Virus record (IMG/VR): IMGVR_UViG_3300048091_000417
Span: 1 to 59,715 of that record
Strand: one strand, 5' to 3'
Length of the DNA stretch: 59,715 nt
Origin: a virus
The notes beneath the pieces are model-generated. The model was not told the origin of the DNA. It ran no database searches and saw nothing but the letters and a program-made list of their open reading frames with translations. How positions within the stretch are numbered: the stretch's first letter is position 1; every line of letters begins with the position of its first letter. The position numbers and the translations under genes were made by a program. Below are positions 1 to 59,715 of this stretch, piece by piece.

Positions 1-219
1 TCAAGCGATGCTGAGGAGTTTTGCGGGGGGCTTTTCATCGGCTTTGAGATACAGGTAGTCGCGCCAACTTCGAAAGGCGCGCTGCTGCCGATCAAAGGCT
101 TCCTGCCATTCCACAGTGCCGACCTGGTCCACGCCCAAGGCCATCATCTGCTCGGTTGCGTCATCCAGTTCTTTGACGAGGTCGAGCGCGTTAGGTGCAT
201 CACAAACTTTCGGTCGCAT
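1..219 (-). CDS. Small hypothetical protein, 72 aa
   Basis: The product is a soluble, acidic, mostly helical protein (starts MRPKVCDAPNALDLVKEL) with no signal peptide or membrane segment. I recognise no domain. An ATG also exists three codons upstream, but it abuts the AAAGGAA ribosome site; the ATG at 219 sits about nine bases after it and is the better start. The stop is the first codon of the window, so nothing can be said about downstream neighbours. It lies next to a broken integrase, so it may belong to an older integrated element rather than to the host chromosome; that is inference. Confidence 0.55.
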   Translation of the reverse strand: MRPKVCDAPNALDLVKELDDATEQMMALGVDQVGTVEWQEAFDRQQRAFRSWRDYLYLKADEKPPAKLLSIA

Positions 220-361
220 AAATTCCATTTCCTTTGGCTATCCCATTGAGTAGCCAACCTCTTGATAGTGCTCGGGTTCCGACGAGCGGTCACATCATCT
301 GCAACTACATCCCGTATTCGACTACGGGCAGGAAACGCCTATGTCACTGCCAATCGTCCTC

Positions 362-769
362 ATCAAATACTCGCCACACATCGGCCCCGGATGATCACCA
401 AGCTGGAGAAAAAGAAGAAGTCGAGCCGCAAGCCTTACCCGATGTCACGGGATAAGAGGTCGATTATGTCCGGCGAGTTGCCGGCGCACTTGCAAACGAT
501 GGCCTTGTTCAAGGTGAATACTGGCTGTCGCGAGAAGGAGGTCTGCAAAATTGAGGCGGGGCTGCGAGATACCGGTACCGGAACTCAGCACCCGGGCAGC
601 GGGTGTCGCAGAGGAAGACCGTAAGGCTTTGCTCGGGCGTAAGAATGGCAGCATAACCAGCCATTACTCTATCGCAGAGCTTGGGCGGTTGATTGAGGAG
701 GCAAACAAAGTATCAGTAACCGACTCGTGAGGCCCGGCGCTGACGATCTTGAAAAGGAAAGCGGGATGA
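362..769 (+). pseudogene. Degenerate tyrosine integrase remnant
   Basis: Two blocks of a Pseudomonas phage integrase are visible. In the first frame (from about 391) the segment SSRKPYPMS...PAHLQTMALFKVNTGCREKEVC carries the first catalytic Arg. The reading then moves to another frame at about 551 and continues GCEIPVPELSTR, which joins directly to AAGVAEEDRKALLGRKNGSITSHYSIAELG, where the catalytic Tyr lies, and ends with GPALTILKRKAG. About 100 codons that normally hold the HxxR box are missing, there is a frame change near 545-551, and a TGA at 727-729 interrupts the tail. The gene points at the tRNA-Pro fragment at 838, the usual layout of an integrase beside its tRNA target. I infer an earlier element at the same locus. 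Confidence 0.75.
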
Positions 770-793
770 TTCCCCGCAAAAGTCCCCATGCAT

Positions 794-821
794 GAAAAAG
801 CCCAACCTGAGAAGGTGGGCT
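794..821 (-). terminator. Rho-independent terminator behind tRNA-Pro fragment
   Basis: Read on the minus strand, AGCCCACCTTCTCAGGTTGGGCT folds into a hairpin followed by TTTTT. It lies just downstream of the tRNA-Pro 3' fragment, so it is the native tRNA terminator and marks the sequence to the left as original flank or an older element. Confidence 0.7.
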
Positions 822-837
822 AAGTCATTGAAAAATA

Positions 838-885
838 TGGTCGGGACGGAGTGATTCGAACACTCGACCCCTAGCACCCCATGCT
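838..885 (-). other. tRNA-Pro(GGG) 3' fragment, probable att site
   Basis: The minus strand reads from the anticodon stem (AGCATGGGGTGCT, anticodon GGG) through a proper T arm (GTGTTCGAATCAC) to the acceptor strand and CCA. The 5' half is absent: beyond 885 the sequence is unrelated. A 3' half beginning in the anticodon stem is the normal footprint of tyrosine-recombinase integration. For a minus-strand tRNA, the inserted element lies to the right and the rebuilt tRNA at its far end, which agrees with the prophage integrase being at the right edge of the window. Confidence 0.8.
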
Positions 886-1371
886 GGGGCCTGTACGTAC
901 GCAAACATATGAATAATAACCAAAATCACCCCTAAACCTGCCTACAAAATACGGCGTTTCCTGTGATTTTACAAACGAATACACGCGGCCTCCAAAGCAG
1001 GTTTTGCGCAGAGCATACTCATTTTTATTGCGGAGGATTGACCCACTCTCATGCCATCGTAGGGTGGAGTCGGCTCCAGAACAAAACCCAAATGGCACAG
1101 CCACATGCCGCAAAGGGCAGGAGTTTCCACTTCAGAGCTGAAACCGATTTCTCACATCCATCAAGCATCGTTACACCCTGCCGCTATCGACGGAAAGCCA
1201 GGTTATGCGCTAACTTGACATGCTTATCGCTTCGTTTCGAGTGATCGCCTTGACCGTTCATTTCCACATGATTTTATCGTTCCGTTCAGAGCGGTCCTCA
1301 AGAGCGCATGTTCAGTGCTGCCCTACGGGCAGTTACTCAATCTGCTTCTCTAGCTGAAGGCGACGGCGATT
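886..1371. other. 486-bp stretch without a recognisable gene
   Basis: Short open frames exist on both strands, but none has a ribosome site, convincing composition or recognisable motif. If the tRNA-Pro fragment is the prophage end, this is the phage left arm and could hold integrase arm sites; I see no clear repeat that would show it. Confidence 0.4.
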
Positions 1372-1767
1372 TCAATTAACACCGCCATTCGGGCAACTGT
1401 AATTTGGCGTCGTATAGTATGTAATATGAATTTCGCCGCAGTTACTACACTTTACCGCCCTTGGCTCCTGAAACCCAAACTTATTGTTTAGGAGGGCATG
1501 CACCAAAAACGATTTCGTATGAGCCCCCTGCTCAATCGAAGTATTGACAAAATCTAGAAAGCTAATATTTCTACCACATTTACAAGCAGTCCTATAAACG
1601 TAATAGTCCTCTCCGACCAGAAGACCTGCGCGAACTTCTAATACTTCTTCGATTTTTGCAATCTCCTTTTTATCAGACTTAACATAGTCGGCCATATTGA
1701 GAGAATTCACATACGACTTATATTCTTGCTCGGAGACGGTCTTTTTGAACAGCCCAGATTGAGACAT
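1372..1767 (-). CDS. Zinc-ribbon-like accessory protein, 131 aa
   Basis: A strong ribosome site (GAGGTGA) precedes the ATG. The N-terminal half is charged and helical (KKTVSEQEYKSYVN). The C-terminal half contains CKCG near residue 63, CSNCGEIH near 107 and a last Cys near 125 (NYSCPNGG), spacing that suggests a zinc-binding ribbon. The gene is AT-richer than the phage structural genes, typical of recently acquired prophage cargo. No family is recognised. It stands alone between the tRNA-Pro fragment and the next accessory gene, a place where prophages often carry host-benefit or anti-phage genes, but I have no direct evidence of function. Confidence 0.65.
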   Translation of the reverse strand: MSQSGLFKKTVSEQEYKSYVNSLNMADYVKSDKKEIAKIEEVLEVRAGLLVGEDYYVYRTACKCGRNISFLDFVNTSIEQGAHTKSFLVHALLNNKFGFQEPRAVKCSNCGEIHITYYTTPNYSCPNGGVN

Positions 1768-2170
1768 ATATCACCTCGTTATTTAGTTTGACCTACCGAC
1801 AGCAGAACGGGTGGCCAAGATAGTGTAGTCGCATTTTTTCGGATGCGATCATCACTGTCGACGGCGGCCTCAAAAAGCTTCGGATGGAGGAGACCAAAAA
1901 AGGATCCCGTAGGAAAGCAACATCCGAAAACTCTTCACCGCATCACGTAGCGCGCGGCTAGCAGAAGTTCAGCTTCTAACAACGTGCAAGGTTTAGGCCG
2001 GCAGGAGGCGTCAAAATCGAGATAGACGGGGGCAGTATTAGACAAGGCTCTAGGCCAATTCCCTCTCAGCTTCCAGGCCGTGAGCAGATTAGAACGGACG
2101 TTCCTATGTAATTACCCCCGGAGCCTAAACACGGTATGTTACAATATAGCAACTACGCCACCCCCGACGG
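1768..2170. other. 403-bp stretch without a recognisable gene
   Basis: No coding frame with a ribosome site is seen. The segment presumably carries the promoters of the flanking genes, which point away from each other. A T-rich run near 1834 preceded by GTCGCA and followed by TGCGAT could form a weak hairpin. I see nothing else definable. Confidence 0.35.
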
Positions 2171-2908
2171 ATGTCAGCCATGAACATATACAGCGAGCAT
2201 ATGATAATGCGGTTTCATCAGCTGTACGTGAGTCGCTCGTTCGACCAAGACGATGTGACGCTGTTCATAATAAGCTGCCGAGACTATTGCAAACCCAAAG
2301 GATCTCTAAGAGAAATTGGGGATTTCATTGCGCATCCACAAGAGCGAGACCGTGGTCTTACACTCACGAGTGTGTTAGCAGTGGCACCTTCTTTTGAGGA
2401 CATGTTACGCGGCGAAAGATACGGAGGTGACTCTAACAAACAACTTCCTACATATCTTGGGATCGGAACGCGAGAAGCCATCTTGGCTGACCTAGCTTCC
2501 GTGTTTTCCTTGTGTAATGCGGGGCCGGTCGATACTTCCCCCGATAGTCCAGAGTTCCGGGAGTTTCTCTTTTGTCTGATTTTCTTATTAAGTCAGTTTA
2601 CCTTACGACTTGGAGATCAAAATCTTGCTTTCAACGTCGAATATGCCCGCGACCTCAGCCTCGTCATAAAGTACGAGAGCATTAACTACTCTAGACATTA
2701 CGCTCGCCTCACTGTCCTGAGAATCAGAGACATATGGTTAGAAGTACCACAAGTCGGGCATTTCTCCCCGATTATTGTTACCAACCATATTGCCCGAAGA
2801 TTCGCAAGGGGCTATCTCTGTGCTGTCCCGTACGAAGCCGATCTAGCGACCACTCGATTTGATGATGGCGACTTCAGGTCCGGCGAAATGTGGCCGCTGC
2901 CGCTTTAA
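2171..2908 (+). CDS. Accessory hypothetical protein, 245 aa
   Basis: A single intact frame encodes a soluble protein with the segment CRDYCKPKGSLREIGDFIAH near residues 36-55, which resembles a conserved stretch in scattered bacterial hypothetical proteins, and a hydrophobic helix FLFCLIFLLSQFTL near 130-143. An alternative start (ATG at 2180) is equally possible; neither has a good ribosome site. Base composition is AT-rich relative to the phage core. It is the last gene before the tRNA-Thr fragment, so it is cargo of one of the integrated elements. The location fits an anti-phage or fitness gene, but no catalytic motif is visible. Confidence 0.6.
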   Translation: MSAMNIYSEHMIMRFHQLYVSRSFDQDDVTLFIISCRDYCKPKGSLREIGDFIAHPQERDRGLTLTSVLAVAPSFEDMLRGERYGGDSNKQLPTYLGIGTREAILADLASVFSLCNAGPVDTSPDSPEFREFLFCLIFLLSQFTLRLGDQNLAFNVEYARDLSLVIKYESINYSRHYARLTVLRIRDIWLEVPQVGHFSPIIVTNHIARRFARGYLCAVPYEADLATTRFDDGDFRSGEMWPLPL

Positions 2909-2983
2909 CACAAAAACTACGCTATGCGCGGACGTGGAAGGTATGGCGTTTCACGTCGACAAGTAGACGGCTGTGGATGCCCT

Positions 2984-3033
2984 ACTGACTTGTGATCAGT
3001 AGGTCCCGGGTTCGACTCCTGGTGCCGGCACCA
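2984..3033 (+). other. tRNA-Thr(TGT) 3' fragment, probable att site
   Basis: The sequence runs from the anticodon stem-loop ACTGACTTGTGATCAGT (anticodon TGT) through a T arm (CGGGTTCGACTCCTG) to GCCGGCACCA. Upstream bases do not form a D arm or acceptor strand, so only the 3' half is present. It faces the opposite way to the tRNA-Pro fragment. By the usual logic, the element that left this fragment lies to its left, or a tandem element lies on each side. Confidence 0.75.
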
Positions 3034-3041
3034 GACAAAAC

Positions 3042-3074
3042 AAAGGCTGGCAGCGATGCAAGCCTTTCGTTTTT
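3042..3074 (+). terminator. Terminator downstream of tRNA-Thr fragment
   Basis: AAAGGCT and AGCCTTT form a stem around a 12-base loop, followed by CGTTTTT. It is positioned as a tRNA terminator would be. Confidence 0.65.
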
Positions 3075-3082
3075 CTGCTCCA

Positions 3083-3127
3083 CGTACAATCCTGCGTACA
3101 ATTCAATCCGGCGGATTCCCATACAAT
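3083..3127. repeat. CGTACAAT direct repeats, possible integrase arm sites
   Basis: CGTACAAT occurs at 3083-3090 and 3095-3102 (12-bp spacing), and CATACAAT at 3120-3127. Short direct repeats close to an att core are typical arm-type integrase sites. They suggest that the tRNA-Thr fragment, too, once was or still is a working phage end. Confidence 0.35.
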
Positions 3128-3199
3128 TGAGTTAACCACACCCTCCCGCACCTCTCGGCGTTTTCGCAACTCCGAACCCTCTCCGGCGTCCGCCGACCT

Positions 3200-3463
3200 T
3201 CACCCTTCCCCTTTTTCTAGTTTTTCAGCTGCCTGTGCCTGCAGCCACTCCCGGGTCAGCAACTCCTCGGCGACATGGCTGAAGGCCGAGTCGGCAAGCT
3301 CAAGCATTTCTCCAAGTTTTTCCTTGTCGATGACGCCAAGTCTGCCCAGCGCCATCGCGTGCCCGGCCAGTTCCCCCGCCCAGTGCTCGGTTGCGCACTC
3401 TCGCCGCGCTTCATGCTCGAGCAGATCGTTCCAGAACTGCAATTCTCGCTCTTTGACGTCCAT
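3200..3463 (-). CDS. Hypothetical prophage-end protein, 87 aa
   Basis: The product begins MDVKERELQFWNDLLEHEAR and is an acidic, all-helical protein without membrane segments. The ATG at 3463 is preceded by AGGA at a good distance; the frame stays open upstream, but that part overlaps the UmuD'-like gene. Only two bases separate it from that gene's stop, so the two are co-transcribed and fall under the LexA box at 4123. Proteins of this kind sit at the end of many Pseudomonas prophages; no function is known to me. Confidence 0.65.
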   Translation of the reverse strand: MDVKERELQFWNDLLEHEARRECATEHWAGELAGHAMALGRLGVIDKEKLGEMLELADSAFSHVAEELLTREWLQAQAAEKLEKGEG

Positions 3464-3465
3464 GC

Positions 3466-3804
3466 TCAATTCCTGTCGTGGTCCCGGATACTGTAGGTGA
3501 CCACGCCCCATACCTCGAATTCGTTGTTCTCCAGGATGAAGCGCGGCGGGTATTTCGGGTTGGCAGATCGGAGCACCGGCATACCGGCCGTAAAGGTCAG
3601 GTACTTCACCGTCGGTTCACGGTCGATCAGTGCAATGACGACGCTTCCGTCGACTGGGTCCAGACCCTTGTCAACGATCAGGATGTCCCCAGAGAAAATG
3701 CCAGCACCTTCCATGCTGTCGCCGTCGACCTTTATCAGGTACGTACCGGGCGCCCGGATGTTGAGCAGCGCATCGAGGGATAACTTGGCCTGTTCTTCAA
3801 GCAT
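3466..3804 (-). CDS. UmuD'-like S24 peptidase-fold protein
   Basis: The protein of 112 aa matches the C-terminal (UmuD') part of UmuD: VDGDSMEGAGIFSGDILIVD carries the catalytic Ser near residue 30 and EPTVKYL the Lys near 67. UmuD proteins are about 140 aa and start with a segment cleaved at a Cys-Gly or Ala-Gly bond; that segment is absent here, so the product would resemble the already processed form. The start at 3804 is chosen for its GGGAG ribosome site; the frame extends 11 codons further without a cleavage site. A UmuC polymerase partner is not in the operon. A perfect LexA box lies upstream at 4123-4142, so DNA damage induction is expected. It could assist a host polymerase V or act as a dimerisation modulator; both are inference. 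Confidence 0.8.
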   Translation of the reverse strand: MLEEQAKLSLDALLNIRAPGTYLIKVDGDSMEGAGIFSGDILIVDKGLDPVDGSVVIALIDREPTVKYLTFTAGMPVLRSANPKYPPRFILENNEFEVWGVVTYSIRDHDRN

Positions 3805-3815
3805 GCTTGGCTCCC

Positions 3816-4109
3816 TTACACAAAGCGACACCACCACGACTGTGCATACAGTGCGTCGTCAATCATCTCGACCCCGGTCAGGTTCATCCCGCCAGTGGCC
3901 ATACCAGTTATGCGCACGTCCAGCAGTCTTGGCAGAATGCTCTCCCCAGGCGCGGAGCTGAATATCCATGCGGTAGTCGTCGTGCGGCCAAGCAGATTTT
4001 CATGCGACTCGATGATCTGCACGTCTCCCCGGATCGGTGGGATTTTCGCCAATTCCTTTTTATCGACGGCCACGCCAAGGCGCCGTCTGGGTGTGATTAG
4101 GAAATACAT
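3816..4109 (-). CDS. Hypothetical SOS-operon protein, 97 aa
   Basis: This is the first gene behind the LexA box at 4123, followed after 11 bases by the UmuD'-like gene. The protein (starts MYFLITPRRRLGVAVDKKEL) has no membrane segment or signal peptide and no family I recognise. The ribosome site is weak, so translation may be low or the start may be slightly different. The placement argues for a role in the prophage's DNA damage response. Confidence 0.6.
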   Translation of the reverse strand: MYFLITPRRRLGVAVDKKELAKIPPIRGDVQIIESHENLLGRTTTTAWIFSSAPGESILPRLLDVRITGMATGGMNLTGVEMIDDALYAQSWWCRFV

Positions 4110-4122
4110 AGCTTATGCTCGA

Positions 4123-4142
4123 TACTGTATATGCGTACAGTG
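4123..4142. promoter_or_regulatory. LexA (SOS) box, perfect CTGT-N8-ACAG
   Basis: TACTGTATATGCGTACAGTG matches the gammaproteobacterial LexA consensus at every conserved base. It lies 13 bases upstream of the first gene of the UmuD'-like operon, so LexA binding would block its promoter. Confidence 0.85.
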
Positions 4143-4199
4143 AACGAGAATCAGAGGGGACGGGTCAATACTGTATGAGGGGATTTGCGACGGAGGGGT

Positions 4200-4286
4200 T
4201 CACACGTAGATCCAGAACAAGATCAGGACGATGCCTGCCCAGGTGAGGGTCAGCAGAAAGGATAAGCCAGCAAGTTTCGGGTCCAT
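4200..4286 (-). CDS. Tiny membrane protein, 28 aa
   Basis: The frame begins MDPKLAGLSFLLTLTWAGIV and continues with a hydrophobic run to WIYV, giving a single transmembrane helix and almost nothing else. A GGCGGA sequence before the ATG is a weak ribosome site. It sits alone in a gap between the SOS operon and the secreted protein gene. Small hydrophobic proteins at phage ends can be lysis or exclusion factors; this is unproven and the frame could be fortuitous. Confidence 0.35.
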   Translation of the reverse strand: MDPKLAGLSFLLTLTWAGIVLILFWIYV

Positions 4287-4447
4287 AATTCCGCCCTATT
4301 CGTGTGGGCGACATTTTATGCATAGAGATCGTTACGGCAATGCTGGCGCACACTACCACAGCCTTAATGATGGGGACTGACAGATAGGGATGAAACGTCG
4401 GCGCCGGACGAGTACACATCCAGCGCGCGAACGGTTTCAGGATGAGG

Positions 4448-4885
4448 CTATCGAGGAGCCCCGCAAGTTTCACCTTTGTAAGTCAGGGTATAGGTGTAAT
4501 GTTTGTCCCACGCCAGCGGCACATTGCTCGGGGCGGCCCACTCCACGTAGTTGCCTGCCATGGTCCCACTGCCAGTTGCTTGACCGATACCAATGGTCGC
4601 CAAGCTCCCCGCCGTACCCGCACCCGCCATTGGCACACTGCCGTACCACTGCAAATCATTTCCGTTTTGGAACCAGGCGCCTTTCCACCCGCCCTGCGTG
4701 CTCGAATACCAGGTATTGTCCGATTTAAAGCAGACGGTCTGGCTGGCGTAGAAGCCGCCACCTGGTACGAAATACGACGCAAGCTCCCAAGAGCCCACTG
4801 GAGACGCCGGAGTATCAGCCGACGCGAACGCACTTGCAGCCAAAGCCAGAGACGCAAAAACAACATTGAATATCTTGCGCATAGT
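4448..4885 (-). CDS. Secreted protein under a LexA box, 145 aa
   Basis: The protein starts with a clear cleavable signal peptide (MRKIFNVVFASLALAASAFA) and continues with a Gly/Trp-rich beta domain (VGSWELASYFVPGGGF, YSSTQGGWKGAWFQNGNDLQWYG). Two Cys, near residue 51 and near the C-terminus, could form a disulfide, fitting a periplasmic or extracellular location. The ATG at 4885 has an AGGTGA ribosome site. A LexA box lies about 100 bases upstream with no other gene between, so SOS control is likely. I do not recognise the family; the fold looks like a small beta-sandwich or lipocalin-like domain. It is a candidate lysogenic conversion factor. Confidence 0.7.
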   Translation of the reverse strand, partial: TMRKIFNVVFASLALAASAFASADTPASPVGSWELASYFVPGGGFYASQTVCFKSDNTWYSSTQGGWKGAWFQNGNDLQWYGSVPMAGAGTAGSLATIGIGQATGSGTMAGNYVEWAAPSNVPLAWDKHYTYTLTYKGETCGAPR

Positions 4886-4981
4886 CACCTCTCGAAAGCA
4901 GAAATAGGTGCTTGAAGACACCTATGAGTAATCCGCCACAGCATTGAAGGGTCTGTAGGCGGCTTAAATAGGATAGCTGAA

Positions 4982-5001
4982 TACTGTACGTATATACAGC
5001 A
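4982..5001. promoter_or_regulatory. LexA (SOS) box upstream of secreted protein gene
   Basis: TACTGTACGTATATACAGCA contains CTGT-N8-ACAG. The only gene reading away from it is the secreted protein at 4448-4885 on the minus strand; the spanin gene on the other side ends here. Confidence 0.75.
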
Positions 5002-5057
5002 TATCAATCGAAAAAGATTTTTGCTGATTCCAGTCACAATGGCTCTACCATCGGCCT

Positions 5058-5570
5058 CTACTGACACACGTCTCTGATGTAAGTCTGCGCCGCCCTCAGG
5101 GCTGCTTGATCGGAGATGAGATCTCTGCGGAGATCGAGAACAGCTTGTCCAGTTTCTCGACTGAGTTCGACGGAGCCTGCATTACCCACGCCGGTGGCTT
5201 TGGTGGCTTGGGACACGTTCCCGCTACCTGCACTACAACTTCCCGCGAGGCGCAGCCGGTGAGTGCCGTCAGCAACAGCGCGGCGCAGAGATTCGTTTTC
5301 GGCATTGGCCTTTTCCTTCTGTTCTATGGCGTCTTTGTCGAGTGCGGCGAGTTTCTGCTCGGCGTCCTGCTGTTTGGCGAGCGCCTTGCGCGCCTGATCT
5401 GCCCCGGCATTGGCTATCAGCGCCATATCGGCCTGGCGGTTGGCTTCATTGGTGGCGATGACATTGCCGTAGGCGTTGGCCTGCCAGAACCACGCAACCG
5501 CCCCGCCGGCGAGGAACAACGCGACGGCGACCACGGCGGCGACGATCAATTTGATCTGGGCTTCGGTCAT
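5058..5570 (-). CDS. Rz: Rz-like inner-membrane spanin subunit
   Basis: The 170-aa product has an N-terminal membrane anchor (IKLIVAAVVAVALFLAGGAV) followed by a long coiled coil rich in Ala, Lys and Glu (ARKALAKQQDAEQKLAALDK), the standard i-spanin layout. It would span the periplasm from the inner membrane and pair with the Rz1 lipoprotein to fuse the two membranes at the end of lysis. The start overlaps the endolysin stop in an ATGA, and an entirely nested gene in another frame encodes Rz1, as in lambda. The C-terminal part beyond the coiled coil carries two Cys. Confidence 0.85.
   Translation of the reverse strand: MTEAQIKLIVAAVVAVALFLAGGAVAWFWQANAYGNVIATNEANRQADMALIANAGADQARKALAKQQDAEQKLAALDKDAIEQKEKANAENESLRRAVADGTHRLRLAGSCSAGSGNVSQATKATGVGNAGSVELSRETGQAVLDLRRDLISDQAALRAAQTYIRDVCQ
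5096..5305 (-). CDS. Rz1: Rz1-like outer-membrane lipoprotein spanin
   Basis: Fully nested in Rz in a different frame. The 69-aa protein has a lipobox (LLTALTGCAS) with the lipidated Cys at about residue 18 and a proline-rich stretch TCPKPPKPPAW, both hallmarks of Rz1. It is expected to sit in the outer membrane facing the periplasm and bind the C-terminus of Rz. Confidence 0.85.
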   Translation of the reverse strand: MPKTNLCAALLLTALTGCASREVVVQVAGTCPKPPKPPAWVMQAPSNSVEKLDKLFSISAEISSPIKQP

Positions 5571-5992
5571 GGCACGTCCCTGAAGAAGATGTGGCGTCCG
5601 AGCTTCAGTGTCTGTTTCGCCTTTGCAGCCCAAGCCGGAGGCTTCGGCATGGTGGTCGCGTAATAGTGGGTCGCGCCGCCGGTTGGGTCAGGCTTCAGCC
5701 CGCCGATCACCTGCTCGGCTGCGAGACGGCACATCGTGAATTCAGCCGCGGGGATCGGCCTCGCGCCACTCAGGAACGGATAGTTCGGGTCGTTCTTGTT
5801 CCAGCAGCTGAACTGGAATGGCTTCTGGCAGACACCGGTATAGCCCTCGCCCCACCATGAATTGCCTTTTCCGTCATCCACCCGGTTGCGGATAGTCCAC
5901 GCGACGGCGATCATTCCTGCCAGGCCTTCTCCGCGCGCTTCGCCAAATAGCGTGCGCGCGAGCACATCACGGTCTTTCTCGGTTGCGTCCAT
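5567..5992 (-). CDS. Endolysin, SleB-type cell wall hydrolase
   Basis: The protein of 141 aa matches the Hydrolase_2/SleB family: DVLARTLFGEARGEGLAGMI with the catalytic Glu near residue 19, AWTIRNRV, then FQFSCWNKNDPN and the terminal ATHYYATTMPKPPAW. Such enzymes cut peptidoglycan and serve as endolysins in many Pseudomonas phages. There is no signal peptide, so export depends on a holin, which is not adjacent here; the only holin-like gene is about 30 kb away at 35658. The start at 5992 has GGAG at a good distance. A terminator upstream separates this lysis cassette from the tail genes. Confidence 0.88.
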   Translation of the reverse strand: MDATEKDRDVLARTLFGEARGEGLAGMIAVAWTIRNRVDDGKGNSWWGEGYTGVCQKPFQFSCWNKNDPNYPFLSGARPIPAAEFTMCRLAAEQVIGGLKPDPTGGATHYYATTMPKPPAWAAKAKQTLKLGRHIFFRDVP

Positions 5993-6003
5993 ATTTTTCT
6001 CCA

Positions 6004-6030
6004 GGCGAAAAAAAACCCGCATGCAGCGGG
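6004..6030 (-). terminator. Terminator between tail genes and endolysin
   Basis: On the minus strand CCCGCTGCATGCGGG folds into a GC-rich hairpin followed by eight T. It would stop leftward late transcription unless an antitermination factor acts, so it is a control point for lysis gene expression. Confidence 0.75.
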
Positions 6031-6080
6031 CTCGTTCAAACAGCTATGATTGGTACTTCACCAAATATGGAGAAAGACCA

Positions 6081-6401
6081 ATGAGGATATGGATTGTCTT
6101 GGGCCTCGTTGCAGCACTATCAGGCTGCGGCACGATGAAGACGCTAAACGACGAGAAAGGCGCGGCTGACGACCTCGCGAAGTGGCAATCCAGCTGCCAC
6201 ACAATCCCCCGGGCTTACAGCGGAATGAGTTATCAGTTTTGCAACCTGAACAGCCCACCCCGGTCAGGTTCTCACTGGGCCGTGACGCCAATTGCCCTCG
6301 ATCTCGTTGCTTCCGCAATCGCGGACACGATCCTGATTCCTTACACCGGTTATCAGCAATACCAGCGTGGCGATATCCAAGTGCGGCGTAAGCAGTACTG
6401 A
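6081..6401 (+). CDS. YceK/YidQ-type lipoprotein, 106 aa
   Basis: The product has a lipobox (LGLVAALSGCGTM) with the lipid-bearing Cys at about residue 16, followed by a conserved tail ALDLVASAIADTILIPYTGY that resembles the YceK/YidQ (DUF1375) family of outer-membrane lipoproteins. The start is the ATG at 6081 with GGAG upstream. The gene reads against the surrounding late operon, so it has its own promoter and is probably expressed in the lysogen. Four Cys in the middle could form disulfides. The role of this family is not established; an envelope-modifying moron is the reasonable guess. Confidence 0.72.
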   Translation: MRIWIVLGLVAALSGCGTMKTLNDEKGAADDLAKWQSSCHTIPRAYSGMSYQFCNLNSPPRSGSHWAVTPIALDLVASAIADTILIPYTGYQQYQRGDIQVRRKQY

Positions 6402-6462
6402 TTAAGGTCCGTCCAACTATGACGGCCCAAAGCGCACTTGGCGGGCATTGGTGAGCGTTGTG

Positions 6463-6675
6463 TTACTCGGCCGGCTGATCCTGCTCAGGAACGTCTTCGG
6501 CCGTGATGGTCACCTGTGCGCGGTAAGTCTTGAGCAACTGCGCGGTCCGGACGTTGGACTGGGGGAACGCCTGCAGGATCTCGCGGGCCTTGGCGTCCGC
6601 TTCTGCCTCGGTGGCGTACTCAGTCTGGTTACTTGGGTCGTAGCTGTTGCTGGTGTTGATTACGATGTAAGGCAT
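6463..6675 (-). CDS. Small tail-associated hypothetical protein, 70 aa
   Basis: The protein (MPYIVINTSNSYDPSNQTEY...) starts with a short beta segment and continues as an acidic helix (ATEAEADAKAREILQAF). GGAG precedes the start at a good distance. It follows the fibre accessory genes at the end of the tail operon, where fibre assembly chaperones or small accessory proteins usually reside. I do not recognise a family. Confidence 0.6.
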   Translation of the reverse strand: MPYIVINTSNSYDPSNQTEYATEAEADAKAREILQAFPQSNVRTAQLLKTYRAQVTITAEDVPEQDQPAE

Positions 6676-6738
6676 GGTAACGCTCCATGGTTGGTAAAAT
6701 TTTAACCGGAAATGGTTGTGTAGCCGTTTTCTGGCCGC

Positions 6739-7419
6739 TCACGCAGCTATCTTTGCGAACACCGCAGGAAGATGGAAATCGTAGGGATTACTGAACGCCT
6801 CAGTGATGGCATACATGTTTCCTCCTGCGAAGTCCCACCAGGTGAACAGGTTTCTGCCCTCAGAACCTCCTGAAAGCAAAGTCATTCCGAACGAATTAAT
6901 CATGAGATATTCGTTCTCAGGGAAATTGAAATCCACCCGATAATAGTTTCGATAAGAGGTAGTGGGTGTCTGCTCGGACTTAACGTACGTCCAGTTCGAA
7001 AACGATCGAGTGAACAAGGCTGCCTGGGTCCCGCTGTCGAACAGCAACTTGCCTGCCCCGTCCCATAACCTCAACCCATAGTTGGCCACAGGTTGGGCCG
7101 CGAATGCCGCCACAAAGTAACGCCCGTTTGGCTGCGCCGTGGTAACTCCATAAGTCCTGACATAAAACCCGGTCCAATTCCCCGGGCCTCCCGTCAAATA
7201 CATCTTCCCTGCTGCGGCGATGACGTTTGTGGTGTCTGGCCGGATGAATACCAACGGGGGCTCTTGCGAGGTCACAGGCCTGACGAACGTGGTCAGCGAG
7301 CCAAGACCACCATCCTGGTTAGCTGCGTACCGACCTCCGGAGATGACGCAAAGCCGGGCGAACTCAGAGTCAAGAATGACGGTATTCTGATTGTTGGTGA
7401 ACCTGAGGCCGTACGTCAT
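6739..7419 (-). CDS. Putative tail fibre/receptor-binding accessory protein
   Basis: The start is the ATG at 7419, overlapping the previous stop as ATGA; the frame is open further but the overlap decides. The 226-aa protein begins MTYGLRFTNNQNTVILDSEF, closely like the start of its neighbour (MAYGMRVWGADGALQLDENS), suggesting paralogous N-terminal attachment segments. The remainder is beta-rich with many aromatic and Gly residues (YLTGGPGNWTGFYVRTYG), as in tip or fibre proteins. Directly downstream of the J gene, it likely decorates the tail tip and helps determine host range. No enzymatic motif is visible. Confidence 0.65.
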   Translation of the reverse strand: MTYGLRFTNNQNTVILDSEFARLCVISGGRYAANQDGGLGSLTTFVRPVTSQEPPLVFIRPDTTNVIAAAGKMYLTGGPGNWTGFYVRTYGVTTAQPNGRYFVAAFAAQPVANYGLRLWDGAGKLLFDSGTQAALFTRSFSNWTYVKSEQTPTTSYRNYYRVDFNFPENEYLMINSFGMTLLSGGSEGRNLFTWWDFAGGNMYAITEAFSNPYDFHLPAVFAKIAA

Positions 7420-7736
7420 TTGAACCTCATCACAATGAGTCGCATCGAGCCCGAAGCCGTGTTGAATATGGTGGGCGAATTCCTCATCCAATTCGCTACC
7501 TCAACAACACCGTTTCCCACCAAGACTTCGAACTGTCGATCATTACTACCGTAGTTTCCTATGGGTATAACAACGGCATTCGCATTGTCCGGCGTGCATC
7601 CTGGTACTGAAAAACTTTGCGCGCCGCGCTCAGTGCCGAAGCTGACTACCTGAGAAAGCACTACTCGAATAGTGAAAGAGTTTTCGTCCAGTTGCAGGGC
7701 GCCATCGGCGCCCCACACTCTCATTCCATAAGCCAT
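7416..7736 (-). CDS. Putative tail tip accessory protein, 106 aa
   Basis: It starts three bases after the J stop and shares its N-terminal pattern (xYGxRxxx, then LDE/LDS) with the next gene. The body is a short beta domain (FTIRVVLSQVVSF, ANAVVIPIGNYG, QFEVLVGNGVVEV). Position and composition fit a small protein assembled on the J spike or fibre. No known family is recognised. Confidence 0.6.
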   Translation of the reverse strand: MAYGMRVWGADGALQLDENSFTIRVVLSQVVSFGTERGAQSFSVPGCTPDNANAVVIPIGNYGSNDRQFEVLVGNGVVEVANWMRNSPTIFNTASGSMRLIVMRFK

Positions 7737-7739
7737 CGC

Positions 7740-10700
7740 TCACCCTAAATTGCCAAGCTGAACACGTAAGGTTCCGTTTTGGTCGTAGACCTTTACCCCA
7801 GCGCTGGTAATAACGATCCGACCGGCACCAGGCGTGTTGCCGTTCATTTCGAAGTAACCCGTTTTCGATATCGCCCATCCCGCCTGGCCTGAAACCCAGT
7901 TATTCGACTGGATCACTTCACCAATCTTTGCATTGGTGATAGAGCCGTCTTGAATGAACGCATCGCTGATGAAGGTCTGCCCGTTGACCACCGCAAACGG
8001 GGCAGTCAGAACATTGCCCGCCACGGTGTTGAGCACGGCAAACCGGTCGGCACTGACAACGAACGAGGATTGTAAGGCGCCAGAGCTGTTATCCAGCCCA
8101 AGGCCGAACCCGGCCGCGTAATACTGGCCCCCAGAAGACAGGGCCAATCGCACGCTGTATGAAGAAGCAATTTTGTTGGCCGAGTCCGCGATCGTTGTTG
8201 CCTGCTGCTGCAATTGAGCAGTGTTGCCGCCGACCGAGCTTTGCAGGCTTACGATTTGCTGAGACTGCGACGTCTGCGTTGCGCCCTGCGTGGTGACAGT
8301 CGATGTCAGCGACTGTAATGCGCGGCTCGATGCGGCAGGCCCGACACGACCGACAGCAATCCAGTCGATATCGAATGCGCTACCGCTCACAAGTCCAAGA
8401 TCGACACGCAAGGCCGTGATGGTGCTGGACGTCCAGTCCGCTCCGCCTGCGGTGAGCGCCGCCATGTCAAACTCAAGGATGGTGCTTGCGCCAATAGCGA
8501 GGTTAGGGTTTGCGAGCACCTTGCGGAAAGATGCCGTAAAACCGTGCCCGCTGGTGGAGTAGAAGAACTGACCATCCCAGTCTGCTGCCGCGGCTCCAGC
8601 GCGGCGCGTGATGGACATCCGGACCTTCGTAAACAAGCCTCCGTTGATGGACAGGCCGGACACTTGGATGCTCGGATCCCCAGCCGTCGCGGTTTGGCGC
8701 ATTACCCCAGCTGACGGGAACGACAAGGTCGAGTTGTTGGCCGTCCAGCCCTCTGCCGTACTGTCAAAATTCCACGTTGCGTTCTCTGCCGGGTCAAGCC
8801 CAGAAGCGCCCAAGCTTCCCTGAATCGTTGATACCGATGTTTGAAGATCGGTGATGCTGGACGATTGAGCGGTGTTCACCCCTTCAGCGCTGGTTACCCG
8901 GTTCGTCAACGTCTGCAATGCAGCCGCGCTGGCCTTGGTCGCAAGCCCGTCAGTGGTGCTGTTCACCGCGTTCTCAAGCGTAGTGGTCCGCGCAGCAACA
9001 CTGGTCAATGTGTTGCCCTGCTGGGTTACAGCCGACGATAAAGAGTCGACGGTCGCAGAGGTAGCCGCCTGTGCGGTCGTTACGGCCTGGACTGACGGAC
9101 TGTATGCCGTGGCGGTCGTCCCTTCCTGGAGCTGAACGTTGTCCAATTCGAACCAAGCATCCACCGTCGAGCCGCTGCGGTTGAACATGCGGCCGGCGTA
9201 TACCTGCGCACGGGTGGCGCCCGATGGACAGATACCAGTCAGCGTAAACCGCTGGAAGGAATCAGTTAACGCTGTTTCAGGAAGGGTCGGCGTGTTAACC
9301 ACCGAACCCGCCTCGTTCATGAACTGGATGTACATCGCCAGTTTCATGGTTGAAGCCGATCCACGCGCGTAGACGCTCAGCGTATAGGACTGGCCCGCCG
9401 TGACCTTCGGACGCTCCAGGCCTTCGCCTGGGTTGAAAAGAAGATCGACATAGTTGCCATTCACCATGCCTGTGCGTGTGATTCGCAGAGCCATGGTGCT
9501 GGCAGACAACGGCGACGCTACCTGCTGTGGCACGCCTGCCACCTGACCACCCAAGTTCCAGTACAGCGGTCTTGCGGTTGAGGATGATGCAGCCTGCTCA
9601 AACGAACTATTCGGCAGCAGGTTGTCACCGCCCATGCTGCCGATGTTGTTGGTCAGCTGGGTGATCTGGCCGCTGACGCTGGTCAGGCCGGTTTCGGTCT
9701 GGGTTACCCGCGCCGTCAGCGCGGTGGTGGCTGCAGCCTGGGCGGCGATGTCGGCTGAAGCCACCTTGCCGCTGTCCTTCCAGCCACTTACGACAGGAGA
9801 GACTTCAAGTTGCGCACGGTCCACCTCTGCAAATCCAGCGGTAATCGAACCCGCCGAGTTTGGACGCACTCGAAGAAGGGGTGTTGTAACAACGGTCCCT
9901 GCAGGAAGTGCCGCACTAGTCAGTGAGATCCGCTGCCAACCATCGGTTAGCGTATTGACGCCCTGCGACGCGGTCGCCAATACGGCCCCACTTGCATCCC
10001 GATGCTGCATAAACAGCTGAAAGCCGAGCCCTACCGTCCCTCTTACGCTGGTGGACAACGTGATTACCTGACCGGCTGATACCGCTGGCCTGTTAGTCAC
10101 CACCGGGGTCAAGTCGGCATAGGTGCTCGTTGTCAGGCCTGACACATCGATCCGCTGTGACTTGCCAGAAGGATCAAGTGTGGAAGCAACTTGAGAAAAG
10201 ACTGCAGACGGCCCCGCGGGGACAGTGCTCACCCAGCCATCAGCAATCGGTGAGCTTGCCGTCGCAAACCTGTCAAACGATGGGTTGTACAGCAGGTTCT
10301 CACCACCAACGTTCGAAATGTTTGCGGTGATGTTGGTGATCGCATTACCCGCCGCCGTAAGGTCTGTCCCCTGCTGGGTAACCGTGTTGCTCAGCGCCTG
10401 GACAGTTGCAGCCTCGGCTTTAGTCGCCACCTGCGCCAAAGCGCTTGCAGCCGCCGCAGCCGCATCCGTCGCCGCCTTGTCTGTAACAGCGTCCCACTTG
10501 CTCCCCGTCCAGCGTTTTGGGGTGTTCGCGTTGTTGGTGGTGTCGATCCAAAGGTTCTGCGCCAACTGATCGGCAGCGGCCGGCGCCGCCGACTGAACGA
10601 TGACCTTGCCCTTCCCGCCTGCCAGCGTGTTCGCCGCATTCGCAGCATTCTGCGCGGCGGTCACGTTCTGGTTTGTCGTCGTCAGGCTACTGTTCAGTCC

Positions 10701-13700
10701 GGTGATCGCCGTGCCTTGGCTGCTGAGGGTGCCCTCGGCGGTCGTGACCCGGGTCGTCAGGTTCTGGACAGCAGTGGACGACGCTTTGCCATCCAGCGAG
10801 GTTTGCAGGCCAGTGATCTGGTTCGCCTGCGCCGTGTTCACGCCCTCGATGCTGGTGATCTTGGTTTCAGCGGTGGTGACGCGCGCGGCTAGGCCGTTCG
10901 CTGTCTGCACCGCCTGGCCAACGTTCAGCCAGTAGGTGGCGTTCGGCGGTGCCGTGTTGTTCGGTACGTTCTGGGTCGCCTGATAAATGATCCCGTCAGC
11001 GCCGAGCACGCCCTGCCCGGCCGTGTATGTCTGGTCGGCCTTGTAAGGCATGGAGTCAGCTAGATCCGCAATCTGATCGATCTGTGCTTGAAGCTCGTTC
11101 TGCACTTCGGTCACGGTATTGCTGACGTCGGTGATCTGGTCGCCCAGATCGGTCCTTACCTCGTCAAGGCGTTCATTGACCGAACCCGGGCCGTCACCGC
11201 CGATCTTGCCGATCTCCGACAGCAGCTCCTGACCCAGTTGGCTTTCGGTGATCTCGCCGACCAGATAGTCGAGGATGTCATCAGCATCGGAGCTCGCCTG
11301 ACCGTTTACGAAGCCGGGAGCGGTCGGGAACCATGGGCCGACGTTACCGGTGCGGTCGACGAGGCGCGCCCAAAAGAAAAACGATTGCCCTGCCTTCAGA
11401 CCCTGCATGGTGTAGTCGGATTGTGGGTAGGCCAGATCGGCCAGTTTCGTCGCAGTGGCCAGATCAGGCGCCTGGCTGTACCACAGCTCTGTACGCTGGG
11501 TGTCTTCCGCATCTGGCGGAAAGGTCCATTTCAGACCGATGCCGAAAATCAGGCTCTCGGTAGTCAGCGATGTGATCGCAGGCGGCAGGCCCTCCTTGCC
11601 GTTCAGCAGAGTAGGTTCGGAATACGCCCACAGGGACGAGTTGCCATTCACGCCAACAGCCGAAACCCGAGCCGTGTAGGTGCCGGTGTAGATGCCAGAC
11701 ACCTCAATCGATGACGTGTAAGTGATGCCGGCATAAACCCAGTCGCCCGAATCCTTCTTCCACCAGACCTGATAGCTCTGCGCGCTGCGTGCAGGCTCCC
11801 ACGTAACGCGCATGGTTGCTATCGTCAGGCCCTGCTTCACGGCCTCATAGGTCGAGAGCTGGATATTGGTAGGCATTGCCTGCACCGCGCCTGGAAGCGT
11901 GGTGGTTGGAGGCGTTACAATCTGGGCGCCACTGTCGATGGCCGCAAATTTGCTCGCGTTGTGCTGGACCGCGACCACGTCATATTGAAGCTTGTCGTCA
12001 CCGAAGTTCTCGGTGATGGTAAGGATGCGATAGGTTTCAGGCACGACCTCTGCGGTCTCGATCGCGTACACCGACTCGGTTACTGGAGCCGCGCTGAAAT
12101 TTTCGGTGACCGTGATCACTCGGCCAGCAACGGTTTTGATGACGCGAGTCTGTGCAGTACCGTTCGGCTGGATGACAACCAGAGTATCGCCAGCGGCGAC
12201 GGTCAGATCATCGTCAACGGTGACGCTGTTCGTAGTCGAGGCCTTAACCCGGCCGCCGATTGGCTTGCCCGCGTAGTGCTGGTCTGCCACACGGATGATC
12301 TGGCCAGGGCGCGCGAGCACGCCATCCAGCCCAACACTGAATTGAATGGTGCCGGTTTCCAACTGGTTGGTCAGCAGCGTGTAATGACCGAGACGCTGGG
12401 CCTGGCCTTGCGACACGCAGCCGAACGCCGTGATTTCAGTTTCGCGAATGCCGTAGCGCGCGATGGCCCTTGTGTTCGGCACATATTCAACTTTCTGTGC
12501 GCCGAAGTCGTCGCGGTCAGTCCAGCTGACTTTCGCAACGCTGAAACGAGTGGATCCGGACGAGCCAGGGCGGCTGAAATAGCCTTCGATGACGTTGGCA
12601 TTGGTGTAGGTGTACACCGGGTCGTTTGGCATATCAGCGGACGCGACCACTTCGCTGCCAGCGTAATAGGCCATGCCGCGAAAGATGCTGGCCAGATCTT
12701 GCAGGACCTGGAGCGCATCGGCGCGCGACTGCAAATACAGATTGCAGGTAAAACGAGGTTCCTGCCCGCCCTTGCCGTCCGAGACCATCGCATCGCAGTA
12801 CTGCGCGATCTGGTAAAGCTCCCACTTATCGACGTTGTCGCTGCTGATGAAGCGGCCCAGACCGTAGCGATCATTGATGATGATGTCGCGGTAGATCCAC
12901 GCCGGGTTGTCGGTCCATGCCAGTTTGAACGTGCCGTCCCAAGTGCCCGAATAGGTGCGCGACTCGGGGGTGTAGTTGCTCGGCACCTGGATGATGCGGC
13001 CCTTGATGCGGAAAGCGCGCTCAGGAATGTTCGAAAACTGGCTCGCATCGATCTTGATCCCAACCAAAGCGGTGTAGGGATATTGCAGCTTGGCGTCGAT
13101 GACTTCGGTGTAGCTGACTACCGTCGTGGTGTCGCCGATTTTGGCATCGGTGTAGTCAGGCGTGGTGCGGCGGACCCGGATAGACCAACCTTCTTCAGCC
13201 GCTGGAAGATCGATGCGGTGCGAACGCTGATAACCGGTGGTGGTCTTGCCGTTGAATGCAGCGGTGATGATCGGCACGTAGTCGGAGCCGTCCGTAGAAA
13301 GCTCGACGACATAGTTCACCGTGAAGCCGTCTGTGTCGCCGTCGCTGTTCTGCTGATACAGGGCGGACGCCCCAAGGCGCAGACGAACGCCAGACAACTG
13401 CAGGTTGCTCAGGCTCTGGGTCCATGGCTGGGAGGCCTTCAGCTCGACGCCGACCGCGTGTTCGGTCTCTACAGACGGAAAGCCGGTGATGTAATCCTGA
13501 TCGTGCTCGCCAAAGCGCTGCTCCCAGGTCACGCCGGTGAAGTTCATAGAACCATCGGTGCCTTGAATCGGTGTCTCGTCCAGATAAATGGATCGAGCGC
13601 CGTTCACCAGGCCAACGATCGGCCCCTCGCTGATGGCGTCCAGAATGTTCGCGTAACTGGTGTTGATCAGGCTGTCCGGGCTTTCTACAGGCGTGTGGCT

Positions 13701-13742
13701 GCTTTCGCTGCCTTTGGAGCCGCGAACGATGGTGTCGGTCAT
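7740..13742 (-). CDS. J: Tail tip/host specificity protein J, 2000 aa
   Basis: This is the central tip protein that ends the tail tube and contacts the receptor. The first 600 residues match lambda J (NTSYANILDAISEGPIVGL near residue 30, AWTDNPAWIYRDIIINDRYG near 275-300). Two fibronectin type III domains follow at about 617-815, then long coiled-coil linkers with a repeated pattern (TTRVTTAE, GLQTSL). Three jelly-roll-like modules follow at about 1147-1317, 1370-1547 and 1647-1800; the first two begin NLLYNPSF and NLLPNSSF and resemble carbohydrate-binding modules. A DUF1983-type C-terminus (about 1857-1987) ends it. At 2000 aa it is far longer than lambda J (about 1130), the surplus being the linker and binding modules. 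Its start is preceded by AGGG and it follows tail gene I by 10 bases. Confidence 0.93.
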   Translation of the reverse strand: MTDTIVRGSKGSESSHTPVESPDSLINTSYANILDAISEGPIVGLVNGARSIYLDETPIQGTDGSMNFTGVTWEQRFGEHDQDYITGFPSVETEHAVGVELKASQPWTQSLSNLQLSGVRLRLGASALYQQNSDGDTDGFTVNYVVELSTDGSDYVPIITAAFNGKTTTGYQRSHRIDLPAAEEGWSIRVRRTTPDYTDAKIGDTTTVVSYTEVIDAKLQYPYTALVGIKIDASQFSNIPERAFRIKGRIIQVPSNYTPESRTYSGTWDGTFKLAWTDNPAWIYRDIIINDRYGLGRFISSDNVDKWELYQIAQYCDAMVSDGKGGQEPRFTCNLYLQSRADALQVLQDLASIFRGMAYYAGSEVVASADMPNDPVYTYTNANVIEGYFSRPGSSGSTRFSVAKVSWTDRDDFGAQKVEYVPNTRAIARYGIRETEITAFGCVSQGQAQRLGHYTLLTNQLETGTIQFSVGLDGVLARPGQIIRVADQHYAGKPIGGRVKASTTNSVTVDDDLTVAAGDTLVVIQPNGTAQTRVIKTVAGRVITVTENFSAAPVTESVYAIETAEVVPETYRILTITENFGDDKLQYDVVAVQHNASKFAAIDSGAQIVTPPTTTLPGAVQAMPTNIQLSTYEAVKQGLTIATMRVTWEPARSAQSYQVWWKKDSGDWVYAGITYTSSIEVSGIYTGTYTARVSAVGVNGNSSLWAYSEPTLLNGKEGLPPAITSLTTESLIFGIGLKWTFPPDAEDTQRTELWYSQAPDLATATKLADLAYPQSDYTMQGLKAGQSFFFWARLVDRTGNVGPWFPTAPGFVNGQASSDADDILDYLVGEITESQLGQELLSEIGKIGGDGPGSVNERLDEVRTDLGDQITDVSNTVTEVQNELQAQIDQIADLADSMPYKADQTYTAGQGVLGADGIIYQATQNVPNNTAPPNATYWLNVGQAVQTANGLAARVTTAETKITSIEGVNTAQANQITGLQTSLDGKASSTAVQNLTTRVTTAEGTLSSQGTAITGLNSSLTTTNQNVTAAQNAANAANTLAGGKGKVIVQSAAPAAADQLAQNLWIDTTNNANTPKRWTGSKWDAVTDKAATDAAAAAASALAQVATKAEAATVQALSNTVTQQGTDLTAAGNAITNITANISNVGGENLLYNPSFDRFATASSPIADGWVSTVPAGPSAVFSQVASTLDPSGKSQRIDVSGLTTSTYADLTPVVTNRPAVSAGQVITLSTSVRGTVGLGFQLFMQHRDASGAVLATASQGVNTLTDGWQRISLTSAALPAGTVVTTPLLRVRPNSAGSITAGFAEVDRAQLEVSPVVSGWKDSGKVASADIAAQAAATTALTARVTQTETGLTSVSGQITQLTNNIGSMGGDNLLPNSSFEQAASSSTARPLYWNLGGQVAGVPQQVASPLSASTMALRITRTGMVNGNYVDLLFNPGEGLERPKVTAGQSYTLSVYARGSASTMKLAMYIQFMNEAGSVVNTPTLPETALTDSFQRFTLTGICPSGATRAQVYAGRMFNRSGSTVDAWFELDNVQLQEGTTATAYSPSVQAVTTAQAATSATVDSLSSAVTQQGNTLTSVAARTTTLENAVNSTTDGLATKASAAALQTLTNRVTSAEGVNTAQSSSITDLQTSVSTIQGSLGASGLDPAENATWNFDSTAEGWTANNSTLSFPSAGVMRQTATAGDPSIQVSGLSINGGLFTKVRMSITRRAGAAAADWDGQFFYSTSGHGFTASFRKVLANPNLAIGASTILEFDMAALTAGGADWTSSTITALRVDLGLVSGSAFDIDWIAVGRVGPAASSRALQSLTSTVTTQGATQTSQSQQIVSLQSSVGGNTAQLQQQATTIADSANKIASSYSVRLALSSGGQYYAAGFGLGLDNSSGALQSSFVVSADRFAVLNTVAGNVLTAPFAVVNGQTFISDAFIQDGSITNAKIGEVIQSNNWVSGQAGWAISKTGYFEMNGNTPGAGRIVITSAGVKVYDQNGTLRVQLGNLG

Positions 13743-13752
13743 TGGAAAGCCC

Positions 13753-14382
13753 TTACTGTTCGTCTTCGGCGACGATGCCCAGTGAAATCATGGCGGAACC
13801 CACGGTCATCTCGCCGTAGCACAGCGGTACCGGGTTGCCTTGGGTGACGGTGTTCTTGATGCCTGAGAAGTTGTAACTCGGCTGGTTGTCCGCGGCTTCG
13901 CTGCTGTCGATGCCTGTTTGAGTGCCCGTGATCATTTGGGCGATGCCGCCGATGGCAAGAGAAAAGCCGACCGCGCCGACGGCAGTCCATGCCGCTGTGG
14001 CGGTAGCTCCGTAGAGGGCGGCAGCTCCACCAGGCGCTGCGGCGCCGCCAGAGAAGAAACTTGCAACCGCGATCAGGACGACGCCGGCAATCGTCTGTAA
14101 TCCACCGCTGTTCTTGCTTCCTTGCACAATCGGGACAATACGAATTTCACTGTCGCCTGGAGGATCGCGCAACTCGTCCTCGCCAATATTCCGATTTCCG
14201 TAGTAAAAGGCGTAACTCACCCCTTTATCTTTGGAGTCTGCCAGAAACTGGTTAAATCCCGGAAAGAGTACCCCGAGAGCCCGCACAGCTTCCGCCCCTG
14301 ACCTTACCGAGAGGCTGTGTTCTTTGCCAAACCGGCGGCCCAGTGCATGGGAAAGCCTAATGGTGCGGATACGATCCGTCAT
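13753..14382 (-). CDS. I: Tail assembly protein I
   Basis: The 209-aa product has the lambda tail I pattern: an N-terminal ubiquitin-like part (RTIRLSHALGRRFGKEHSLS, DSEIRIVPIVQGSK) and a Gly/Ala-rich hydrophobic centre (VVLIAVASFFSGGAAAPGGA) ahead of PVPLCYGEMTVGS. In lambda-like phages it helps assemble the tip with J but is not in the finished virion. It directly precedes J. Unusually, the preceding tail gene K is 4.5 kb away, separated by accessory genes. Confidence 0.88.
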   Translation of the reverse strand: MTDRIRTIRLSHALGRRFGKEHSLSVRSGAEAVRALGVLFPGFNQFLADSKDKGVSYAFYYGNRNIGEDELRDPPGDSEIRIVPIVQGSKNSGGLQTIAGVVLIAVASFFSGGAAAPGGAAALYGATATAAWTAVGAVGFSLAIGGIAQMITGTQTGIDSSEAADNQPSYNFSGIKNTVTQGNPVPLCYGEMTVGSAMISLGIVAEDEQ

Positions 14383-14490
14383 AGAAACCCCGTTTTTTCA
14401 CATCGTTAGTTGGTTATCCAAACGCTCAAACCTGCAACGCTTCCAGTCCCGGCAGAGATCCAGCTGTTACGCAGCGCCAAATCAAAGGCG

Positions 14491-14516
14491 AAAAAAAGCC
14501 CGCGCTGGGCGGGCCT
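14491..14516 (-). terminator. Terminator behind moron lipoprotein gene
   Basis: On the minus strand GGCCCGCCCAGCGCGGGC forms a strong hairpin followed by seven T. It lies between the moron lipoprotein gene and tail gene I, so late transcripts must read through it. Confidence 0.72.
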
Positions 14517-14528
14517 CAAACTATTTAT

Positions 14529-14876
14529 TCAAAGACAGGGTCGGATGCTTTCTAGAAATGTCCGGCCTATGCTTCCGCTACCGAGCTGGTAGTAAAGGAT
14601 CTTTGTCCTTCCATGGTCGGGGTCGACATCAACCATGTACTGATTCTGGCTGGTGAATACGGTTGTTCCGCCATTTCGGCTCGGCAGCATGGATACCTCA
14701 GTATGCTGCCCATAATAGGTGTAGTCCTGCCACGCGAAGACAATGCATTTAGACACCTCGTCTACAGGCTTGCTGGAGTACAGCGTTGCTTCTGGCCCCG
14801 CGTCGCGCATTTCAGTGATGGATTTTGCACACCCCGCCAAAAGGACAACTGCCAGCGCCCCTATCAAAATTCGCAT
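14529..14876 (-). CDS. Lipoprotein moron, 115 aa
   Basis: A lipobox (GALAVVLLAGCAKS) puts the lipidated Cys at about residue 16. The mature part is small and beta-like (CIVFAWQDYTYYGQH, TTVFTSQNQYMVDVD) and ends with a Cys. AGGGA lies upstream of the start, and a terminator follows directly, making it an autonomous expression unit inserted in the tail operon. A surface lipoprotein from a lysogen may exclude other phages or alter the envelope; no family is recognised. Confidence 0.65.
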   Translation of the reverse strand: MRILIGALAVVLLAGCAKSITEMRDAGPEATLYSSKPVDEVSKCIVFAWQDYTYYGQHTEVSMLPSRNGGTTVFTSQNQYMVDVDPDHGRTKILYYQLGSGSIGRTFLESIRPCL

Positions 14877-15036
14877 GATGATCCCTCATTGAGAAAGCGC
14901 GGAGGGTAGCACCGGCCTGTCTACCCATCCAGCGCTGAAGTCATAACCGTACTCCTGTATGAATTACCAGTTCCTTGAATAATGGCCCGGGGCTATCTTT
15001 AGCATTCGACTGCTATCAAAAATCAAGGGACCTGAA

Positions 15037-15540
15037 ATGGCTATTCGATTCCGGAAGAGCATCAAAATCGTGCCAGGTATTCGCCTGAATGTCAGCAAAA
15101 GCGGCGTCAGTACTTCCATTGGTGGAAGGGGCGCCACCGTAAACATCGGAAAGAAAGGTACACGCGTCACAGCCAGCATTCCCGGTACTGGGCTGTCAGC
15201 ATCCCATCTTTACAAAGCGCCAAAGCGCAGAAAGGCGTCCTCGGCGCGCGCGCAGCAATCCCCGGCGGAACAAGCGATTTCATTAGCCATCGTCGGCATT
15301 ATCGCGACATTCATTGCCTACAAAGCATCAGGCGTATTTTCGTTTGTAGCCGGATTCGTCGCATTTTGTGTCATTGCGTATTTTGCCTTAGGACTACTGA
15401 GCCTCATGGGCGGGAGGGTTAAAAGTAAGCATCCAGATCATTCAGCCATGTATTGGGCCGAGAAAAGTAGGCAGATACAGGCTGAGCATCAGGCGCTCCC
15501 TGACTTGCCACAGCCTCAGAAGCCACTATCGCGGCGCTAA
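15037..15540 (+). CDS. DUF4236 membrane protein, 167 aa
   Basis: The N-terminal 50 residues are a classic DUF4236 domain (IRFRKSIKIVPGIRLNVSKS, then SIGGRGATVNIGKKG and ASIPGTGLS). Two adjacent membrane helices follow (ISLAIVGIIATFIAY, FVAGFVAFCVIAYFAL) and a charged tail. The start has GGGA upstream. It reads against the late operon and starts a run of plus-strand accessory genes up to 17364. The domain is common in bacterial accessory genes, with no established role. Confidence 0.75.
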   Translation: MAIRFRKSIKIVPGIRLNVSKSGVSTSIGGRGATVNIGKKGTRVTASIPGTGLSASHLYKAPKRRKASSARAQQSPAEQAISLAIVGIIATFIAYKASGVFSFVAGFVAFCVIAYFALGLLSLMGGRVKSKHPDHSAMYWAEKSRQIQAEHQALPDLPQPQKPLSRR

Positions 15541-15632
15541 TAACAAGCGGAATAAGATCAGCCGATCAAGCCCCGCAAGCGATACCCGAATGAGTAACCA
15601 TCCCTTCCCCATGCCCTGAAGAAGGATTGCCA

Positions 15633-15845
15633 ATGAGAAAACTAAGATGTCATGAGGCAGTAGGCCTGAATGTCGACGAGATTCTCAACGAGTTCAACGA
15701 GAGAGCTTCTGAGTTCGGCATCACCGAAGAAAGCGTCGTGTCGGTAAACGTCACAACTCCGCGTCACGGAATAAAGATCTTGGATGGCCGCGAAACGAAA
15801 GATGCGCGCGTTCAGGTCACGATCGTCTACTGGAGTGATCAGTAG
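15633..15845 (+). CDS. Small hypothetical protein, 70 aa
   Basis: MRKLRCHEAVGLNVDEILNE starts at an ATG with GAAGGA at an ideal distance; a TTG two codons earlier is less likely. The product looks like a compact alpha/beta domain (VVSVNVTTPRH, ARVQVTIVYWS). It sits between a membrane protein and a two-gene unit, all in one direction. Function unknown. Confidence 0.6.
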   Translation: MRKLRCHEAVGLNVDEILNEFNERASEFGITEESVVSVNVTTPRHGIKILDGRETKDARVQVTIVYWSDQ

Positions 15846-15901
15846 CCCGCTCGCCGAGCCCAGCCAGCCTGGGCTTTGCCATAACACGCAAGGATGCAAA
15901 C

Positions 15902-16528
15902 ATGCCCTCAGACCAAGACCGAGAAATACCCGAAGTCAATTTAAGAGAGTTCATAAATTACATCGGGATTGAGCGAGTGATTCCTGGGCGCTATAGCCTG
16001 CTATTAGCAGCTCATCTCCTAGGAGGAGCGCTATCGGGACGGCAAAACCCGGCGAGAATTATTCGCGAAATCGAACTTCTTGAGCGGGGCGAGGTTGGGC
16101 AGTTTAAAAAGCCTATTCAAAACCGGCATCCTCCTCTCAAAGGACTTTGGCACAAGCACTACATGCAGGATGGACTTGCCTCACTTGCACAAAATGTTCA
16201 GAAAGGTCTCACGTGGTTCGAAATACCGCTATTCAAACAGATGATCCAAGACGCCCAGAATGCTGGAGAAGAGAGATTTATAGAGCCGCATCACGTACCG
16301 GCCTTGGTTGAAGATATCGTGAGCGGAAACCGCCAAAGACTTGCAGAGCGCCAGGCGTTGAGTGGGGAATGGATTGTGTTCGCCAAACACGAAGGCCAGA
16401 ACTACTACCTCACAATCGCAACGCATGACAGCCAAACACACCAGCAGGTGCGCGAGCAGATCAACCAAGTCTGCTGCGTGGAATTTTCCTTCTTATCGCA
16501 GCTCTTGGCTGATGCGGAGAATGCATGA
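15902..16528 (+). CDS. Accessory hypothetical protein, 208 aa
   Basis: A soluble protein with a recognisable conserved core GLWHKHYMQDGLASLAQNVQ near residues 80-99 and a C-terminal part WIVFAKHEGQNYYLTIATHD near 158-177. I have seen this combination in hypothetical proteins of several bacteria, but no function is attached. It overlaps the next gene by four bases (ATGA), so the two form a translationally coupled pair. The pair arrangement inside a prophage moron patch invites thoughts of a toxin-antitoxin or anti-phage unit, but no catalytic signature is visible. Confidence 0.65.
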   Translation: MPSDQDREIPEVNLREFINYIGIERVIPGRYSLLLAAHLLGGALSGRQNPARIIREIELLERGEVGQFKKPIQNRHPPLKGLWHKHYMQDGLASLAQNVQKGLTWFEIPLFKQMIQDAQNAGEERFIEPHHVPALVEDIVSGNRQRLAERQALSGEWIVFAKHEGQNYYLTIATHDSQTHQQVREQINQVCCVEFSFLSQLLADAENA

Positions 16529-16800
16529 CAAATCGCGACTTGAGGGAAGTGGCCGCGATGGAACGCGCGCTAACTTTCAAATGCCTCGGCTACACCAAAT
16601 GCGAAGACGGCCTGATCGAGCGGTACCACCTAAAGGTGACGGAACGTGATAGCGGGAGGATTGAAACTATCGCTGTTGACCCAAAACACCTCGCCTCGGC
16701 CCGTAGCATGAAAAGGATCCTGCTTGATCGGTGCATATTCTACAAAGCAACTCGCACGGAGCACGACGAGATGCTGCTTGCGATTCTCAATCCAGTCTGA
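16525..16800 (+). CDS. Partner of the 208-aa protein, 91 aa
   Basis: It begins MTNRDLREVAAMERALTFKC in an ATGA overlap with the previous gene. The protein is a small basic alpha/beta domain with three Cys (FKCLGYTKCED, DRCIFYKA), where CxxxxxxC could bind a metal. No family is recognised. Coupling to the larger protein suggests they act together. Confidence 0.6.
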   Translation: MTNRDLREVAAMERALTFKCLGYTKCEDGLIERYHLKVTERDSGRIETIAVDPKHLASARSMKRILLDRCIFYKATRTEHDEMLLAILNPV

Positions 16801-16857
16801 CGCAACCCAAAAACTCATCCGCCCCGTTTTTTTTCACACAACATTGAAGTCCGCCGC

Positions 16858-17364
16858 ATGACCATTGATACGAATAGCATCACGACGCTCCTCGCCTGGC
16901 TTTGGGAAAATGGTGCCGCGAATATTTGGGGGGCCATTTGCTTGGCCGCTCTAACGAGAGGTCCCAGAAAGCTCCGGGACTTCACTGCTGGGCTGCCGGC
17001 AGCCATCCGCTCCGGCTCGCGCAAGCGGAATAGCCCAGTCGCCTATCTCAGGAAACTCAAGCTGAAAGATCTACGTCAGATCCGCCATTTCCGTTTCAAC
17101 GACGCGTGGATTGCCAGAGAAGTTAGCCGAGGCAGTACCGCTCTCATTCTTTTCGGGTTGAGCGCGGGATTCTGGCTAATGGCGTTGGGCCTGAAGGAGC
17201 AGATGGTGGTCTCAGGACAGTTGCTCTCTACAGACGCAACCACCGTTTTTATCTCAGCTTTCCCGGCGTATGTTTTCGAGATTATGTGGCTTTACAGATC
17301 CACCCGCGCAAATAGGCTGATTGACTATCGACAGAAATCGAAGCTCTGGCGCTTCCGTCGCTAG
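16858..17364 (+). CDS. Membrane protein, 168 aa
   Basis: Three hydrophobic segments are visible: near residues 7-30 (TLLAWLWENGAANIWGAICL), 95-112 (TALILFGLSAGFWLMAL), and 128-145 (TTVFISAFPAYVFEIMWLY). The middle loop is very basic (SRKRNSPVAYLRKLKLKDLR) and probably cytoplasmic. The ribosome site is poor. It is the last plus-strand gene of the moron run. Prophage membrane proteins of this sort often block superinfection, which is only a guess here. Confidence 0.6.
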   Translation: MTIDTNSITTLLAWLWENGAANIWGAICLAALTRGPRKLRDFTAGLPAAIRSGSRKRNSPVAYLRKLKLKDLRQIRHFRFNDAWIAREVSRGSTALILFGLSAGFWLMALGLKEQMVVSGQLLSTDATTVFISAFPAYVFEIMWLYRSTRANRLIDYRQKSKLWRFRR

Positions 17365-17374
17365 CTGACGCCGG

Positions 17375-17405
17375 ATGCAAAAAGCCCAGCGCGGGGCTGG
17401 GCTTG
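17375..17405 (-). terminator. Terminator of the DUF6338-like gene pair
   Basis: On the minus strand AAGCCCAGCCCCGCGCTGGGCTTTTTG gives a strong hairpin plus T run, closing the two-gene unit 17434-18205. Confidence 0.72.
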
Positions 17406-17433
17406 GCGGTTCGCGTACGGAAGGGGTGCACCG

Positions 17434-17595
17434 CTAATCGATATGGACAGGATCACGAGACCGGTCATCTGTGTGCCTAGGCTCGTCGGAATCCAGTTTC
17501 GGCCGATTTTTCGCCGGTGGCGGATTGATGTTCAGACCGTTTTTTTCTGATCCTTTCTCAAAAATCCCCTGCGTCCTACCACGTTCGTTATTCAT
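17434..17595 (-). CDS. Small basic hypothetical protein, 53 aa
   Basis: The frame MNNERGRTQGIFEKGSEKNG... has an excellent ribosome site (GGAGGT, five bases before ATG) located in the end of the previous gene, with an eight-base overlap. The product is polar, proline- and charge-rich and looks unstructured. Coupling to the DUF6338-like membrane protein and the shared terminator suggest they work together. Confidence 0.6.
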   Translation of the reverse strand: MNNERGRTQGIFEKGSEKNGLNINPPPAKNRPKLDSDEPRHTDDRSRDPVHID

Positions 17596-18205
17596 CGGTG
17601 ACCTCCGCTTGCTCTAGGATTTCAACCCACAACACGTCCACGTTGGAGATCAGTATAAAATCTATCTTCGCGCTGGGGAGCTTTTTTTCCGTCCCTACCC
17701 AAACAGGCATCTCCATCAGATAATACCCTGAAGGATTGGCAGGCAAGACCCGAGGATACCCTTGCAGCCGCCGTCCATCAAGCAAGTTGAGGACAATTCT
17801 CAACTGACGATCGCCTTTAAAGCTCTTCACGAAGAGGTTCCACTCCGGAACAGGTGTAGAGCTCCTGTCCGTTAACTCCAAGCGCCGAGCCCACCTGTAG
17901 AGCGTGTCATGTTTCGCCCAATATGCCAGCGCAACACCGAGCGTGACGGCAAATAAAACCGCCCATCCAGTATCCAGCGAATCGTACCAATCAGCGACGG
18001 GGAACCAATTGCCGACCCAGAAGCACAGGTTCTTAAGGCCTAGCACTATCGATTGAATCGCCGCACTGCAGATCAGTGCCTGAACAACCCGCTCAAACTG
18101 ACCCGGTTTAACAACGTCCGACAGCCAATAAAATATGATGGTGGTAACAAAGCCAGGAAGCAATGTCTGCAAGATGGGTAAAATCTGGCTTGTCGCTTCG
18201 TCCAT
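17588..18205 (-). CDS. DUF6338-like membrane protein, 205 aa
   Basis: An N-terminal hydrophobic region (LLPGFVTTIIFYWLSDV) is followed by KPGQFERVVQALICSAAIQ and a second membrane region with TGWAVLFAVTLGVALAYWA; the QFERVVQALI motif is typical of the DUF6338 family. The C-terminal half is a soluble beta domain ending DFILISNVDVLWVEIL. It is the first gene of a two-gene minus-strand unit with its own terminator, inserted in the tail gene cluster. Family function is unknown; the gene occurs in accessory regions of many bacteria. Confidence 0.6.
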   Translation of the reverse strand: MDEATSQILPILQTLLPGFVTTIIFYWLSDVVKPGQFERVVQALICSAAIQSIVLGLKNLCFWVGNWFPVADWYDSLDTGWAVLFAVTLGVALAYWAKHDTLYRWARRLELTDRSSTPVPEWNLFVKSFKGDRQLRIVLNLLDGRRLQGYPRVLPANPSGYYLMEMPVWVGTEKKLPSAKIDFILISNVDVLWVEILEQAEVTDE

Positions 18206-18381
18206 GGCTGATCCCCAATTCGCCGGCTGTCCAGAGCATAGTCCGTATTAGCCAGCATGCCTGTACAGATCGCCAGTAGCCGCATTCAGTCTAAGCGTAG
18301 TAGCGTTGCGCCTCCAATGAACCGCCTCGGTCCGTTGCCTGTAAGCCCATGGACCGGGGCAATGTGACCTCGGAGGTCGAT

Positions 18382-18594
18382 GTGAGCAATGACGAATATT
18401 CACAAAGTAAAAAGGACTGGATCTACACCTGGGGCGTAGTCCGCGATCAACCCAACATCATGGTTGGTGCGTTCCGGACCAAGCCTGAGGCTGAGGCAAG
18501 AGCGCGAACCATGGGAGAGGGTTACAAGGCCGCCTACATTTTCCATTTGCCAGGTACGGACGAATTCATTATCGAAGACGAACCACAGGCCTAA
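18382..18594 (+). CDS. Small hypothetical protein, 70 aa
   Basis: A GTG at 18382 is preceded by GGAGG at five bases and is preferred to the in-frame ATG at 18349, which has no ribosome site. The product (SNDEYSQSKKDWIYTWGVVR...) is acidic, with a helix EAEARARTMGEGYKAAYIF. It reads against the late operon and overlaps no neighbour. Function unknown. Confidence 0.5.
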   Translation: MSNDEYSQSKKDWIYTWGVVRDQPNIMVGAFRTKPEAEARARTMGEGYKAAYIFHLPGTDEFIIEDEPQA

Positions 18595-18603
18595 CGTGCG
18601 AGG

Positions 18604-18840
18604 TCAGGTTGCCGTAAAGGTGATCTGACCAACCCCAGTCAAAAGCTCGGCTCTCAACCCAGCCCTGCCCTCGTACTTCCGGCGATAGACGCTCTCACCC
18701 GGCCCGACTTTACCGGTCAGCTTTAGTCGATCGATTTCAACGTCACCATCAAGGATCGCGACTTCGGCCTTGCATCCCACATTAACCCCATTCTCGGTCG
18801 CGAACAGGTTCTGCATCGTCAGTACGTAGCCTTGCTGCAT
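18604..18840 (-). CDS. Small beta-rich hypothetical protein, 78 aa
   Basis: The start at 18840 has GGAG upstream; the frame continues six codons further. The product (MQQGYVLTMQNLFATENGVN) seems a single beta domain (GCKAEVAILDGDVEIDRLKL, AELLTGVGQITFTAT) without signal. It directly follows tail gene K in the late direction, so it may be a phage structural or moron protein expressed late. Confidence 0.55.
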   Translation of the reverse strand: MQQGYVLTMQNLFATENGVNVGCKAEVAILDGDVEIDRLKLTGKVGPGESVYRRKYEGRAGLRAELLTGVGQITFTAT

Positions 18841-18864
18841 GTTCGTCTCCTGCGGCACCGCCGC

Positions 18865-19632
18865 TCACTGTTGTGCGTCTTTATGCCTGAGGATCAGGCG
18901 GGTTGCTTCGGTCCAATACCCGCCGTACACATCGCGTTTCGAATCACGGCCGTACAGGTGATGCAGGATCGAACCCGGCACCGGATGATGATCAGGCTCG
19001 GTCGTGAGCATGCCATCCGCAAGGTAGATGCCTGCGTGATTCGGTACTGGCGAGCGAACTTGCATCAGGATCAAATCGCCTTGATGTAGGTCTGCCGGCC
19101 CGACCTGGACGAAGCCAGCACCTTCGAAGTTGTCGGTGTAAAGGTCCTTCCCTTCGTTCCACCATCCATCTTCGCGGTCGTATTCCGGTAGGGTGATGCC
19201 CATCTCGCGCTGGTAGTAATCGCGCACCAGTGAATAGCAGTCGAGAACCCCATGCCTGAAAGGGCGCCCTATCAGCGGCGCCTGATAGCCGTTCGGCTCA
19301 TGTATCAGATGGCTGACCGGCTCTCCTTCGCGGACCTCAACGATAATCCATGGCAACCCAGTTCCTTCCATCGATACTCGATCTGCATGGCTGAGCCGCG
19401 CAGACTGTCCGGGATGGCTGTGGACGATGGCGATGATCTCGCCCTGGTCTTCGGCAAGCGCCCATGATTCAGCGCTGATCTTGAAATCATCTTCCGGCTT
19501 CTCGGCGGAGTTTGAGACCGGCACGTATTTGTTCGCACGACCGGACTGAATGATCAATCCGCAACACTCTTCGAGTGACGAAGCCCTGGCGTGATCATAG
19601 ATCGCTTTGACGGTGTCTTTTGAAAGCCTCAT
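18865..19632 (-). CDS. K: Tail assembly protein K: JAB plus NlpC/P60 peptidase
   Basis: Two enzymatic domains are visible in 255 aa. The first 120 residues are a JAB/MPN metallopeptidase with HSHPGQSARLSHADR (zinc ligands His, His, Asp) and an upstream Glu in SSLEECCGL. The second is an NlpC/P60 Cys peptidase with the catalytic Cys in HGVLDCYSLVRDYY and a His in VPNHAGIYLAD. In lambda-like phages K acts in tail tip assembly and possibly local peptidoglycan cleavage on DNA entry. The start at 19632 was chosen because upstream codons overlap gene L and look unconserved. Confidence 0.88.
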   Translation of the reverse strand: MRLSKDTVKAIYDHARASSLEECCGLIIQSGRANKYVPVSNSAEKPEDDFKISAESWALAEDQGEIIAIVHSHPGQSARLSHADRVSMEGTGLPWIIVEVREGEPVSHLIHEPNGYQAPLIGRPFRHGVLDCYSLVRDYYQREMGITLPEYDREDGWWNEGKDLYTDNFEGAGFVQVGPADLHQGDLILMQVRSPVPNHAGIYLADGMLTTEPDHHPVPGSILHHLYGRDSKRDVYGGYWTEATRLILRHKDAQQ

Positions 19633-19640
19633 CCAACACC

Positions 19641-20339
19641 TCAGTATCCTGCGCTCGGGTATGAGCCGTAGCGCAGCGGATTGTTCGCGCCAAAGCGCAG
19701 TTTGCAGCCAAGAAGAGTGCCGGAGCACATGTCCTTGGCAGGGTCGTCAGTCGGAACGTCCTTGTCGGTGAAGTAGGCCGAACCGGTGTAGCCGCAGTAG
19801 GCGCCACGGTAACCGCCAATCACCAACCACTGACAGCAGTTGGCAACGATCTGGCGCCCCGGCAGCTTGCGATCGGTCGCAATCAGCGGAGACTTGAGAA
19901 CGAAGGTGGCGTTCGACGCGTCCGCCGCTTGCTTCTGGTCGATGGTGTAGACGTCATCCGTGAAATGCTCGTCCGGATTTGCCTCAGGGTTTCCGCCCGG
20001 GAAGTTGACGGCATCGAGGTAACGCCCCAGCGTCCGGTGGCGAACAACCTTCGCGTCGACCAGATCCTGGTACGTCGCACACAGAGCAGTGATGAATCCA
20101 GTGACGTTGCCAACGGCCAGGGTCGGGTTGCTCTGCTGCCCTTCCCCGGTCATGCCCATACCGTCGACCTTGATCGGCCAGGGCGAGTACTCAACGCCCT
20201 GCCAAGTGATGGCGCCAAGCTTCGTGTAACCGTGGAAGTAGTAGATGTCGCCGGCGATCGCGCTCAGGTCCAATTCAAACAGTTCAACGTACTGACCTGC
20301 CTCAAGCTTCTGAACGTCTTCGTAAATGCTCTCGGGCAT
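19641..20339 (-). CDS. L: Minor tail protein L, probable Fe-S protein
   Basis: The 232-aa protein matches lambda L: it opens PESIYEDVQKLEAGQYVELF and contains GYTKLGAITWQGVEYSPWPI. Near the end are Cys residues in NCCQWLVIGGYRGAYCGY and MCSGTLLGCKLRFG; in lambda L the corresponding cysteines hold a [4Fe-4S] cluster, so this one probably does too. L joins M and H at the tail tip. Start and stop overlap those of the neighbours by a base or sit within ten bases, so the genes are co-translated. Confidence 0.88.
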   Translation of the reverse strand: MPESIYEDVQKLEAGQYVELFELDLSAIAGDIYYFHGYTKLGAITWQGVEYSPWPIKVDGMGMTGEGQQSNPTLAVGNVTGFITALCATYQDLVDAKVVRHRTLGRYLDAVNFPGGNPEANPDEHFTDDVYTIDQKQAADASNATFVLKSPLIATDRKLPGRQIVANCCQWLVIGGYRGAYCGYTGSAYFTDKDVPTDDPAKDMCSGTLLGCKLRFGANNPLRYGSYPSAGY

Positions 20340-20677
20340 CAGGTCACCTGGTAAGTCTGTTCAAACGTGGCAGTGAGCGACCATGCGTTGCCGCCCAGAT
20401 CCGTCGGGGTAAAGCTGTCACATGTGAAGTAAAGGGGGCCGTCGAACGGCGTTGCCCAGATGAAGGACCTGTACCCCTTCTGAGCCCGAAGGAACGCCAG
20501 AATCGCTGCGATCCGCGCCTTCTCGCCGGTGAACGTCAAGTTCCATGACTGGGTTTCGTTATTGATCCCGTCCGCCGCGCGTTGCTTGTAGCCTTGCCCG
20601 AACTGGGCGGAACGGATGCGCTCCGTGAATGTGCCCGGCGCCGACTTATCAGGGCGCCAGGTGAATGTGTCAGCCAT
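20339..20677 (-). CDS. M: Minor tail protein M
   Basis: A 112-aa single-domain protein with the lambda M pattern: MADTFTWRPDKSAPGTFTER at the start, FGQGYKQRAADGINNETQSW, and KGYRSFIWATPFDG before the C-terminal TATFEQTYQV. It forms a ring at the tail tip between the tape measure and L. It overlaps both neighbours by one or a few bases. Confidence 0.87.
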   Translation of the reverse strand: MADTFTWRPDKSAPGTFTERIRSAQFGQGYKQRAADGINNETQSWNLTFTGEKARIAAILAFLRAQKGYRSFIWATPFDGPLYFTCDSFTPTDLGGNAWSLTATFEQTYQVT

Positions 20678-23559
20678 TACGCCCTCCCATTGATGGCTTT
20701 GCGGATATTCCCTTGCGGGCCAAGCGACTTCGCTTCCAGCTGCTTGTAGCGAGCCTCGACGAACCGCCCGATCTCGGCGCCGAACTGCTCCATGCCAGAG
20801 GTATTGCTGCTTACCTGAGACGTGCCATCGCCGCTGATTTGGATCGAGACCGCGATCGGGGACGAACCGCCCCCGCCCCCCGTGAGCCCTGCCGACCCAT
20901 TCGTCAGAGGCGTGACGCTGCCGCCGCTCTCTCCGGTCATCAGGAACGTCTTGCCGCCTTGGCTGTAAAGCTCTGGCCCGTTCTCGTTTACCTGGTAAAG
21001 CGTGTTTGGCGATACGTCTCCGCCTGTGGCCCTGCCCTGTGGGAAGTAGGTCGAGGAGTAGCCGGCTTGAGTCGAGCCAGCGGAAGAAGCCGAGCTGCCG
21101 GTGAAGCTGCTGAAGATGCTGCTGCCGATGGTGGACAGCAGACCGCCAGAGCCATTCGAAGAACCAGAAAACACACTGGATGCAGCGGCCTGAAGCTCCA
21201 TTTTGGCAATCATCTTGCCGAAACTCAGCAGCACGTCGCCGAAACTCTCGTCAGCACCAAAGGCCCAATCCACTACGGAATCGGTCAGGCCGTCGAACAA
21301 ATTGGTAAAGGCCGTCTTCATCTGCCCGGCGACGTTCTGAGCATTGTCCTGATAGTTCTGCCAAGCCGAAGTGGCCCCGGCCGTCCAGTCGGATTGCGCA
21401 GCGGTCATCGCGTCGAAGTTGCTGGTGACCGCTTCGCGCAGATCCTGCTGAGTGGTCTGCAGCGCCTTCAGCTTCTGTGTGTACTCATCGAGGCTCATGC
21501 CGCGCGAGCCGTCGCCGTATTGGTTGGCAAGTTCAACCTTTTGCTGGTTGAACCTGTCGTCGATGCTGTTCTGCGAATCGAACAGCGAGCGCTGCCGATC
21601 CCCAAGCCCAAGAGTCCCGGCGGACCGCTGCCCCTGCTGACGCAAGGTGACGACCTGCTGCTGTAGCGCATCGGTGTAGGTTTTGACGGCCAGAGCCTGC
21701 TTGGCGAGTCGGCCTTCCTCATTGGTCGCCAGCACTGAAAGCTCGGTGTCAGCATCCTGTTGAGCCTTCACCATACTGGTGCGAGCATCAGCGATCTTCT
21801 GGTCCAGCTGGATACGCTGCTGAGCGGTGGTTGAGGTTTTGTCGCGAGTCGCCTCCAGTGCCGAGATCTCGGCCTGATAGGCGTTGGTGACTTCTTCCTT
21901 CTCCGCCTGGATCAGCGCCGCGCGTTGGGCAGCGTACGACTCTTGCGAGATGATCCCGGCCTTTTGCTGGGCGTCCAGGTCCTTCTGGGCGTTGCTGTAG
22001 GTCGCGGTCAGCGCCTTGAGCTGATTCTGCGTGTCGTTGAAACTGGTCAGATCCAGCTGGTTCGCCGGGCCCGACAGTTTCTTCTCGTACGATTTGCGGA
22101 TGTCGCTGATGCGCTGCTCGATCTCCACTTGGGAGCGACCAGAACTGAGGCCTTGGGTGCGAGCCTCGGCGATCTCCTTTTCCATCTTTTGCTGGTCGGT
22201 CAGGTATTTCAGACCATCTGCCAGCCATTTGTCCTCGCCCGCGATCTGCTGACGGCGGCTCGACTCTTCCTGCCCAGTCAGCGCAGCCTTCTGTTGTTGA
22301 AGGTCGACGGCTTTCTGAGCTGCCGCGATTTGCTGCTGGTAGTAGGCGACCAGCTTCTGGTTTCCAAGCTCCTGAGCATCCTGCAACTGGCCCTGTAGCA
22401 CCTGGAGACGGAACAGCTCAGGACTGGCTTGCAGGCCGGTCTTCAGCTCGTTCCATGCGCTGCCAATGCTCCGCTGTACTTCGTTCCACGCTCTCGCAAG
22501 GCCACGAGCGGAGTCTTCCATTTCCTTGTTGCGGCGGGTCATTTCATCCGCAACGGCGGTGGAAAGGGTCTTGATCGCCCCCATCCGGTCGCCCTGCTCT
22601 TCCAGAGCGCGGATCTGATCGTAGGTGGACTGAGTGATGACGCCGTATTTGTTGCTGTACTCGACAGCGAGGTCTGTGACCGTGCCTTTGGTAGAGGACA
22701 GCTGGTCAGCAATGCTGGCCGCGCTTTGCCCTGTGGCCGCCGCCGTCTCGGTCGCTGCTCGAGCAACCTCCTGAAACACCTCGCCGGTCAGCCTGCCATT
22801 CTGCGCGAGCGACAGAACTGCCTCGCCCGCCTCGGTGAAGTGCCGACCATCCGCCAGAGTGGTGGCGAACGCGGACAACTGGTCGGCCGTTTTACCGACA
22901 ACGCCGCCCGTGCTGATGACTGCCTTGTTGTACTCGTTGAACTGAGACTGCGAAGACAGCAGCGCCGCCCCCAAAACTCCTACGGCAGCAGCCGACAGCG
23001 TGAATGGATTAACCAACCCCAGCACATAGCCGCCCATGGCCTTTGCGGCAGCACCTACACCCCCAAAGGAGTCCTTGAGCTGACCACCTTGCTGGAGCAG
23101 GACGGTGAATGGCGCCTGACCGCCCTGTAGGCTGGTGACAATGTCCGTAAACTGTGACGGCACGGTCCGCAGAGCCGCGGCAGTTTGTTTGGCCGTGTTG
23201 CCGGTGCGCGAAAGCGAGTCGTCGAACCTTGTGAGATTCGCGCGGGACTGATCAATCTTCGCCTGATATTCGCTGAACGTCGCAGCGTCCAGGCCTACAC
23301 CCTTGTGCTTTGAAAGCTTGGTTTCCAGCTCATCCAGACGGCCCAGAGCCTTAACCGTCGGATCAATCTCGCCCAGCAGGTCTGCCAGCTCATCTGCCTG
23401 GCTCTTGATGGCCTTGGAGGCTTTGTCAGCCCCCCGCGCAACACCTTCCGCAGCTTTCTCGGCCCGCCCGCCCGCCGCCGTGAGCTTGTCGAGGTCGGAG
23501 CTCGCCTGCGCGGCATCGGTCGAATCGACCTTGATCCCGAGTTCAGCAATCGATGGCAT
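20677..23559 (-). CDS. H: Tape measure protein (lambda H-like), 960 aa
   Basis: The protein sets tail length and is ejected with the DNA. It starts MPSIAELGIKVDSTDAAQAS, has the conserved tail tape-measure block FTDIVTSLQGGQAPFTVLLQ near residues 140-160, a hydrophobic stretch near 195-205 (LSAAAVGVLGAALL), long coiled coils rich in Gln/Ala in the middle, and a terminal region GDVLLSFGKMIAKMELQAAA typical of the lambda H C-terminus. At 960 aa, with about 1.5 angstrom per residue in helical form, a tail near 140 nm is expected (estimate). Confidence 0.92.
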   Translation of the reverse strand: MPSIAELGIKVDSTDAAQASSDLDKLTAAGGRAEKAAEGVARGADKASKAIKSQADELADLLGEIDPTVKALGRLDELETKLSKHKGVGLDAATFSEYQAKIDQSRANLTRFDDSLSRTGNTAKQTAAALRTVPSQFTDIVTSLQGGQAPFTVLLQQGGQLKDSFGGVGAAAKAMGGYVLGLVNPFTLSAAAVGVLGAALLSSQSQFNEYNKAVISTGGVVGKTADQLSAFATTLADGRHFTEAGEAVLSLAQNGRLTGEVFQEVARAATETAAATGQSAASIADQLSSTKGTVTDLAVEYSNKYGVITQSTYDQIRALEEQGDRMGAIKTLSTAVADEMTRRNKEMEDSARGLARAWNEVQRSIGSAWNELKTGLQASPELFRLQVLQGQLQDAQELGNQKLVAYYQQQIAAAQKAVDLQQQKAALTGQEESSRRQQIAGEDKWLADGLKYLTDQQKMEKEIAEARTQGLSSGRSQVEIEQRISDIRKSYEKKLSGPANQLDLTSFNDTQNQLKALTATYSNAQKDLDAQQKAGIISQESYAAQRAALIQAEKEEVTNAYQAEISALEATRDKTSTTAQQRIQLDQKIADARTSMVKAQQDADTELSVLATNEEGRLAKQALAVKTYTDALQQQVVTLRQQGQRSAGTLGLGDRQRSLFDSQNSIDDRFNQQKVELANQYGDGSRGMSLDEYTQKLKALQTTQQDLREAVTSNFDAMTAAQSDWTAGATSAWQNYQDNAQNVAGQMKTAFTNLFDGLTDSVVDWAFGADESFGDVLLSFGKMIAKMELQAAASSVFSGSSNGSGGLLSTIGSSIFSSFTGSSASSAGSTQAGYSSTYFPQGRATGGDVSPNTLYQVNENGPELYSQGGKTFLMTGESGGSVTPLTNGSAGLTGGGGGSSPIAVSIQISGDGTSQVSSNTSGMEQFGAEIGRFVEARYKQLEAKSLGPQGNIRKAINGRA

Positions 23560-23569
23560 GCTCGCTCCG

Positions 23570-24264
23570 CTATTTCGATTCGCTCATGACGAGCAAGGCC
23601 TCGGCCTCCATGACGCGAAGGTCGTGGAAGGCCTCGGTGATTTCTTTGCGCTTCATGCCGAGCATGGAGGCAGTGGGTGGAATGGCGGAATAGTCGAGGC
23701 CGATAGCGCCGCCCATACCGACACGCCATTGTGTGGACATGGCTTCGAACAGCCTGAAGGCCGGCCAAGCATCGGCCAGCACCTCATGCTCAACCTCTGG
23801 GAGATCCGCCCTGGTCATGCCGAAGGCGGCCAGATCGGCGTCGGACGGACCAGACTCGTACAGAATCCGGGCCGTCGCCGTCAGTTTCCCAAGCGGGCCG
23901 GTTGGTATGCAGCCTGGTAGGCATCCAGCACGGCCTTTGGCGCGCCTACGCAGGTGGTGACCAGAGCAGTGATGGATTCGTCGCTGAACTTGTCGTCGAA
24001 GCCCCAGCCAACCACGATGTCTTTCATCTGGTTGACCTGCATGCCGATCTCGTCAGCCGTCGCCTCCTGCCACGACAGGCCGCCTTCAGTGACCTTCGCT
24101 GCATGCTCGTCGCGGGCTACGTTCCACTTGTCGAACAGAGCCGACAGTGCAACGCGGTCCAGGTATTTGAACTCGAAATCCACGTCGACAGGCTTTTCGC
24201 CCATGCGCGGGATGGCGACCTTCGCTTTGAAGGTCGGGTTCTGGGCAATCTTGATCTTCGGCAT
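23570..24264 (-). CDS. GT tail assembly chaperone by -1 frameshift
   Basis: Ribosomes that slip -1 at GGGAAAC (23884-23890) continue past the G stop through TATARILYESGPSDADLAAF into the 23570-23818 frame (TRADLPEVEHEVLADAWPAF), a DUF1799/T-like domain. The fusion is about 230 residues. In lambda the equivalent G and GT coat the tape measure and recruit tail tube subunits, and the ratio set by slippage is essential. The T part alone could begin at an ATG at 23818, but the upstream continuation in frame looks protein-like, supporting fusion. Confidence 0.82.
23881..24264 (-). CDS. Tail assembly chaperone G
   Basis: The zero-frame product has 127 aa (MPKIKIAQNPTFKAKVAIPR...DAYQAAYQPARLGN). The pattern of an N-terminal beta part (VDVDFEFKYLDR) and a helical part fits phage tail assembly chaperones encoded between the tail tube and tape measure genes. 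It ends with TGA immediately after the slippery heptamer. Confidence 0.82.
   Translation of the reverse strand: MPKIKIAQNPTFKAKVAIPRMGEKPVDVDFEFKYLDRVALSALFDKWNVARDEHAAKVTEGGLSWQEATADEIGMQVNQMKDIVVGWGFDDKFSDESITALVTTCVGAPKAVLDAYQAAYQPARLGN
23884..23890 (-). other. Slippery heptamer GGGAAAC for -1 frameshift
   Basis: The zero-frame codons read G GGA AAC TGA; re-pairing as GGG AAA C fits X XXY YYZ exactly and differs from the lambda site (GGGAAAG) only at the last base. The zero-frame stop follows at once, and the -1 frame is open to 23570. Confidence 0.85.
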
Positions 24265-24267
24265 GAT

Positions 24268-24921
24268 TTACGCGGCCGCCTGGTAACGAGTCGGACGGGA
24301 CGCCAGCGACAGGGTGATGACGCGGGTCATAATGTTGTTGCGCGAAAGCGTTGGGGTCGAGGTGATCGACACGTAGGCGTTGTAGTAGATGACCGAGCCG
24401 TTAGGCAGGGTCAGGCGGACTACGCGCGGCTCACGATCTTCGTCCGCTGCCTCAACTGGGCCCACGTACGGCAGGGACGGATCATCGGCAACGGTGATTG
24501 ACATGCTGATCGGCGACTTGGTGGTCGGTAGCTGACGATCATCGGACTCTTCCAGGAATCCGAAGGTTGTGAACTGTTGATCACCGCCAGAACTGGTGCT
24601 GTCGGTGACTTGGCTGATCTGTGCCCAGCCACTTGCGGCGCGGACCGAACCAACGCCAGAGCCCGCCGTGTAAACGGTGGTTTTGGTGGTGTCGATGCCT
24701 TCCAGTTCGAAGGTGCCAGAATCGGGATCAGCTACGCGAACGACCTTGTCGTTCAAGCGTGTCCAGCCAGAGTTCACGACTACGATGTCGCCTTCGGCCA
24801 GACCGTGCGCAGCAGCACTCGCCACAGCCGGATTCGCGTTGGTGATAGCCGTCACCAGCTTGGCTACGCTGTAGGTCGACGCGATCTCCAGGATGGAGCC
24901 GTTAGGAAGAATTGCGCTCAT
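24268..24921 (-). CDS. Major tail tube protein (lambda V-like)
   Basis: Starting MSAILPNGSILEIASTYSVA, the 217-aa product has a beta-sandwich look with GDIVVVNSGWTRLNDKVVRV and QVTDSTSSGGDQQFTTFGFL, the pattern of phage tail tube proteins; VVRLTLPNGSVIYYNAYVSI precedes the C-terminal strand. The start at 24921 is used because AGGA precedes it and upstream codons cover a terminator hairpin. It lies directly upstream of the G/GT chaperones, as in lambda. Confidence 0.85.
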   Translation of the reverse strand: MSAILPNGSILEIASTYSVAKLVTAITNANPAVASAAAHGLAEGDIVVVNSGWTRLNDKVVRVADPDSGTFELEGIDTTKTTVYTAGSGVGSVRAASGWAQISQVTDSTSSGGDQQFTTFGFLEESDDRQLPTTKSPISMSITVADDPSLPYVGPVEAADEDREPRVVRLTLPNGSVIYYNAYVSITSTPTLSRNNIMTRVITLSLASRPTRYQAAA

Positions 24922-24946
24922 TGGGTTTTGTCCTCGTACAGAAAAG

Positions 24947-24969
24947 AAAAACCCGCACATGGCGGGTTC
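24947..24969 (-). terminator. Terminator/attenuator ahead of tail tube gene
   Basis: On the minus strand AACCCGCCATGTGCGGGTT plus a T run lies just upstream of the tail tube gene. It would reduce read-through from head genes, so tail genes may rely on antitermination or another promoter. Confidence 0.65.
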
Positions 24970-24989
24970 AGGTTTGCCCAATGGGCGGG

Positions 24990-25203
24990 TTAGAAAGCTT
25001 CCGACCTGATCCTTACCATCCCGTCAGGAAGCATTTCGACGAATTCGGCCTTTACGATCAAATCCGGCTTCTTAATTGATCCGCCGACGATGGGTAGGCC
25101 AAAACCCCGCCACGTATAACTGTCCGTTGACGGAGGTCTTCAGCAGAAGAGAAGCGGCATCGCTGCCCCCTACCTCTCCATTTTTGGTGTCTGTTTCACT
25201 CAT
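24990..25203 (-). pseudogene. Frameshifted small tail-region gene
   Basis: From the ATG at 25203 the frame reads MSETDTKNGEVGGSDAASLL...GQLYVAGF and then runs off frame at a GGGGTTTT tract to stop after 43 codons. Removing one T restores GLPIVGGSIKKPDLIVKAEF and a natural end ...RIRSEAF at 24990, about 70 aa in all. Either the gene is broken, the read has an error at the homopolymer, or the shift is programmed (+1). It sits between the tail terminator-like protein and tail tube genes. Confidence 0.6.
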
Positions 25204-25213
25204 GGCTTTTGCC

Positions 25214-25624
25214 TCAGTCGGTATCGGCGCGGTATTGGAACGACGCGGATACGGTCAGTGTGTTGTCGGCTTGAATCGGCGGGCCTGGCTCGACCGGAGT
25301 CAGCACCAGTACCTCGAAATCGCCCTGCTTCAATCGCAGATAGGCCGAGAAAAGGTCGCCAAGGTCGTCTACCAGACCTTCCGCATCGCCGGTGCCGTTA
25401 CCAGCAGGCGTGACGACATTGATCTGGAACACGCCGGTATAGACGCGATGGTCACCGGAAAGCGTGTTGGTGTTCGTTCCCCCTGGCAGGGTGAAGGCGG
25501 CCAGGTATGTTTCGTTGTCGGTCGGTTCGAAGGTTACGCCCTGGTATGCAACACGCAGGTCGCGCGCGGCAGCCCAGACCGTGAGGCGTTGCTCAAACAG
25601 GGAGCGGATGACTTTGTGGCTCAT
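25214..25624 (-). CDS. Tail terminator-like protein, 136 aa
   Basis: MSHKVIRSLFEQRLTVWAAA begins a protein with the pattern of DUF4128/lambda U-like tail completion proteins: YLAAFTLPGGTNTNTL, VYTGVFQINVVTPAG and a final TVSASFQYRADTD strand. It would cap the tail tube where it meets the head. It overlaps the upstream gene by four bases (ATGA). Confidence 0.75.
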   Translation of the reverse strand: MSHKVIRSLFEQRLTVWAAARDLRVAYQGVTFEPTDNETYLAAFTLPGGTNTNTLSGDHRVYTGVFQINVVTPAGNGTGDAEGLVDDLGDLFSAYLRLKQGDFEVLVLTPVEPGPPIQADNTLTVSASFQYRADTD

Positions 25625-26277
25625 ACCTGATTGTTCCTGATGGCCTCCAGCACAATCTGCTGAAAGCGTGCGACTGTGATGCGGACCATGCCGCCGGGGG
25701 CCTGCTGGGAGTGACCGAACTCAAGCGGGATGGCATATGGCAGTGAGTTGGTGATGTACGCCGTGTCGCCCGCCTTAAACTCGATCGCTCCGTCGACGAT
25801 CCGCGCGGCGGACTTGCGCCCGCTCGGGTCGACCTCGTCTGTTGTTGTGCTGTCCGGCGAGCCGATGCTGAACATCCAGTTGCCACGAAAGCGCCCGCCG
25901 ACATAGTCCTTGCCGGAAACCAGACCGTTCACGTTGAAGTTCTGGACCCGTTCGGCTTTAGTCAACGGTTTGGCGTAATTGACGCCCTTCTTGAGCTTCC
26001 CGGACTTGGTGAAATTCGATTCGGTCAGGTTGATGACCGTGTTACGAGCTGCAACCTTGAAGTCGTAGTCGTCGGCTTCTCGGGTGTTCTTCTCGCGGTG
26101 CGTGACGTTGGCTGCCCAGATTTCCGGATTGCCCACAGGCGACATGCGAATCACGCTGCTGCCGAGCTCAATGACGATTTCGCGCAACGTTGCGTCAATG
26201 GCCTCTTGGGCCTGATTGGCAAAGGCCTGAATCTGAGCAGCGAAGCCGCCGCTCAGTCCTGAATATTTGGAAGCCAT
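25621..26277 (-). CDS. Putative neck/tail completion protein, 218 aa
   Basis: The N-terminal helix region (QIQAFANQAQEAIDATLREI) and the C-terminal YAIPLEFGHSQQAPGGMVRI are reminiscent of HK97 gp10-type proteins, although this one is longer, with an inserted basic middle (KSGKLKKGVNYAKPLTKAER). Coupled to the tail terminator downstream and a head completion protein upstream, it belongs to the head-tail junction. Exact role inferred from position. Confidence 0.7.
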   Translation of the reverse strand: MASKYSGLSGGFAAQIQAFANQAQEAIDATLREIVIELGSSVIRMSPVGNPEIWAANVTHREKNTREADDYDFKVAARNTVINLTESNFTKSGKLKKGVNYAKPLTKAERVQNFNVNGLVSGKDYVGGRFRGNWMFSIGSPDSTTTDEVDPSGRKSAARIVDGAIEFKAGDTAYITNSLPYAIPLEFGHSQQAPGGMVRITVARFQQIVLEAIRNNQV

Positions 26278-26278
26278 G

Positions 26279-26668
26279 TCACTTCCTCAGTTGAACAGTC
26301 CATGTCGCCTCAGCAGGATCCTGGCTTACATTCAGCACGCGCTTTCCGCCCACTGTGTCGCCGATCTTCGGCTCTGCCGGAGGGGGTTTCGGCGCACCAT
26401 CGACCGAAACAAACAGCTCGCTCTGCAGGATCAGCAGCTTCTCGTCCGTGGTTTGGATCAGCGATCCATCGATTTCCTTGGCCAGATAGCTGCCGAACAC
26501 GCCGCGCCCGGTGTAGGTAATGGTTCCACCAGTGGTAGTGCCCGTAGACGGGTCATAGACCGGGGTCGACTTGCGCGAGCCTTCCACGGGCTTCACCGCG
26601 TCGGCCAGGCCGTCCGGATCGTCAAACGCTTCAGCCAGTTCGGCCTGAATCTCTTCGCGCATTCCCAT
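26279..26668 (-). CDS. Head-tail joining protein candidate, 129 aa
   Basis: Starts MGMREEIQAELAEAFDDPDG; a beta-rich C-terminal part follows (DEKLLILQSELFVS, GGKRVLNVSQDPAEATWTVQ). The order connector, this gene, neck protein, terminator is that of stopper/FII-like proteins. The frame is open upstream of 26668, but that region overlaps the preceding gene. No sequence motif proves the role. Confidence 0.68.
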   Translation of the reverse strand: MGMREEIQAELAEAFDDPDGLADAVKPVEGSRKSTPVYDPSTGTTTGGTITYTGRGVFGSYLAKEIDGSLIQTTDEKLLILQSELFVSVDGAPKPPPAEPKIGDTVGGKRVLNVSQDPAEATWTVQLRK

Positions 26669-26670
26669 GG

Positions 26671-27048
26671 CTACACCCGTTTGAGCATGATCGTGCCCGA
26701 GCGCTTGACCCACGGCGCCAAAAGCGCGAGGGCGAAGTTCTCGCTGGCGGAAAGGTCAGTCGAGCCTTCCGCGTAGGTCTTGCTGACGGAAGTGCCCGAC
26801 TGAGCCGATACCGTCTTGCTCAGAACTTCTTTCTGGGTCGCTCTGTACAGGTTGCCCGCTGCCGCTTCCTTCGCAACCTGAGCGCCTGCAAGCTTGATGG
26901 CGTCAGGGGTCGGATCTGCAACGGGTCTATTAATCTTGGCCGTGAGCCAGGCATTCGCCATCGCCACAGCAAGGACCGCATCACCGGTGCCCGCCCAGCC
27001 AGGACCCAACTGAGCATCAACATCGGCCACGGTGATGAAGTCGGTCAT
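26671..27048 (-). CDS. Head-tail adaptor candidate, 125 aa
   Basis: MTDFITVADVDAQLGPGWAG leads an all-helical protein (VLAVAMANAWLTAKINRPVA, AIKLAGAQVAKEAAAGNLYR), the usual architecture of HK97 gp6-type connectors that bind the portal. It is the first gene after the capsid cluster. Role by fold impression and position. Confidence 0.7.
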   Translation of the reverse strand: MTDFITVADVDAQLGPGWAGTGDAVLAVAMANAWLTAKINRPVADPTPDAIKLAGAQVAKEAAAGNLYRATQKEVLSKTVSAQSGTSVSKTYAEGSTDLSASENFALALLAPWVKRSGTIMLKRV

Positions 27049-27058
27049 GTGCTTGTCC

Positions 27059-27508
27059 TTATTCCGCTGGCACCAGGGCCTGCAGGTCTTCTTTTTTGGC
27101 CGAGGCGTCGAACGTGATGTTTTTCGCGGTCAGCCAGGCCTTGAGGTCGTCGACCTTCATTTTCAGCGGGTCGGTTTCAGTGTTGGTGTCAGCCTTCGGC
27201 TTCTGAGCGGCAATCGCTGCTTCGATCTCTTCGGCAGTGCTGCGCGAGGCGTAGCCGTTCGGCGGGTAGTTGCTCGCCTGGTAGCCGGCCTCGACATACT
27301 CCGCAACCGTCGGGCCATCAGTACGCAAGCCGTTTTCATCCGCGCCGGTGACCTTGATGCCTGCGCGCTGGTAGGCCTCGATGATGTTGGGGTTGTCGCC
27401 TTGGACGAAGACATCGGTCGCCGCGCTGATCACCCCGAAGAACTCACTGAGCAGTCGATAGCACACGCCAGGCTCATTGCCTGGCTTGTTGGTGTAGATC
27501 ACTTTCAT
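27059..27508 (-). CDS. Head accessory protein with HeH/LEM-like domain
   Basis: The N-terminal 60 residues look like a small alpha/beta unit (MKVIYTNKPGNEPGVCYRLL). The C-terminal LKAWLTAKNITFDASAKKED is a HeH/LEM-like helix-extended loop-helix motif, common in phage head-associated and DNA-packaging accessory proteins (lambda FI position). It follows the major capsid gene by 50 bases. Confidence 0.75.
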   Translation of the reverse strand: MKVIYTNKPGNEPGVCYRLLSEFFGVISAATDVFVQGDNPNIIEAYQRAGIKVTGADENGLRTDGPTVAEYVEAGYQASNYPPNGYASRSTAEEIEAAIAAQKPKADTNTETDPLKMKVDDLKAWLTAKNITFDASAKKEDLQALVPAE

Positions 27509-27558
27509 GATTCGCTCCCTTGTAACGGAGCGCCCGAGGACGCCCCGTCACAGCTGGA

Positions 27559-28536
27559 TTACGGGGTGGTGGTGCCGCTGATCACGGCGGCGAACGGAAC
27601 CTGCTTGCGGTCGAAGACGCGCTCCCAGTTCGCAGCAGCAGCGTACTGCGCGGCGGTCGGGCTGAGGTTCTGGTTGTTGCTTCCTTTCCAGCTGAAACCG
27701 GCAGGCTGCAGGATGAACGTCTTACGCTCCCACAGGACTTCAGCACCACCACCGTTGCCGCCGCCTGGCTTGCGCTCCAGCTCGACCGGAACTGCTGGGG
27801 TGCCCTCGCCGTAGCCGAACGCGCCCTGGCCGAAGAACACCGACAAGTACCGACCAGCGCCGTAGACGAGGCTGTCGTCCATGAATACCGGTTTGCCCAG
27901 GTAGGTGGCGAGGATGATGCGGCCATCGGAGTCACGCAGATACTCGATGAGATCCTGCTTGACCATCTGGTTCATCACCACGGAGTGCACGCCGATCGCG
28001 GAGAACACATCGGCAGCATCGCCAGAGGTGAAAGCAGCATCCTGGAAGGCACCGGCGCTGATGGTCGCACCGGCATCCACCACCATGTCACCGGCGTCGT
28101 TCGCGATGTTCGATGCGATCACGCCGCGGGCCGCGCCGAGCAGGTAACGCTGCCAGCGGCGGGTCCAGTAGGTGCCAAAGCGGTTGCGGATGTGCTGCAT
28201 CGGCTCGGTGTTGGCCAGCTCGGACGTCAGGTCAGCAACGCCATAGCCTTTGTTGAGGTAGAGCGTACGGGCGCGCATAGTGCCCTGCTCTGCCTTGCCG
28301 ACTTCGCCCAGGTCGTCCGGGTTGTCGTTCGAGATGTTCGGCTCTTCGTCAGCGTCCAGATCCTGCCAGTAGCTGATTTCCGAGGTGCCTTGGCCGTTCT
28401 GCGCGATGGCATCCAGCTCAGGCGATTTGACGATGATCCCTGAGTCAAAGACCGCGGTCTTTTCAGGAGAGTTGACCGGCGCGATAGTGCCGTAATAGTC
28501 GGCGACAAAGATGTCCGCCAGTTGGGTCGTTGCCAT
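27559..28536 (-). CDS. Major capsid protein, 325 aa
   Basis: The protein begins MATTQLADIFVADYYGTIAP and contains segments usual in this coat protein family: YLNKGYGVADLTSELANTEP, TRRWQRYLLGAARGVIASNI and VHSVVMNQMVKQDLIEYLRD. A Gly-rich loop (KPGGGNGGGAEVLW) lies near residue 255. It is preceded by the scaffold gene with a four-base gap, the classical arrangement. It forms the icosahedral shell, presumably with the HK97 fold. Confidence 0.88.
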   Translation of the reverse strand: MATTQLADIFVADYYGTIAPVNSPEKTAVFDSGIIVKSPELDAIAQNGQGTSEISYWQDLDADEEPNISNDNPDDLGEVGKAEQGTMRARTLYLNKGYGVADLTSELANTEPMQHIRNRFGTYWTRRWQRYLLGAARGVIASNIANDAGDMVVDAGATISAGAFQDAAFTSGDAADVFSAIGVHSVVMNQMVKQDLIEYLRDSDGRIILATYLGKPVFMDDSLVYGAGRYLSVFFGQGAFGYGEGTPAVPVELERKPGGGNGGGAEVLWERKTFILQPAGFSWKGSNNQNLSPTAAQYAAAANWERVFDRKQVPFAAVISGTTTP

Positions 28537-28539
28537 GGA

Positions 28540-29277
28540 TTAGGTTCCTTTGGTGGCCAAGAGTTTTTTGAACGCATCGGGGTTGTCGCGGGCCAGCGCG
28601 GCGCGCTCAGACTCCGTGTATTCGCCCCATTTCTTCGTGGCCTTGCCACCGTTGTCGCCGGTCTGCCCGGCTCCCTGAGCCCTTGGCCAGAGGTGTGTTG
28701 CTGATTCACGTAGCGATTCCGCCCATTCGAGCGGGGACAGGGGGGTCTTGCCGTCCTTACCGTAGATGACCTCGCCATCACGGTCAGTGGCGATCGCCTC
28801 ACCGTCGTCGCTGAGTTTGAAGGTGCCCTTGGCGCGCAGGATGATGTCCTCGGCAGCCTCAGGCAGCGCGCCAGCCTTGATGGCGGCAGCGCGAATGGAG
28901 TCGGCCAGCACCTTGTCACTGTACTTCGCAGCGAAGGCTTCAGCTTTGTCAGCGCGAGCCTTCTCGGCGGCCAGTTGCTTGTCGTAGTCGCCACGCAGAC
29001 GCTCGGTGCGGCGGGTGATGACTTCGTCGAGCTTGCCCTCGGCAATCAGCTTGGTCTCTTCGTCCTGGCCGACCTTGGCGAGCAGGCCTTTCACTGCATT
29101 GATGTCCAGGCCTTCGAACTGGGTTTTGAAACCGTCCAGTTCGGTGGTGGAGGTCTTGAGCTTGCCAAGCAGCTCGGAGTTCTTGTTCTTGAGCCCGGCG
29201 GTAGCGGCTTCAACAGCTGCTGCGATAGCGTCCTTTACGGCCTGATCTTCAAGATCAATCTGGTTTTCGTCTGCCAC
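28540..29277 (-). CDS. Capsid scaffold protein, 245 aa
   Basis: A long coiled coil rich in Ala, Lys, Glu (LKNKNSELLGKLKTSTTELD, YDKQLAAEKARADKAEAFAA) with a basic C-terminal end (KATKKWGEYTESERAALARD) is the scaffold signature. The GTG at 29277 with AGGGG at eight bases is favoured over a GTG three codons upstream. It guides shell assembly and leaves before DNA packaging. Confidence 0.85.
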   Translation of the reverse strand: MADENQIDLEDQAVKDAIAAAVEAATAGLKNKNSELLGKLKTSTTELDGFKTQFEGLDINAVKGLLAKVGQDEETKLIAEGKLDEVITRRTERLRGDYDKQLAAEKARADKAEAFAAKYSDKVLADSIRAAAIKAGALPEAAEDIILRAKGTFKLSDDGEAIATDRDGEVIYGKDGKTPLSPLEWAESLRESATHLWPRAQGAGQTGDNGGKATKKWGEYTESERAALARDNPDAFKKLLATKGT

Positions 29278-29317
29278 TTGGTACACCCCTTGGGTTTGAT
29301 TCCCGCTTTGCGGGCAT

Positions 29318-29342
29318 AAAAAAACCCCGGCATGGCCGAGGT
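29318..29342 (-). terminator. Terminator between nuclease-like gene and scaffold
   Basis: On the minus strand CCTCGGCCATGCCGGGG is followed by seven T. It divides the packaging/portal genes plus the inserted nuclease-like gene from the scaffold-capsid unit. Confidence 0.7.
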
Positions 29343-29363
29343 CTGATGTTCTCTGTAAATCTT

Positions 29364-29828
29364 TTATCTGCGAGCGATTCGCTCAGTATCGGGAACTGTT
29401 TGATTCACCCGCTTCAACATAGGCATGAGATTGCCGTGCAACGGAGACTTACCGACCTTTCGGCCAGCGAGCTGAGCGCTTATCAGGGCACCAGGGCCGT
29501 TGTAGATCTCGTCGAAGGTGCCGTCTCGGTTCAATTTAATGCCGAGGTAGTAGTCTGGAACATGATGAGCCGGAAACGTCAAAGTTGTGCCAAACGTCGC
29601 CTTGATCTGCACATTACGACCATTGTCGTCTATCGCGTCGTGGTGTCTGGTCAAGCCCTCATTCAAAACGAGCTTGTATGCGAGGCTGGCGACAACTTCA
29701 CCGATGTCACCCACAAGACGACCATCTAGCGTAAACGGCTTTCCGGGATATGCCTCCTGCAGCATGCCAACCGCAGAGAAAAGCCCCTCTAAGGCTTTCT
29801 TGATCTTGTCCTGCACCTGAGCGTCCAT
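29364..29828 (-). CDS. DUF6998-like putative nuclease, moron in head cluster
   Basis: Residues LDGRLVGDIGEVVASLAYKL, then HHDAIDDNGRNVQIKATFG, recall the DUF6998 family, with an E...D...QxK arrangement like PD-(D/E)XK nucleases (Glu in GEV, Asp in HDA, Lys in QIKAT). The C-terminal part (YYLGIKLNRDGTFDEIYNGP) matches the family tail. TAGGAGG stands ten bases before the ATG at 29828; a GTG at 29894 is an alternative that overlaps the previous gene. It is flanked by a terminator and lies in the head gene cluster where no such gene is required, so it is probably cargo. Function unproven. Confidence 0.65.
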   Translation of the reverse strand: MDAQVQDKIKKALEGLFSAVGMLQEAYPGKPFTLDGRLVGDIGEVVASLAYKLVLNEGLTRHHDAIDDNGRNVQIKATFGTTLTFPAHHVPDYYLGIKLNRDGTFDEIYNGPGALISAQLAGRKVGKSPLHGNLMPMLKRVNQTVPDTERIARR

Positions 29829-29890
29829 ACCGGAAAATCCTCCTAAAAGGGGGATGCTTCCATCCGGAGGCGAGAATGGCAAGTCAGCAA

Positions 29891-30373
29891 TCACAAGACC
29901 AGCTTCAACCCGCGCATCATCAGGTAATCAGCAAACTGCGTTCGGCTCGCTACCCACAAGGGTGGGTCCGTCATCGATTTTTCAGTGCCGCGTGAAAGCG
30001 GGATCAATTTCCGACCATCGTAGCCATGGGTAGGCTCACGAATCGTCAGGCCCTGATCGGATGCATACATTTCAATGGCGAGCATCACTTGCCCGTGCCG
30101 TATACCGTACGGGATCAAAGTTTTGCTCAGGAATTCGTCGCGGATAACGATGTTCCTCCGGGGCCAAGCCATTGGCTGGCTGACCGAAGCCCGCTGCCCC
30201 TTCCATTGCATGCTCTCTATTGCGGCGCAGGCTCTGAGCAGATAACGCACCTGCTCATCTGTGCCTTCCGGGACTGGAAAGCGATAGTAGCTGCCATGGA
30301 ACAGCAGCGACTCAAGGTCTGCGTAGCTGTTCGCCGCTGGATTGGCTCCAGATCCGTGCTCAACGATGATCAT
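29891..30373 (-). CDS. DnaT-like/connector family protein, 160 aa
   Basis: The text matches the phage family annotated as DnaT-like: NPAANSYADLESLLFHGSYY, LLRACAAIESMQWKGQRASV and QPMAWPRRNI. Despite that name, these proteins usually lie beside head-tail connectors and are likely structural. Its position before the scaffold, rather than after the capsid gene, is unusual. Confidence 0.7.
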   Translation of the reverse strand: MIIVEHGSGANPAANSYADLESLLFHGSYYRFPVPEGTDEQVRYLLRACAAIESMQWKGQRASVSQPMAWPRRNIVIRDEFLSKTLIPYGIRHGQVMLAIEMYASDQGLTIREPTHGYDGRKLIPLSRGTEKSMTDPPLWVASRTQFADYLMMRGLKLVL

Positions 30374-30396
30374 GGCGCGCCCTTTGAGGTGGGCGG

Positions 30397-31494
30397 TCAG
30401 TTTACACCGGCACGCTTGAACATTTCCGGCTCGATCTCTTTCAGTTCTGCCAGGGTCAGCGGCTTGAATGATTTGTTGAGCTGCAACTTCGCGAACTTCT
30501 CGGGTGAAAGTCCCCCATTGCGGAACAGCTTTCCGCGTACGGGGCCCAGCGCCGCATCCTGAAAGCTGGCTGGCTGAGTTGCCAACCAGGTGTAATACGT
30601 CAGTGATGCGTCGACCTGCCCGCCGCCGTCATCCCCGATTGAAGCGCGAGTAGCGCCATCGGAGAAGAAGTCATCGAGCCTGGTCACCGCCGTCGTGGTC
30701 GATCGGCAGTTGATGTGTGCCGGAGGAAGCGGCCCTTTACCGACCTTGAAAACCCGGCCGTCGAGACCCTTGCACTGCTGCGAGGTCTTCCGGTCCAGCG
30801 TCGACACCCAGCGGTAGCCCTGAACGACATCAGGGTTCGCCTTCAGCGTCTCCATCCGCGCGGTCGTGGCCACATGCTGGATCGCGGTCTGCACGACCGA
30901 TGCCGCATTGCGGTTGCTGATCGCCAGAACGCCGTCAGTGAAGTTCTGTGCGGCGGTACCGCGAACAGCCTGGATGATTTGCGCGTTCGTCTGGCCCTGG
31001 CCGAAGCCCAGCCTGATGGTGTTGGTGACTCGCATCGTCTCGGCGCGTGTCCAGCTGCTGAGGAACGGCTTCAACAGCTTTCCGCCGTCGAGCCCGGTTA
31101 CCTGCAGCGGATAAGAGAATACCGCCGCGCGGATCACCGCGTTGCTCGGCACGACCGCATCAATCGAGAATGCATGATTCAGGCTGCTGGCTTCGAACGT
31201 CGACTCATAGAGCGCGATGTCTACCAGATCAGCCTGAACCACATCGGCATAGGCCTTGTAGATGTCGAGCAGCTTACCGTCGACCCGCGCGAGGAACTCT
31301 TCCAGGCGCTGGCGGCTGTAGGTCGTCAGTTCCTTGCGGGTCAGCTGGTCCCTCACAACCGTGTCGATCCGGCGCAGGTACTTCTCGAATTTTTTTACCT
31401 CACCAGCTTTAAGCCGCTCGATCATCACCGAGTGCCGGGTCGTCTGCTCCAGCAGCTGCGCGTCCTGTTCTGCCGGTACCGTCGCCATTGTCAT
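30397..31494 (-). CDS. Minor head protein, Mu gpF-like
   Basis: A helical N-terminal half ends in the Mu F domain: TNTIRLGFGQGQTNAQIIQA, NAASVVQTAIQHVATTARME and the C-terminal STLDRKTSQQCKGLDG with PPAHINCRSTTTAV, whose Cys and His could bind zinc. It contacts the portal inside the head during assembly. The start overlaps the portal gene by about 85 bases; ATGs at 31494 and 31488 both lack strong ribosome sites, so translation coupling to the portal is likely. Confidence 0.86.
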   Translation of the reverse strand: MTMATVPAEQDAQLLEQTTRHSVMIERLKAGEVKKFEKYLRRIDTVVRDQLTRKELTTYSRQRLEEFLARVDGKLLDIYKAYADVVQADLVDIALYESTFEASSLNHAFSIDAVVPSNAVIRAAVFSYPLQVTGLDGGKLLKPFLSSWTRAETMRVTNTIRLGFGQGQTNAQIIQAVRGTAAQNFTDGVLAISNRNAASVVQTAIQHVATTARMETLKANPDVVQGYRWVSTLDRKTSQQCKGLDGRVFKVGKGPLPPAHINCRSTTTAVTRLDDFFSDGATRASIGDDGGGQVDASLTYYTWLATQPASFQDAALGPVRGKLFRNGGLSPEKFAKLQLNKSFKPLTLAELKEIEPEMFKRAGVN

Positions 31495-32869
31495 CGTCCA
31501 GGTTAATACCAGCGGACTCACGTTCGTCGCTGATCAGTTCCGACTCGTCGTCGTAGCCCCGCTCTGGCAGCTTGCCTGTGGTGAGGTAGAGCCAGTAGGT
31601 GTCCGCGCTGACGGTGCCGGCCATCACGGCCTTTTGCAGCTCTGCCAGAACCTGAGGATCGACCACCGGTGTAATGAACTCAGGCTTAACCGTGAACGTC
31701 ACATCATCGGGGTTGTAACCGGTCCATTCAGCCGCATACCGCAGGCCTTGCTCGATCGCTTCTGCGACGGACATGACGATGCTGTGCAGCGTGGCGTGCT
31801 GGTCGTTCTGGCGAGTCTTCCGGGCTTCCCCCGACTCAGTACCGCCGGTGGCATCCATCACCTTGGCACCTGCTTCAAGCGCAGCGCTCTTCTGATCACT
31901 CATCGCCGTGCGAACCGCCTCGATCCCGGCGCCCTGAAATTCCAGATAGCCGCACGAACCGCTCGGACCCAGATCCCAAGCCGCCGATGGGCCGGTTACG
32001 GTAAGCTCGACTTTCTCGTCCAGCCCGGCTACCCACGGCTGCGGGTGACTGGTCTGGTGCAGCGCGGTGAAGTAGTCGGCACTCAGCTGGTAGGACTTCA
32101 CGGCGGCGCGCGCCATTGTCAGCAGCGGGACTTCGTCGACGTCCGGGGAGTTGTCGGTAGAGCCGCAGTAGATGACCGGCAGGTAACCCAAGCCGCGCAC
32201 CAGCTGATTATTGTTGCCGATCGTGCCGAGTGGTCGCTCGTCCTCGACCAGCTCGCCGCCCTCGTCGCGCACCGCCGTGTAGCAGACGTCGCCAACCATG
32301 TAGAACTCGCGGTAGACGGTGACGCATTCGTGACTGTATCGATCCTCGGACTTGCGCCGGAATTCGCGGAACACAGCCAGTACCAGGTCCTGCCGACCGC
32401 CTAGGTCCGCTGTGTCCCAGTTGATCGCATTGCGGGTGGCATAGGTCGAGAAGTACGGCTTGCCGCTATCGTCGACGTTCACCACCAGCGGGATGCGCCC
32501 GTGGGAGACGGTCTGGCGCACCATGCGCAAGAACAGCTGCTTGAGGGCGAAGCCGTCAGCAGTGGCGTTATCTTCCAGATCCTTAAGCCCAGACGGGAGG
32601 CTGATCTCAGGGATGAGCCGGGAGACCAGGCCCATCATCGAGCGCAGAGAGTCTCGCACCCAGTGCTCATACTGAGCCCGGTCGCGGTAGTTTCTGTAGA
32701 GGTAGGCATTCCCTGCCGCATCGATCTTCTCTGCCTCAACCATGCCAGATGGCTTGGGCAGATACTTCGCGCTGCGATTGATCGCGCATTCACCTTCGAG
32801 CGCGTCGTCCATCATCTGCCACTCAGGCAGGTGTACGTCGTACTCGGGATTTGTCGATTGAACTGGCAT
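31409..32869 (-). CDS. Portal protein, DUF4055 family
   Basis: A protein of 486 aa with EYDVHLPEWQMMDDALEGEC at the start, RDSLRSMMGLVSRLIPEISL, VSHGRIPLVVNVDDSGKPYF and VAEAIEQGLRYAAEWTGYNP, all typical of DUF4055 portals. Its dodecamer is the DNA gate of the capsid. The acidic, Gly-rich tail (NLDDDNGDGTGRTGRAAAGA) overlaps the next gene. It begins on the last base of the terminase stop. Confidence 0.88.
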   Translation of the reverse strand: MPVQSTNPEYDVHLPEWQMMDDALEGECAINRSAKYLPKPSGMVEAEKIDAAGNAYLYRNYRDRAQYEHWVRDSLRSMMGLVSRLIPEISLPSGLKDLEDNATADGFALKQLFLRMVRQTVSHGRIPLVVNVDDSGKPYFSTYATRNAINWDTADLGGRQDLVLAVFREFRRKSEDRYSHECVTVYREFYMVGDVCYTAVRDEGGELVEDERPLGTIGNNNQLVRGLGYLPVIYCGSTDNSPDVDEVPLLTMARAAVKSYQLSADYFTALHQTSHPQPWVAGLDEKVELTVTGPSAAWDLGPSGSCGYLEFQGAGIEAVRTAMSDQKSAALEAGAKVMDATGGTESGEARKTRQNDQHATLHSIVMSVAEAIEQGLRYAAEWTGYNPDDVTFTVKPEFITPVVDPQVLAELQKAVMAGTVSADTYWLYLTTGKLPERGYDDESELISDERESAGINLDDDNGDGTGRTGRAAAGADDPALGDDRAA

Positions 32870-34194
32870 CAGGCAAGGCCTCCTATACGGCGCAGGCCGG
32901 ATGTTTGTGTCTTAATCGGGTATCGCTTGGCGATGAAGTAGCCAGCCGCGTCGTTCATGTGGTCGTGACCCTTCTTCGGATCTTTGTCCGGCTCACCTTT
33001 TTCGGTGTAGGTCTGGCGTTCTAGGCACTGGGTGAACTGTGGGCACTGATCAATGTTGACCTTCAGCCGGCGCTCACCGTAGGTATTCAGGAACATGGCG
33101 TTCATTGAGTTGACCCGGTCCTTGACGCCTGGGTTTGTTGAGTCGACCACAACCGTGAAGCCCGCTTTCTTGAGCAGCGAAAGATCAGATTCGCTGGCAT
33201 TTTTACTACTGGTGTTCTGGCCGCTAGCATCTGGATAAACCGCTATCTCATGCTTGGTAAACCGCGCCTTAATCTTCTCGATCATCTCCGGCGTATCGCG
33301 CACCTTGTGGAACTCATCCAGCGCCAACGGCAGGCCATCACGTACGACGAACACCACGGCGCTCATCTTCATGACGTTGAAGTCCATGCCGATGTGCAGC
33401 GCTTCGCCGGGCTTTATGCGCTCAGTGGTGGTGCACTCTGAGCGGCTGAACGTGTAGTAGACGACCCCGGCGTAGTTCTCGAAGCTGGCTCCGTACTCCT
33501 GCCGGAAGGTCCTAGGGTCCATCTTGCGGCTGGCAGCTTCGAGTTCTTCGGCAGGTACGTTCCCGCCCTGAAGCGACGTGTATTGCCAGCTTTTGTGATC
33601 CGGCTCACCGCCTTCCTGTCCGTCCAGATAGGTGTCATAGCAGTGGTTGAAGCCCTTGGGGGTACCGATCCGCAGCGCATGACCGCCTTTGCGCATCTCG
33701 CCGCCCGGCAGCGTGTACTGACACGTCGAGAGCATCGGACGCAGGACTTCTTCCCAAGCAGCCCACGGACAGTCTGCCCATTCATCCACCAGGACGAAGA
33801 ACAGACCAGAGCCACGAAGGTTGTCGTAATTGTCGAGTCCGACTACGCGCATGACGTGGCCAGACTTCAGCGTGATCGAGCATTCTGTTTCGTTGGGACG
33901 ATGTGCACGCCATGCTTCCGGGATCGCCTGCTTGAGCCGACGCCAGAAGACCCGCTTCGCCTGCTTGAAGGTCGGCGCGCCATACCAGATCTCGTCCTCG
34001 ATGCTTACGCCCCACTCCGCAGCCAGTCGGGCCGCGCGGCGCATCTCTGCTTTCCCAAGGAACGTCTTACCGAACCGGCGACCACATACGGCATCCCTGA
34101 AACGGGCCTGAGGCTGGAACCCCCACACGTAGATGTTCGCCTGCTTCGGCGTCAGCCTTACCGGCGCGTCAAAGGTACGGGGTAGTCGGGACAT
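32869..34194 (-). CDS. terL: Terminase large subunit
   Basis: The packaging ATPase-nuclease is shown by Walker A (CGRRFGKTFL, about residues 37-46), Walker B with catalytic Glu (LFFVLVDEWAD, about 131-141) and nuclease acidic residues in HIGMDFNVMKMS, VYPDASGQNT and GHDHMNDAAGYF. It docks on the portal and cuts and pumps phage DNA. Length (441 aa) is usual. It overlaps the small subunit by 26 bases. Confidence 0.94.
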   Translation of the reverse strand: MSRLPRTFDAPVRLTPKQANIYVWGFQPQARFRDAVCGRRFGKTFLGKAEMRRAARLAAEWGVSIEDEIWYGAPTFKQAKRVFWRRLKQAIPEAWRAHRPNETECSITLKSGHVMRVVGLDNYDNLRGSGLFFVLVDEWADCPWAAWEEVLRPMLSTCQYTLPGGEMRKGGHALRIGTPKGFNHCYDTYLDGQEGGEPDHKSWQYTSLQGGNVPAEELEAASRKMDPRTFRQEYGASFENYAGVVYYTFSRSECTTTERIKPGEALHIGMDFNVMKMSAVVFVVRDGLPLALDEFHKVRDTPEMIEKIKARFTKHEIAVYPDASGQNTSSKNASESDLSLLKKAGFTVVVDSTNPGVKDRVNSMNAMFLNTYGERRLKVNIDQCPQFTQCLERQTYTEKGEPDKDPKKGHDHMNDAAGYFIAKRYPIKTQTSGLRRIGGLA

Positions 34195-34645
34195 TCTCGT
34201 CAGGCTCCAGCTTGTACTCAGCGATCGCGTGCTGCTGATCAGCCTGGGAGCCCAGCGGCTTTTCAGGTTCGAGGCGGCGATTCACGTAGACGTCGCCCAC
34301 CTCTTTGGCGGCCTGCTCCAGCAACTGGGCAGTCAGCGCCATGTTTTTCATGTTCTCGGCCTTCTCGGCCATTCGTCCAAGCGTGCGCAGTCGATAGGCG
34401 CGGTTGGCGATCGGGATGTCTGCCGTTTCTTCACGAAACCTTGTCCGGCACTGATGGAACAGGTCAGCCCACTTCTGCCCGAGCCCCTGCCCTGCGTACT
34501 TCGTTGGATCGTGCGACTCGCACTGCTGACGACTGATCTCTATACCAAACTCTGTCTTGACCGCTGCTACCACCTGAGAAGGCGTATCGAAACAGGCCAG
34601 AGCCTGAACAATGAAGGCTTTGACCTCGCTTCGTAGCACTGCCAT
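34169..34645 (-). CDS. terS: Terminase small subunit, DUF2280
   Basis: AVLRSEVKAFIVQALACFDT, AAVKTEFGIEISRQQCESHD and GLGQKWADLFHQCRTRFREE are diagnostic of DUF2280, the small terminase family common in Pseudomonas and Burkholderia phages. It recognises the packaging site and loads the large subunit. The ATG at 34645 is the conserved start; a TTG six codons earlier is possible. Confidence 0.87.
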   Translation of the reverse strand: MAVLRSEVKAFIVQALACFDTPSQVVAAVKTEFGIEISRQQCESHDPTKYAGQGLGQKWADLFHQCRTRFREETADIPIANRAYRLRTLGRMAEKAENMKNMALTAQLLEQAAKEVGDVYVNRRLEPEKPLGSQADQQHAIAEYKLEPDENVPTTPYL

Positions 34646-34678
34646 ATGGGATTCATCCGTCAAAACCTGTCACAGGAA

Positions 34679-35305
34679 TCAGGCCGACTTGAGCAGACAG
34701 GTTCCGCAGGCCCTCGAAATATTCAGTTTCCCCACCTCAGCGGGTTTGTTTGCCGCGTCGACCATGGCCTGAACATCGGGGCTCGCACCATAGCGACGGA
34801 CCACACCAACGAACTCTTCCACGTCGTGACCACGAAGCGTCAGGCTGGGCGTCCCGTCCTCTTTGAACTTGGGAGCGCCATACTGATCGAGCTTCTGTGA
34901 GATGTGATAAAGCTCATGCTCGACCAGCGCGCAGAACTCAGCGTCGGTGCAGTGAGCGCAATAGTCGGCAGCCAGTGTGATGAGGAAGTCCGGCACTTCA
35001 CCGAACCAGTCGATCATCTGCTGCTCTTGCCGCGCCTTCTGCCACCCACCTGCACGGAAGGCCACCAGCTCGGCCTGACCCAGCACCGTGCGGCACTGCT
35101 TCTCGAATGCAGCCGACGCCCAAAGGATGCGGATGGGCGCATCAACCAGGTGAGCATGGTCAGGGTTATGGATGTTTCCGGCATCAGAAAGTATCTGCTC
35201 AGCGATCCATTGCCATACTTCAGGGGCAGGTGTGAGCCGAATGCCAAGCATGGAGAGTTCCGACAGTTCAAGCAGCGATGCCGGCGGTGTTGGTCTGTTG
35301 AGCAT
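34679..35305 (-). CDS. Putative phage metallopeptidase, 208 aa
   Basis: The centre carries a zinc-peptidase motif HELYHIS (HExxH) with EFCALVEHELYHISQKLDQY around it, and LGIRLTPAPEVWQWIAEQIL upstream. This matches a phage family of putative metallopeptidases found beside terminases. Four Cys near the C-terminus and centre (CAHC, CGTC) may bind a second metal. Substrate unknown; maturation of the head or a host protein target are possible. Confidence 0.78.
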   Translation of the reverse strand: MLNRPTPPASLLELSELSMLGIRLTPAPEVWQWIAEQILSDAGNIHNPDHAHLVDAPIRILWASAAFEKQCRTVLGQAELVAFRAGGWQKARQEQQMIDWFGEVPDFLITLAADYCAHCTDAEFCALVEHELYHISQKLDQYGAPKFKEDGTPSLTLRGHDVEEFVGVVRRYGASPDVQAMVDAANKPAEVGKLNISRACGTCLLKSA

Positions 35306-35374
35306 TCCTCACCTATTGAGTTATTGGACTGATACCGGTATTGGTGTGGATCCAATCAAAGGTAGGAAACCCAA

Positions 35375-35584
35375 ATGTCCGACAATTTCAAAGGTCTTCT
35401 AAAGAATAATGGGCTCTCCGAGTCGAGCCCTGCCACGAAGAGAGAGGCGGCGGTGTGCGCAGCTTTGACCCTGATCAATTCTAAAGTGGCCAATTCCCCA
35501 GATCGTTCAAGCATACTCAAAGAAGAGCTGGAGAACCTCTCAAGTTACGTAGATAAGATCCAGGCCGCTCTGCAGGTGAAATAA
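35375..35584 (+). CDS. Small helical hypothetical protein, 69 aa
   Basis: TAGGA stands seven bases before the ATG. The product (MSDNFKGLLKNNGLSESSPA) is two or three amphipathic helices (LKEELENLSSYVDKIQAALQ). It reads against the late operon and therefore has its own promoter. AT-richer than neighbours. Function unknown. Confidence 0.55.
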   Translation: MSDNFKGLLKNNGLSESSPATKREAAVCAALTLINSKVANSPDRSSILKEELENLSSYVDKIQAALQVK

Positions 35585-35657
35585 GTTAGAGCTGTAGCGT
35601 TTCGGCGCTGTTTTGGATCGCGCCACGAAATCAGATCTTCCAGTTTCGTGGCGCGAA

Positions 35658-35873
35658 CTATTCGTCCGTCTTGTGCAGCTCAGGCTGTTGCACCACTCGG
35701 GATACGGCAACAGCGATGCCGAGGGCCATGTTCACCCCTGCGAACAGCAGCGGATGCACCGACCCCTGAAACATCAGCCACCCCACCGCCGCCGCATTCA
35801 GCGCAGCACCGACAGCAGCTATCTGAATACTGGTCAGCTTCCAAGCGTTCCGCCATTCAGGGATGAGTGCCAT
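35658..35873 (-). CDS. Holin-like membrane protein, 71 aa
   Basis: The start MALIPEWRNAWKLTSIQIAA is followed by two to three short hydrophobic helices (VGAALNAAAVGWLMFQG, LLFAGVNMALGIAVAVSRVV) and a charged tail (QQPELHKTDE), the layout of phage holins of Pseudomonas. It is the only holin candidate found, and lies at the head of the late operon, about 30 kb from the endolysin. The start overlaps the preceding lipoprotein gene. Confidence 0.75.
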   Translation of the reverse strand: MALIPEWRNAWKLTSIQIAAVGAALNAAAVGWLMFQGSVHPLLFAGVNMALGIAVAVSRVVQQPELHKTDE

Positions 35874-36105
35874 TGGTTGCGTCCGCGGGTAGGAGTTTTT
35901 CGAGGCTTTCGGCGTAGCGCTTCCAGTCGTCACGGCTTTTCGTCACGCGGCGCAGCGCGGCCTTTGGTGGTTCGGGCTCAGGACATGCCGACGGGGCAGA
36001 CGTGAACCGGAAAACCGTTGTCTTGTGCTCGGCTGGTTGCCGGGTTCCTGAGTCTTGCTGTGCGCAGCCGGCAAGCAAAAACACCACAACCAGTGCGCAC
36101 CTCAC
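35857..36105 (-). CDS. Small lipoprotein, possible second o-spanin
   Basis: MRCALVVVFLLAGCAQQDSG is a lipoprotein signal with the lipidated Cys at about residue 14. The mature part contains ACPEPEPPKAALRRVTKSRD and a C-terminal helix, similar in plan to outer-membrane spanins but charged rather than purely proline-rich. It overlaps the upstream coiled-coil gene (ATGA) and the downstream holin gene, so all three are made together. Confidence 0.6.
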   Translation of the reverse strand: MRCALVVVFLLAGCAQQDSGTRQPAEHKTTVFRFTSAPSACPEPEPPKAALRRVTKSRDDWKRYAESLEKLLPADATNGTHP

Positions 36106-36410
36106 TTTGGCCGTCCGAACGACTTCACCATCTCGGTGAGCGAGTCCAGACGGAAGTCTTGGCGCTGGTCGGAGCTCCGCAGGGTGTCGATGAACTTGTC
36201 ACCGGCATCGCGCGAGCGCTCAAGGGAATCTACTCGTTGAGTCAACAGAGCCTGGCTGGTTTGGTATGCGTTCAGTGAGGCCTGAAGCGTGGACAGCGAG
36301 CCCACGACATACACGAACGCGCCAATCGCAGCAGCAGACAGAATCGTCTGAAGGACGGGCACGACGATTTTAAACACCGTGCTGTCAGCGATGCGGGATA
36401 CGTCTGTCAT
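36102..36410 (-). CDS. Membrane-anchored coiled-coil protein, possible second i-spanin
   Basis: The 102-aa product has a membrane helix near residues 14-38 (VVPVLQTILSAAAIGAFVYV) followed by a coiled coil (QALLTQRVDSLERSRDAGDK). The ATG at 36410 lies near a promoter-operator region at 36475-36503. Together with the lipoprotein and holin-like gene it looks like a lysis trio. It could instead be a general membrane accessory protein. Confidence 0.55.
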   Translation of the reverse strand: MTDVSRIADSTVFKIVVPVLQTILSAAAIGAFVYVVGSLSTLQASLNAYQTSQALLTQRVDSLERSRDAGDKFIDTLRSSDQRQDFRLDSLTEMVKSFGRPK

Positions 36411-36474
36411 GGGCTGTCCGGAATAAAGGGCCAACTGATAGCGGCCAAATAGCAGAAGGGATTTCAAAAAGGGC

Positions 36475-36503
36475 TTGATCATTAGGCCCAATGGGCCTAA
36501 TAT
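36475..36503 (+). promoter_or_regulatory. Promoter with 21-bp perfect palindromic operator
   Basis: TTGATC (36475-36480) and TAATAT (36498-36503) are separated by 17 bp. A perfect inverted repeat, ATTAGGCCCA-A-TGGGCCTAAT (36481-36501), fills the spacer, so a bound repressor would block polymerase. It controls the plus-strand genes at 36559 and 36819; the latter encodes an HTH-type protein that could be the regulator. Confidence 0.68.
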
Positions 36504-36558
36504 ACAACACATGGGAAGCGCATATCGCCCGGCCCGACAGCCCCAAAGGGAAGAACAG

Positions 36559-36777
36559 ATGAGCATCGAAATGACAACCGCCGAACTCGAAAAGATTCAC
36601 TCCGAGATCGCGAAGCTGATGGCCGAGACCAGCAAGCTAAACGCTGAAACCACCAAGTTGCGGAGCGAGGCGCACAAGCTGAGCCGCGAAGCTCTCTGGT
36701 ATCCACTGGCGATGGCATCGGGTCTGGTGGGCGCGGTAGCCGCAGCCACAGTAGCCCTCACCAAATACCTCTCCTGA
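36559..36777 (+). CDS. Tail-anchored coiled-coil membrane protein, 72 aa
   Basis: A cytoplasmic heptad region (EKIHSEIAKLMAETSKLNAE, with repeated LNAETTKL/RSEAHKL units) precedes one C-terminal membrane helix (PLAMASGLVGAVAAATVAL). Start at 36559 follows GGGAAG. It is driven by the operator-controlled promoter just upstream and closed by a terminator at 36783. Such proteins are common beside the holin in Pseudomonas prophages; superinfection exclusion is possible but unproven. Confidence 0.65.
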   Translation: MSIEMTTAELEKIHSEIAKLMAETSKLNAETTKLRSEAHKLSREALWYPLAMASGLVGAVAAATVALTKYLS

Positions 36778-36782
36778 TTCCA

Positions 36783-36806
36783 GAACCCCGCGAAAGCGGG
36801 GTTTCT
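36783..36806 (+). terminator. Hairpin terminator GAACCCCGC-GAAA-GCGGGGTTTC
   Basis: A nine-pair stem with a GAAA tetraloop and a short T run follows the membrane protein gene. Some transcripts must pass it to express the HTH-like gene at 36819. Confidence 0.65.
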
Positions 36807-36818
36807 CATAAGGTCGAC

Positions 36819-37097
36819 ATGAAAATCATCAAGCACTATGCCCCGCCGTCCACGTCCGATCTGGAAGCGCTGAAAACACGACTGAACAAGACCGGAAACG
36901 ACATGGCGGATATCGCAGGCTTGTCGGATGGTCGCCAGTGGCGCAAGTACACCGGCGGCGCCAAGCCGCGCGAAGTTAGTGCTCAGATGCTTTTCTTCAT
37001 TGCGGCCCGACTCACACTTCCTTCTGAACAGCTTGATGAGCTGTATGAGCAGATGCGTGAGATGGGCGCAGATCTCGAACTCGACGAACCGACCTAA
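36819..37097 (+). CDS. XRE-like DNA-binding protein, 92 aa
   Basis: LEALKTRLNKTGNDMADIAG and LSDGRQWRKYTGGAKPREVS suit a helix-turn-helix of the XRE kind found in Pseudomonas prophages, followed by QMLFFIAARLTLPSEQLDEL. It is the candidate ligand of the palindrome at 36481-36501, giving autoregulation. No C-terminal peptidase domain, so it would not respond directly to SOS. Confidence 0.68.
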   Translation: MKIIKHYAPPSTSDLEALKTRLNKTGNDMADIAGLSDGRQWRKYTGGAKPREVSAQMLFFIAARLTLPSEQLDELYEQMREMGADLELDEPT

Positions 37098-37184
37098 AGC
37101 TTGGGCCTTCAGTCTTGCGCCAGTAGATTGATCGGTATCACATGCACTCCCGGCTCGGAGCGATGGGTGTGGGTGAGCCGAATA

Positions 37185-37215
37185 CAAAAAAGCCCCGGCG
37201 AGAGTGCTGAGGCTT
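37185..37215 (-). terminator. Terminator of the 37263-37945 gene pair
   Basis: On the minus strand AAGCCTCAGCACTCTCGCCGGGGCTT forms an imperfect hairpin followed by TTTTTT. Confidence 0.55.
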
Positions 37216-37262
37216 AGAATTACGCACTAACTTATACACGCTCGCTTCAGAATGGGGAGCGT

Positions 37263-37736
37263 CTACATCCCGAAGTCAGTAGCGGTACCTTGCTTGTTGC
37301 GCAGTCGCGTGATCTCAGGCTCTGGCTTAGTATTAAGCTCGGGTGCTTTTCGACGGTCATCCGAAGGGCTCGAGATGGCCGGCGCTACGTTTATCTCAAT
37401 TCCGTGAGCCGCGAGAGCTACAAATAGCTCCGGATTAAATTCTGCAAACTGGTCCACCACCACCTTAAGGCTATCGGGCGTCCATCCGGAATCTCTTGCG
37501 CTCAAATAAGCGTTACCGAGATCGTCCTTCGTCATCAGCAACACACCTTTTAGCTTTCCTTCGAGCTCTGCCTGGCCTTCTCTCAACATTTCCACCAGAC
37601 GACCCATAGCTAGCCAATGTGCGTACGCATTCGCAAACTCAACCGATGGAAAGAGGTTCTCCAGTTGATTCCCGTCAACCCAAACAGCCCACGTTTTTTC
37701 AGCATTTTTCACAGGTGCAACGATGTATACAGTCAC
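37263..37736 (-). CDS. Hypothetical protein, 157 aa
   Basis: The N-terminal part (NAEKTWAVWVDGNQLENLFP SV) resembles short DUF2188-like domains; the middle is helical (LGNAYLSARDSGWTPDSLKV) and the last 40 residues are polar and disordered. It is translated in an ATGA overlap with the 70-aa gene upstream. Function unknown. Confidence 0.6.
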   Translation of the reverse strand: MTVYIVAPVKNAEKTWAVWVDGNQLENLFPSVEFANAYAHWLAMGRLVEMLREGQAELEGKLKGVLLMTKDDLGNAYLSARDSGWTPDSLKVVVDQFAEFNPELFVALAAHGIEINVAPAISSPSDDRRKAPELNTKPEPEITRLRNKQGTATDFGM

Positions 37737-37945
37737 AGCGAATACCTTGGCGATGAGTCAGCCAAAAAGGTACCAGCTTTGAGGAAAAAACGATAAATCC
37801 CCGCATCTGCGAGGCTTGAGAATGTGTGAGGGTGTTTCCCCTCCTGTCCGCCATAGGTTTCACCATCGCCGGCACCCAAATGGACCAGTCTCGACGGATC
37901 ACTTCGCGCAGCAGATGAAAGCATGAGGTAACAGTTGGCGTGCAT
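37733..37945 (-). CDS. Hypothetical protein, 70 aa
   Basis: MHANCYLMLSSAARSDPSRL starts after AAGGA. The protein has a Gly-rich stretch (GAGDGETYGGQEGK) and ends in a hydrophobic beta part. It precedes and overlaps the 157-aa gene, forming a two-gene unit ended by the terminator at 37185. Function unknown. Confidence 0.55.
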   Translation of the reverse strand: MHANCYLMLSSAARSDPSRLVHLGAGDGETYGGQEGKHPHTFSSLADAGIYRFFLKAGTFLADSSPRYSL

Positions 37946-38063
37946 TGGGTATTCCTTGCAGCCACGATACGAACGATCCCGTATCAACGCGATTATTGTA
38001 CGGCCGCAACCTGATACGGCATCGTCTACGTTAGCGGAAGGAAACTGCGGACCTCGGTCCTTT

Positions 38064-38342
38064 TCAGTTTTCTAGATCATTGTCGGTGAACGAGTCCAAA
38101 TACTCATGACCGGCCCAAGTCAGTTGAAAGATGCGCTGACCAGTGAAGTAATATCCTTCTGTGATAAGCCCGGCAGATTTGCAAATCGTAAGCAAATAAA
38201 AACACTCAGAATAACGCATCGCTTTGGGAGGTCCGACAGCCTTCCACCGCCTTTTTAACGTCCCAAGCAGTATGCCCACCTCGTCGGCATGGGTCTCGAT
38301 GAGCCTGAGCAAGATAGCGACCTTGGAAAGATTCCGCTTCAT
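38064..38342 (-). CDS. DUF2513 family protein, 92 aa
   Basis: MKRNLSKVAILLRLIETHAD and the C-terminal ITEGYYFTGQRIFQLTWAGHEYLD match the DUF2513 family, winged-helix-like small proteins found in phages and islands. AGGGG precedes the ATG at 38342. A strong terminator upstream isolates it from the ninG region, so it has its own promoter. It may be a regulator. Confidence 0.75.
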   Translation of the reverse strand: MKRNLSKVAILLRLIETHADEVGILLGTLKRRWKAVGPPKAMRYSECFYLLTICKSAGLITEGYYFTGQRIFQLTWAGHEYLDSFTDNDLEN

Positions 38343-38403
38343 AGCTAACCCCTGTGAAATAGATCTTACTTCGACAGTACAGATTAGCATCTTGAAATAA
38401 CGC

Positions 38404-38430
38404 AAAAGCCCGACACGATGGTCGGGCTTT
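38404..38430. terminator. Bidirectional terminator AAAGCCCGAC...GTCGGGCTTT
   Basis: A perfect 10-bp stem with A-rich and T-rich flanks on either side. It ends the leftward early operon after the Q-position gene, and would be the natural target of late antitermination. Confidence 0.75.
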
Positions 38431-38541
38431 CAGAGCAAGTTGCCGTAGGCAAAATACTTAATGTGGCGAAATGATGCCCTCAGCCGTGCGGGAAGTCAAT
38501 TAGCAAAATACGGTTTATTTGCGCAGATATACGTGGATTAG

Positions 38542-39123
38542 CTAAGCCGCATCCTTCATCCGGTAGATGACCGCTCCGACCGGGCTCAATGCCATGCGAT
38601 CCAGATCCTCGCAGCACTCAAAAATTAGGGTGATCACTGGCTCCCAGTCGCGCGCCCAAGCGCACGACTCAAGACGGCAGCCGTACTCAGCCCACAGCCA
38701 ACTGCGGAAACCTTCCGGCTTGATCAGCGGATCTTTATTGGCCGACTGCCCGCCCTGGTGCATGTAGCGATACCGGAGCATAACCCCCTTCACCACGTAC
38801 TCCAGCTTCTCGCGCTTCGCGGCGGTCATTCGCTTGGACTTGGAGACCACCATACCGAACACCACTTCCTCCGCTGCCTCGCGGATATCGTCGCTGCGGT
38901 GCGCGGCGTACATGTACTCGCCGAACACACGGACCTGAGGGTGCAGCTTGGCAATGACGGACTGAATGTGACCCGCCAGCGCGCTGTGTACGGCGTGGTT
39001 CGCGGTCGGCCCACGCTCGGTGGCCTGGACCACCACGCCCAACTGAACGACGTCCGAGCTCTGACCCGGTGCCGGGTTATAGGTGCAGTCGTGCCATGCC
39101 TGACGTGCCGAATTGATCTTCAT
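38542..39123 (-). CDS. Phage protein in Q (late regulator) position, 193 aa
   Basis: MKINSARQAWHDCTYNPAPG begins a mixed protein with EEVVFGMVVSKSKRMTAAKR and a C-terminal part YGCRLESCAWARDWEPVITL. It lies after ninG and before a strong terminator, exactly where lambda-like phages place the late antiterminator Q, and it overlaps ninG by four bases. Sequence alone does not identify it as Q; a late regulator role is inferred from position. Confidence 0.65.
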   Translation of the reverse strand: MKINSARQAWHDCTYNPAPGQSSDVVQLGVVVQATERGPTANHAVHSALAGHIQSVIAKLHPQVRVFGEYMYAAHRSDDIREAAEEVVFGMVVSKSKRMTAAKREKLEYVVKGVMLRYRYMHQGGQSANKDPLIKPEGFRSWLWAEYGCRLESCAWARDWEPVITLIFECCEDLDRMALSPVGAVIYRMKDAA

Positions 39124-39704
39124 GCTGCTCTCCCCTTCAGCTCTTTGGTCTTTGCCCGGTAAAGCGCTGTCAGCGCCTTCAGGTCGTCGATCGTGTATTT
39201 CTTTGGCTCATGCGGCCCTTCGAGCCATAAAACCTTTTCCTCTCCGATCCGCCGTATCAGCTCAGCCCTGTAATTCAGCAAGTCGCCTGACTTGTGCGTA
39301 TTGCACGGAGCACATTGTTTCCAGACGTTTAGGGGCTCGAAGCGGATCGCCGGATGCGCCGATACGGTACGGTAGTGCCCCGCGTGCCATTGGCCTTCGT
39401 GGTGACGTCCACAGCTCACACAGGGAAGCAAGGCATCTCGTTCGCGCACCCATGCGTTGAAAGCCTGCTGGGTATCCTTGAGGTGCTCTGCCCTGCTCTT
39501 CAGCTTCTCCTTCCGTAGCTTGATTTCGCGGCGCTCGCGCTGGGCAATCGACATGCGCTGCTTTTCCTGCGCCTGACGGGCCAGCACTACCGCGCAGTCC
39601 GGAGAGCACCATTTCTGAAAGCTGCGGGTCGGCGTGAAGGTCGCACCACAACCAGCGACTCGGCAGCGCTTCGGCCGAATCGGCTTCTCGGATCGAGGAA
39701 TCAA
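39120..39704 (-). CDS. ninG: NinG recombination protein
   Basis: The family pattern is clear: a zinc-binding start (CRVAGCGATFTPTRSFQKWC), a basic coiled coil (QRERREIKLRKEKLKSRAEH), then CVSCGRHHEGQWHAGHYRTV and QCAPCNTHKSGDLLNYRAEL, an HNH-like zinc domain. NinG (Rap) is a junction-cutting nuclease in phage recombination. The start is a TTG at 39704 with GGGGGTGA upstream, overlapping the previous stop. Confidence 0.88.
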   Translation of the reverse strand: MIPRSEKPIRPKRCRVAGCGATFTPTRSFQKWCSPDCAVVLARQAQEKQRMSIAQRERREIKLRKEKLKSRAEHLKDTQQAFNAWVRERDALLPCVSCGRHHEGQWHAGHYRTVSAHPAIRFEPLNVWKQCAPCNTHKSGDLLNYRAELIRRIGEEKVLWLEGPHEPKKYTIDDLKALTALYRAKTKELKGRAA

Positions 39705-39799
39705 AGCTCACCCCCGAACTGAACCGACATGGGCTGAGCGTGATAACCAGCTTCGAGGATGGTCGCCAACGCACTGATGAGAGCCTTGATGGTCTTCAT
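39701..39799 (-). CDS. Tiny protein between ninB and ninG, 32 aa
   Basis: MKTIKALISALATILEAGYH plus 12 residues forms a short amphipathic helix. It overlaps ninB (ATGA) and ninG (TTGA) at both ends, so it is translated in the chain or serves as a coupling element. No known family. Confidence 0.5.
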   Translation of the reverse strand: MKTIKALISALATILEAGYHAQPMSVQFGGEL

Positions 39800-40254
39800 G
39801 CAGCCTCCCCCATGTTGCAGCGCATCTTCATGTACTCGCTGTCTTCCGGGTGCGGCAGGTAGATCCCGTGTTCCTGCGCCCAGGCGTCGATGCAGGTCAT
39901 GAAGGAATGCATCTCGCCCTTGTCCAGTTCGCTGGTGTGGCGCAGCTCGTATCGCTCGGCGACTTCGCCGGTCTTTAGGTTGATGTCGCGGACCGCCTCT
40001 TCTCCCAGAAAGGTGAGTTTCAAGTTGCGCTTCATGTTCTCCATGTTCATCGGCGCGCCGGTGGCGAACGTGGTCTTGCCCATGCTCACAAAGAACTGGG
40101 CTGCACACTCACACCACTTGTGGAACAGGGCGTTCTGAGGAAGGCTGCGGCTGGCGCCAGTGATCGTCACGTTGCAGGGAAATCCCTTGTTGCGGATCGC
40201 GGCGTTGATGTTCGAAAGCTCTGCCAGTGAGTTGATTCGGATCTTCTCAGCCAT
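39796..40254 (-). CDS. ninB: NinB-like recombination protein
   Basis: RINSLAELSNINAAIRNKGF, SRSLPQNALFHKWCECAAQF and LTFLGEEAVRDINLKTGEVA followed by DAWAQEHGIYLPHPEDSEYM match NinB (Orf of lambda), a single-strand DNA-binding recombination mediator. The 152-aa length is typical. It starts inside the end of the upstream gene. Confidence 0.87.
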   Translation of the reverse strand: MAEKIRINSLAELSNINAAIRNKGFPCNVTITGASRSLPQNALFHKWCECAAQFFVSMGKTTFATGAPMNMENMKRNLKLTFLGEEAVRDINLKTGEVAERYELRHTSELDKGEMHSFMTCIDAWAQEHGIYLPHPEDSEYMKMRCNMGEAA

Positions 40255-40795
40255 GGCTGGACTCCTTGCTTTTTGCAGCGTGGCGCTGATCGTGGAACGC
40301 CATAACCTCTTCCATGCCCTTGTCGACGGCGACAATCTCGCGATCAAAGTAGGCCTGGGCATCCGTTTCGCCCTCAGGTGGAAGCTGGCCGGGACCAGCC
40401 AACGAGTTGAATATCCAATCCATTCCGGCGGTTTCGGTCTTGCCGTGCTCGTCCTCGATGACTGCCGCACGCATGGCCAGGAGGTAGCGACCGAACAACA
40501 GATCAAGTTCCTTGATGCGCATGGCAGCAACGGCGGCGGCATCGCGCAGCGCCTCGTTCTCGGCCTTGAGCTGGTCGCACTCAGCCAGTGCCGTCTTCGT
40601 TCCCATTTTGCGGCCCTCGTCATAGCCGGATTGCCAGCTGTTCGGATCGGCTTTCAGAGTGGCAACCTGAACTTCCAGCCGCTCTTTCTCGACAAAGACC
40701 TCCTGCGCGCATACGTGAAACTGCCGGCGCGACATTTCGCTGCTCATGGCCAGCTTGAAAGGCATTCCGATGACGCCTCTGGTTATTTCACTCAT
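40247..40795 (-). CDS. Coiled-coil early protein, 182 aa
   Basis: GGAGGTG precedes the ATG at 40795. After an N-terminal part (MSEITRGVIGMPFKLAMSSE) a coiled coil EKERLEVQVATLKADPNSWQ, QLKAENEALRDAAAVAAMRI follows. It sits between the helicase loader and ninB. No family known to me; a replication or recombination accessory role is plausible from location. Confidence 0.6.
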   Translation of the reverse strand: MSEITRGVIGMPFKLAMSSEMSRRQFHVCAQEVFVEKERLEVQVATLKADPNSWQSGYDEGRKMGTKTALAECDQLKAENEALRDAAAVAAMRIKELDLLFGRYLLAMRAAVIEDEHGKTETAGMDWIFNSLAGPGQLPPEGETDAQAYFDREIVAVDKGMEEVMAFHDQRHAAKSKESSHG

Positions 40796-40908
40796 CGGAA
40801 CACCTCCTGCAGATTCACAGAGTGCGCGCAGCGCTCTGGTTTGTGGTTGAAGCCGTATCCGGCTACCAGCGTGATGAGGGCTATGGCGATAACGATTCGG
40901 CTGGCCAT
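40792..40908 (-). CDS. Small membrane protein, 38 aa
   Basis: MASRIVIAIALITLVAGYGF is a single membrane helix or uncleaved signal, followed by a short polar tail with one Cys. AGGAGG precedes the start and both ends overlap neighbours, which makes real translation likely. Function unknown. Confidence 0.6.
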   Translation of the reverse strand: MASRIVIAIALITLVAGYGFNHKPERCAHSVNLQEVFR

Positions 40909-41696
40909 CAGAACCCCTCCTTGCCGCGCTGCGATTCCCAATCGAATGGAACAACTACCCCGCCACCCTCTCGCAGGCGATCAACGCAACGCTCGCCCAT
41001 CGCCAGCGGAAGCTGATCGCCGCTCAGGTTGGAGATCACCACTGTCGGCCGCATCTGTTCGTACCGGCCGTTGATGATTGCGAACAGGGTGGTCAGCTCG
41101 AAGTCACTCGGCTGTTCCTTGCTCACCCCGACCTCATCAAGGACCAGCAGCGAAGGTTCGATCAGGCTGGACAGGATGTCGGCCTCGGACTGTTCGTTGT
41201 TGCGGTCGTAGGTCGCGCGGATCGACTGCAGGATTGAGCCGACAGTCCGGTACACGGCTGTGGCCGAGGTGGCGCGCATCAGGTCGTTGGCCATGGCCGC
41301 GCCGAGATGGGTCTTTCCGGTACCGGGCTGGCCCAGCAGCATCAGGCAGCGACCGGTGCGCTCGATCTCGGCGAACGCGGCGACGTAGCGACGGCAGAAC
41401 GCCAAGGCTTTGCGCTGGCCTTCGTGTTCGATCTGGTAGTTGTCCAAGGTGCGATCAGCGAAGCGTTTCGGGATCAGCGCCGCGCCGAGCTTCTTCGCCA
41501 TGGCTTCACGCTTGATCCGGATCTCTTCGGCGCGCTGCTTGGCTTCGCGTTCGGTGCGCTCCTTGCGTTCGCACTCAGGGCAGCGGCCGACGATCTCGCG
41601 ACCCAGCAGCACGGTGACGCGCTGTTCGAACGGGCCGTGATCGTCGCAGTGGGCTGGCTGGATGCGTTGGCCGGCGGCCTGCTTGACGTCGGACAT
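40908..41696 (-). CDS. DnaC-like helicase loader
   Basis: The 262-aa AAA+ protein shows Walker A (LLGQPGTGKTHL near residue 120), Walker B (LLVLDEVG), sensor-like VVISNLSGDQLP and the arginine region ERCVDRLREGGG, as in DnaC/IstB loaders. The N-terminus contains HCDDHG and CPECE, a possible zinc knuckle. It would load host DnaB onto the origin opened by the O-like protein encoded just upstream. AAGGTGA sets the ATG at 41696. Confidence 0.88.
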   Translation of the reverse strand: MSDVKQAAGQRIQPAHCDDHGPFEQRVTVLLGREIVGRCPECERKERTEREAKQRAEEIRIKREAMAKKLGAALIPKRFADRTLDNYQIEHEGQRKALAFCRRYVAAFAEIERTGRCLMLLGQPGTGKTHLGAAMANDLMRATSATAVYRTVGSILQSIRATYDRNNEQSEADILSSLIEPSLLVLDEVGVSKEQPSDFELTTLFAIINGRYEQMRPTVVISNLSGDQLPLAMGERCVDRLREGGGVVVPFDWESQRGKEGF

Positions 41697-41709
41697 GGCA
41701 ATCACCTTT

Positions 41710-42567
41710 TCAGAGCGCATAGCTGCCGTCCTCCCGCTGGGTCAGGCCTGCGGTGTAGTCGCGACCGGCGAAGCCGTGGTGTCGTGATGCGGATGGTGCA
41801 GCGGCTGGTTTTTCAGCGATGCGGTTAGCAATCCAGGCTGCCTTGAACCCCTGCCAGCCAGCGGAAAGCGCTTCAGTCATCGCAACGTCAGCAGCGATGC
41901 CCAGATCAGCGCACTTCACCAGTTCGGCGTTAAGCGAGTTCCAGACGGTCTCGGTGACGGCGGCCTTTTTCTCTTTGCGCAGGGCCAGCCAGTCTTTGAG
42001 CAGACCCTCGGTCAGGCAGTGAGGGTTGTTGGCAAGGAGGTTGGTCAGGCCGAACGGTTTCTTGCGATCAGCCTTGGCGGGCGCCTTTTCGGCTTGGGGG
42101 GGAATAATCTCTTCCGAAGGAAGAGTTATAGGGGGTTCTTTCTTTGTATAAAGAAGGCAAGTTGCCGTTTTGGTCTCACTCGTTTCCTGTCTCAGTGAGA
42201 CGATATTGTCCCAGTGAGACGTTTTGGTCTCAGTGAGACTCTGTTGTTTTTCTTCGTAGAACACCCATTCCGACACAGGGGAAATGCCGATGTCGCCACG
42301 GCTTCCACCGACGCGGTAGATGATGCGGCGCTCCAGCAGGTGACTGATTGCCTTCGACGTGACGTCGCGGCGCATGTTGGTGTGTTTGCCGAGGTCGTCG
42401 GCGGTAAGGCGCTTCGTTTCGACCTGGTACCCGATTGTCTGACGGGCAATTGCCATGACAACACGAAGCTCGCGCGCAGGCAGGTCGACGGTGGAAAGCG
42501 CCTCCATAACGGAATTGTCCATTCGGGTGAACCCTCGGGACTTGTCAAATGAGACGATGTTTGTCAT
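41710..42567 (-). CDS. Replication protein O-like initiator
   Basis: The first 115 residues form the phage O DNA-binding domain: GFTRMDNSVMEALSTVDLPA, RELRVVMAIARQTIGYQVET, DLGKHTNMRRDVTSKAISHL, a winged helix. The middle (about 110-165) is a repetitive linker encoded by the origin iterons (TETKTSHWDN, RQETSETKTA). The C-terminal part (LLKDWLALRKEKKAAVTETV) probably binds the helicase loader. The origin-in-gene arrangement is that of lambda O. Confidence 0.86.
   Translation of the reverse strand: MTNIVSFDKSRGFTRMDNSVMEALSTVDLPARELRVVMAIARQTIGYQVETKRLTADDLGKHTNMRRDVTSKAISHLLERRIIYRVGGSRGDIGISPVSEWVFYEEKQQSLTETKTSHWDNIVSLRQETSETKTATCLLYTKKEPPITLPSEEIIPPQAEKAPAKADRKKPFGLTNLLANNPHCLTEGLLKDWLALRKEKKAAVTETVWNSLNAELVKCADLGIAADVAMTEALSAGWQGFKAAWIANRIAEKPAAAPSASRHHGFAGRDYTAGLTQREDGSYAL
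42171..42239. repeat. Probable replication origin: iterons in O gene
   Basis: The palindromic unit GTCTCAGTGAGAC occurs at 42189-42201 and 42227-42239, with a one-base variant (GTCCCAGTGAGAC) at 42208-42220: exactly 19 bp between starts. A partial unit GTCTCACT lies at 42173. An AT-rich stretch (42121-42160) sits beside them and could be the unwinding region. This is the lambda ori layout. Confidence 0.78.
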
Positions 42568-42632
42568 GATTTTTCTCGCTTACTGCTTTGCTGAAGAACC
42601 GCCATGCCCGGCGGTTTTTTTGTGTCTGAATT

Positions 42633-43244
42633 TCAGGAAACGACTTTCAGTCGGCCGGAGCTCATCAACTGCTCGGCTTTACGCCCCAATTCACCCGCCC
42701 GCGCCTCCACCTGCCTGCATTGCTTGGCGAAAGCCGGGAGGTGAGGAAGGTCCTGCTCGCACATCACCTGGTCGTCGAAGACTTCACTGCCGGTGTCGAT
42801 GACATCGCCCAGTGCGCGGATCAACGCGCCGAAGCTTTTATTCGCACACAGGTCGCTGTCCAGGTGACGAGCGCCGATCAGGCCGTGACGGCCTGCCAGC
42901 TCATTGATGCAGTGGTCTCGATACTCAGGAATGAGCGCATCCACCCAAGCCTCTTCCAGCCAAGAAGGCATCTCCTGATCACCAGAGAGCCAACGCTGCA
43001 CGCGCTTCAACCAGCGACCGGTTGCCTTGATGAATTCACTGGCATCACTCGTCAGTTCTTCGCAATTGAAATTGGGAACATCTTTCTGCTCGGCCTTGCC
43101 GGGAAGTGAACGCCACAGCTCAACGCTCAGCGCTTGGGCGAAATCGTCCTGGCTCAGACTGGTGCGAGCGATCTGGTTTTGGGCGTGAGCGATCAGCACC
43201 TGATCACGGGTTTGCTCTGCATGTCTTGGACTGGACGTTTCCAT
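42633..43244 (-). CDS. Phage protein in CII position, 203 aa
   Basis: METSSPRHAEQTRDQVLIAH leads a helical protein with LSQDDFAQALSVELWRSLPG, FIKATGRWLKRVQRWLSGDQ and EEAWVDALIPEYRDHCINEL. The latter part resembles YmfL/CII-like prophage regulators. It lies between the cro-like gene and the O-like initiator, the classical cII site, and is presumably transcribed from the same leftward promoter. A regulatory role is inferred. Confidence 0.62.
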   Translation of the reverse strand: METSSPRHAEQTRDQVLIAHAQNQIARTSLSQDDFAQALSVELWRSLPGKAEQKDVPNFNCEELTSDASEFIKATGRWLKRVQRWLSGDQEMPSWLEEAWVDALIPEYRDHCINELAGRHGLIGARHLDSDLCANKSFGALIRALGDVIDTGSEVFDDQVMCEQDLPHLPAFAKQCRQVEARAGELGRKAEQLMSSGRLKVVS

Positions 43245-43307
43245 GGGGCTCTCTCGTTCGTATTCTGGGTTCATGCCAATTCGCTACTACTGATCAAGGA
43301 CGTATCC

Positions 43308-43553
43308 ATGACCGACTCTTCCGAACTGCAAGGCGAGATAACCGCCCTCTGCTGCTTTGTGGGTGCCTTGGCATCCACCCTGCCCCTTTCTTCTCAAATG
43401 AGGCTCTGGCCTGCGTTCGAGCAGAAGGCCAGTCAGTTGCGTGATCAGTTGAGCGATGAAGCTCTGCGTGGCTTTGAGCAGGCGACGATCTCGCTCAGCT
43501 CTAAGCCGCCATCTCGGCCCATGGGAACGATGGGCAAAGGGTTTCTTTCTTGA
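43308..43553 (+). CDS. Small hypothetical protein antisense to early operon, 81 aa
   Basis: AAGGA stands seven bases before the ATG. The product (MTDSSELQGEITALCCFVGA...) forms two or three helices (LWPAFEQKASQLRDQLSDEA) and looks like a real protein. It lies opposite the leftward early transcript and its end overlaps the 3' end of the cro-like gene by 53 bases. Transcription collision or antisense effects on the early genes are possible. Confidence 0.5.
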   Translation: MTDSSELQGEITALCCFVGALASTLPLSSQMRLWPAFEQKASQLRDQLSDEALRGFEQATISLSSKPPSRPMGTMGKGFLS

Positions 43554-43716
43554 ACTCACCCTGGGTCAGCGCCTCTGCCCGCTTCGCAACAATCGGAGAC
43601 ATCCCGTGCTTGCCACGAACCCAGCCAGAGACGGTGCTTTGATCAACCTTGAGCTTTTCGGCGGTGGTTTCCTGCGTCCCGAAGAAGGTGACGAGGTCCT
43701 GGAAAATAGTGTTCAT
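43501..43716 (-). CDS. Cro-like (YdaS type) repressor, 71 aa
   Basis: MNTIFQDLVTFFGTQETTAE and KLKVDQSTVSGWVRGKHGMS form a helix-turn-helix of the YdaS/Cro class; AKRAEALTQGEFKKETLCPS follows. GGAGGGG precedes the ATG at 43716. It is the first gene of the leftward early operon, divergent from the CI-like gene, and should bind the same triple operator with reversed preference. Confidence 0.82.
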   Translation of the reverse strand: MNTIFQDLVTFFGTQETTAEKLKVDQSTVSGWVRGKHGMSPIVAKRAEALTQGEFKKETLCPSFPWAEMAA

Positions 43717-43727
43717 ATCGCCCCTCC

Positions 43728-43803
43728 ATACGGGAATACCCATATAGTAGATTATGGGAATACCGATTTGCAAGGATATGGGAGCACCCGTAATACTCGC
43801 CGG
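43728..43803. promoter_or_regulatory. Immunity switch: triple operator and divergent promoters
   Basis: Three operator copies, GGGAATACCC (43732), GGGAATACCG (43756) and GGGAGCACCC (43780), are spaced exactly 24 bp. The hexamer TTGCAA at 43768-43773 is its own complement and can serve as -35 for both directions. Rightward: 17 bp to TAATAC (43791-43796) for the CI-like gene. Leftward: 18 bp to TACTAT (complement of 43744-43749) for the cro-like gene. Each promoter spacer contains one operator. Confidence 0.8.
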
Positions 43804-44469
43804 ATGGAATTTAAAGACCGTTTAAAAGCTGCCCGTCGACACGCGAATCTGAATCAGGCTGAACTGGCTCAACGAGCCGGGATCACGCAGACGTCGATTT
43901 CCGATCTCGAACGGGGAAAATCCAAAGCCACTGCCCATGTCGCGAAAATCGCGAGCGTTTGTGGCGTCGATGCCCTTTGGCTTTCAGATGGCAAGGGTGA
44001 AATGGTTCGCCGCGTGACTTCACAAGGTGATGAGCCCGCGAACGTGGCCATGGCAGCCCAGCCCAACATGATGTTCCGGTATCCGGTCATTTCATGGGTC
44101 GCCGCCGGCGCTTGGGCCGAAGCAGTTGAGCCCTACCCGCCTGGCTTTTCTGATCGTTACGAAATGTCTGAGTACGACTCGAAGGGCCCTGCCTTTTGGC
44201 TTGAGGTCAAAGGAGACTCAATGACATCGCCGGTCGGTCAGAGCGTCCCTGAGGGCAGCCTGATCTTGGTGGACACTGAAGCCGATGCCTATTCCGGCAA
44301 GCTAGTCATTGCAAAACTGTCCAACAGCGACAAAGCCACGTTCAAGAAACTGGTAGATGACGGTGGACGTCGGTATCTCAAGCCGTTGAACTCCGCCTAC
44401 CCTATGGAAGCGTGCGAGGACGATTGTCGCATCATTGGAGTAGTGGTCAGGGCTTTAATGAAGCTCTAG
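43804..44469 (+). CDS. cI: CI-like prophage repressor, S24 family
   Basis: The 221-aa protein has an N-terminal HTH (RHANLNQAELAQRAGITQTS, SISDLERGKSKATAHVAKIA) and a C-terminal LexA-type peptidase: cleavage site Ala-Gly in WVAAGAWAEA, catalytic Ser in KGDSMTSP and Lys in GKLVIAKL. RecA filaments would trigger self-cleavage and induction. The ATG lies only seven bases after the TAATAC -10, with no ribosome site, so the mRNA from this promoter is probably leaderless as in lambda PRM. Operators in the promoter allow autoregulation. Confidence 0.92.
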   Translation: MEFKDRLKAARRHANLNQAELAQRAGITQTSISDLERGKSKATAHVAKIASVCGVDALWLSDGKGEMVRRVTSQGDEPANVAMAAQPNMMFRYPVISWVAAGAWAEAVEPYPPGFSDRYEMSEYDSKGPAFWLEVKGDSMTSPVGQSVPEGSLILVDTEADAYSGKLVIAKLSNSDKATFKKLVDDGGRRYLKPLNSAYPMEACEDDCRIIGVVVRALMKL

Positions 44470-44512
44470 CCAAAATCAGAAAGCTTTTATCAAATTAGAG
44501 AAGGGAATTCTT

Positions 44513-45016
44513 TTGAAACATGCAATCGTTTTTTTGGGCTTAACAATGACCCTGACCGGATGCATTGCACCTCAACAACGAACACAACCGCAGCTCCAGA
44601 TTCCAGCGAAACCAACGATTCGTGAATTTAAGCCTATAGTGTTTAAGCCTAGACCCGAGAAAAGTGCGGCTTGGAATTATCAAGCTCAACTGGATATTCC
44701 CGTATTTGAATGCCATCTTGAATCCAGTGGAGGAAATAGCCTATATCGTATGGGCATACGGTCAGCGCTAGAATCCTACGGAACTTCATTGAGTGCCTGC
44801 ATGGCGAATGCTAGGAAGGTAGGCGATGATGCAGTGGCGAAATTTAAGGGCAGCAACCCTTCGCCAAAAATGCTGGATCTCGGCAAAGACCTTTATGCCA
44901 AGTGGTCGACCTATATCGGATCGATGAGTGTATATTCCGGTGAAAGTGATTCAGCCAAGCTGGCCTACAACGCTTCACGCCAAGCTTTATTGACTGAAGA
45001 GAAGTTTTCAAACTAA
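44513..45016 (+). CDS. Lipoprotein moron downstream of cI, 167 aa
   Basis: A TTG at 44513 preceded by AAGGG gives MKHAIVFLGLTMTLTGCIAP, a lipoprotein signal with Cys at about residue 17. The mature part starts with a Pro/Gln-rich stretch and contains SLSACMANARKVGDDAVAKF. The gene is AT-rich and lies 43 bases behind the repressor gene, so it is expressed in the lysogen: a typical lysogenic conversion gene, perhaps altering the envelope. No family recognised. Confidence 0.65.
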   Translation: MKHAIVFLGLTMTLTGCIAPQQRTQPQLQIPAKPTIREFKPIVFKPRPEKSAAWNYQAQLDIPVFECHLESSGGNSLYRMGIRSALESYGTSLSACMANARKVGDDAVAKFKGSNPSPKMLDLGKDLYAKWSTYIGSMSVYSGESDSAKLAYNASRQALLTEEKFSN

Positions 45017-45117
45017 AACCTTTTAGCCTGCCTAATCCGCCATACAAGGCAAGTCGTGCCATAAAGTCATCGGCTTGAATGATTTGGCGGGTTTTAAATA
45101 TTCAATGGATACTAAGA

Positions 45118-45615
45118 ATGTTCAAATTTCCCCGCCTTATCGCATCTGCTGTGATGTTTACCGTAATCTCCGGGTGCGCGTCTTCCCCCAAGCAGGTAAT
45201 TCGAATGGACTTTCCGGTCGTGGAATATTCCGCTCTCTCGCACGTTGGGAGCGGCACGGTGGAGGGGCAGGTTTTCATGAAGACTGTTGGCGGCGACGTA
45301 AAGTACGGGGCAGGATCAGAAGTAATCTTGAATCCGATCACTAGCTACTCGGAGCAGTGGTATGACGCGTCCTACAACCTGCATCGACCGATGAGCCCAG
45401 CTGACGCCCGCCAAGCTCAGTACCTAGTAACCATTCAGGCTGACGGATCTGGCAATTTCAAATTCAACAATGTTCCACCCGGCAGGTATTTCGTAACCTC
45501 CTCGGTTTTTTGGCAGATCCCCTCCCAATTTGGCCTTAGCCGGCAAGGGGGCATGATGACCAACCGAATCACAGTCACCAATGACCAAGTCACACGGACC
45601 ATAGTCAGCCGCTGA
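45118..45615 (+). CDS. Second lipoprotein moron, 165 aa
   Basis: MFKFPRLIASAVMFTVISGC is a lipoprotein signal with Cys near residue 20. The mature part contains QADGSGNFKFNNVPPGRYFV, a carboxypeptidase-regulatory-like beta sandwich motif often found in surface lipoproteins. An upstream ATG is in frame, but the one at 45118 fits the signal peptide length. A strong terminator follows. Co-expressed with the repressor and previous lipoprotein, it is a candidate surface modifier of the lysogen. Confidence 0.68.
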   Translation: MFKFPRLIASAVMFTVISGCASSPKQVIRMDFPVVEYSALSHVGSGTVEGQVFMKTVGGDVKYGAGSEVILNPITSYSEQWYDASYNLHRPMSPADARQAQYLVTIQADGSGNFKFNNVPPGRYFVTSSVFWQIPSQFGLSRQGGMMTNRITVTNDQVTRTIVSR

Positions 45616-45623
45616 CCCGAAAT

Positions 45624-45648
45624 GGCCCGCCGCTCGCGGGCTTTTTTG
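45624..45648 (+). terminator. Terminator of the cI-lipoprotein operon
   Basis: GCCCGCCGCTCGCGGGC followed by TTTTTT. Confidence 0.8.
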
Positions 45649-45711
45649 TGCCAATTTTTCGAAAGAGAACATTTGTACTCCAATGCTATTGCCATTCTAA
45701 TAGATCCTTTC

Positions 45712-45731
45712 TACTGTATATGCATACAGTA
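45712..45731. promoter_or_regulatory. LexA (SOS) box, fully symmetric
   Basis: TACTGTATATGCATACAGTA is a perfect 20-bp palindrome matching the LexA consensus. It lies 19 bases upstream of the DUF1654 gene. Confidence 0.88.
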
Positions 45732-45750
45732 GTAGAAATGGAGGTTCACA

Positions 45751-46002
45751 ATGCTTCAGCAGCCCGAGTTCACCCAGATTAAGCCCCGCTCCTACGAGCA
45801 GATCGGCCACCGCGTTAAAGAGATCATCAGCGATCCCAATGTTCAGAAGGTTCAGTTCGTTACCGTCTCCAGGTTGCCCAACGAGGGCAGGTCCGACTGG
45901 TGGAGGCTAATGAATGAGATCGCCAGCACCCAAGGCATTCGGGTGCAGAGGGTCGATGAAGACTCCTTCAAAATAGGCTGGCGAGAATACTTCGAAGCCT
46001 AA
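45751..46002 (+). CDS. DUF1654 family protein under SOS control
   Basis: The 83-aa product (SYEQIGHRVKEIISDPNVQK, SRLPNEGRSDWWRLMNEIAS, DGI-like QGIRVQRVDEDSFKIGW) fits DUF1654, a small family almost confined to Pseudomonas and its phages. GGAGGTT gives an ideal start. A terminator closes the gene, so it is a one-gene SOS regulon member between the immunity region and the early operon. Its biochemical role is unknown; damage control suggests a part in induction or anti-host take-over. Confidence 0.8.
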   Translation: MLQQPEFTQIKPRSYEQIGHRVKEIISDPNVQKVQFVTVSRLPNEGRSDWWRLMNEIASTQGIRVQRVDEDSFKIGWREYFEA

Positions 46003-46006
46003 ATAG

Positions 46007-46029
46007 AGCCCGCCAAGTGCGGGCTTTTT
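46007..46029 (+). terminator. Terminator of the DUF1654 gene
   Basis: AGCCCGCCAAGTGCGGGCTTTTTA, a GC-rich hairpin plus T run. Confidence 0.75.
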
Positions 46030-46047
46030 ACCGCCTGCCTATAAATT

Positions 46048-46090
46048 TATGGGAATACCCATTGACAGAAAATATGGGCACTCCTATATT
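46048..46090 (+). promoter_or_regulatory. Rightward early promoter with CI-type operators
   Basis: TTGACA (46062-46067), 17 bp, TATATT (46085-46090) is a near-consensus sigma-70 promoter. A perfect operator ATGGGAATACCCAT overlaps the -35 upstream side (GGGAATACCC 46051-46060), and a degenerate copy GGGCACTCCT (46076-46085) lies over the spacer. Their identity with the operators beside cI shows that CI/Cro control this promoter. Confidence 0.82.
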
Positions 46091-46114
46091 TCACCCATCG
46101 CAGCGACACACCGC

Positions 46115-46397
46115 TCCGAACCGCTCTTTAACAACCAGCGCCATGAACGACTACCCGGCCAAACCGGTTAGGTCACTCCCGGCACCATCGGTGGGAGATC
46201 AGTAAACCGAAGGAAACAAACCGCTGCGCTTGTAAGGCGACCGGCGCCAGATGAAAGCCATTGAGGGGCTCAGTCTGGCGAGGTGATGACCGAACTGTGC
46301 GAATGACCCTGACGGGCGCAGTGAGTGATAAGACTGAACGATTCACTGAAGCACCTGGGCGACCGGGTGCTTTGGGAATCCACTGGAGGAATAAGGC
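46115..46397 (+). ncRNA. boxA-bearing structured leader of early operon
   Basis: CGCTCTTTAACAA at 46122-46134 equals the rRNA/phage boxA consensus bound by NusB-NusE. Downstream are several hairpins: CTCCC-GGCACC-ATC-GGTG-GGAG (about 46177-46198), CGCCAGA...TCTGGCG (about 46245-46280), CAGTGAGT...ATTCACTG (about 46318-46347) and AAGCACC...GGTGCTT (about 46351-46374). No ribosome site and ORF pair is found before 46398. I infer an antitermination (nut/put-like) leader. Confidence 0.62.
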
Positions 46398-46583
46398 ATG
46401 AGCCTGAAAGATCAGGGCTACCGCTTCTGCGTCAGCCCGAACAAGCAAGACGCCAGATGGCTAGCGCCGAACATCTGGAAAGCGATGCACGCCGACTGGA
46501 TCGACGTGACGGACTGGTCAAGCGAGAAGCTGGTCGCGTTCGTGACGCCCGAGCCGCAGCAGGAAGAGCTGTTCGCAGCGTAA
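46398..46583 (+). CDS. First protein of rightward early operon, 61 aa
   Basis: GGAGGA precedes the ATG at eight bases. The protein (MSLKDQGYRFCVSPNKQDAR...) is small, with one tryptophan-rich segment (HADWIDVTDWSSEKLV) and an acidic tail. It is sandwiched between the boxA leader and the 888-nt structured stretch, so it may be a regulator acting on one of them. No family recognised. Confidence 0.6.
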   Translation: MSLKDQGYRFCVSPNKQDARWLAPNIWKAMHADWIDVTDWSSEKLVAFVTPEPQQEELFAA

Positions 46584-47471
46584 AAGCAGTCGGCATTCGC
46601 AAGAGTGCCCATCGGAGATTGATCGAAGCGTGCCCAAGCGGGCTGCAGCGCTAGGATCGCAAAGCCCCGTGAAGTTCCTGAGCCGGTATGAGCAAGACGG
46701 CCAATACCAAAAACGCGGCGGGAAGCAAGCGGGCCAGCGCCCCGGTGCTTCGATCAATCTCCGATGCAGATGCAGGACCGGGCTGACGGGCAAGTGTAAG
46801 ACCTGAGGGATCGCGGGAATCGTGGTCGATAGAGTGAGTAAGCGCCCAGATGGCCACGGCGAGTCCAAGAATAAGCGGCTGAAACCTTCGCCCCGGTGAA
46901 ACTCCGGTGTCACTAAGGCCGCTAATAGTCATGCCGGGATCAGCTCCGGCCATCTGCACCCCATTCCAGAATCCAGAGCGGGGATCAAGCCGCCTCCGCC
47001 ACGAGCGTCGGACAATACGGTCTTTGTGGTCACTCCAAAGCAGTGTTCGTTTCGTTCCGTGTGAGCGAAGGCCGCGCCACTGGGCCAAATCAACTGAGCA
47101 ACGACGGGGTGAATCGCCGTGACAGCCGGAGAGACGGCACTTATTCAACAGGTAGCCACTGCCTTCCCAGTGAGCGAGCGATAGGAGACACCGCCATGAA
47201 GTAGATCAACGATCCACCTGTGTGGTGCCGTAAGCCTGAAGGCGGCGCCGAACACCTGGACAGGCAGCGGAAAGCAGGGCCGTCGATGTCACCGCGCATT
47301 GGCCGGAAGGTAGGCCCACCCTTCGCAGCACATCGGAACGGTGCCCGCACACGCGGAACCCCCTACCCCATAACGACCGCATCGACAGGTGCCCGCGTGC
47401 TTCACGGCACGGGCTTGGTCACCTGCGCGGGCATCTGATCGATGCGGTTGAACAGCGCCTGGGAGGCGACC
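46584..47471 (+). ncRNA. Long structured non-coding region, candidate novel RNA
   Basis: No plus-strand frame with a ribosome site occupies these 888 bases. Strong pairing is visible: a perfect 20-bp helix between 46610-46629 and 46747-46766 enclosing about 117 bases; a 21/22-nt helix (one G-T pair, one bulged A) between 47377-47397 and 47426-47447; and local hairpins near 46591-46609, 46933-46950, 47104-47121, 47156-47173 and 47224-47250. It ends at the ribosome site of the next gene. A mini-frame ATG-AAG-TAG with AGGAG upstream occurs at 47196-47204. Alternatives are a decayed coding region or a membrane protein gene on the minus strand. Confidence 0.55.
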
Positions 47472-47888
47472 ATGAACTCATTCGCAAGAGCGCAAGCGCG
47501 CTGGGACAACATGCAGCCGGATGATGACTCCGGTCATGAAGAAGCGGCTCACCGCTGGATCGAAGACACAGCCGAGAACCTGATGCGCGGCTGTGACCTG
47601 GTGATTCGCCGTCGTCTCTGTTCCCCCATCGTCGTCGAGTACTCCACGTTCCTTTCCGACGTTCAGACTCATCTGAATCAGCGGCAGATCGACGATGAAG
47701 ATCCTGATGACTTCTTCGCTCAGCTAGTCATCGCGGCTCTTGGTGGTGCACCGGCCAAGACGTTTGCCTTGGGCCTGCTCGGTCCGGGACAAACGCCTAT
47801 GGGCACGCTGTTCGATATCGCCGTGGCGCTGGTCGAGCCGCACGCCGAAGCAGGCCTTGAGGCTGAAGCAGAGGATGCGGACCTATGA
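47472..47888 (+). CDS. Hypothetical early protein, 138 aa
   Basis: GGGAGG precedes the ATG. The product (MNSFARAQARWDNMQPDDDS...) is strongly acidic, with TAENLMRGCDLVIRRRLCSP in the middle and an Ala/Glu-rich tail (HAEAGLEAEAEDADL). It overlaps the next gene by four bases and opens a run of four coupled small genes. Function unknown. Confidence 0.62.
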   Translation: MNSFARAQARWDNMQPDDDSGHEEAAHRWIEDTAENLMRGCDLVIRRRLCSPIVVEYSTFLSDVQTHLNQRQIDDEDPDDFFAQLVIAALGGAPAKTFALGLLGPGQTPMGTLFDIAVALVEPHAEAGLEAEAEDADL

Positions 47889-48079
47889 GCCCGCACATCC
47901 TGATCGACGTGGCACTTGAGGGCCTCGCCGACGATGACTGTCCGCCCGGTAACGAGGTTCTCGTCCAGAAGATCATCACTGGGATGCTGACCGACTGCCT
48001 CATCACCATCCCAGAATTCCACCACTACTGTGAGCGCCTAGTGAAGATTCTCCAGCGGTGCGGGAGGCTTGCGGCATGA
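47885..48079 (+). CDS. Hypothetical early protein, 64 aa
   Basis: MSPHILIDVALEGLADDDCP starts in an ATGA overlap. Helical, with the C-terminal ITIPEFHHYCERLVKILQRC. Function unknown; coupled to both neighbours. Confidence 0.58.
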   Translation: MSPHILIDVALEGLADDDCPPGNEVLVQKIITGMLTDCLITIPEFHHYCERLVKILQRCGRLAA

Positions 48080-48255
48080 GTACGCCAATCGTGAAATCCC
48101 TGATCGACGAGCAGATCGAGGATGCACAGCAGCGAGTTCAAGTGCGCGGCGTCATCCAGCTGCGCCGCGAAATGCTGGTGTCTGAGCTTGAGCATCCGAT
48201 CAAGGCTGACTGGCTCAAACGTCGGCCCATGCCAAAGCCGCGGCCTTGCCCATGA
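48076..48255 (+). CDS. Hypothetical early protein, 59 aa
   Basis: MSTPIVKSLIDEQIEDAQQR starts in an ATGA overlap and forms a charged helix ending in a proline/arginine-rich tail (KRRPMPKPRPCP). Function unknown. Confidence 0.58.
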   Translation: MSTPIVKSLIDEQIEDAQQRVQVRGVIQLRREMLVSELEHPIKADWLKRRPMPKPRPCP

Positions 48256-48368
48256 CGGCCGCCCAGCGCCGCCGGCGCATCGTCTTTTGGCGCGGATCTT
48301 TCCCGGTCCTCGCCGCCTTCACCATCCTGATGCTTTCGCTGTCACTCGCTGAGCGCGTCACGAGCTAA
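48252..48368 (+). CDS. Tiny membrane protein, 38 aa
   Basis: A basic N-terminus (MTAAQRRRRIVFWRG) leads to one membrane helix (VLAAFTILMLSLSL). ATGA overlap with the previous gene. Its end overlaps the convergent gene by four bases. Confidence 0.55.
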   Translation: MTAAQRRRRIVFWRGSFPVLAAFTILMLSLSLAERVTS

Positions 48369-48631
48369 CGTCTCGTTGCGAGCGCTCTCGACAATTCAAG
48401 GATCGTGTTTGTAGCGCTTTGAAAGCTGGTAAATCCAGGGTGTTGAACTTCGTAGATGTAACTGAAGCGTGCGGTCATCGCCCGATGAATTACCTTGGCA
48501 CCCACCGCTGTCGCAAGATTGATTAGCACCTCTTCCAGAGTATCGCGCTGACTCAGGCCTGTATTTTTAGTTGTTGCTCCGTAATAGCCGGAACTCGGTT
48601 TCGGTGCCTCGACAATCTTCGCCTTAGCCAT
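48365..48631 (-). CDS. Convergent hypothetical protein, 88 aa
   Basis: MAKAKIVEAPKPSSGYYGAT, LSQRDTLEEVLINLATAVGA and YIYEVQHPGFTSFQSATNTI form a small alpha/beta protein. It is the only minus-strand gene in this part of the early operon and slightly AT-richer, so it is a moron inserted between coupled genes and the recombination module. Ribosome site weak. Confidence 0.55.
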   Translation of the reverse strand: MAKAKIVEAPKPSSGYYGATTKNTGLSQRDTLEEVLINLATAVGAKVIHRAMTARFSYIYEVQHPGFTSFQSATNTILELSRALATRR

Positions 48632-48724
48632 TGCCTGATTCTCTCTTTTCGATCCTAAAACTATCCCATACCCAAATTTCAACGTATAGCGCCCCGGCAG
48701 ACGGATGGCGCGGGAGGCATTCGC

Positions 48725-49453
48725 ATGTCTGATAAAAATCTCAGCATCTGGAGCCAGGTCGAGAAGACCGACACCAGGTACACGAAAGACGCCAAGGTTG
48801 GCGGTCAGCAGATCACCAGCCTCAACGGCACCGCGATGATCATGAAGGCCACCGAGGTCTTCGGCCCAGTGGGCATCGGATTCGGCTGGTCGATCACCGA
48901 AGAGCGCTTCGACAAAGGTGCCGAGATGTTTAGCGGTGAAGGCGACAAGCGCTTCAGCCTGGGCTTCGAGCTGAACCACACCGTCAAGATCCTGTTTTGG
49001 TTCAAGCACGGCGGCGAACGCGGCGAGCTGGAGCAATACGGCTGCACGCCCTACCTCTACAAATCGAAATTCGGGACCACCACTGACGGTGAGGCGCCGA
49101 AAAAGTCCCTCACAGACGCCATCAAAAAATCACTGTCGATGCTGGGCTTCAGCGCTGACGTGTTCCTCGGCATGTTCGATGACCGCGATTACGTACAGCA
49201 GTTGCAGGAGGAGCAAGCAATCGAACAGGCGGTCGACAAGGAAGCCGAAATTGCTCGCCAGCAGGAAGAACGGCTGACGTTCATCAAGAACACCATAGAG
49301 ACCATGCAGGGCGCAAAAACTCCGCACGAACTCAAGTCCATTCACGACCACGCTGTTCGTCAACTTAAGGCGCGCAAGGATGAGAAAGGCATGGCCCGCA
49401 TATCGCTTGAATGGAACCGTCTTTCGAATCCCAAACAGGAGACCGCCGCATGA
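48725..49453 (+). CDS. Rad52-like single-strand annealing protein
   Basis: The N-terminal 150 residues (SIWSQVEKTDTRYTKDAKVG, IMKATEVFGPVGIGFGWSIT, GEAPKKSLTDAIKKSLSMLG) show the pattern of phage Rad52-superfamily annealases of the Sak3 type: a trp-start motif, the FGPxGxGWG-like turn and the Lys-rich TDAIKKSLSMLGF. A coiled coil with many Gln follows (EEQAIEQAVDKEAEIARQQE). GGGAGG fixes the start. It would pair complementary DNA ends in phage recombination. Family assignment by eye. Confidence 0.7.
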   Translation: MSDKNLSIWSQVEKTDTRYTKDAKVGGQQITSLNGTAMIMKATEVFGPVGIGFGWSITEERFDKGAEMFSGEGDKRFSLGFELNHTVKILFWFKHGGERGELEQYGCTPYLYKSKFGTTTDGEAPKKSLTDAIKKSLSMLGFSADVFLGMFDDRDYVQQLQEEQAIEQAVDKEAEIARQQEERLTFIKNTIETMQGAKTPHELKSIHDHAVRQLKARKDEKGMARISLEWNRLSNPKQETAA

Positions 49454-50013
49454 CGCAGCTATACGCACTCACCGGCCAGCTGGCCGAACTTCAGGCCATG
49501 GCCGACGCCGACGACGAGGGCCTGAAAGAGGCCCTGCAGCATGCTATGGATGAGATCCAGGGCGACTTCAACGTAAAGGCTGACAACATCGTCATGCTGC
49601 GCCGGAACATCGAGAGCGATGTCACCGCTATCGACGCTGAGATCGAGCGCCTCGCTGAGCTCAAGCGCATCAAGTCGAACAGCGTTTCGCAGATCACCGA
49701 CTACCTGCGCCGCAATATGCAGGCCGCCAACATCACGTCGATTAAGCGTCCGCTGTTCACCATCACCCTGGCCCAAGGCAAAGAGAAGGTCATCGTAGAC
49801 AACGAAGACGCCGTGCCTGACGAGCTGACAGCGGTGAAGACCAGCATCGCGCCGGACAAAAACGCAATCGCCGCCAAGCTCAAGGAAATTCGCGAGCACA
49901 ACGAAGCCGTGCGTAAGCGCATGGCGGCTGGCGAAGACGCCGAAGCAGAACTGATCGAAGAACCGTCGTGGGCTCACCTTGAGCGCGGCGAAAGCTCAAT
50001 CCGTATCAAGTGA
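49450..50013 (+). CDS. Gp157-like protein
   Basis: MTQLYALTGQLAELQAMADA begins in an ATGA overlap. The helical N-terminal half and the C-terminal SIKRPLFTITLAQGKEKVIV, DEDAVPDEL-like NEDAVPDELTAVKTSIAPDK are diagnostic of siphovirus Gp157. First described in Streptococcus phages with a proposed phage-resistance role; its adjacency to an annealase suggests a recombination function. Confidence 0.85.
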   Translation: MTQLYALTGQLAELQAMADADDEGLKEALQHAMDEIQGDFNVKADNIVMLRRNIESDVTAIDAEIERLAELKRIKSNSVSQITDYLRRNMQAANITSIKRPLFTITLAQGKEKVIVDNEDAVPDELTAVKTSIAPDKNAIAAKLKEIREHNEAVRKRMAAGEDAEAELIEEPSWAHLERGESSIRIK

Positions 50014-50020
50014 GGTCGCC

Positions 50021-50266
50021 ATGGCAGTTTCTCTCGAACTCAGCAGTATCCAACACAACCGTGGCGAGTCCTCCCGTCTCGCTCAGGCGATGGCCGAATA
50101 CGAAAGCCGCGGCGGTCGTGTTCTACAAGGCACTAGCTTCACCGGCACTCCCATCCCGCCCAAGCGCCGGGACTGGGTAGACCCTGAAACGGTGCTCAAA
50201 CGGAAGACGCGGAATATCTCGCCTGCCGGCCGCAAGCAGCTGCGCAAGATGGCGGAGGCGCTGTGA
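50021..50266 (+). CDS. Small basic early protein, 81 aa
   Basis: MAVSLELSSIQHNRGESSRL with GAGGT upstream. The C-terminal part is basic (LKRKTRNISPAGRKQLRKMA) and could contact nucleic acid. It overlaps the following gene. Function unknown. Confidence 0.6.
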   Translation: MAVSLELSSIQHNRGESSRLAQAMAEYESRGGRVLQGTSFTGTPIPPKRRDWVDPETVLKRKTRNISPAGRKQLRKMAEAL

Positions 50267-50718
50267 AACGCAAAGCCCACAACCTGCGCGCTCGAATCGA
50301 GCGCTCTTGCCGGGCCATTCTCAGCACCAACCACGTCTGCGTGGTGAACATCGATCCCAGCGGCAGGCAGTGGATGTTCAACTGGAAGAATTGCCGCGTG
50401 ATCCGCAGTCGCCAGATCGTCGACGCCATCTTCGACGTGTCGCACCGATGGACGATCTACATCAGCTGCATGTGCGTCAGGCAGGACGGCAGCGAGTACC
50501 TGAAATCGGTCGAGATTGCACCGATAGGCATGCATCTCGCCAGCCAGATCACTGAGGCGATCGAGCACCACTACACCGAGTTGCGCGACAGCTGCAACGC
50601 GAAGCACCTGGTGGCGTACGGCTGGATCGCGATTCCCTCTGAGGTCTCGCTGAACGAAGAACAGGCCGCCAAGATCTTCACCGCTGCCGGTGCTTGGAAC
50701 CAGGTGAAAGCAGCATGA
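50263..50718 (+). CDS. Hypothetical early protein, 151 aa
   Basis: A GTG start in a GTGA overlap gives MKRKAHNLRARIERSCRAIL. The rest is alpha/beta (VCVVNIDPSGRQWMFNWKNC, RVIRSRQIVDAIFDVSHRWT) with six Cys. It is a common early protein of Pseudomonas phages without known function. Confidence 0.62.
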   Translation: MKRKAHNLRARIERSCRAILSTNHVCVVNIDPSGRQWMFNWKNCRVIRSRQIVDAIFDVSHRWTIYISCMCVRQDGSEYLKSVEIAPIGMHLASQITEAIEHHYTELRDSCNAKHLVAYGWIAIPSEVSLNEEQAAKIFTAAGAWNQVKAA

Positions 50719-50799
50719 AGCGCATCAGCAGACTCGTCGCCCAGCGCAGGCGGCAGGAACACATACATCTCCCGGCGAGCGGGTTGACGGAGGACAGTC

Positions 50800-51111
50800 A
50801 TGGCAACGGATCAGAAAGAGCGCAGCGCCAAGTCGGCGAAGAAGCGCGAGGTGTTCGACGAGAAGGAGTTGCGCCACCGGCTACGACTAGGCACCCGACA
50901 GAAGCTTGAAGAGTTGATGCAGTGGAACAACGTCGAGGAGATCAGTGAGGCAGTTCAGAACCTGATTCTGAACGCTCATGCGCTCGGGCCGACGCTGTCG
51001 TATCAGGCGATTGAAAGCCCGCGCCACAGAATTACGATTAGCGAAAACGTGGCGCGGCAGTTGTTGGCGCTCGGTATGATTGAGCAAGATCCGGAAGCGG
51101 ATGAGGGTTAA
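50800..51111 (+). CDS. Hypothetical early protein, possible DNA-binding, 103 aa
   Basis: GGAGG precedes the ATG. MATDQKERSAKSAKKREVFD is very basic; LRLGTRQKLEELMQWNNVEE with ISEAVQNLILNAHALGP resembles a ribbon-helix-helix unit; the C-terminus is acidic. A regulator is possible. Its end overlaps a convergent moron. Confidence 0.55.
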   Translation: MATDQKERSAKSAKKREVFDEKELRHRLRLGTRQKLEELMQWNNVEEISEAVQNLILNAHALGPTLSYQAIESPRHRITISENVARQLLALGMIEQDPEADEG

Positions 51112-51620
51112 TACCTGATTCCTGGAACCCAATCATGAATCTCGAGAAGCGAGCCCATCTGTGTCTGCACGTCCTGATCGCCCGCAACACTAGCGGACCA
51201 TCTATCTACCGCGTCCGCCATATCCAAGCAGAAGCGATCAACTTGCAGTTGAAGCGTATTCCCAATCAGGTTTCGGTGCACCGAGTTGCCGTTTCCGGGT
51301 GGAACAATGAAGTGGAAACTATCAAGGGCTTGCCTCGCCCTTTGTTGAGTGATGTCCCCACCGCCCTCGTGCAGATAACTACATCGCAACGCGTAACAGT
51401 CAGATCCACTTAAGAAGCAGCGAGGGCCAAGATTACCAACGTTCGTTGTGTAACTCGGCGCCATCCAGGCGTTAAACCATGCGGTATACCTGGGCCCACT
51501 GTAGTGAGTGGGATACTGCAAGCGGCCACAAACGTCAGGCAACGTGAGCGCAGAGGCAAGCGCGACGTACCAGTCTTGATGTTCGACTGACGATCGTAGA
51601 CTGTTTGTAAAACGTTCCAT
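51108..51620 (-). CDS. Moron with HEPN-like motif, 170 aa
   Basis: AAGGAG precedes the ATG at 51620. The centre reads LSGSDCYALRCSYLHEGGGD, where RxxxxH (Arg-Cys-Ser-Tyr-Leu-His) looks like the active-site motif of HEPN ribonucleases, which are frequent in anti-phage and toxin systems. It starts with a helical part (SLRSSVEHQDWYVALASALT). The gene reads against the early operon, so it is expressed in the lysogen. The HEPN reading is a suggestion only. Confidence 0.6.
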   Translation of the reverse strand: MERFTNSLRSSVEHQDWYVALASALTLPDVCGRLQYPTHYSGPRYTAWFNAWMAPSYTTNVGNLGPRCFLSGSDCYALRCSYLHEGGGDITQQRARQALDSFHFIVPPGNGNSVHRNLIGNTLQLQVDRFCLDMADAVDRWSASVAGDQDVQTQMGSLLEIHDWVPGIRY

Positions 51621-51713
51621 CGCTCCACTCCTTAACCCGGCCCCATGCCGGCCACCACGTATAGCCCACCACCAACCTATTCGCCAATCAGCGTGTATCG
51701 TCTTGGCGCAGCC

Positions 51714-52421
51714 TTATCTTGAAGGGAAGCCCGAGATGAAGGTTGGCATGCTAACCCCCCAGCTTAGGTTAGTGGTATTGACCAAAAGGACTGCCCATAT
51801 AAGCGACAGAAAGATTCCAGCATAGATTGGTATCCTACTTGAAGAAAATCGACGCATTATCAGGCCGTTGATGAAGCGTCTCTTTATCCTACTGCCCCCC
51901 AATGATGCTTTGATAGATTCGGTGTTGTAGTCATCTTGAAACAAATGAATTAGAAACTGCCTATGCTGTAAACGCGATAAAAGCAGGGGATCGATCAAGA
52001 CTCCATCCGTAGCAATTTTATTTCTTATTTTGCCATGAATCTTTATCATACGCGTCATGGATTTTTCCGCGTTGACTGTATTTACTTCCCAGTGCACTTG
52101 CCAATATTTTGCGCCACATGCCATCCCAGCTTGTAACAAAGACACTACAATACCAGCCAAGCAGACCATAAAGCTTACGATAGGAATCTGTCCAGCGGAT
52201 TGACAAACACCAGCCAAAAGAACACCTTGAAATATCATGAAGAAATTATTTCGCTGCACTAGCTGAGATATTTCAAAATTTCTGAGATCGATACAAAGCT
52301 CGTAAAGTCGCTTCCATGCATCGAGATCATTAGAAGCATATGATATAGCAGCCTCTGGATCGGTTATTGGTTCGTCGAGCATAACAACTGGCGAAGTCAC
52401 TCTTCCGTCATCCCTTACCAT
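51714..52421 (-). CDS. AT-rich membrane protein moron, 235 aa
   Basis: Two membrane helices near residues 60-100 (FFMIFQGVLLAGVCQS, IVSFMVCLAGIVVSLLQAG) and one or two near the C-terminus (IPIYAGIFLSLIWAVLLVN). The motif LRNFEISQLVQRNNFF recalls RipA-like bacterial membrane proteins, low certainty. GAGG precedes the start. It is the most AT-rich gene of the right half, indicating recent transfer, and stands next to the HEPN-like gene; both may be defence cargo. Confidence 0.65.
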   Translation of the reverse strand: MVRDDGRVTSPVVMLDEPITDPEAAISYASNDLDAWKRLYELCIDLRNFEISQLVQRNNFFMIFQGVLLAGVCQSAGQIPIVSFMVCLAGIVVSLLQAGMACGAKYWQVHWEVNTVNAEKSMTRMIKIHGKIRNKIATDGVLIDPLLLSRLQHRQFLIHLFQDDYNTESIKASLGGSRIKRRFINGLIMRRFSSSRIPIYAGIFLSLIWAVLLVNTTNLSWGVSMPTFISGFPSR

Positions 52422-52539
52422 TAGAAACCTCGATTATCGTCATATTTTAATTTCCCGATCCGACGAGAGAAGTATTAGCTTTCTTTGAGCGAGTAAACCC
52501 CGAGACAAAGCTATAGCTGAGCCTGAGCTCACCACCAGA

Positions 52540-52755
52540 TCAACCGCCATCCACCCCGTCGTAATCGAGCGCATCAGCTGCAACCTCGATCTCTCGGATA
52601 GCGGCAACAACAGACGGCGATACGCTCTTAGGCAGAAGCGTCAGCGACCCAATTGCCTGCTCGCAAAGCTCATCGACATCAACGTGAAGCTCGCGCGCTG
52701 CGTTCAGTACAGCTTCAAGCGCGATAGATAACGCCAATTCCCGGTTCTCGCTCAT
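52540..52755 (-). CDS. Small helical protein, 71 aa
   Basis: GGAAGGGAGAAGG precedes the ATG. MSENRELALSIALEAVLNAA and ELCEQAIGSLTLLPKSVSPS form a helical protein with an acidic tail. Function unknown. Confidence 0.55.
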   Translation of the reverse strand: MSENRELALSIALEAVLNAARELHVDVDELCEQAIGSLTLLPKSVSPSVVAAIREIEVAADALDYDGVDGG

Positions 52756-52830
52756 GACCTTCTCCCTTCCTGTGGAGAGGTAAGCGTAGGCCATTCCCAA
52801 CTTTGAATCACGCCACTGGCGAGGATCAGT

Positions 52831-53700
52831 ATGTCTCCCTACAAAATCACAGGCCCGGCGCAGATCGGGGTAAGCGGTGGCCGGACCAGCGGGCACATGC
52901 TCTGGAAAATCCTTGAGGCACACGCCGGCCAGCTTCCGGCGAATGTGCACGCCTTCTTCCAGAATACCGGCAAGGAGGATGAGAGGACGCTTGTCTTCAT
53001 AAACGCAATGGCCAAGCACTGGAACGTGAACATCATCTGGATGGAGTGGTGCCGGGTATACGGCCAGCCAGACGATGCGCCCTGGTACAAGCTCGTCAAT
53101 TTCGAGACCGCCAGCCGAAACGGTGAGCCATTCACCATGATGCTGGAGTACTACGAGGCGTACCGAATGGCAGAGAAAAATCTGCCAGCCGTCCTGCCCA
53201 ACTTCAGCAACAACATGTGCACCGCCTACCTGAAGGTAAAGATCGGCGAGAAGCACATGCGGGCCCTGGGTTACGACCAGTGGGATTGCATCGTCGGCAT
53301 TCGCTACGACGAGCCGCGCAGGTATAGCCGAATGATGACCGCTAACGAGCGTGGGAATGCGCGATGGGACAGTGTCTGCCCATCCTACGTGGCTGGAGTC
53401 ACGAAAGAGGATGTCGCAGGATTCTGGGCTGAACAGCCTTTTGACCTCGGGATGGATTCGGATTATGGCAACTGCGACCTGTGCTGGAAAAAGAGCGAGG
53501 CGAAGCTGATCCGAACCATCCAGGAAGACCCCGCGAAAGTTATCTGGTGGTCCGGCACGGAAGAGCGTTTCGGCCAGGTCTTCCGCCAAGACCGGCCCAA
53601 CTACAAGTCGCTGGCTTGGTCAGCTGACCAGCGTGCTAGACAGACCGATCTCGATTTCGCCTATCTCGCCGAAGACATCGACTGCTTCTGCGGCGACTGA
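52831..53700 (+). CDS. PAPS reductase/ATP pyrophosphatase family protein
   Basis: A PP-loop near the start (GVSGGRTSGHMLWKI) binds ATP for nucleotidyl transfer; NTGKEDERTLVFINAMAKHW continues the family pattern. Cys pairs CDLCWKK near residue 220 and CFCGD at the end may bind iron-sulfur or zinc. Phage members are related to sulfur-transfer enzymes such as DndC-like proteins, but no other dnd genes are present; the substrate is unknown. A role in nucleotide or DNA modification is possible. Confidence 0.8.
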   Translation: MSPYKITGPAQIGVSGGRTSGHMLWKILEAHAGQLPANVHAFFQNTGKEDERTLVFINAMAKHWNVNIIWMEWCRVYGQPDDAPWYKLVNFETASRNGEPFTMMLEYYEAYRMAEKNLPAVLPNFSNNMCTAYLKVKIGEKHMRALGYDQWDCIVGIRYDEPRRYSRMMTANERGNARWDSVCPSYVAGVTKEDVAGFWAEQPFDLGMDSDYGNCDLCWKKSEAKLIRTIQEDPAKVIWWSGTEERFGQVFRQDRPNYKSLAWSADQRARQTDLDFAYLAEDIDCFCGD

Positions 53701-53759
53701 CTACACCTCGGCGGAACGTAAAAAGTGACGCCCAATTGATGAACGCCACCTTGTTGCTT

Positions 53760-54056
53760 CTATGCTTTAAGCGGTCCTTCGATATCTTGGTCCAAGGTAC
53801 CGGTCAATGCAGCGGCTTTGAACACAGCGTAGGCCGCAGGGCTAATGCTGGGAACGTTTTTCTCGTTCCTGATAGCTGGGATTTCAAGCTCTACAGCTTT
53901 TACAAGCTGCTCCAGCTTTTCATCACCCTTCACGAACTTGAACTGATCGTTCCAGCTCTCAACTGTTATTTTCGGATCTACAGCTCCGTACTTTTTCTCA
54001 GCACGAACCACCTGCCTAGCTATGCCCTCTGCGAGAGCTTTCGATCCCCACGTCAT
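53760..54056 (-). CDS. Hypothetical moron, 98 aa
   Basis: MTWGSKALAEGIARQVVRAE and VDPKITVESWNDQFKFVKGD form a helical soluble protein. It is divergent from the restriction-like gene at 54385, with the palindromic operators between them nearer to this gene. It might be the regulator or an antidote of that gene; no HTH is obvious. Confidence 0.58.
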   Translation of the reverse strand: MTWGSKALAEGIARQVVRAEKKYGAVDPKITVESWNDQFKFVKGDEKLEQLVKAVELEIPAIRNEKNVPSISPAAYAVFKAAALTGTLDQDIEGPLKA

Positions 54057-54230
54057 AACGTCACCATCCAGATTCAATTCGGCTCAAACGCACTAAGCGA
54101 GAGCGCCAGCATCAACGATGCCGGTCCCTCTACGTACCCCATCTTCCTTGTGGTCGTCAACCAGACAGACTGAACGTGCCCGGCCCAATGCATTCAACCA
54201 AAGCTATCTCAGCTCGCGACCAACCCCAAA

Positions 54231-54276
54231 GTAACCTCCAGAGGTTACATTCCGGAAAGTAACCTGAATCGGTTAC
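54231..54276. promoter_or_regulatory. Two 18-bp palindromic operators
   Basis: GTAACCTCCAGAGGTTAC (54231-54248, 7-bp arms) and GTAACCTGAATCGGTTAC (54259-54276, 6-bp arms) start 28 bp apart, nearly three helical turns, between the divergent genes at 54056 and 54385. This resembles paired operators for a dimeric regulator such as an R-M controller. The rest of the 328-bp gap shows nothing else definite. Confidence 0.65.
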
Positions 54277-54384
54277 AGCAGAATAGGCCCGGCAGATTAG
54301 ACAGCGTGGCGCTGTCGTTCTGATATTGCATCCTTCCTCGGCGCAGGCGAGCATCTCTTTTTTCAAACAGCGCGCTAAGGGTGA

Positions 54385-55518
54385 ATGCCGTTGAAATTGC
54401 CTCCAGTAAAAAAAGAGAAGCTCGACCGGGCCATGCGGCAGTTCGACGAAAAACTTCGACATCGCCGCGAGTGGGAAGGTTGGGAGGACAACCAGGCGCA
54501 CCGCTACGCGATCAGCGAAAATAACCGGTTCTACCCTGCAAAAAAAATTGTGTCGCTCGCGACGGGCACCCCTGTAGGTCTTTTTTCAGGGGGACAACCT
54601 ACTAATGGATATCTCAAACGCCGCGGTTTTACAATTGTTAATCTACCCCGCTCCTCCGAAGCCGTGCTGAGCTTCAGTATCGGCCAAATCTACGATCGGC
54701 AAACCGAGATCCATGACCTCTTCGGAGGGAACCGCCAAAGCGGGATTTCGCCATCGGCGCAGCGTCCTGCAATTTTTATTTTCACTGGTGAGTCTGGTGA
54801 ACAGTACGGTTATACAGATGAGTTTATGGATGACGGCGTATTCCGTTACACAGGTGAGGGCCAGATTGGACCAATGCGGTTCACCAAAGGAAATCTCGCG
54901 GTGAAAAACCACGCAGAGACCGGAAGGTCTTTGCATATCTTCAAAGCTGTTGGAGAAAAGCAGGGTTACGAGTATCTAGGTGAGTTTTCTTGCGCAAGCT
55001 ATGAGACCCCAATGGGGCTTGATAAAAAGCGCGACATGCGTCCACTCATAGTTTTCAATCTCCACCCTGTGGGCTCAGAGGATTTCTACGCCCGAGATCG
55101 CCAAAGCGGTGAGATCGATGACGAGGACGGATCACTCCAAAATATCTCAATAGATGAGGCACGAAATCTCGCCCTATCGTCCGTAATCCCGCCTTCATCT
55201 GATCCGGCGTCGGCACGCAGAACGATCTATCGCAGGAGTCGCCGAATTGCTGAGTACGTATTGCGCCGATCGGGAGGCGTATGCGAATCGTGTGGTGATA
55301 AGGCTCCCTTCATGAAAAAGAACGGAGCTCCATATCTAGAACCCCATCACGTTCAACGTCTCTCAGATGGAGGGTTAGATCACCCCTCTCATATTGGCGC
55401 CATATGCCCTACTTGCCACCGCGAGATTCATCATGGCTTGCATGGGGAAACGAAGAACGAGACCCTCAAATTCTATGTGGCACAGCTTGAACGAAAGTTA
55501 GATAGGAAAGCAAAGTAG
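54385..55518 (+). CDS. Type IV restriction enzyme, ScoMcrA-like SRA plus HNH
   Basis: The 377-aa protein has three parts. An N-terminal helical region (REWEGWEDNQAHRYAISENN) is followed by an SRA-like base-flipping domain (RPAIFIFTGESGEQYGYTDE, DDGVFRYTGEGQIGPMRFTK, EYLGEFSC near 118-215). A C-terminal HNH nuclease carries zinc Cys (CESCGDKAP), EPHHVQRLSDGG and CPTCHREIHHG. ScoMcrA-type enzymes cut DNA with methylated or phosphorothioated bases. Carried by a prophage, it would guard the lysogen against modified phages. AGGGTGA directly precedes the ATG. It is the strongest defence gene in the window. Confidence 0.85.
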   Translation: MPLKLPPVKKEKLDRAMRQFDEKLRHRREWEGWEDNQAHRYAISENNRFYPAKKIVSLATGTPVGLFSGGQPTNGYLKRRGFTIVNLPRSSEAVLSFSIGQIYDRQTEIHDLFGGNRQSGISPSAQRPAIFIFTGESGEQYGYTDEFMDDGVFRYTGEGQIGPMRFTKGNLAVKNHAETGRSLHIFKAVGEKQGYEYLGEFSCASYETPMGLDKKRDMRPLIVFNLHPVGSEDFYARDRQSGEIDDEDGSLQNISIDEARNLALSSVIPPSSDPASARRTIYRRSRRIAEYVLRRSGGVCESCGDKAPFMKKNGAPYLEPHHVQRLSDGGLDHPSHIGAICPTCHREIHHGLHGETKNETLKFYVAQLERKLDRKAK

Positions 55519-55634
55519 CGCTGGAGCCGCAAAACGGCTTTATCCCAAACTGAGGGTTCTGCGCTCCGACTGGAGCGCAGCGTCCTCACCCGCTACAAAT
55601 ATCCCCACCCGATCCCCATTGCATGCTGCGCTGA

Positions 55635-55853
55635 CTACCTCGCCGAACCCTGCAGCATTAAGGCTGGAGCGTCTACGTGCCCAAGATGTAGATGCAGAGC
55701 CGCGAACGAAGCCTGCTGCACGGTAACCGCGGACTTCCAAGCAGGACTACCCATGGAAGAGAGCACCACCATCTTCATCATGTTAATGGTCGACTCATCC
55801 AAGGCGAGAAGGAGTGAATGGGCTGTGAACCGGAAATCGTCTGCGTTCTGCAT
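55635..55853 (-). CDS. Small hypothetical protein, 72 aa
   Basis: MQNADDFRFTAHSLLLALDE, then INMMKMVVLSSMGSPAWKSA and VQQASFAALHLHLGHV, reads as a plausible helical protein. The ribosome site is weak (AGG nine bases upstream). It is convergent with the restriction gene. Bases 55519-55634 hold nothing else definite. Confidence 0.42.
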   Translation of the reverse strand: MQNADDFRFTAHSLLLALDESTINMMKMVVLSSMGSPAWKSAVTVQQASFAALHLHLGHVDAPALMLQGSAR

Positions 55854-55997
55854 GCGGAAAACCTACTTACTAAAAGCAATCGGTTATCGATTCCATCTAT
55901 CTGTGAGTCGTGGTTGATCAGCTAATTCAATTCAACCGGATCGACGGCTCATATATCTCATTCCAATTGCCTGCTGCGTATGCGGCGAGGAGATCAT

Positions 55998-56645
55998 GTG
56001 TCCGCAATAAAAGAACGCCCGATCCTGTTCTCGGCGCCGATGGTGCGCGCCATCCTGGACGGCCGGAAGACGGTGACGCGCCGGGCGGTAAAGATTCAGC
56101 CGCGATCCAAGGGCGATATCGGCAGCTATGGCAAAGCCCAGCCTTTCATCCGCAACCCTGATGTGACGAAGCCAAATCCAGAATGCCCGTACGGCAGACC
56201 CGGCGACCGGCTGTGGCTGCGCGAGACGCATTTCATCAATGACTACCGCGAGGCAAAGGTGCCTGAGTCTGATCGCGCGGAGACCGAGATCGTCTATCGA
56301 GCCGATCCGCTGCCGTGCTGGGAAGGTGAGGAAAGCGAAATCAGCTGGCGGCCGAGCATCTTCATGCCGCGCTGGGCCAGCCGCATCCTGCTGGAAATCA
56401 CAGACGTGCATGTCGAGCGGCTGCAGGACATCAGCGACAGCCAGATTGAATCCGAAGGCCTCGACCTGAACGCTCTCGCCGATGGACAGGATCGGTACGA
56501 CATGTGTCACGCGGGATCTGGTGCAGAAGGCAGACCTACTCTGCGAACGGCCTGGCGTGATCTGTGGCAATCCATCAACGGCCCCGGGTCGTGGGACGCC
56601 AACCCATGGGTCTGGGTCGTTGAATTCAAGCGGGTGACGCCATGA
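55998..56645 (+). CDS. ASCH-domain phage protein, 215 aa
   Basis: GAGGAG precedes a GTG at 55998, preferred over the upstream in-frame ATG. ERPILFSAPMVRAILDGRKT with VTRR is the typical start of ASCH-like phage proteins often labelled morphogenetic; YGRPGDRLWLRETHF and FMPRWASRILLEITDVHVER follow, and WDANPWVWVVEFKRV ends it. ASCH domains bind RNA or modified nucleosides; the role in phages is unresolved. Confidence 0.83.
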   Translation: MSAIKERPILFSAPMVRAILDGRKTVTRRAVKIQPRSKGDIGSYGKAQPFIRNPDVTKPNPECPYGRPGDRLWLRETHFINDYREAKVPESDRAETEIVYRADPLPCWEGEESEISWRPSIFMPRWASRILLEITDVHVERLQDISDSQIESEGLDLNALADGQDRYDMCHAGSGAEGRPTLRTAWRDLWQSINGPGSWDANPWVWVVEFKRVTP

Positions 56646-56797
56646 CCAGTCGAGACCAATTCGAACAGGCCTACGCCGATGACCATAACTGCACGCTGGA
56701 GTGGTGCCAGAACCAGCGGCTGAGCAATGGCAGCTATCTGGATCGGTACATGGCCAGAGCTTGGCGGTGGTGGGAGTTCGGGAGGAATGCAGCATGA
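56642..56797 (+). CDS. Small hypothetical protein, 51 aa
   Basis: MTSRDQFEQAYADDHNCTLE lies in ATGA overlaps with both neighbours. Trp-rich C-terminus (YMARAWRWWEFGRNAA). A frequent small early protein in Gram-negative phages, without known function. Confidence 0.62.
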   Translation: MTSRDQFEQAYADDHNCTLEWCQNQRLSNGSYLDRYMARAWRWWEFGRNAA

Positions 56798-57243
56798 GCG
56801 CACCAATTGAACCGCAGGACTACCTCTACGGCGTAAAGGTAGTCCAGATCGAAGACTTGCGGGTCGCGCGGGGCCTGACGCGCCGGCCGGCATCTTCATG
56901 TCAACACCGGAAGCTCGTCTACGACCACAGCGAGCGCCGTATCTGGTGCAGTGATTGCGAGACCGAGGTTGAGGCCTTCGATGCATTTGAGGGACTGGTG
57001 AGCATGTTCAGCGCCGCGGCCGGGCGGATCAAGCGCCGCGAGGCTGAGCTGGCTGAGGCCGAACAATTCCAAGCGCGCAGCCGGGCGGCGAAGGTGATGG
57101 ACGAAGCCTGGCGCAGCACAAAGACCGCGCCGCTATGCCCGCACTGTAATACCGCAATCCTGCCCGACGACGTTGTCGGTGGAGTCGCCAAGGCTTCGAA
57201 AGCTCTGGTGCTCGCCGCGCGCAGGCGCACATCTGACAAGTAA
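56794..57243 (+). CDS. Zinc-ribbon phage protein, 149 aa
   Basis: GGGAGGA precedes the ATG. Paired metal ligands are visible: SSCQHRKLVYD with IWCSDCETEV near residues 35-55 and PLCPHCNTAI near 115. A coiled coil (REAELAEAEQFQARSRAAKV) connects them. It probably binds zinc and perhaps nucleic acid. Overlaps the previous gene. Confidence 0.68.
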   Translation: MSAPIEPQDYLYGVKVVQIEDLRVARGLTRRPASSCQHRKLVYDHSERRIWCSDCETEVEAFDAFEGLVSMFSAAAGRIKRREAELAEAEQFQARSRAAKVMDEAWRSTKTAPLCPHCNTAILPDDVVGGVAKASKALVLAARRRTSDK

Positions 57244-57293
57244 CCCCTTCCCCATCTATCCACATGCCTGCCGGTGTACGGCGGGAACAGTAC

Positions 57294-57566
57294 TCACAGG
57301 AAAAATCGGATGTTTATGGCGATGATGACTATTGCCGTGATGAGGCCGGGTGCGCCTGAAAGCCCCATGAAAACGAAGATGAATAGGTTCAACAGGCAGG
57401 CCAAAGCCGACAATAAAACGAACGCAAATCCGTGCCAGTCGCCTATCACCCACTGCCAAACTGGCCGAAGAAGCCAGGCAGCAATGAACACGTACATCGT
57501 CACACCGTCCACGCGGTGAAATGCGCGCCGGAGCACCGGACCAAGGTGATCGTCTTCCCTTAGCAA
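57294..57566 (-). CDS. Small membrane protein, 90 aa
   Basis: Two or three hydrophobic segments (MYVFIAAWLLRPVWQWV, FAFVLLSALACLLNLFIFVF, LITAIVIIAINIRFFL). GGGAG before a TTG at 57566 supports the long form; an internal ATG at 57497 gives 67 aa. It opposes the early operon. Possible exclusion or accessory protein; function unknown. Confidence 0.5.
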   Translation of the reverse strand: MLREDDHLGPVLRRAFHRVDGVTMYVFIAAWLLRPVWQWVIGDWHGFAFVLLSALACLLNLFIFVFMGLSGAPGLITAIVIIAINIRFFL

Positions 57567-57651
57567 AATACCGCTCCCTTTTCAAAAGCTGAACCTTACC
57601 ATTCCATAATCAATCCATCAGCCTGCCGGTGAACGGCGGGCGGGAGCCATA

Positions 57652-58368
57652 ATGCTCAAAACAATTGAGGTGACGCGTGTGAAACGCTTCGCTGCGAACA
57701 CTGCCGGGCGGGATATTGCCGTCGGCGACATCCATGGCCACTTCAGCCGGTTGCAAGTTGCGCTGGATGCCGTCGGCTTCGACCCTGCCGTAGACCGGCT
57801 CTTCAGCGTCGGCGACCTGGTCGACCGCGGCCCCGAATCCGAGGACGTGATCAAGTGGCTGAACAAGCCGTGGTTCCACCCGGTGCGCGGCAACCACGAC
57901 GACTACGTTGCCCGCTTCGACACCTGCGATATCGGAAACTGGATGCAGAACGGCGGCGTCTGGTTCATCGGCCTGCCGCTGACCGAGCAGCAGAACTATC
58001 AGGTGATGTTCGAGGAGCTGCCGATCGCCATCGAGGTCGAGACCCCCGGCGGCATCGTGGGGATCGTGCATGCGGACTGCGTATTCGATACCTGGGCGCA
58101 GATGAAAGACGAACTGGAGTCGCCAGAGAGCAACAAGCGGCTGCCCCTGACCCAAAACACCTGCATGTGGTCCCGCTCCCGGTACGAACAGCAGGACTGC
58201 CGACCAATCCCGGACGTGCGTGCCGTCGTCGTCGGCCATACGCCAATCGAGCGCCCGGCAGTGCTGGGCAACGTCCATCACATCGACACCGGCGGATGGC
58301 TCAAGGACGGCAGCGGCCATTTCACGCTGCTGGATCTCACCACCCTGCAGCCACTCAACCCCGCATAG
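57652..58368 (+). CDS. NinI-like metallophosphatase
   Basis: All motifs of PPP-type phosphatases are present: AVGDIHGHFSRL, FSVGDLVDRGPESEDV, VRGNHDDYV, a His in IVHADCVFD and VVGHTPIERP. Lambda NinI (protein phosphatase) is the reference member; it dephosphorylates host Ser/Thr/Tyr proteins. GGGAG precedes the ATG. It lies just ahead of xis-int. Confidence 0.88.
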   Translation: MLKTIEVTRVKRFAANTAGRDIAVGDIHGHFSRLQVALDAVGFDPAVDRLFSVGDLVDRGPESEDVIKWLNKPWFHPVRGNHDDYVARFDTCDIGNWMQNGGVWFIGLPLTEQQNYQVMFEELPIAIEVETPGGIVGIVHADCVFDTWAQMKDELESPESNKRLPLTQNTCMWSRSRYEQQDCRPIPDVRAVVVGHTPIERPAVLGNVHHIDTGGWLKDGSGHFTLLDLTTLQPLNPA

Positions 58369-58390
58369 ACCCCGGACGGAGGTAGCCAAC

Positions 58391-58603
58391 ATGAAGCGCG
58401 AACTGATCAAGATCAGCGAATTCCGCCGCCGGCGCTGGGGGGAGAACGGTACACCACCCTGCTCCCAGGCGATCCGCAACTACATCCGAGACGGCAAGCT
58501 TCCGGGCGAGCAGATCGGGAAACTCTGGTATATCGATTGGGCGGCATTTAACAAGTCCGCCGGCAACGAGCTCGTAGCGATGGTATTGAAAGGAGCTGCA
58601 TGA
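58391..58603 (+). CDS. xis: Excisionase-like protein
   Basis: The 70-aa basic protein (MKRELIKISEFRRRRWGENG, then CSQAIRNYIRDGKLPGEQIG, KLWYIDWAAFNKSAG) has the winged-helix look of phage excisionases. GGAGG precedes the ATG and the stop overlaps the integrase start, so Xis and Int are made together in the early transcript, as needed for excision after induction. Confidence 0.85.
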   Translation: MKRELIKISEFRRRRWGENGTPPCSQAIRNYIRDGKLPGEQIGKLWYIDWAAFNKSAGNELVAMVLKGAA

Positions 58604-59715
58604 TGGTCCCAAGGCCCCGCAATAAGTCGAACAGAGGCTTGCCGCCGAACCTCTACCTGGATGATCGGCGCGGGACCTACCGGTACCGTAGGCCAACCGA
58701 TGGCAAATGGTTTCCGTTCGGAGCCGATCGGGTCAAAGCGGTAGACGCGGCCAAGCAATTGAACCTCGCCTTCATGCAGGGCGCCGACCTGGTTAACACA
58801 GTGATGGGCGAGTCTGCCGAGCTGTTCACCGCATTCCTGACCCAGTATGAAGAGAAGGTGCTGCCTCCTCGCGAGCTCTCCCAGGGGACGCTCGACCTGT
58901 ACGGGGTGCACTTTCGACGGTTTCGGAAGGCGTTCGAAGGCAAGGCTATCGACCAGATCACAATTCGCATGATCGCCGAGCTGCTGGATTCGGTAACGCC
59001 TCGTACTGCAAACCAGTGCCGCGCACTGCTGATCGATATATTCAACCACGCCGCAGCGAAGGGGCTGTGCCCCGACAACCCTGCAATGAGTACGATCAGC
59101 CGGATTGAAAAGAAAGCCCGCAAGCGCCACACCGTCGTAGGCCTGAAAGCCATCCGGGATAAATCGCCCGCTTGGCTGCAGAACGCAATTGATCTTGCGC
59201 TGATTACAGCGCAGCGGCGCACCGACATTCTGTCCATGAAGTTCGAAGACGTGAAGGATGGATACCTCTACGTGGTGCAGCAGAAGACCGCCAAAGCTTC
59301 GGACATGGCGTGGATCCGGTTCAGGATCACACCAGAGCTTCAGCGGGTCATCAGCCATTGTCGTGACAACATCGTCTCCCCGTTTCTGATCCACCGACGG
59401 CCGGAGCGAAAGAAACAGAAGCAGGCTGAAACGAAAGAGCACTGGACCAAGATTGAGGAACGGTATCTGACCAGGGCTTTCAAGGAAGCGCGGGAGACAG
59501 CGGATTGTTACAAGGGATGGAAGGAAGAAGAGATGCCGGGCTTCCATGAAGTCAGAGCGCTGTCGCTGCACCTGTACAAGAAAGCCGGAAAGGATGGGCA
59601 AAAGATCGCCGGCCACGCAAGCGAGGAGATGACCAAAAACTATCAGAAGGATCACGCGGAAGTGGTTTGGTCAGAGGCGGTACCCGACCTCGATATCAGC
59701 GAAATCGCCGGATAG
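58600..59715 (+). CDS. int: Prophage integrase, tyrosine recombinase
   Basis: The protein of 371 aa begins with an arm-binding domain (NRGLPPNLYLDDRRGTYRYR), followed by a core-binding SAM-like domain (PRELSQGTLDLYGVHFRRFR) and the catalytic domain: Arg in TAQRRTDILSMKF, HEVRAL (HxxR), GHAS and the nucleophile Tyr in MTKNYQKDH. It is of the lambda Int type and unrelated in detail to the broken integrase at 362-769. GGAG lies before two adjacent ATGs. The gene ends on the last base of the window, so the right att site is not visible. Confidence 0.94.
   Translation: MMVPRPRNKSNRGLPPNLYLDDRRGTYRYRRPTDGKWFPFGADRVKAVDAAKQLNLAFMQGADLVNTVMGESAELFTAFLTQYEEKVLPPRELSQGTLDLYGVHFRRFRKAFEGKAIDQITIRMIAELLDSVTPRTANQCRALLIDIFNHAAAKGLCPDNPAMSTISRIEKKARKRHTVVGLKAIRDKSPAWLQNAIDLALITAQRRTDILSMKFEDVKDGYLYVVQQKTAKASDMAWIRFRITPELQRVISHCRDNIVSPFLIHRRPERKKQKQAETKEHWTKIEERYLTRAFKEARETADCYKGWKEEEMPGFHEVRALSLHLYKKAGKDGQKIAGHASEEMTKNYQKDHAEVVWSEAVPDLDISEIAG

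Follow-up and report, generated by a model that had tools for sequence, protein, structure and literature searches.

Nucleotides 46584–47471 of the phage record studied here (the window, 59,715 nt) constitute, as judged by comparison with homologous sequences, an array of separable RNA modules and not one giant RNA. Taken alone, this array architecture is well supported. The stretch has a modular structure with covarying base pairs, and its scaffold folds are kept while the inserts they enclose change fully. The predicted RNA architecture is absent from Rfam 15, and hundreds of other phages contain these scaffolds without annotation.

Genomic setting and layout of the array

The window harbours a CI-type repressor gene (43456–44469), which encodes HTH and S24 peptidase domains. 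Further along lies an early operon that includes an exonuclease-family gene and a Gam-like gene. Located between the repressor gene and these early genes are a putative promoter (one found by consensus scan versus 0.5 expected) and a boxA, and the first part of the transcript opened by them is almost free of genes. The array had been described in the first-pass annotation as following a boxA leader, which is borne out by the boxA at 46122. Part of the leader (46330–46400) matches other phages, occurring twice in locus L129, and the array may therefore start before 46584. The following features were detected (evidence or number of homologues in brackets):

46062–46090 (+), putative sigma-70-type promoter TTGACA-17-TATATT, at which the early transcript likely starts (consensus scan, 11/12)
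46122–46132 (+), boxA CGCTCTTTAAC, antitermination site (only exact boxA in the window)
46398–46583 (+), 61-aa ORF separating the leader from the array (no family match; few relatives retain it)
46592–46609 (+), short hairpin with GCAA loop (GGCATTC-GCAA-GAGTGCC), directly 5' of module A (sequence and fold)
46610–46629 (+), module A, 5' arm of the outer helix (20 bp)
46630–46746 (+), module A core (26 homologues)
46630–46646 (+), core hairpin with RAGC loop (module A alignment)
46648–46650/46658–46660 (+), core stem (module A alignment)
46653–46656/46676–46679 (+), core pseudoknot (module A alignment)
46666–46669/46719–46722 (+), core pairing (module A alignment)
46682–46685/46698–46701 (+), core pairing (module A alignment)
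46730–46744 (+), last hairpin of the core (module A alignment)
46747–46766 (+), module A, 3' arm of the outer helix (20 bp)
46766–46957 (+), module B, a degenerate scaffold copy (scaffold frames elsewhere; insert shared with other loci)
46766–46772/46951–46957 (+), module B closing helix GCAGATG/CATCTGC
46776–46791 (+), module B 5' hairpin, loop GGGCTGAC
46792–46932 (+), module B insert
46933–46950 (+), module B 3' hairpin, loop GATCAGCT
46958–47142 (+), poorly conserved segment from module B to module D (most of its length in 3–5 loci)
47143–47330 (+), module D: conserved leader with ribosome-binding site, two-codon gene and covarying hairpin (23 homologues)
47183–47187 (+), ribosome site AGGAG
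47196–47204 (+), start-stop minigene ATG AAG TAG (Met-Lys-stop)
47373–47451 (+), terminal long hairpin, ending the array before the next gene (10 homologues)
47472–47888 (+), next early gene, PHROG 4801 of unknown function (PHROG match)

As stated in the first-pass annotation, 46584–47471 contains no plus-strand gene, the sole translated-looking frame being the two-codon one at 47196–47204. The stretch also proved to lie outside known Rfam families: the Rfam 15 gathering search of the window yielded no match, including none to GOLLD or ROOL, to C4 antisense RNA (RF01695) or to small RNA families, and a permissive Rfam search of 46000–48300 retrieved only unrelated families below threshold. C4 is present elsewhere in the E. 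coli locus L005, outside the array. ARAGORN detected neither a tRNA nor a tmRNA in 46000–47500 (no complete cloverleaf or tRNA-like domain), and the window's own stretch harbours no T-arms, initiator-type anticodon stems, tmRNA-like tags or tRNAs. Mimicry of rRNA was considered and rejected, since no module aligned locally with the E. coli rrnB operon any better than shuffled sequences did.

Structure and covariation of the modules

The two long helices noted earlier could both be confirmed. The first (46610–46629 with 46747–46766) is perfectly paired over 20 bp, encloses 117 nt and reaches 22 pairs once G-U pairs are counted; about 4e-7 such helices are expected by chance in 888 nt (simple arithmetic). 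The second (47377–47397/47426–47447) is as described and forms in the minimum-energy fold. The folding energy of the whole region is only modestly better than that of shuffles (z -1.83; none among 20 shuffled versions was equally low) and homologues were therefore relied on instead. The predicted structure is proven by covariation, while energy alone would not suffice. Compensatory changes are present in the helices among homologues, bearing out the earlier claim of a structured phage RNA region.

Module A combines a core containing the RAGC hairpin, the near-invariant CCAATACC...CGGCGGGAA and the pseudoknot with a variable outer helix, the arm sequences of which differ among relatives with pairing kept. 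In the alignment of 26 distinct homologues, 88.9 % of cells are paired in the structure including the pseudoknot, and 17 pairs covary with both sides changed. Changes on both sides account for 117 cells versus 46 in shuffles, and pairing falls to 28–49 % when partners are slid by 1–3 columns. Some stems sit one column off in this alignment, and pairing was also read per sequence: 25 of the 26 homologues form 4–6 pairs in the pseudoknot (the script's pattern failed to catch the other one), and 3–5 pairs form in the last hairpin. Homologues stem mainly from Pseudomonas and enterobacterial phages. Unannotated blastn matches were obtained in the Pseudomonas phages Aurca01 and Medea1, which share later modules, and in a Serratia plasmid and Citrobacter phage phiNP, which share the module A core. 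The motif search retrieved 66 IMG/VR stretches and 12 genome stretches; two of the latter, from Arthrobacter (L080) and Chlorobiota (L075), were chance matches to the short pattern and were removed after alignment. Diverged copies recovered from other genomes with a covariance model are likewise enclosed by such helices. Overall, module A is a sparse accessory, found in 4/248 and 2/250 genomes of two families (seed genomes included, stricter filters).

Module B belongs to a scaffold family composed of a variable closing helix and two hairpins with complementary loops placed around a variable insert. Its usual 5' hairpin is GCGC-AGGCTGAT-GCGC and its usual 3' hairpin GCCGG-AGATCAGCA-CCGGC, with the loops complementary through GCTGAT/ATCAGC. 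Read by eye, the window's copy conforms to the scaffold, with a closing helix and complementary loops (GCTGA/TCAGC), save for one mismatch in the 5' stem GACC/GGGC (GACC for GCCC), and was not listed by the strict pattern scan. Its insert recurs elsewhere in canonical scaffolds (L180, L136, L249, L172). Among 91 complete frames, 45 distinct closing helices were counted, and the inserts (26–162 nt, median 74 nt) are almost all different. Compensatory stems (GCGC/GCGC, GCCC/GGGC, GCAC/GTGC, GTGC/GCAC) occur among 104 relaxed frames, a scan that demands paired stems and hence displays stem variety, not the rate of pairing.

Module D, common to some 35 loci, is closed by the pairing CCACTGCC/GGCAGCGG and contains 6 pairs with changes on both sides among its 23 homologues. 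Behind its leader, an ORF of 1–3 codons is located at 46 of 62 loci (34 MK*, 10 MD*, 1 M* and 1 MKR*) and a normal gene at the other 16, with no ORF of 4–29 codons at any of the 62. From this length distribution, the two-codon gene seems to be under selection. Phage lambda bar minigenes are two-codon start-stop genes behind a good ribosome site. The minigene at 47196–47204 resembles them in both respects and differs in that it reads Met-Lys-stop, or elsewhere Met-Asp-stop, and is embedded in a covarying RNA module. Of the 24 pairs in the terminal hairpin, 4 show changes on both sides among its 10 homologues.

Related arrays in other phages

The first-pass annotation had envisaged one large RNA. 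The stretch instead comprises at least four modules, the parts of which occur independently in other phages. Relatives possess A without B, B without A, or D alone, and the combinations differ; many phages carry just one or two of the parts. This independent exchange argues against one giant RNA and against any conserved protein. A third scaffold, C (ACAACAGGTAAGAGCAYTG ... CARTGCTCTTTCCGTTGT), is common in enterobacterial phages and likewise surrounds unrelated inserts. The closing helices of other modules measure 13–27 bp.

Records with a match to the 5' motif of scaffold B comprise 229 from phages and 579 from plasmids (E-value limit 1). Carriers include a P1-like phage, HK629, D3, the N4-like lytic phage IME11, the Ackermannviridae phage Magnus and the BASEL phage Bas77. 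Most of the sites are unannotated, and the rest are annotated mostly as hypothetical proteins. The motif was detected in 12 of 246 genomes of enterobacterial species; the reversed control motif had no match. Related modules are present in 3022 of 5426 E. coli genomes. E. coli arrays adjoin the repressor gene.

Pieces resembling tRNA occur in a minority of inserts and also in related arrays. Against chance expectations of 0.035 and 0.01, T-arm stem-loops were identified in 5 of 91 B inserts and 3 of 37 C-type inserts, respectively; the C-type scan covered both strands, so that the 37 correspond to about 20 distinct modules. Many arrays harbour an initiator-tRNA-type anticodon stem-loop GGGCTCATAACCC outside full tRNAs. 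Free-standing copies (GGGCTCATAACCC or GGGTTCATATCCC) are located within array modules at L004:4254, L005:5355, L263:2716 and about 25 other loci. In addition, related arrays of P1-like phages, IME11, Magnus, Bas77 and others are headed by tmRNA-like tag frames (ANDDVVLMAA, ANDDLMMVAA, ANDDLMLMAA and ANDEQFLAVA versus ANDENYALAA in E. coli). Sites of tag frames are L263:1626, L266:2306, L267:2261 and L268:2151, with others in L178, L194, L223 and L227; no tmRNA gene was detected by ARAGORN in the four tag-bearing loci L263, L266, L267 and L268.

Full tRNAs are located in or beside several related arrays. In the array of a Serratia plasmid, L003:3735–3861 matches the tRNA model with 46 bits and a large insert, while ARAGORN calls no tRNA there. 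In lytic phage IME11, about 2 kb (L266:1471–3556) are unannotated and apparently structured, and hold scaffold C, scaffold B, tRNA-like pieces and tRNAs.

Possible function and comparison with known systems

The first-pass annotation had listed antitermination, packaging, decoy and counter-defence as possible roles. Packaging and antitermination are disfavoured by the hypervariable inserts and by the unrelated genome positions of the scaffolds, which lie ahead of the holin in HK629 and amid tRNAs in D3 and also occur in lytic phages. A decoy or counter-defence role stays the best guess. Our leading, still tentative, explanation is that the early transcript would give rise to small RNAs with a trans role, the likeliest being that of decoys against defences or toxins that target translation. 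A single transcript from the promoter at 46062, sustained by boxA, would be cleaved within or close to the long closing helices; RNase III, which cuts the stalks of pre-rRNA, is the simplest candidate. The freed modules, shielded by their closed and loop-locked scaffold, could then act in trans. The variable insert would serve as bait (a tRNA arm, an initiator-type anticodon stem, a tmRNA-like piece or another shape) and so titrate or inhibit some factor of the host, the likeliest being a defence nuclease or toxin that targets RNA. That the protective frame stays fixed while its contents change fast points to an arms race; the tRNA-like pieces among these contents point to immunity or toxins directed at translation as the target. 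Phage tRNAs are known to counter tRNA-cleaving defences (PMC11555353, PMC10264068). Against the decoy model stands that only a minority of inserts is tRNA-like and that the window's own module A and B insert resemble no known RNA.

Regulatory small RNAs of the DicF or IsrK style, which would be processed out of a prophage operon and base-pair with mRNAs or sRNAs of host or phage, appear rather unlikely. DicF sets a precedent for a prophage sRNA from an early-type operon (PMC5069750, PMC10448788) and the neighbourhood of E. coli arrays to the repressor gene would fit, but the modules are rigid, pair heavily with themselves and offer little conserved seed in single-stranded form, conservation resides in fold and scaffold, and no Rfam sRNA matched in the window. 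A purely cis-acting leader that guards the early transcript from Rho or controls elongation, in the manner of boxA/nut or the HK022 put RNA, is judged unlikely. The put RNA works in cis on RNA polymerase close to the promoter and needs neither boxA nor a phage protein. The array directly follows the promoter and boxA and is co-directional with the downstream genes, a position compatible with such action, and put is a nascent RNA able to exert it (PMC9378689). However, this reading is at odds with the hypervariable inserts and with the varied scaffold positions given above. Moreover, by a strict pattern just 16 of 176 related arrays have a boxA in the 1 kb upstream (none downstream, none on the opposite strand), and the leader is thus not a general feature, which counts against the decoy model too.

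One giant ornate RNA assembling into a particle, in the manner of the homo-oligomeric GOLLD and ROOL, is improbable: the size near 800–900 nt, the phage location and the proximity of many relatives to tRNAs recall these two (PMC12286853), yet Rfam gave no match and the parts are exchanged independently, many phages having only one or two. The mosaic exchange, tRNA fragments and full tRNAs of related arrays could also be read as decayed tRNA-gene debris and recombination scars with no function at the RNA level. This is very improbable, being largely refuted by covariation, as compensatory changes, strict scaffold conservation and a start-stop gene that stays two codons long though its codon changes all speak against it. 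The chance of a minus-strand protein gene (46651–47148) is negligible. Its 165-aa frame is open in the window but has no Pfam or PHROG match and stops at differing places in many homologues, and the substitutions are explained by pair changes; this candidate was rejected, and no reading frame, the minus-strand one named earlier included, is conserved in homologues.

Extending the decoy explanation, phages of many proteobacterial hosts might share an RNA display system in which fixed self-locking scaffolds carry swapped baits, among them arms of tRNAs, anticodon stems of the initiator type and segments of the tmRNA tag. Every bait would neutralise a different immune nuclease or toxin directed at translation. 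Though speculative, such a system would parallel, at the RNA level, the islands of anti-defence proteins. It appears that phages possess a large set of RNA tools that has been overlooked and perhaps serves to disarm bacterial defences. An architecture this common and yet absent from Rfam would mean that phage biology has a large blind spot, extending even to model phages such as D3. If the inserts are baits for immune enzymes, the host defences that a phage can overcome would be predictable from the content of its array, and the scaffolds could serve to present RNA inhibitors. Searches confined to open-access journal papers found no description of such arrays, an absence of little weight.

Among known systems, GOLLD and ROOL are large and elaborate RNAs of phages and prophages; their function is unknown, many lie close to tRNAs, and GOLLD has variable and conserved regions (PMC12286853). 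The array shares with them the elaborate folds and, in its relatives, the frequent vicinity of tRNAs, but differs in its exchangeable modules of about 80–200 nt, common scaffolds, changing inserts and lack of an Rfam match. Phage tRNA islands that evade tRNA-targeting defence (PMC10264068, PMC11555353) are alike in that related arrays include or adjoin true tRNAs; most array modules, however, are not tRNAs, and the tRNA pieces are embedded in scaffolds foreign to them. DicF and other prophage sRNAs (PMC5069750) also derive from a prophage operon, but DicF is a single sRNA base-pairing with mRNAs, in contrast to highly self-paired modules in series. Racr RNA anti-CRISPRs are small phage RNAs that block immunity by mimicking a host RNA, which is the role proposed here for the array modules, with the difference that Racrs mimic CRISPR repeats (PMC10651486).
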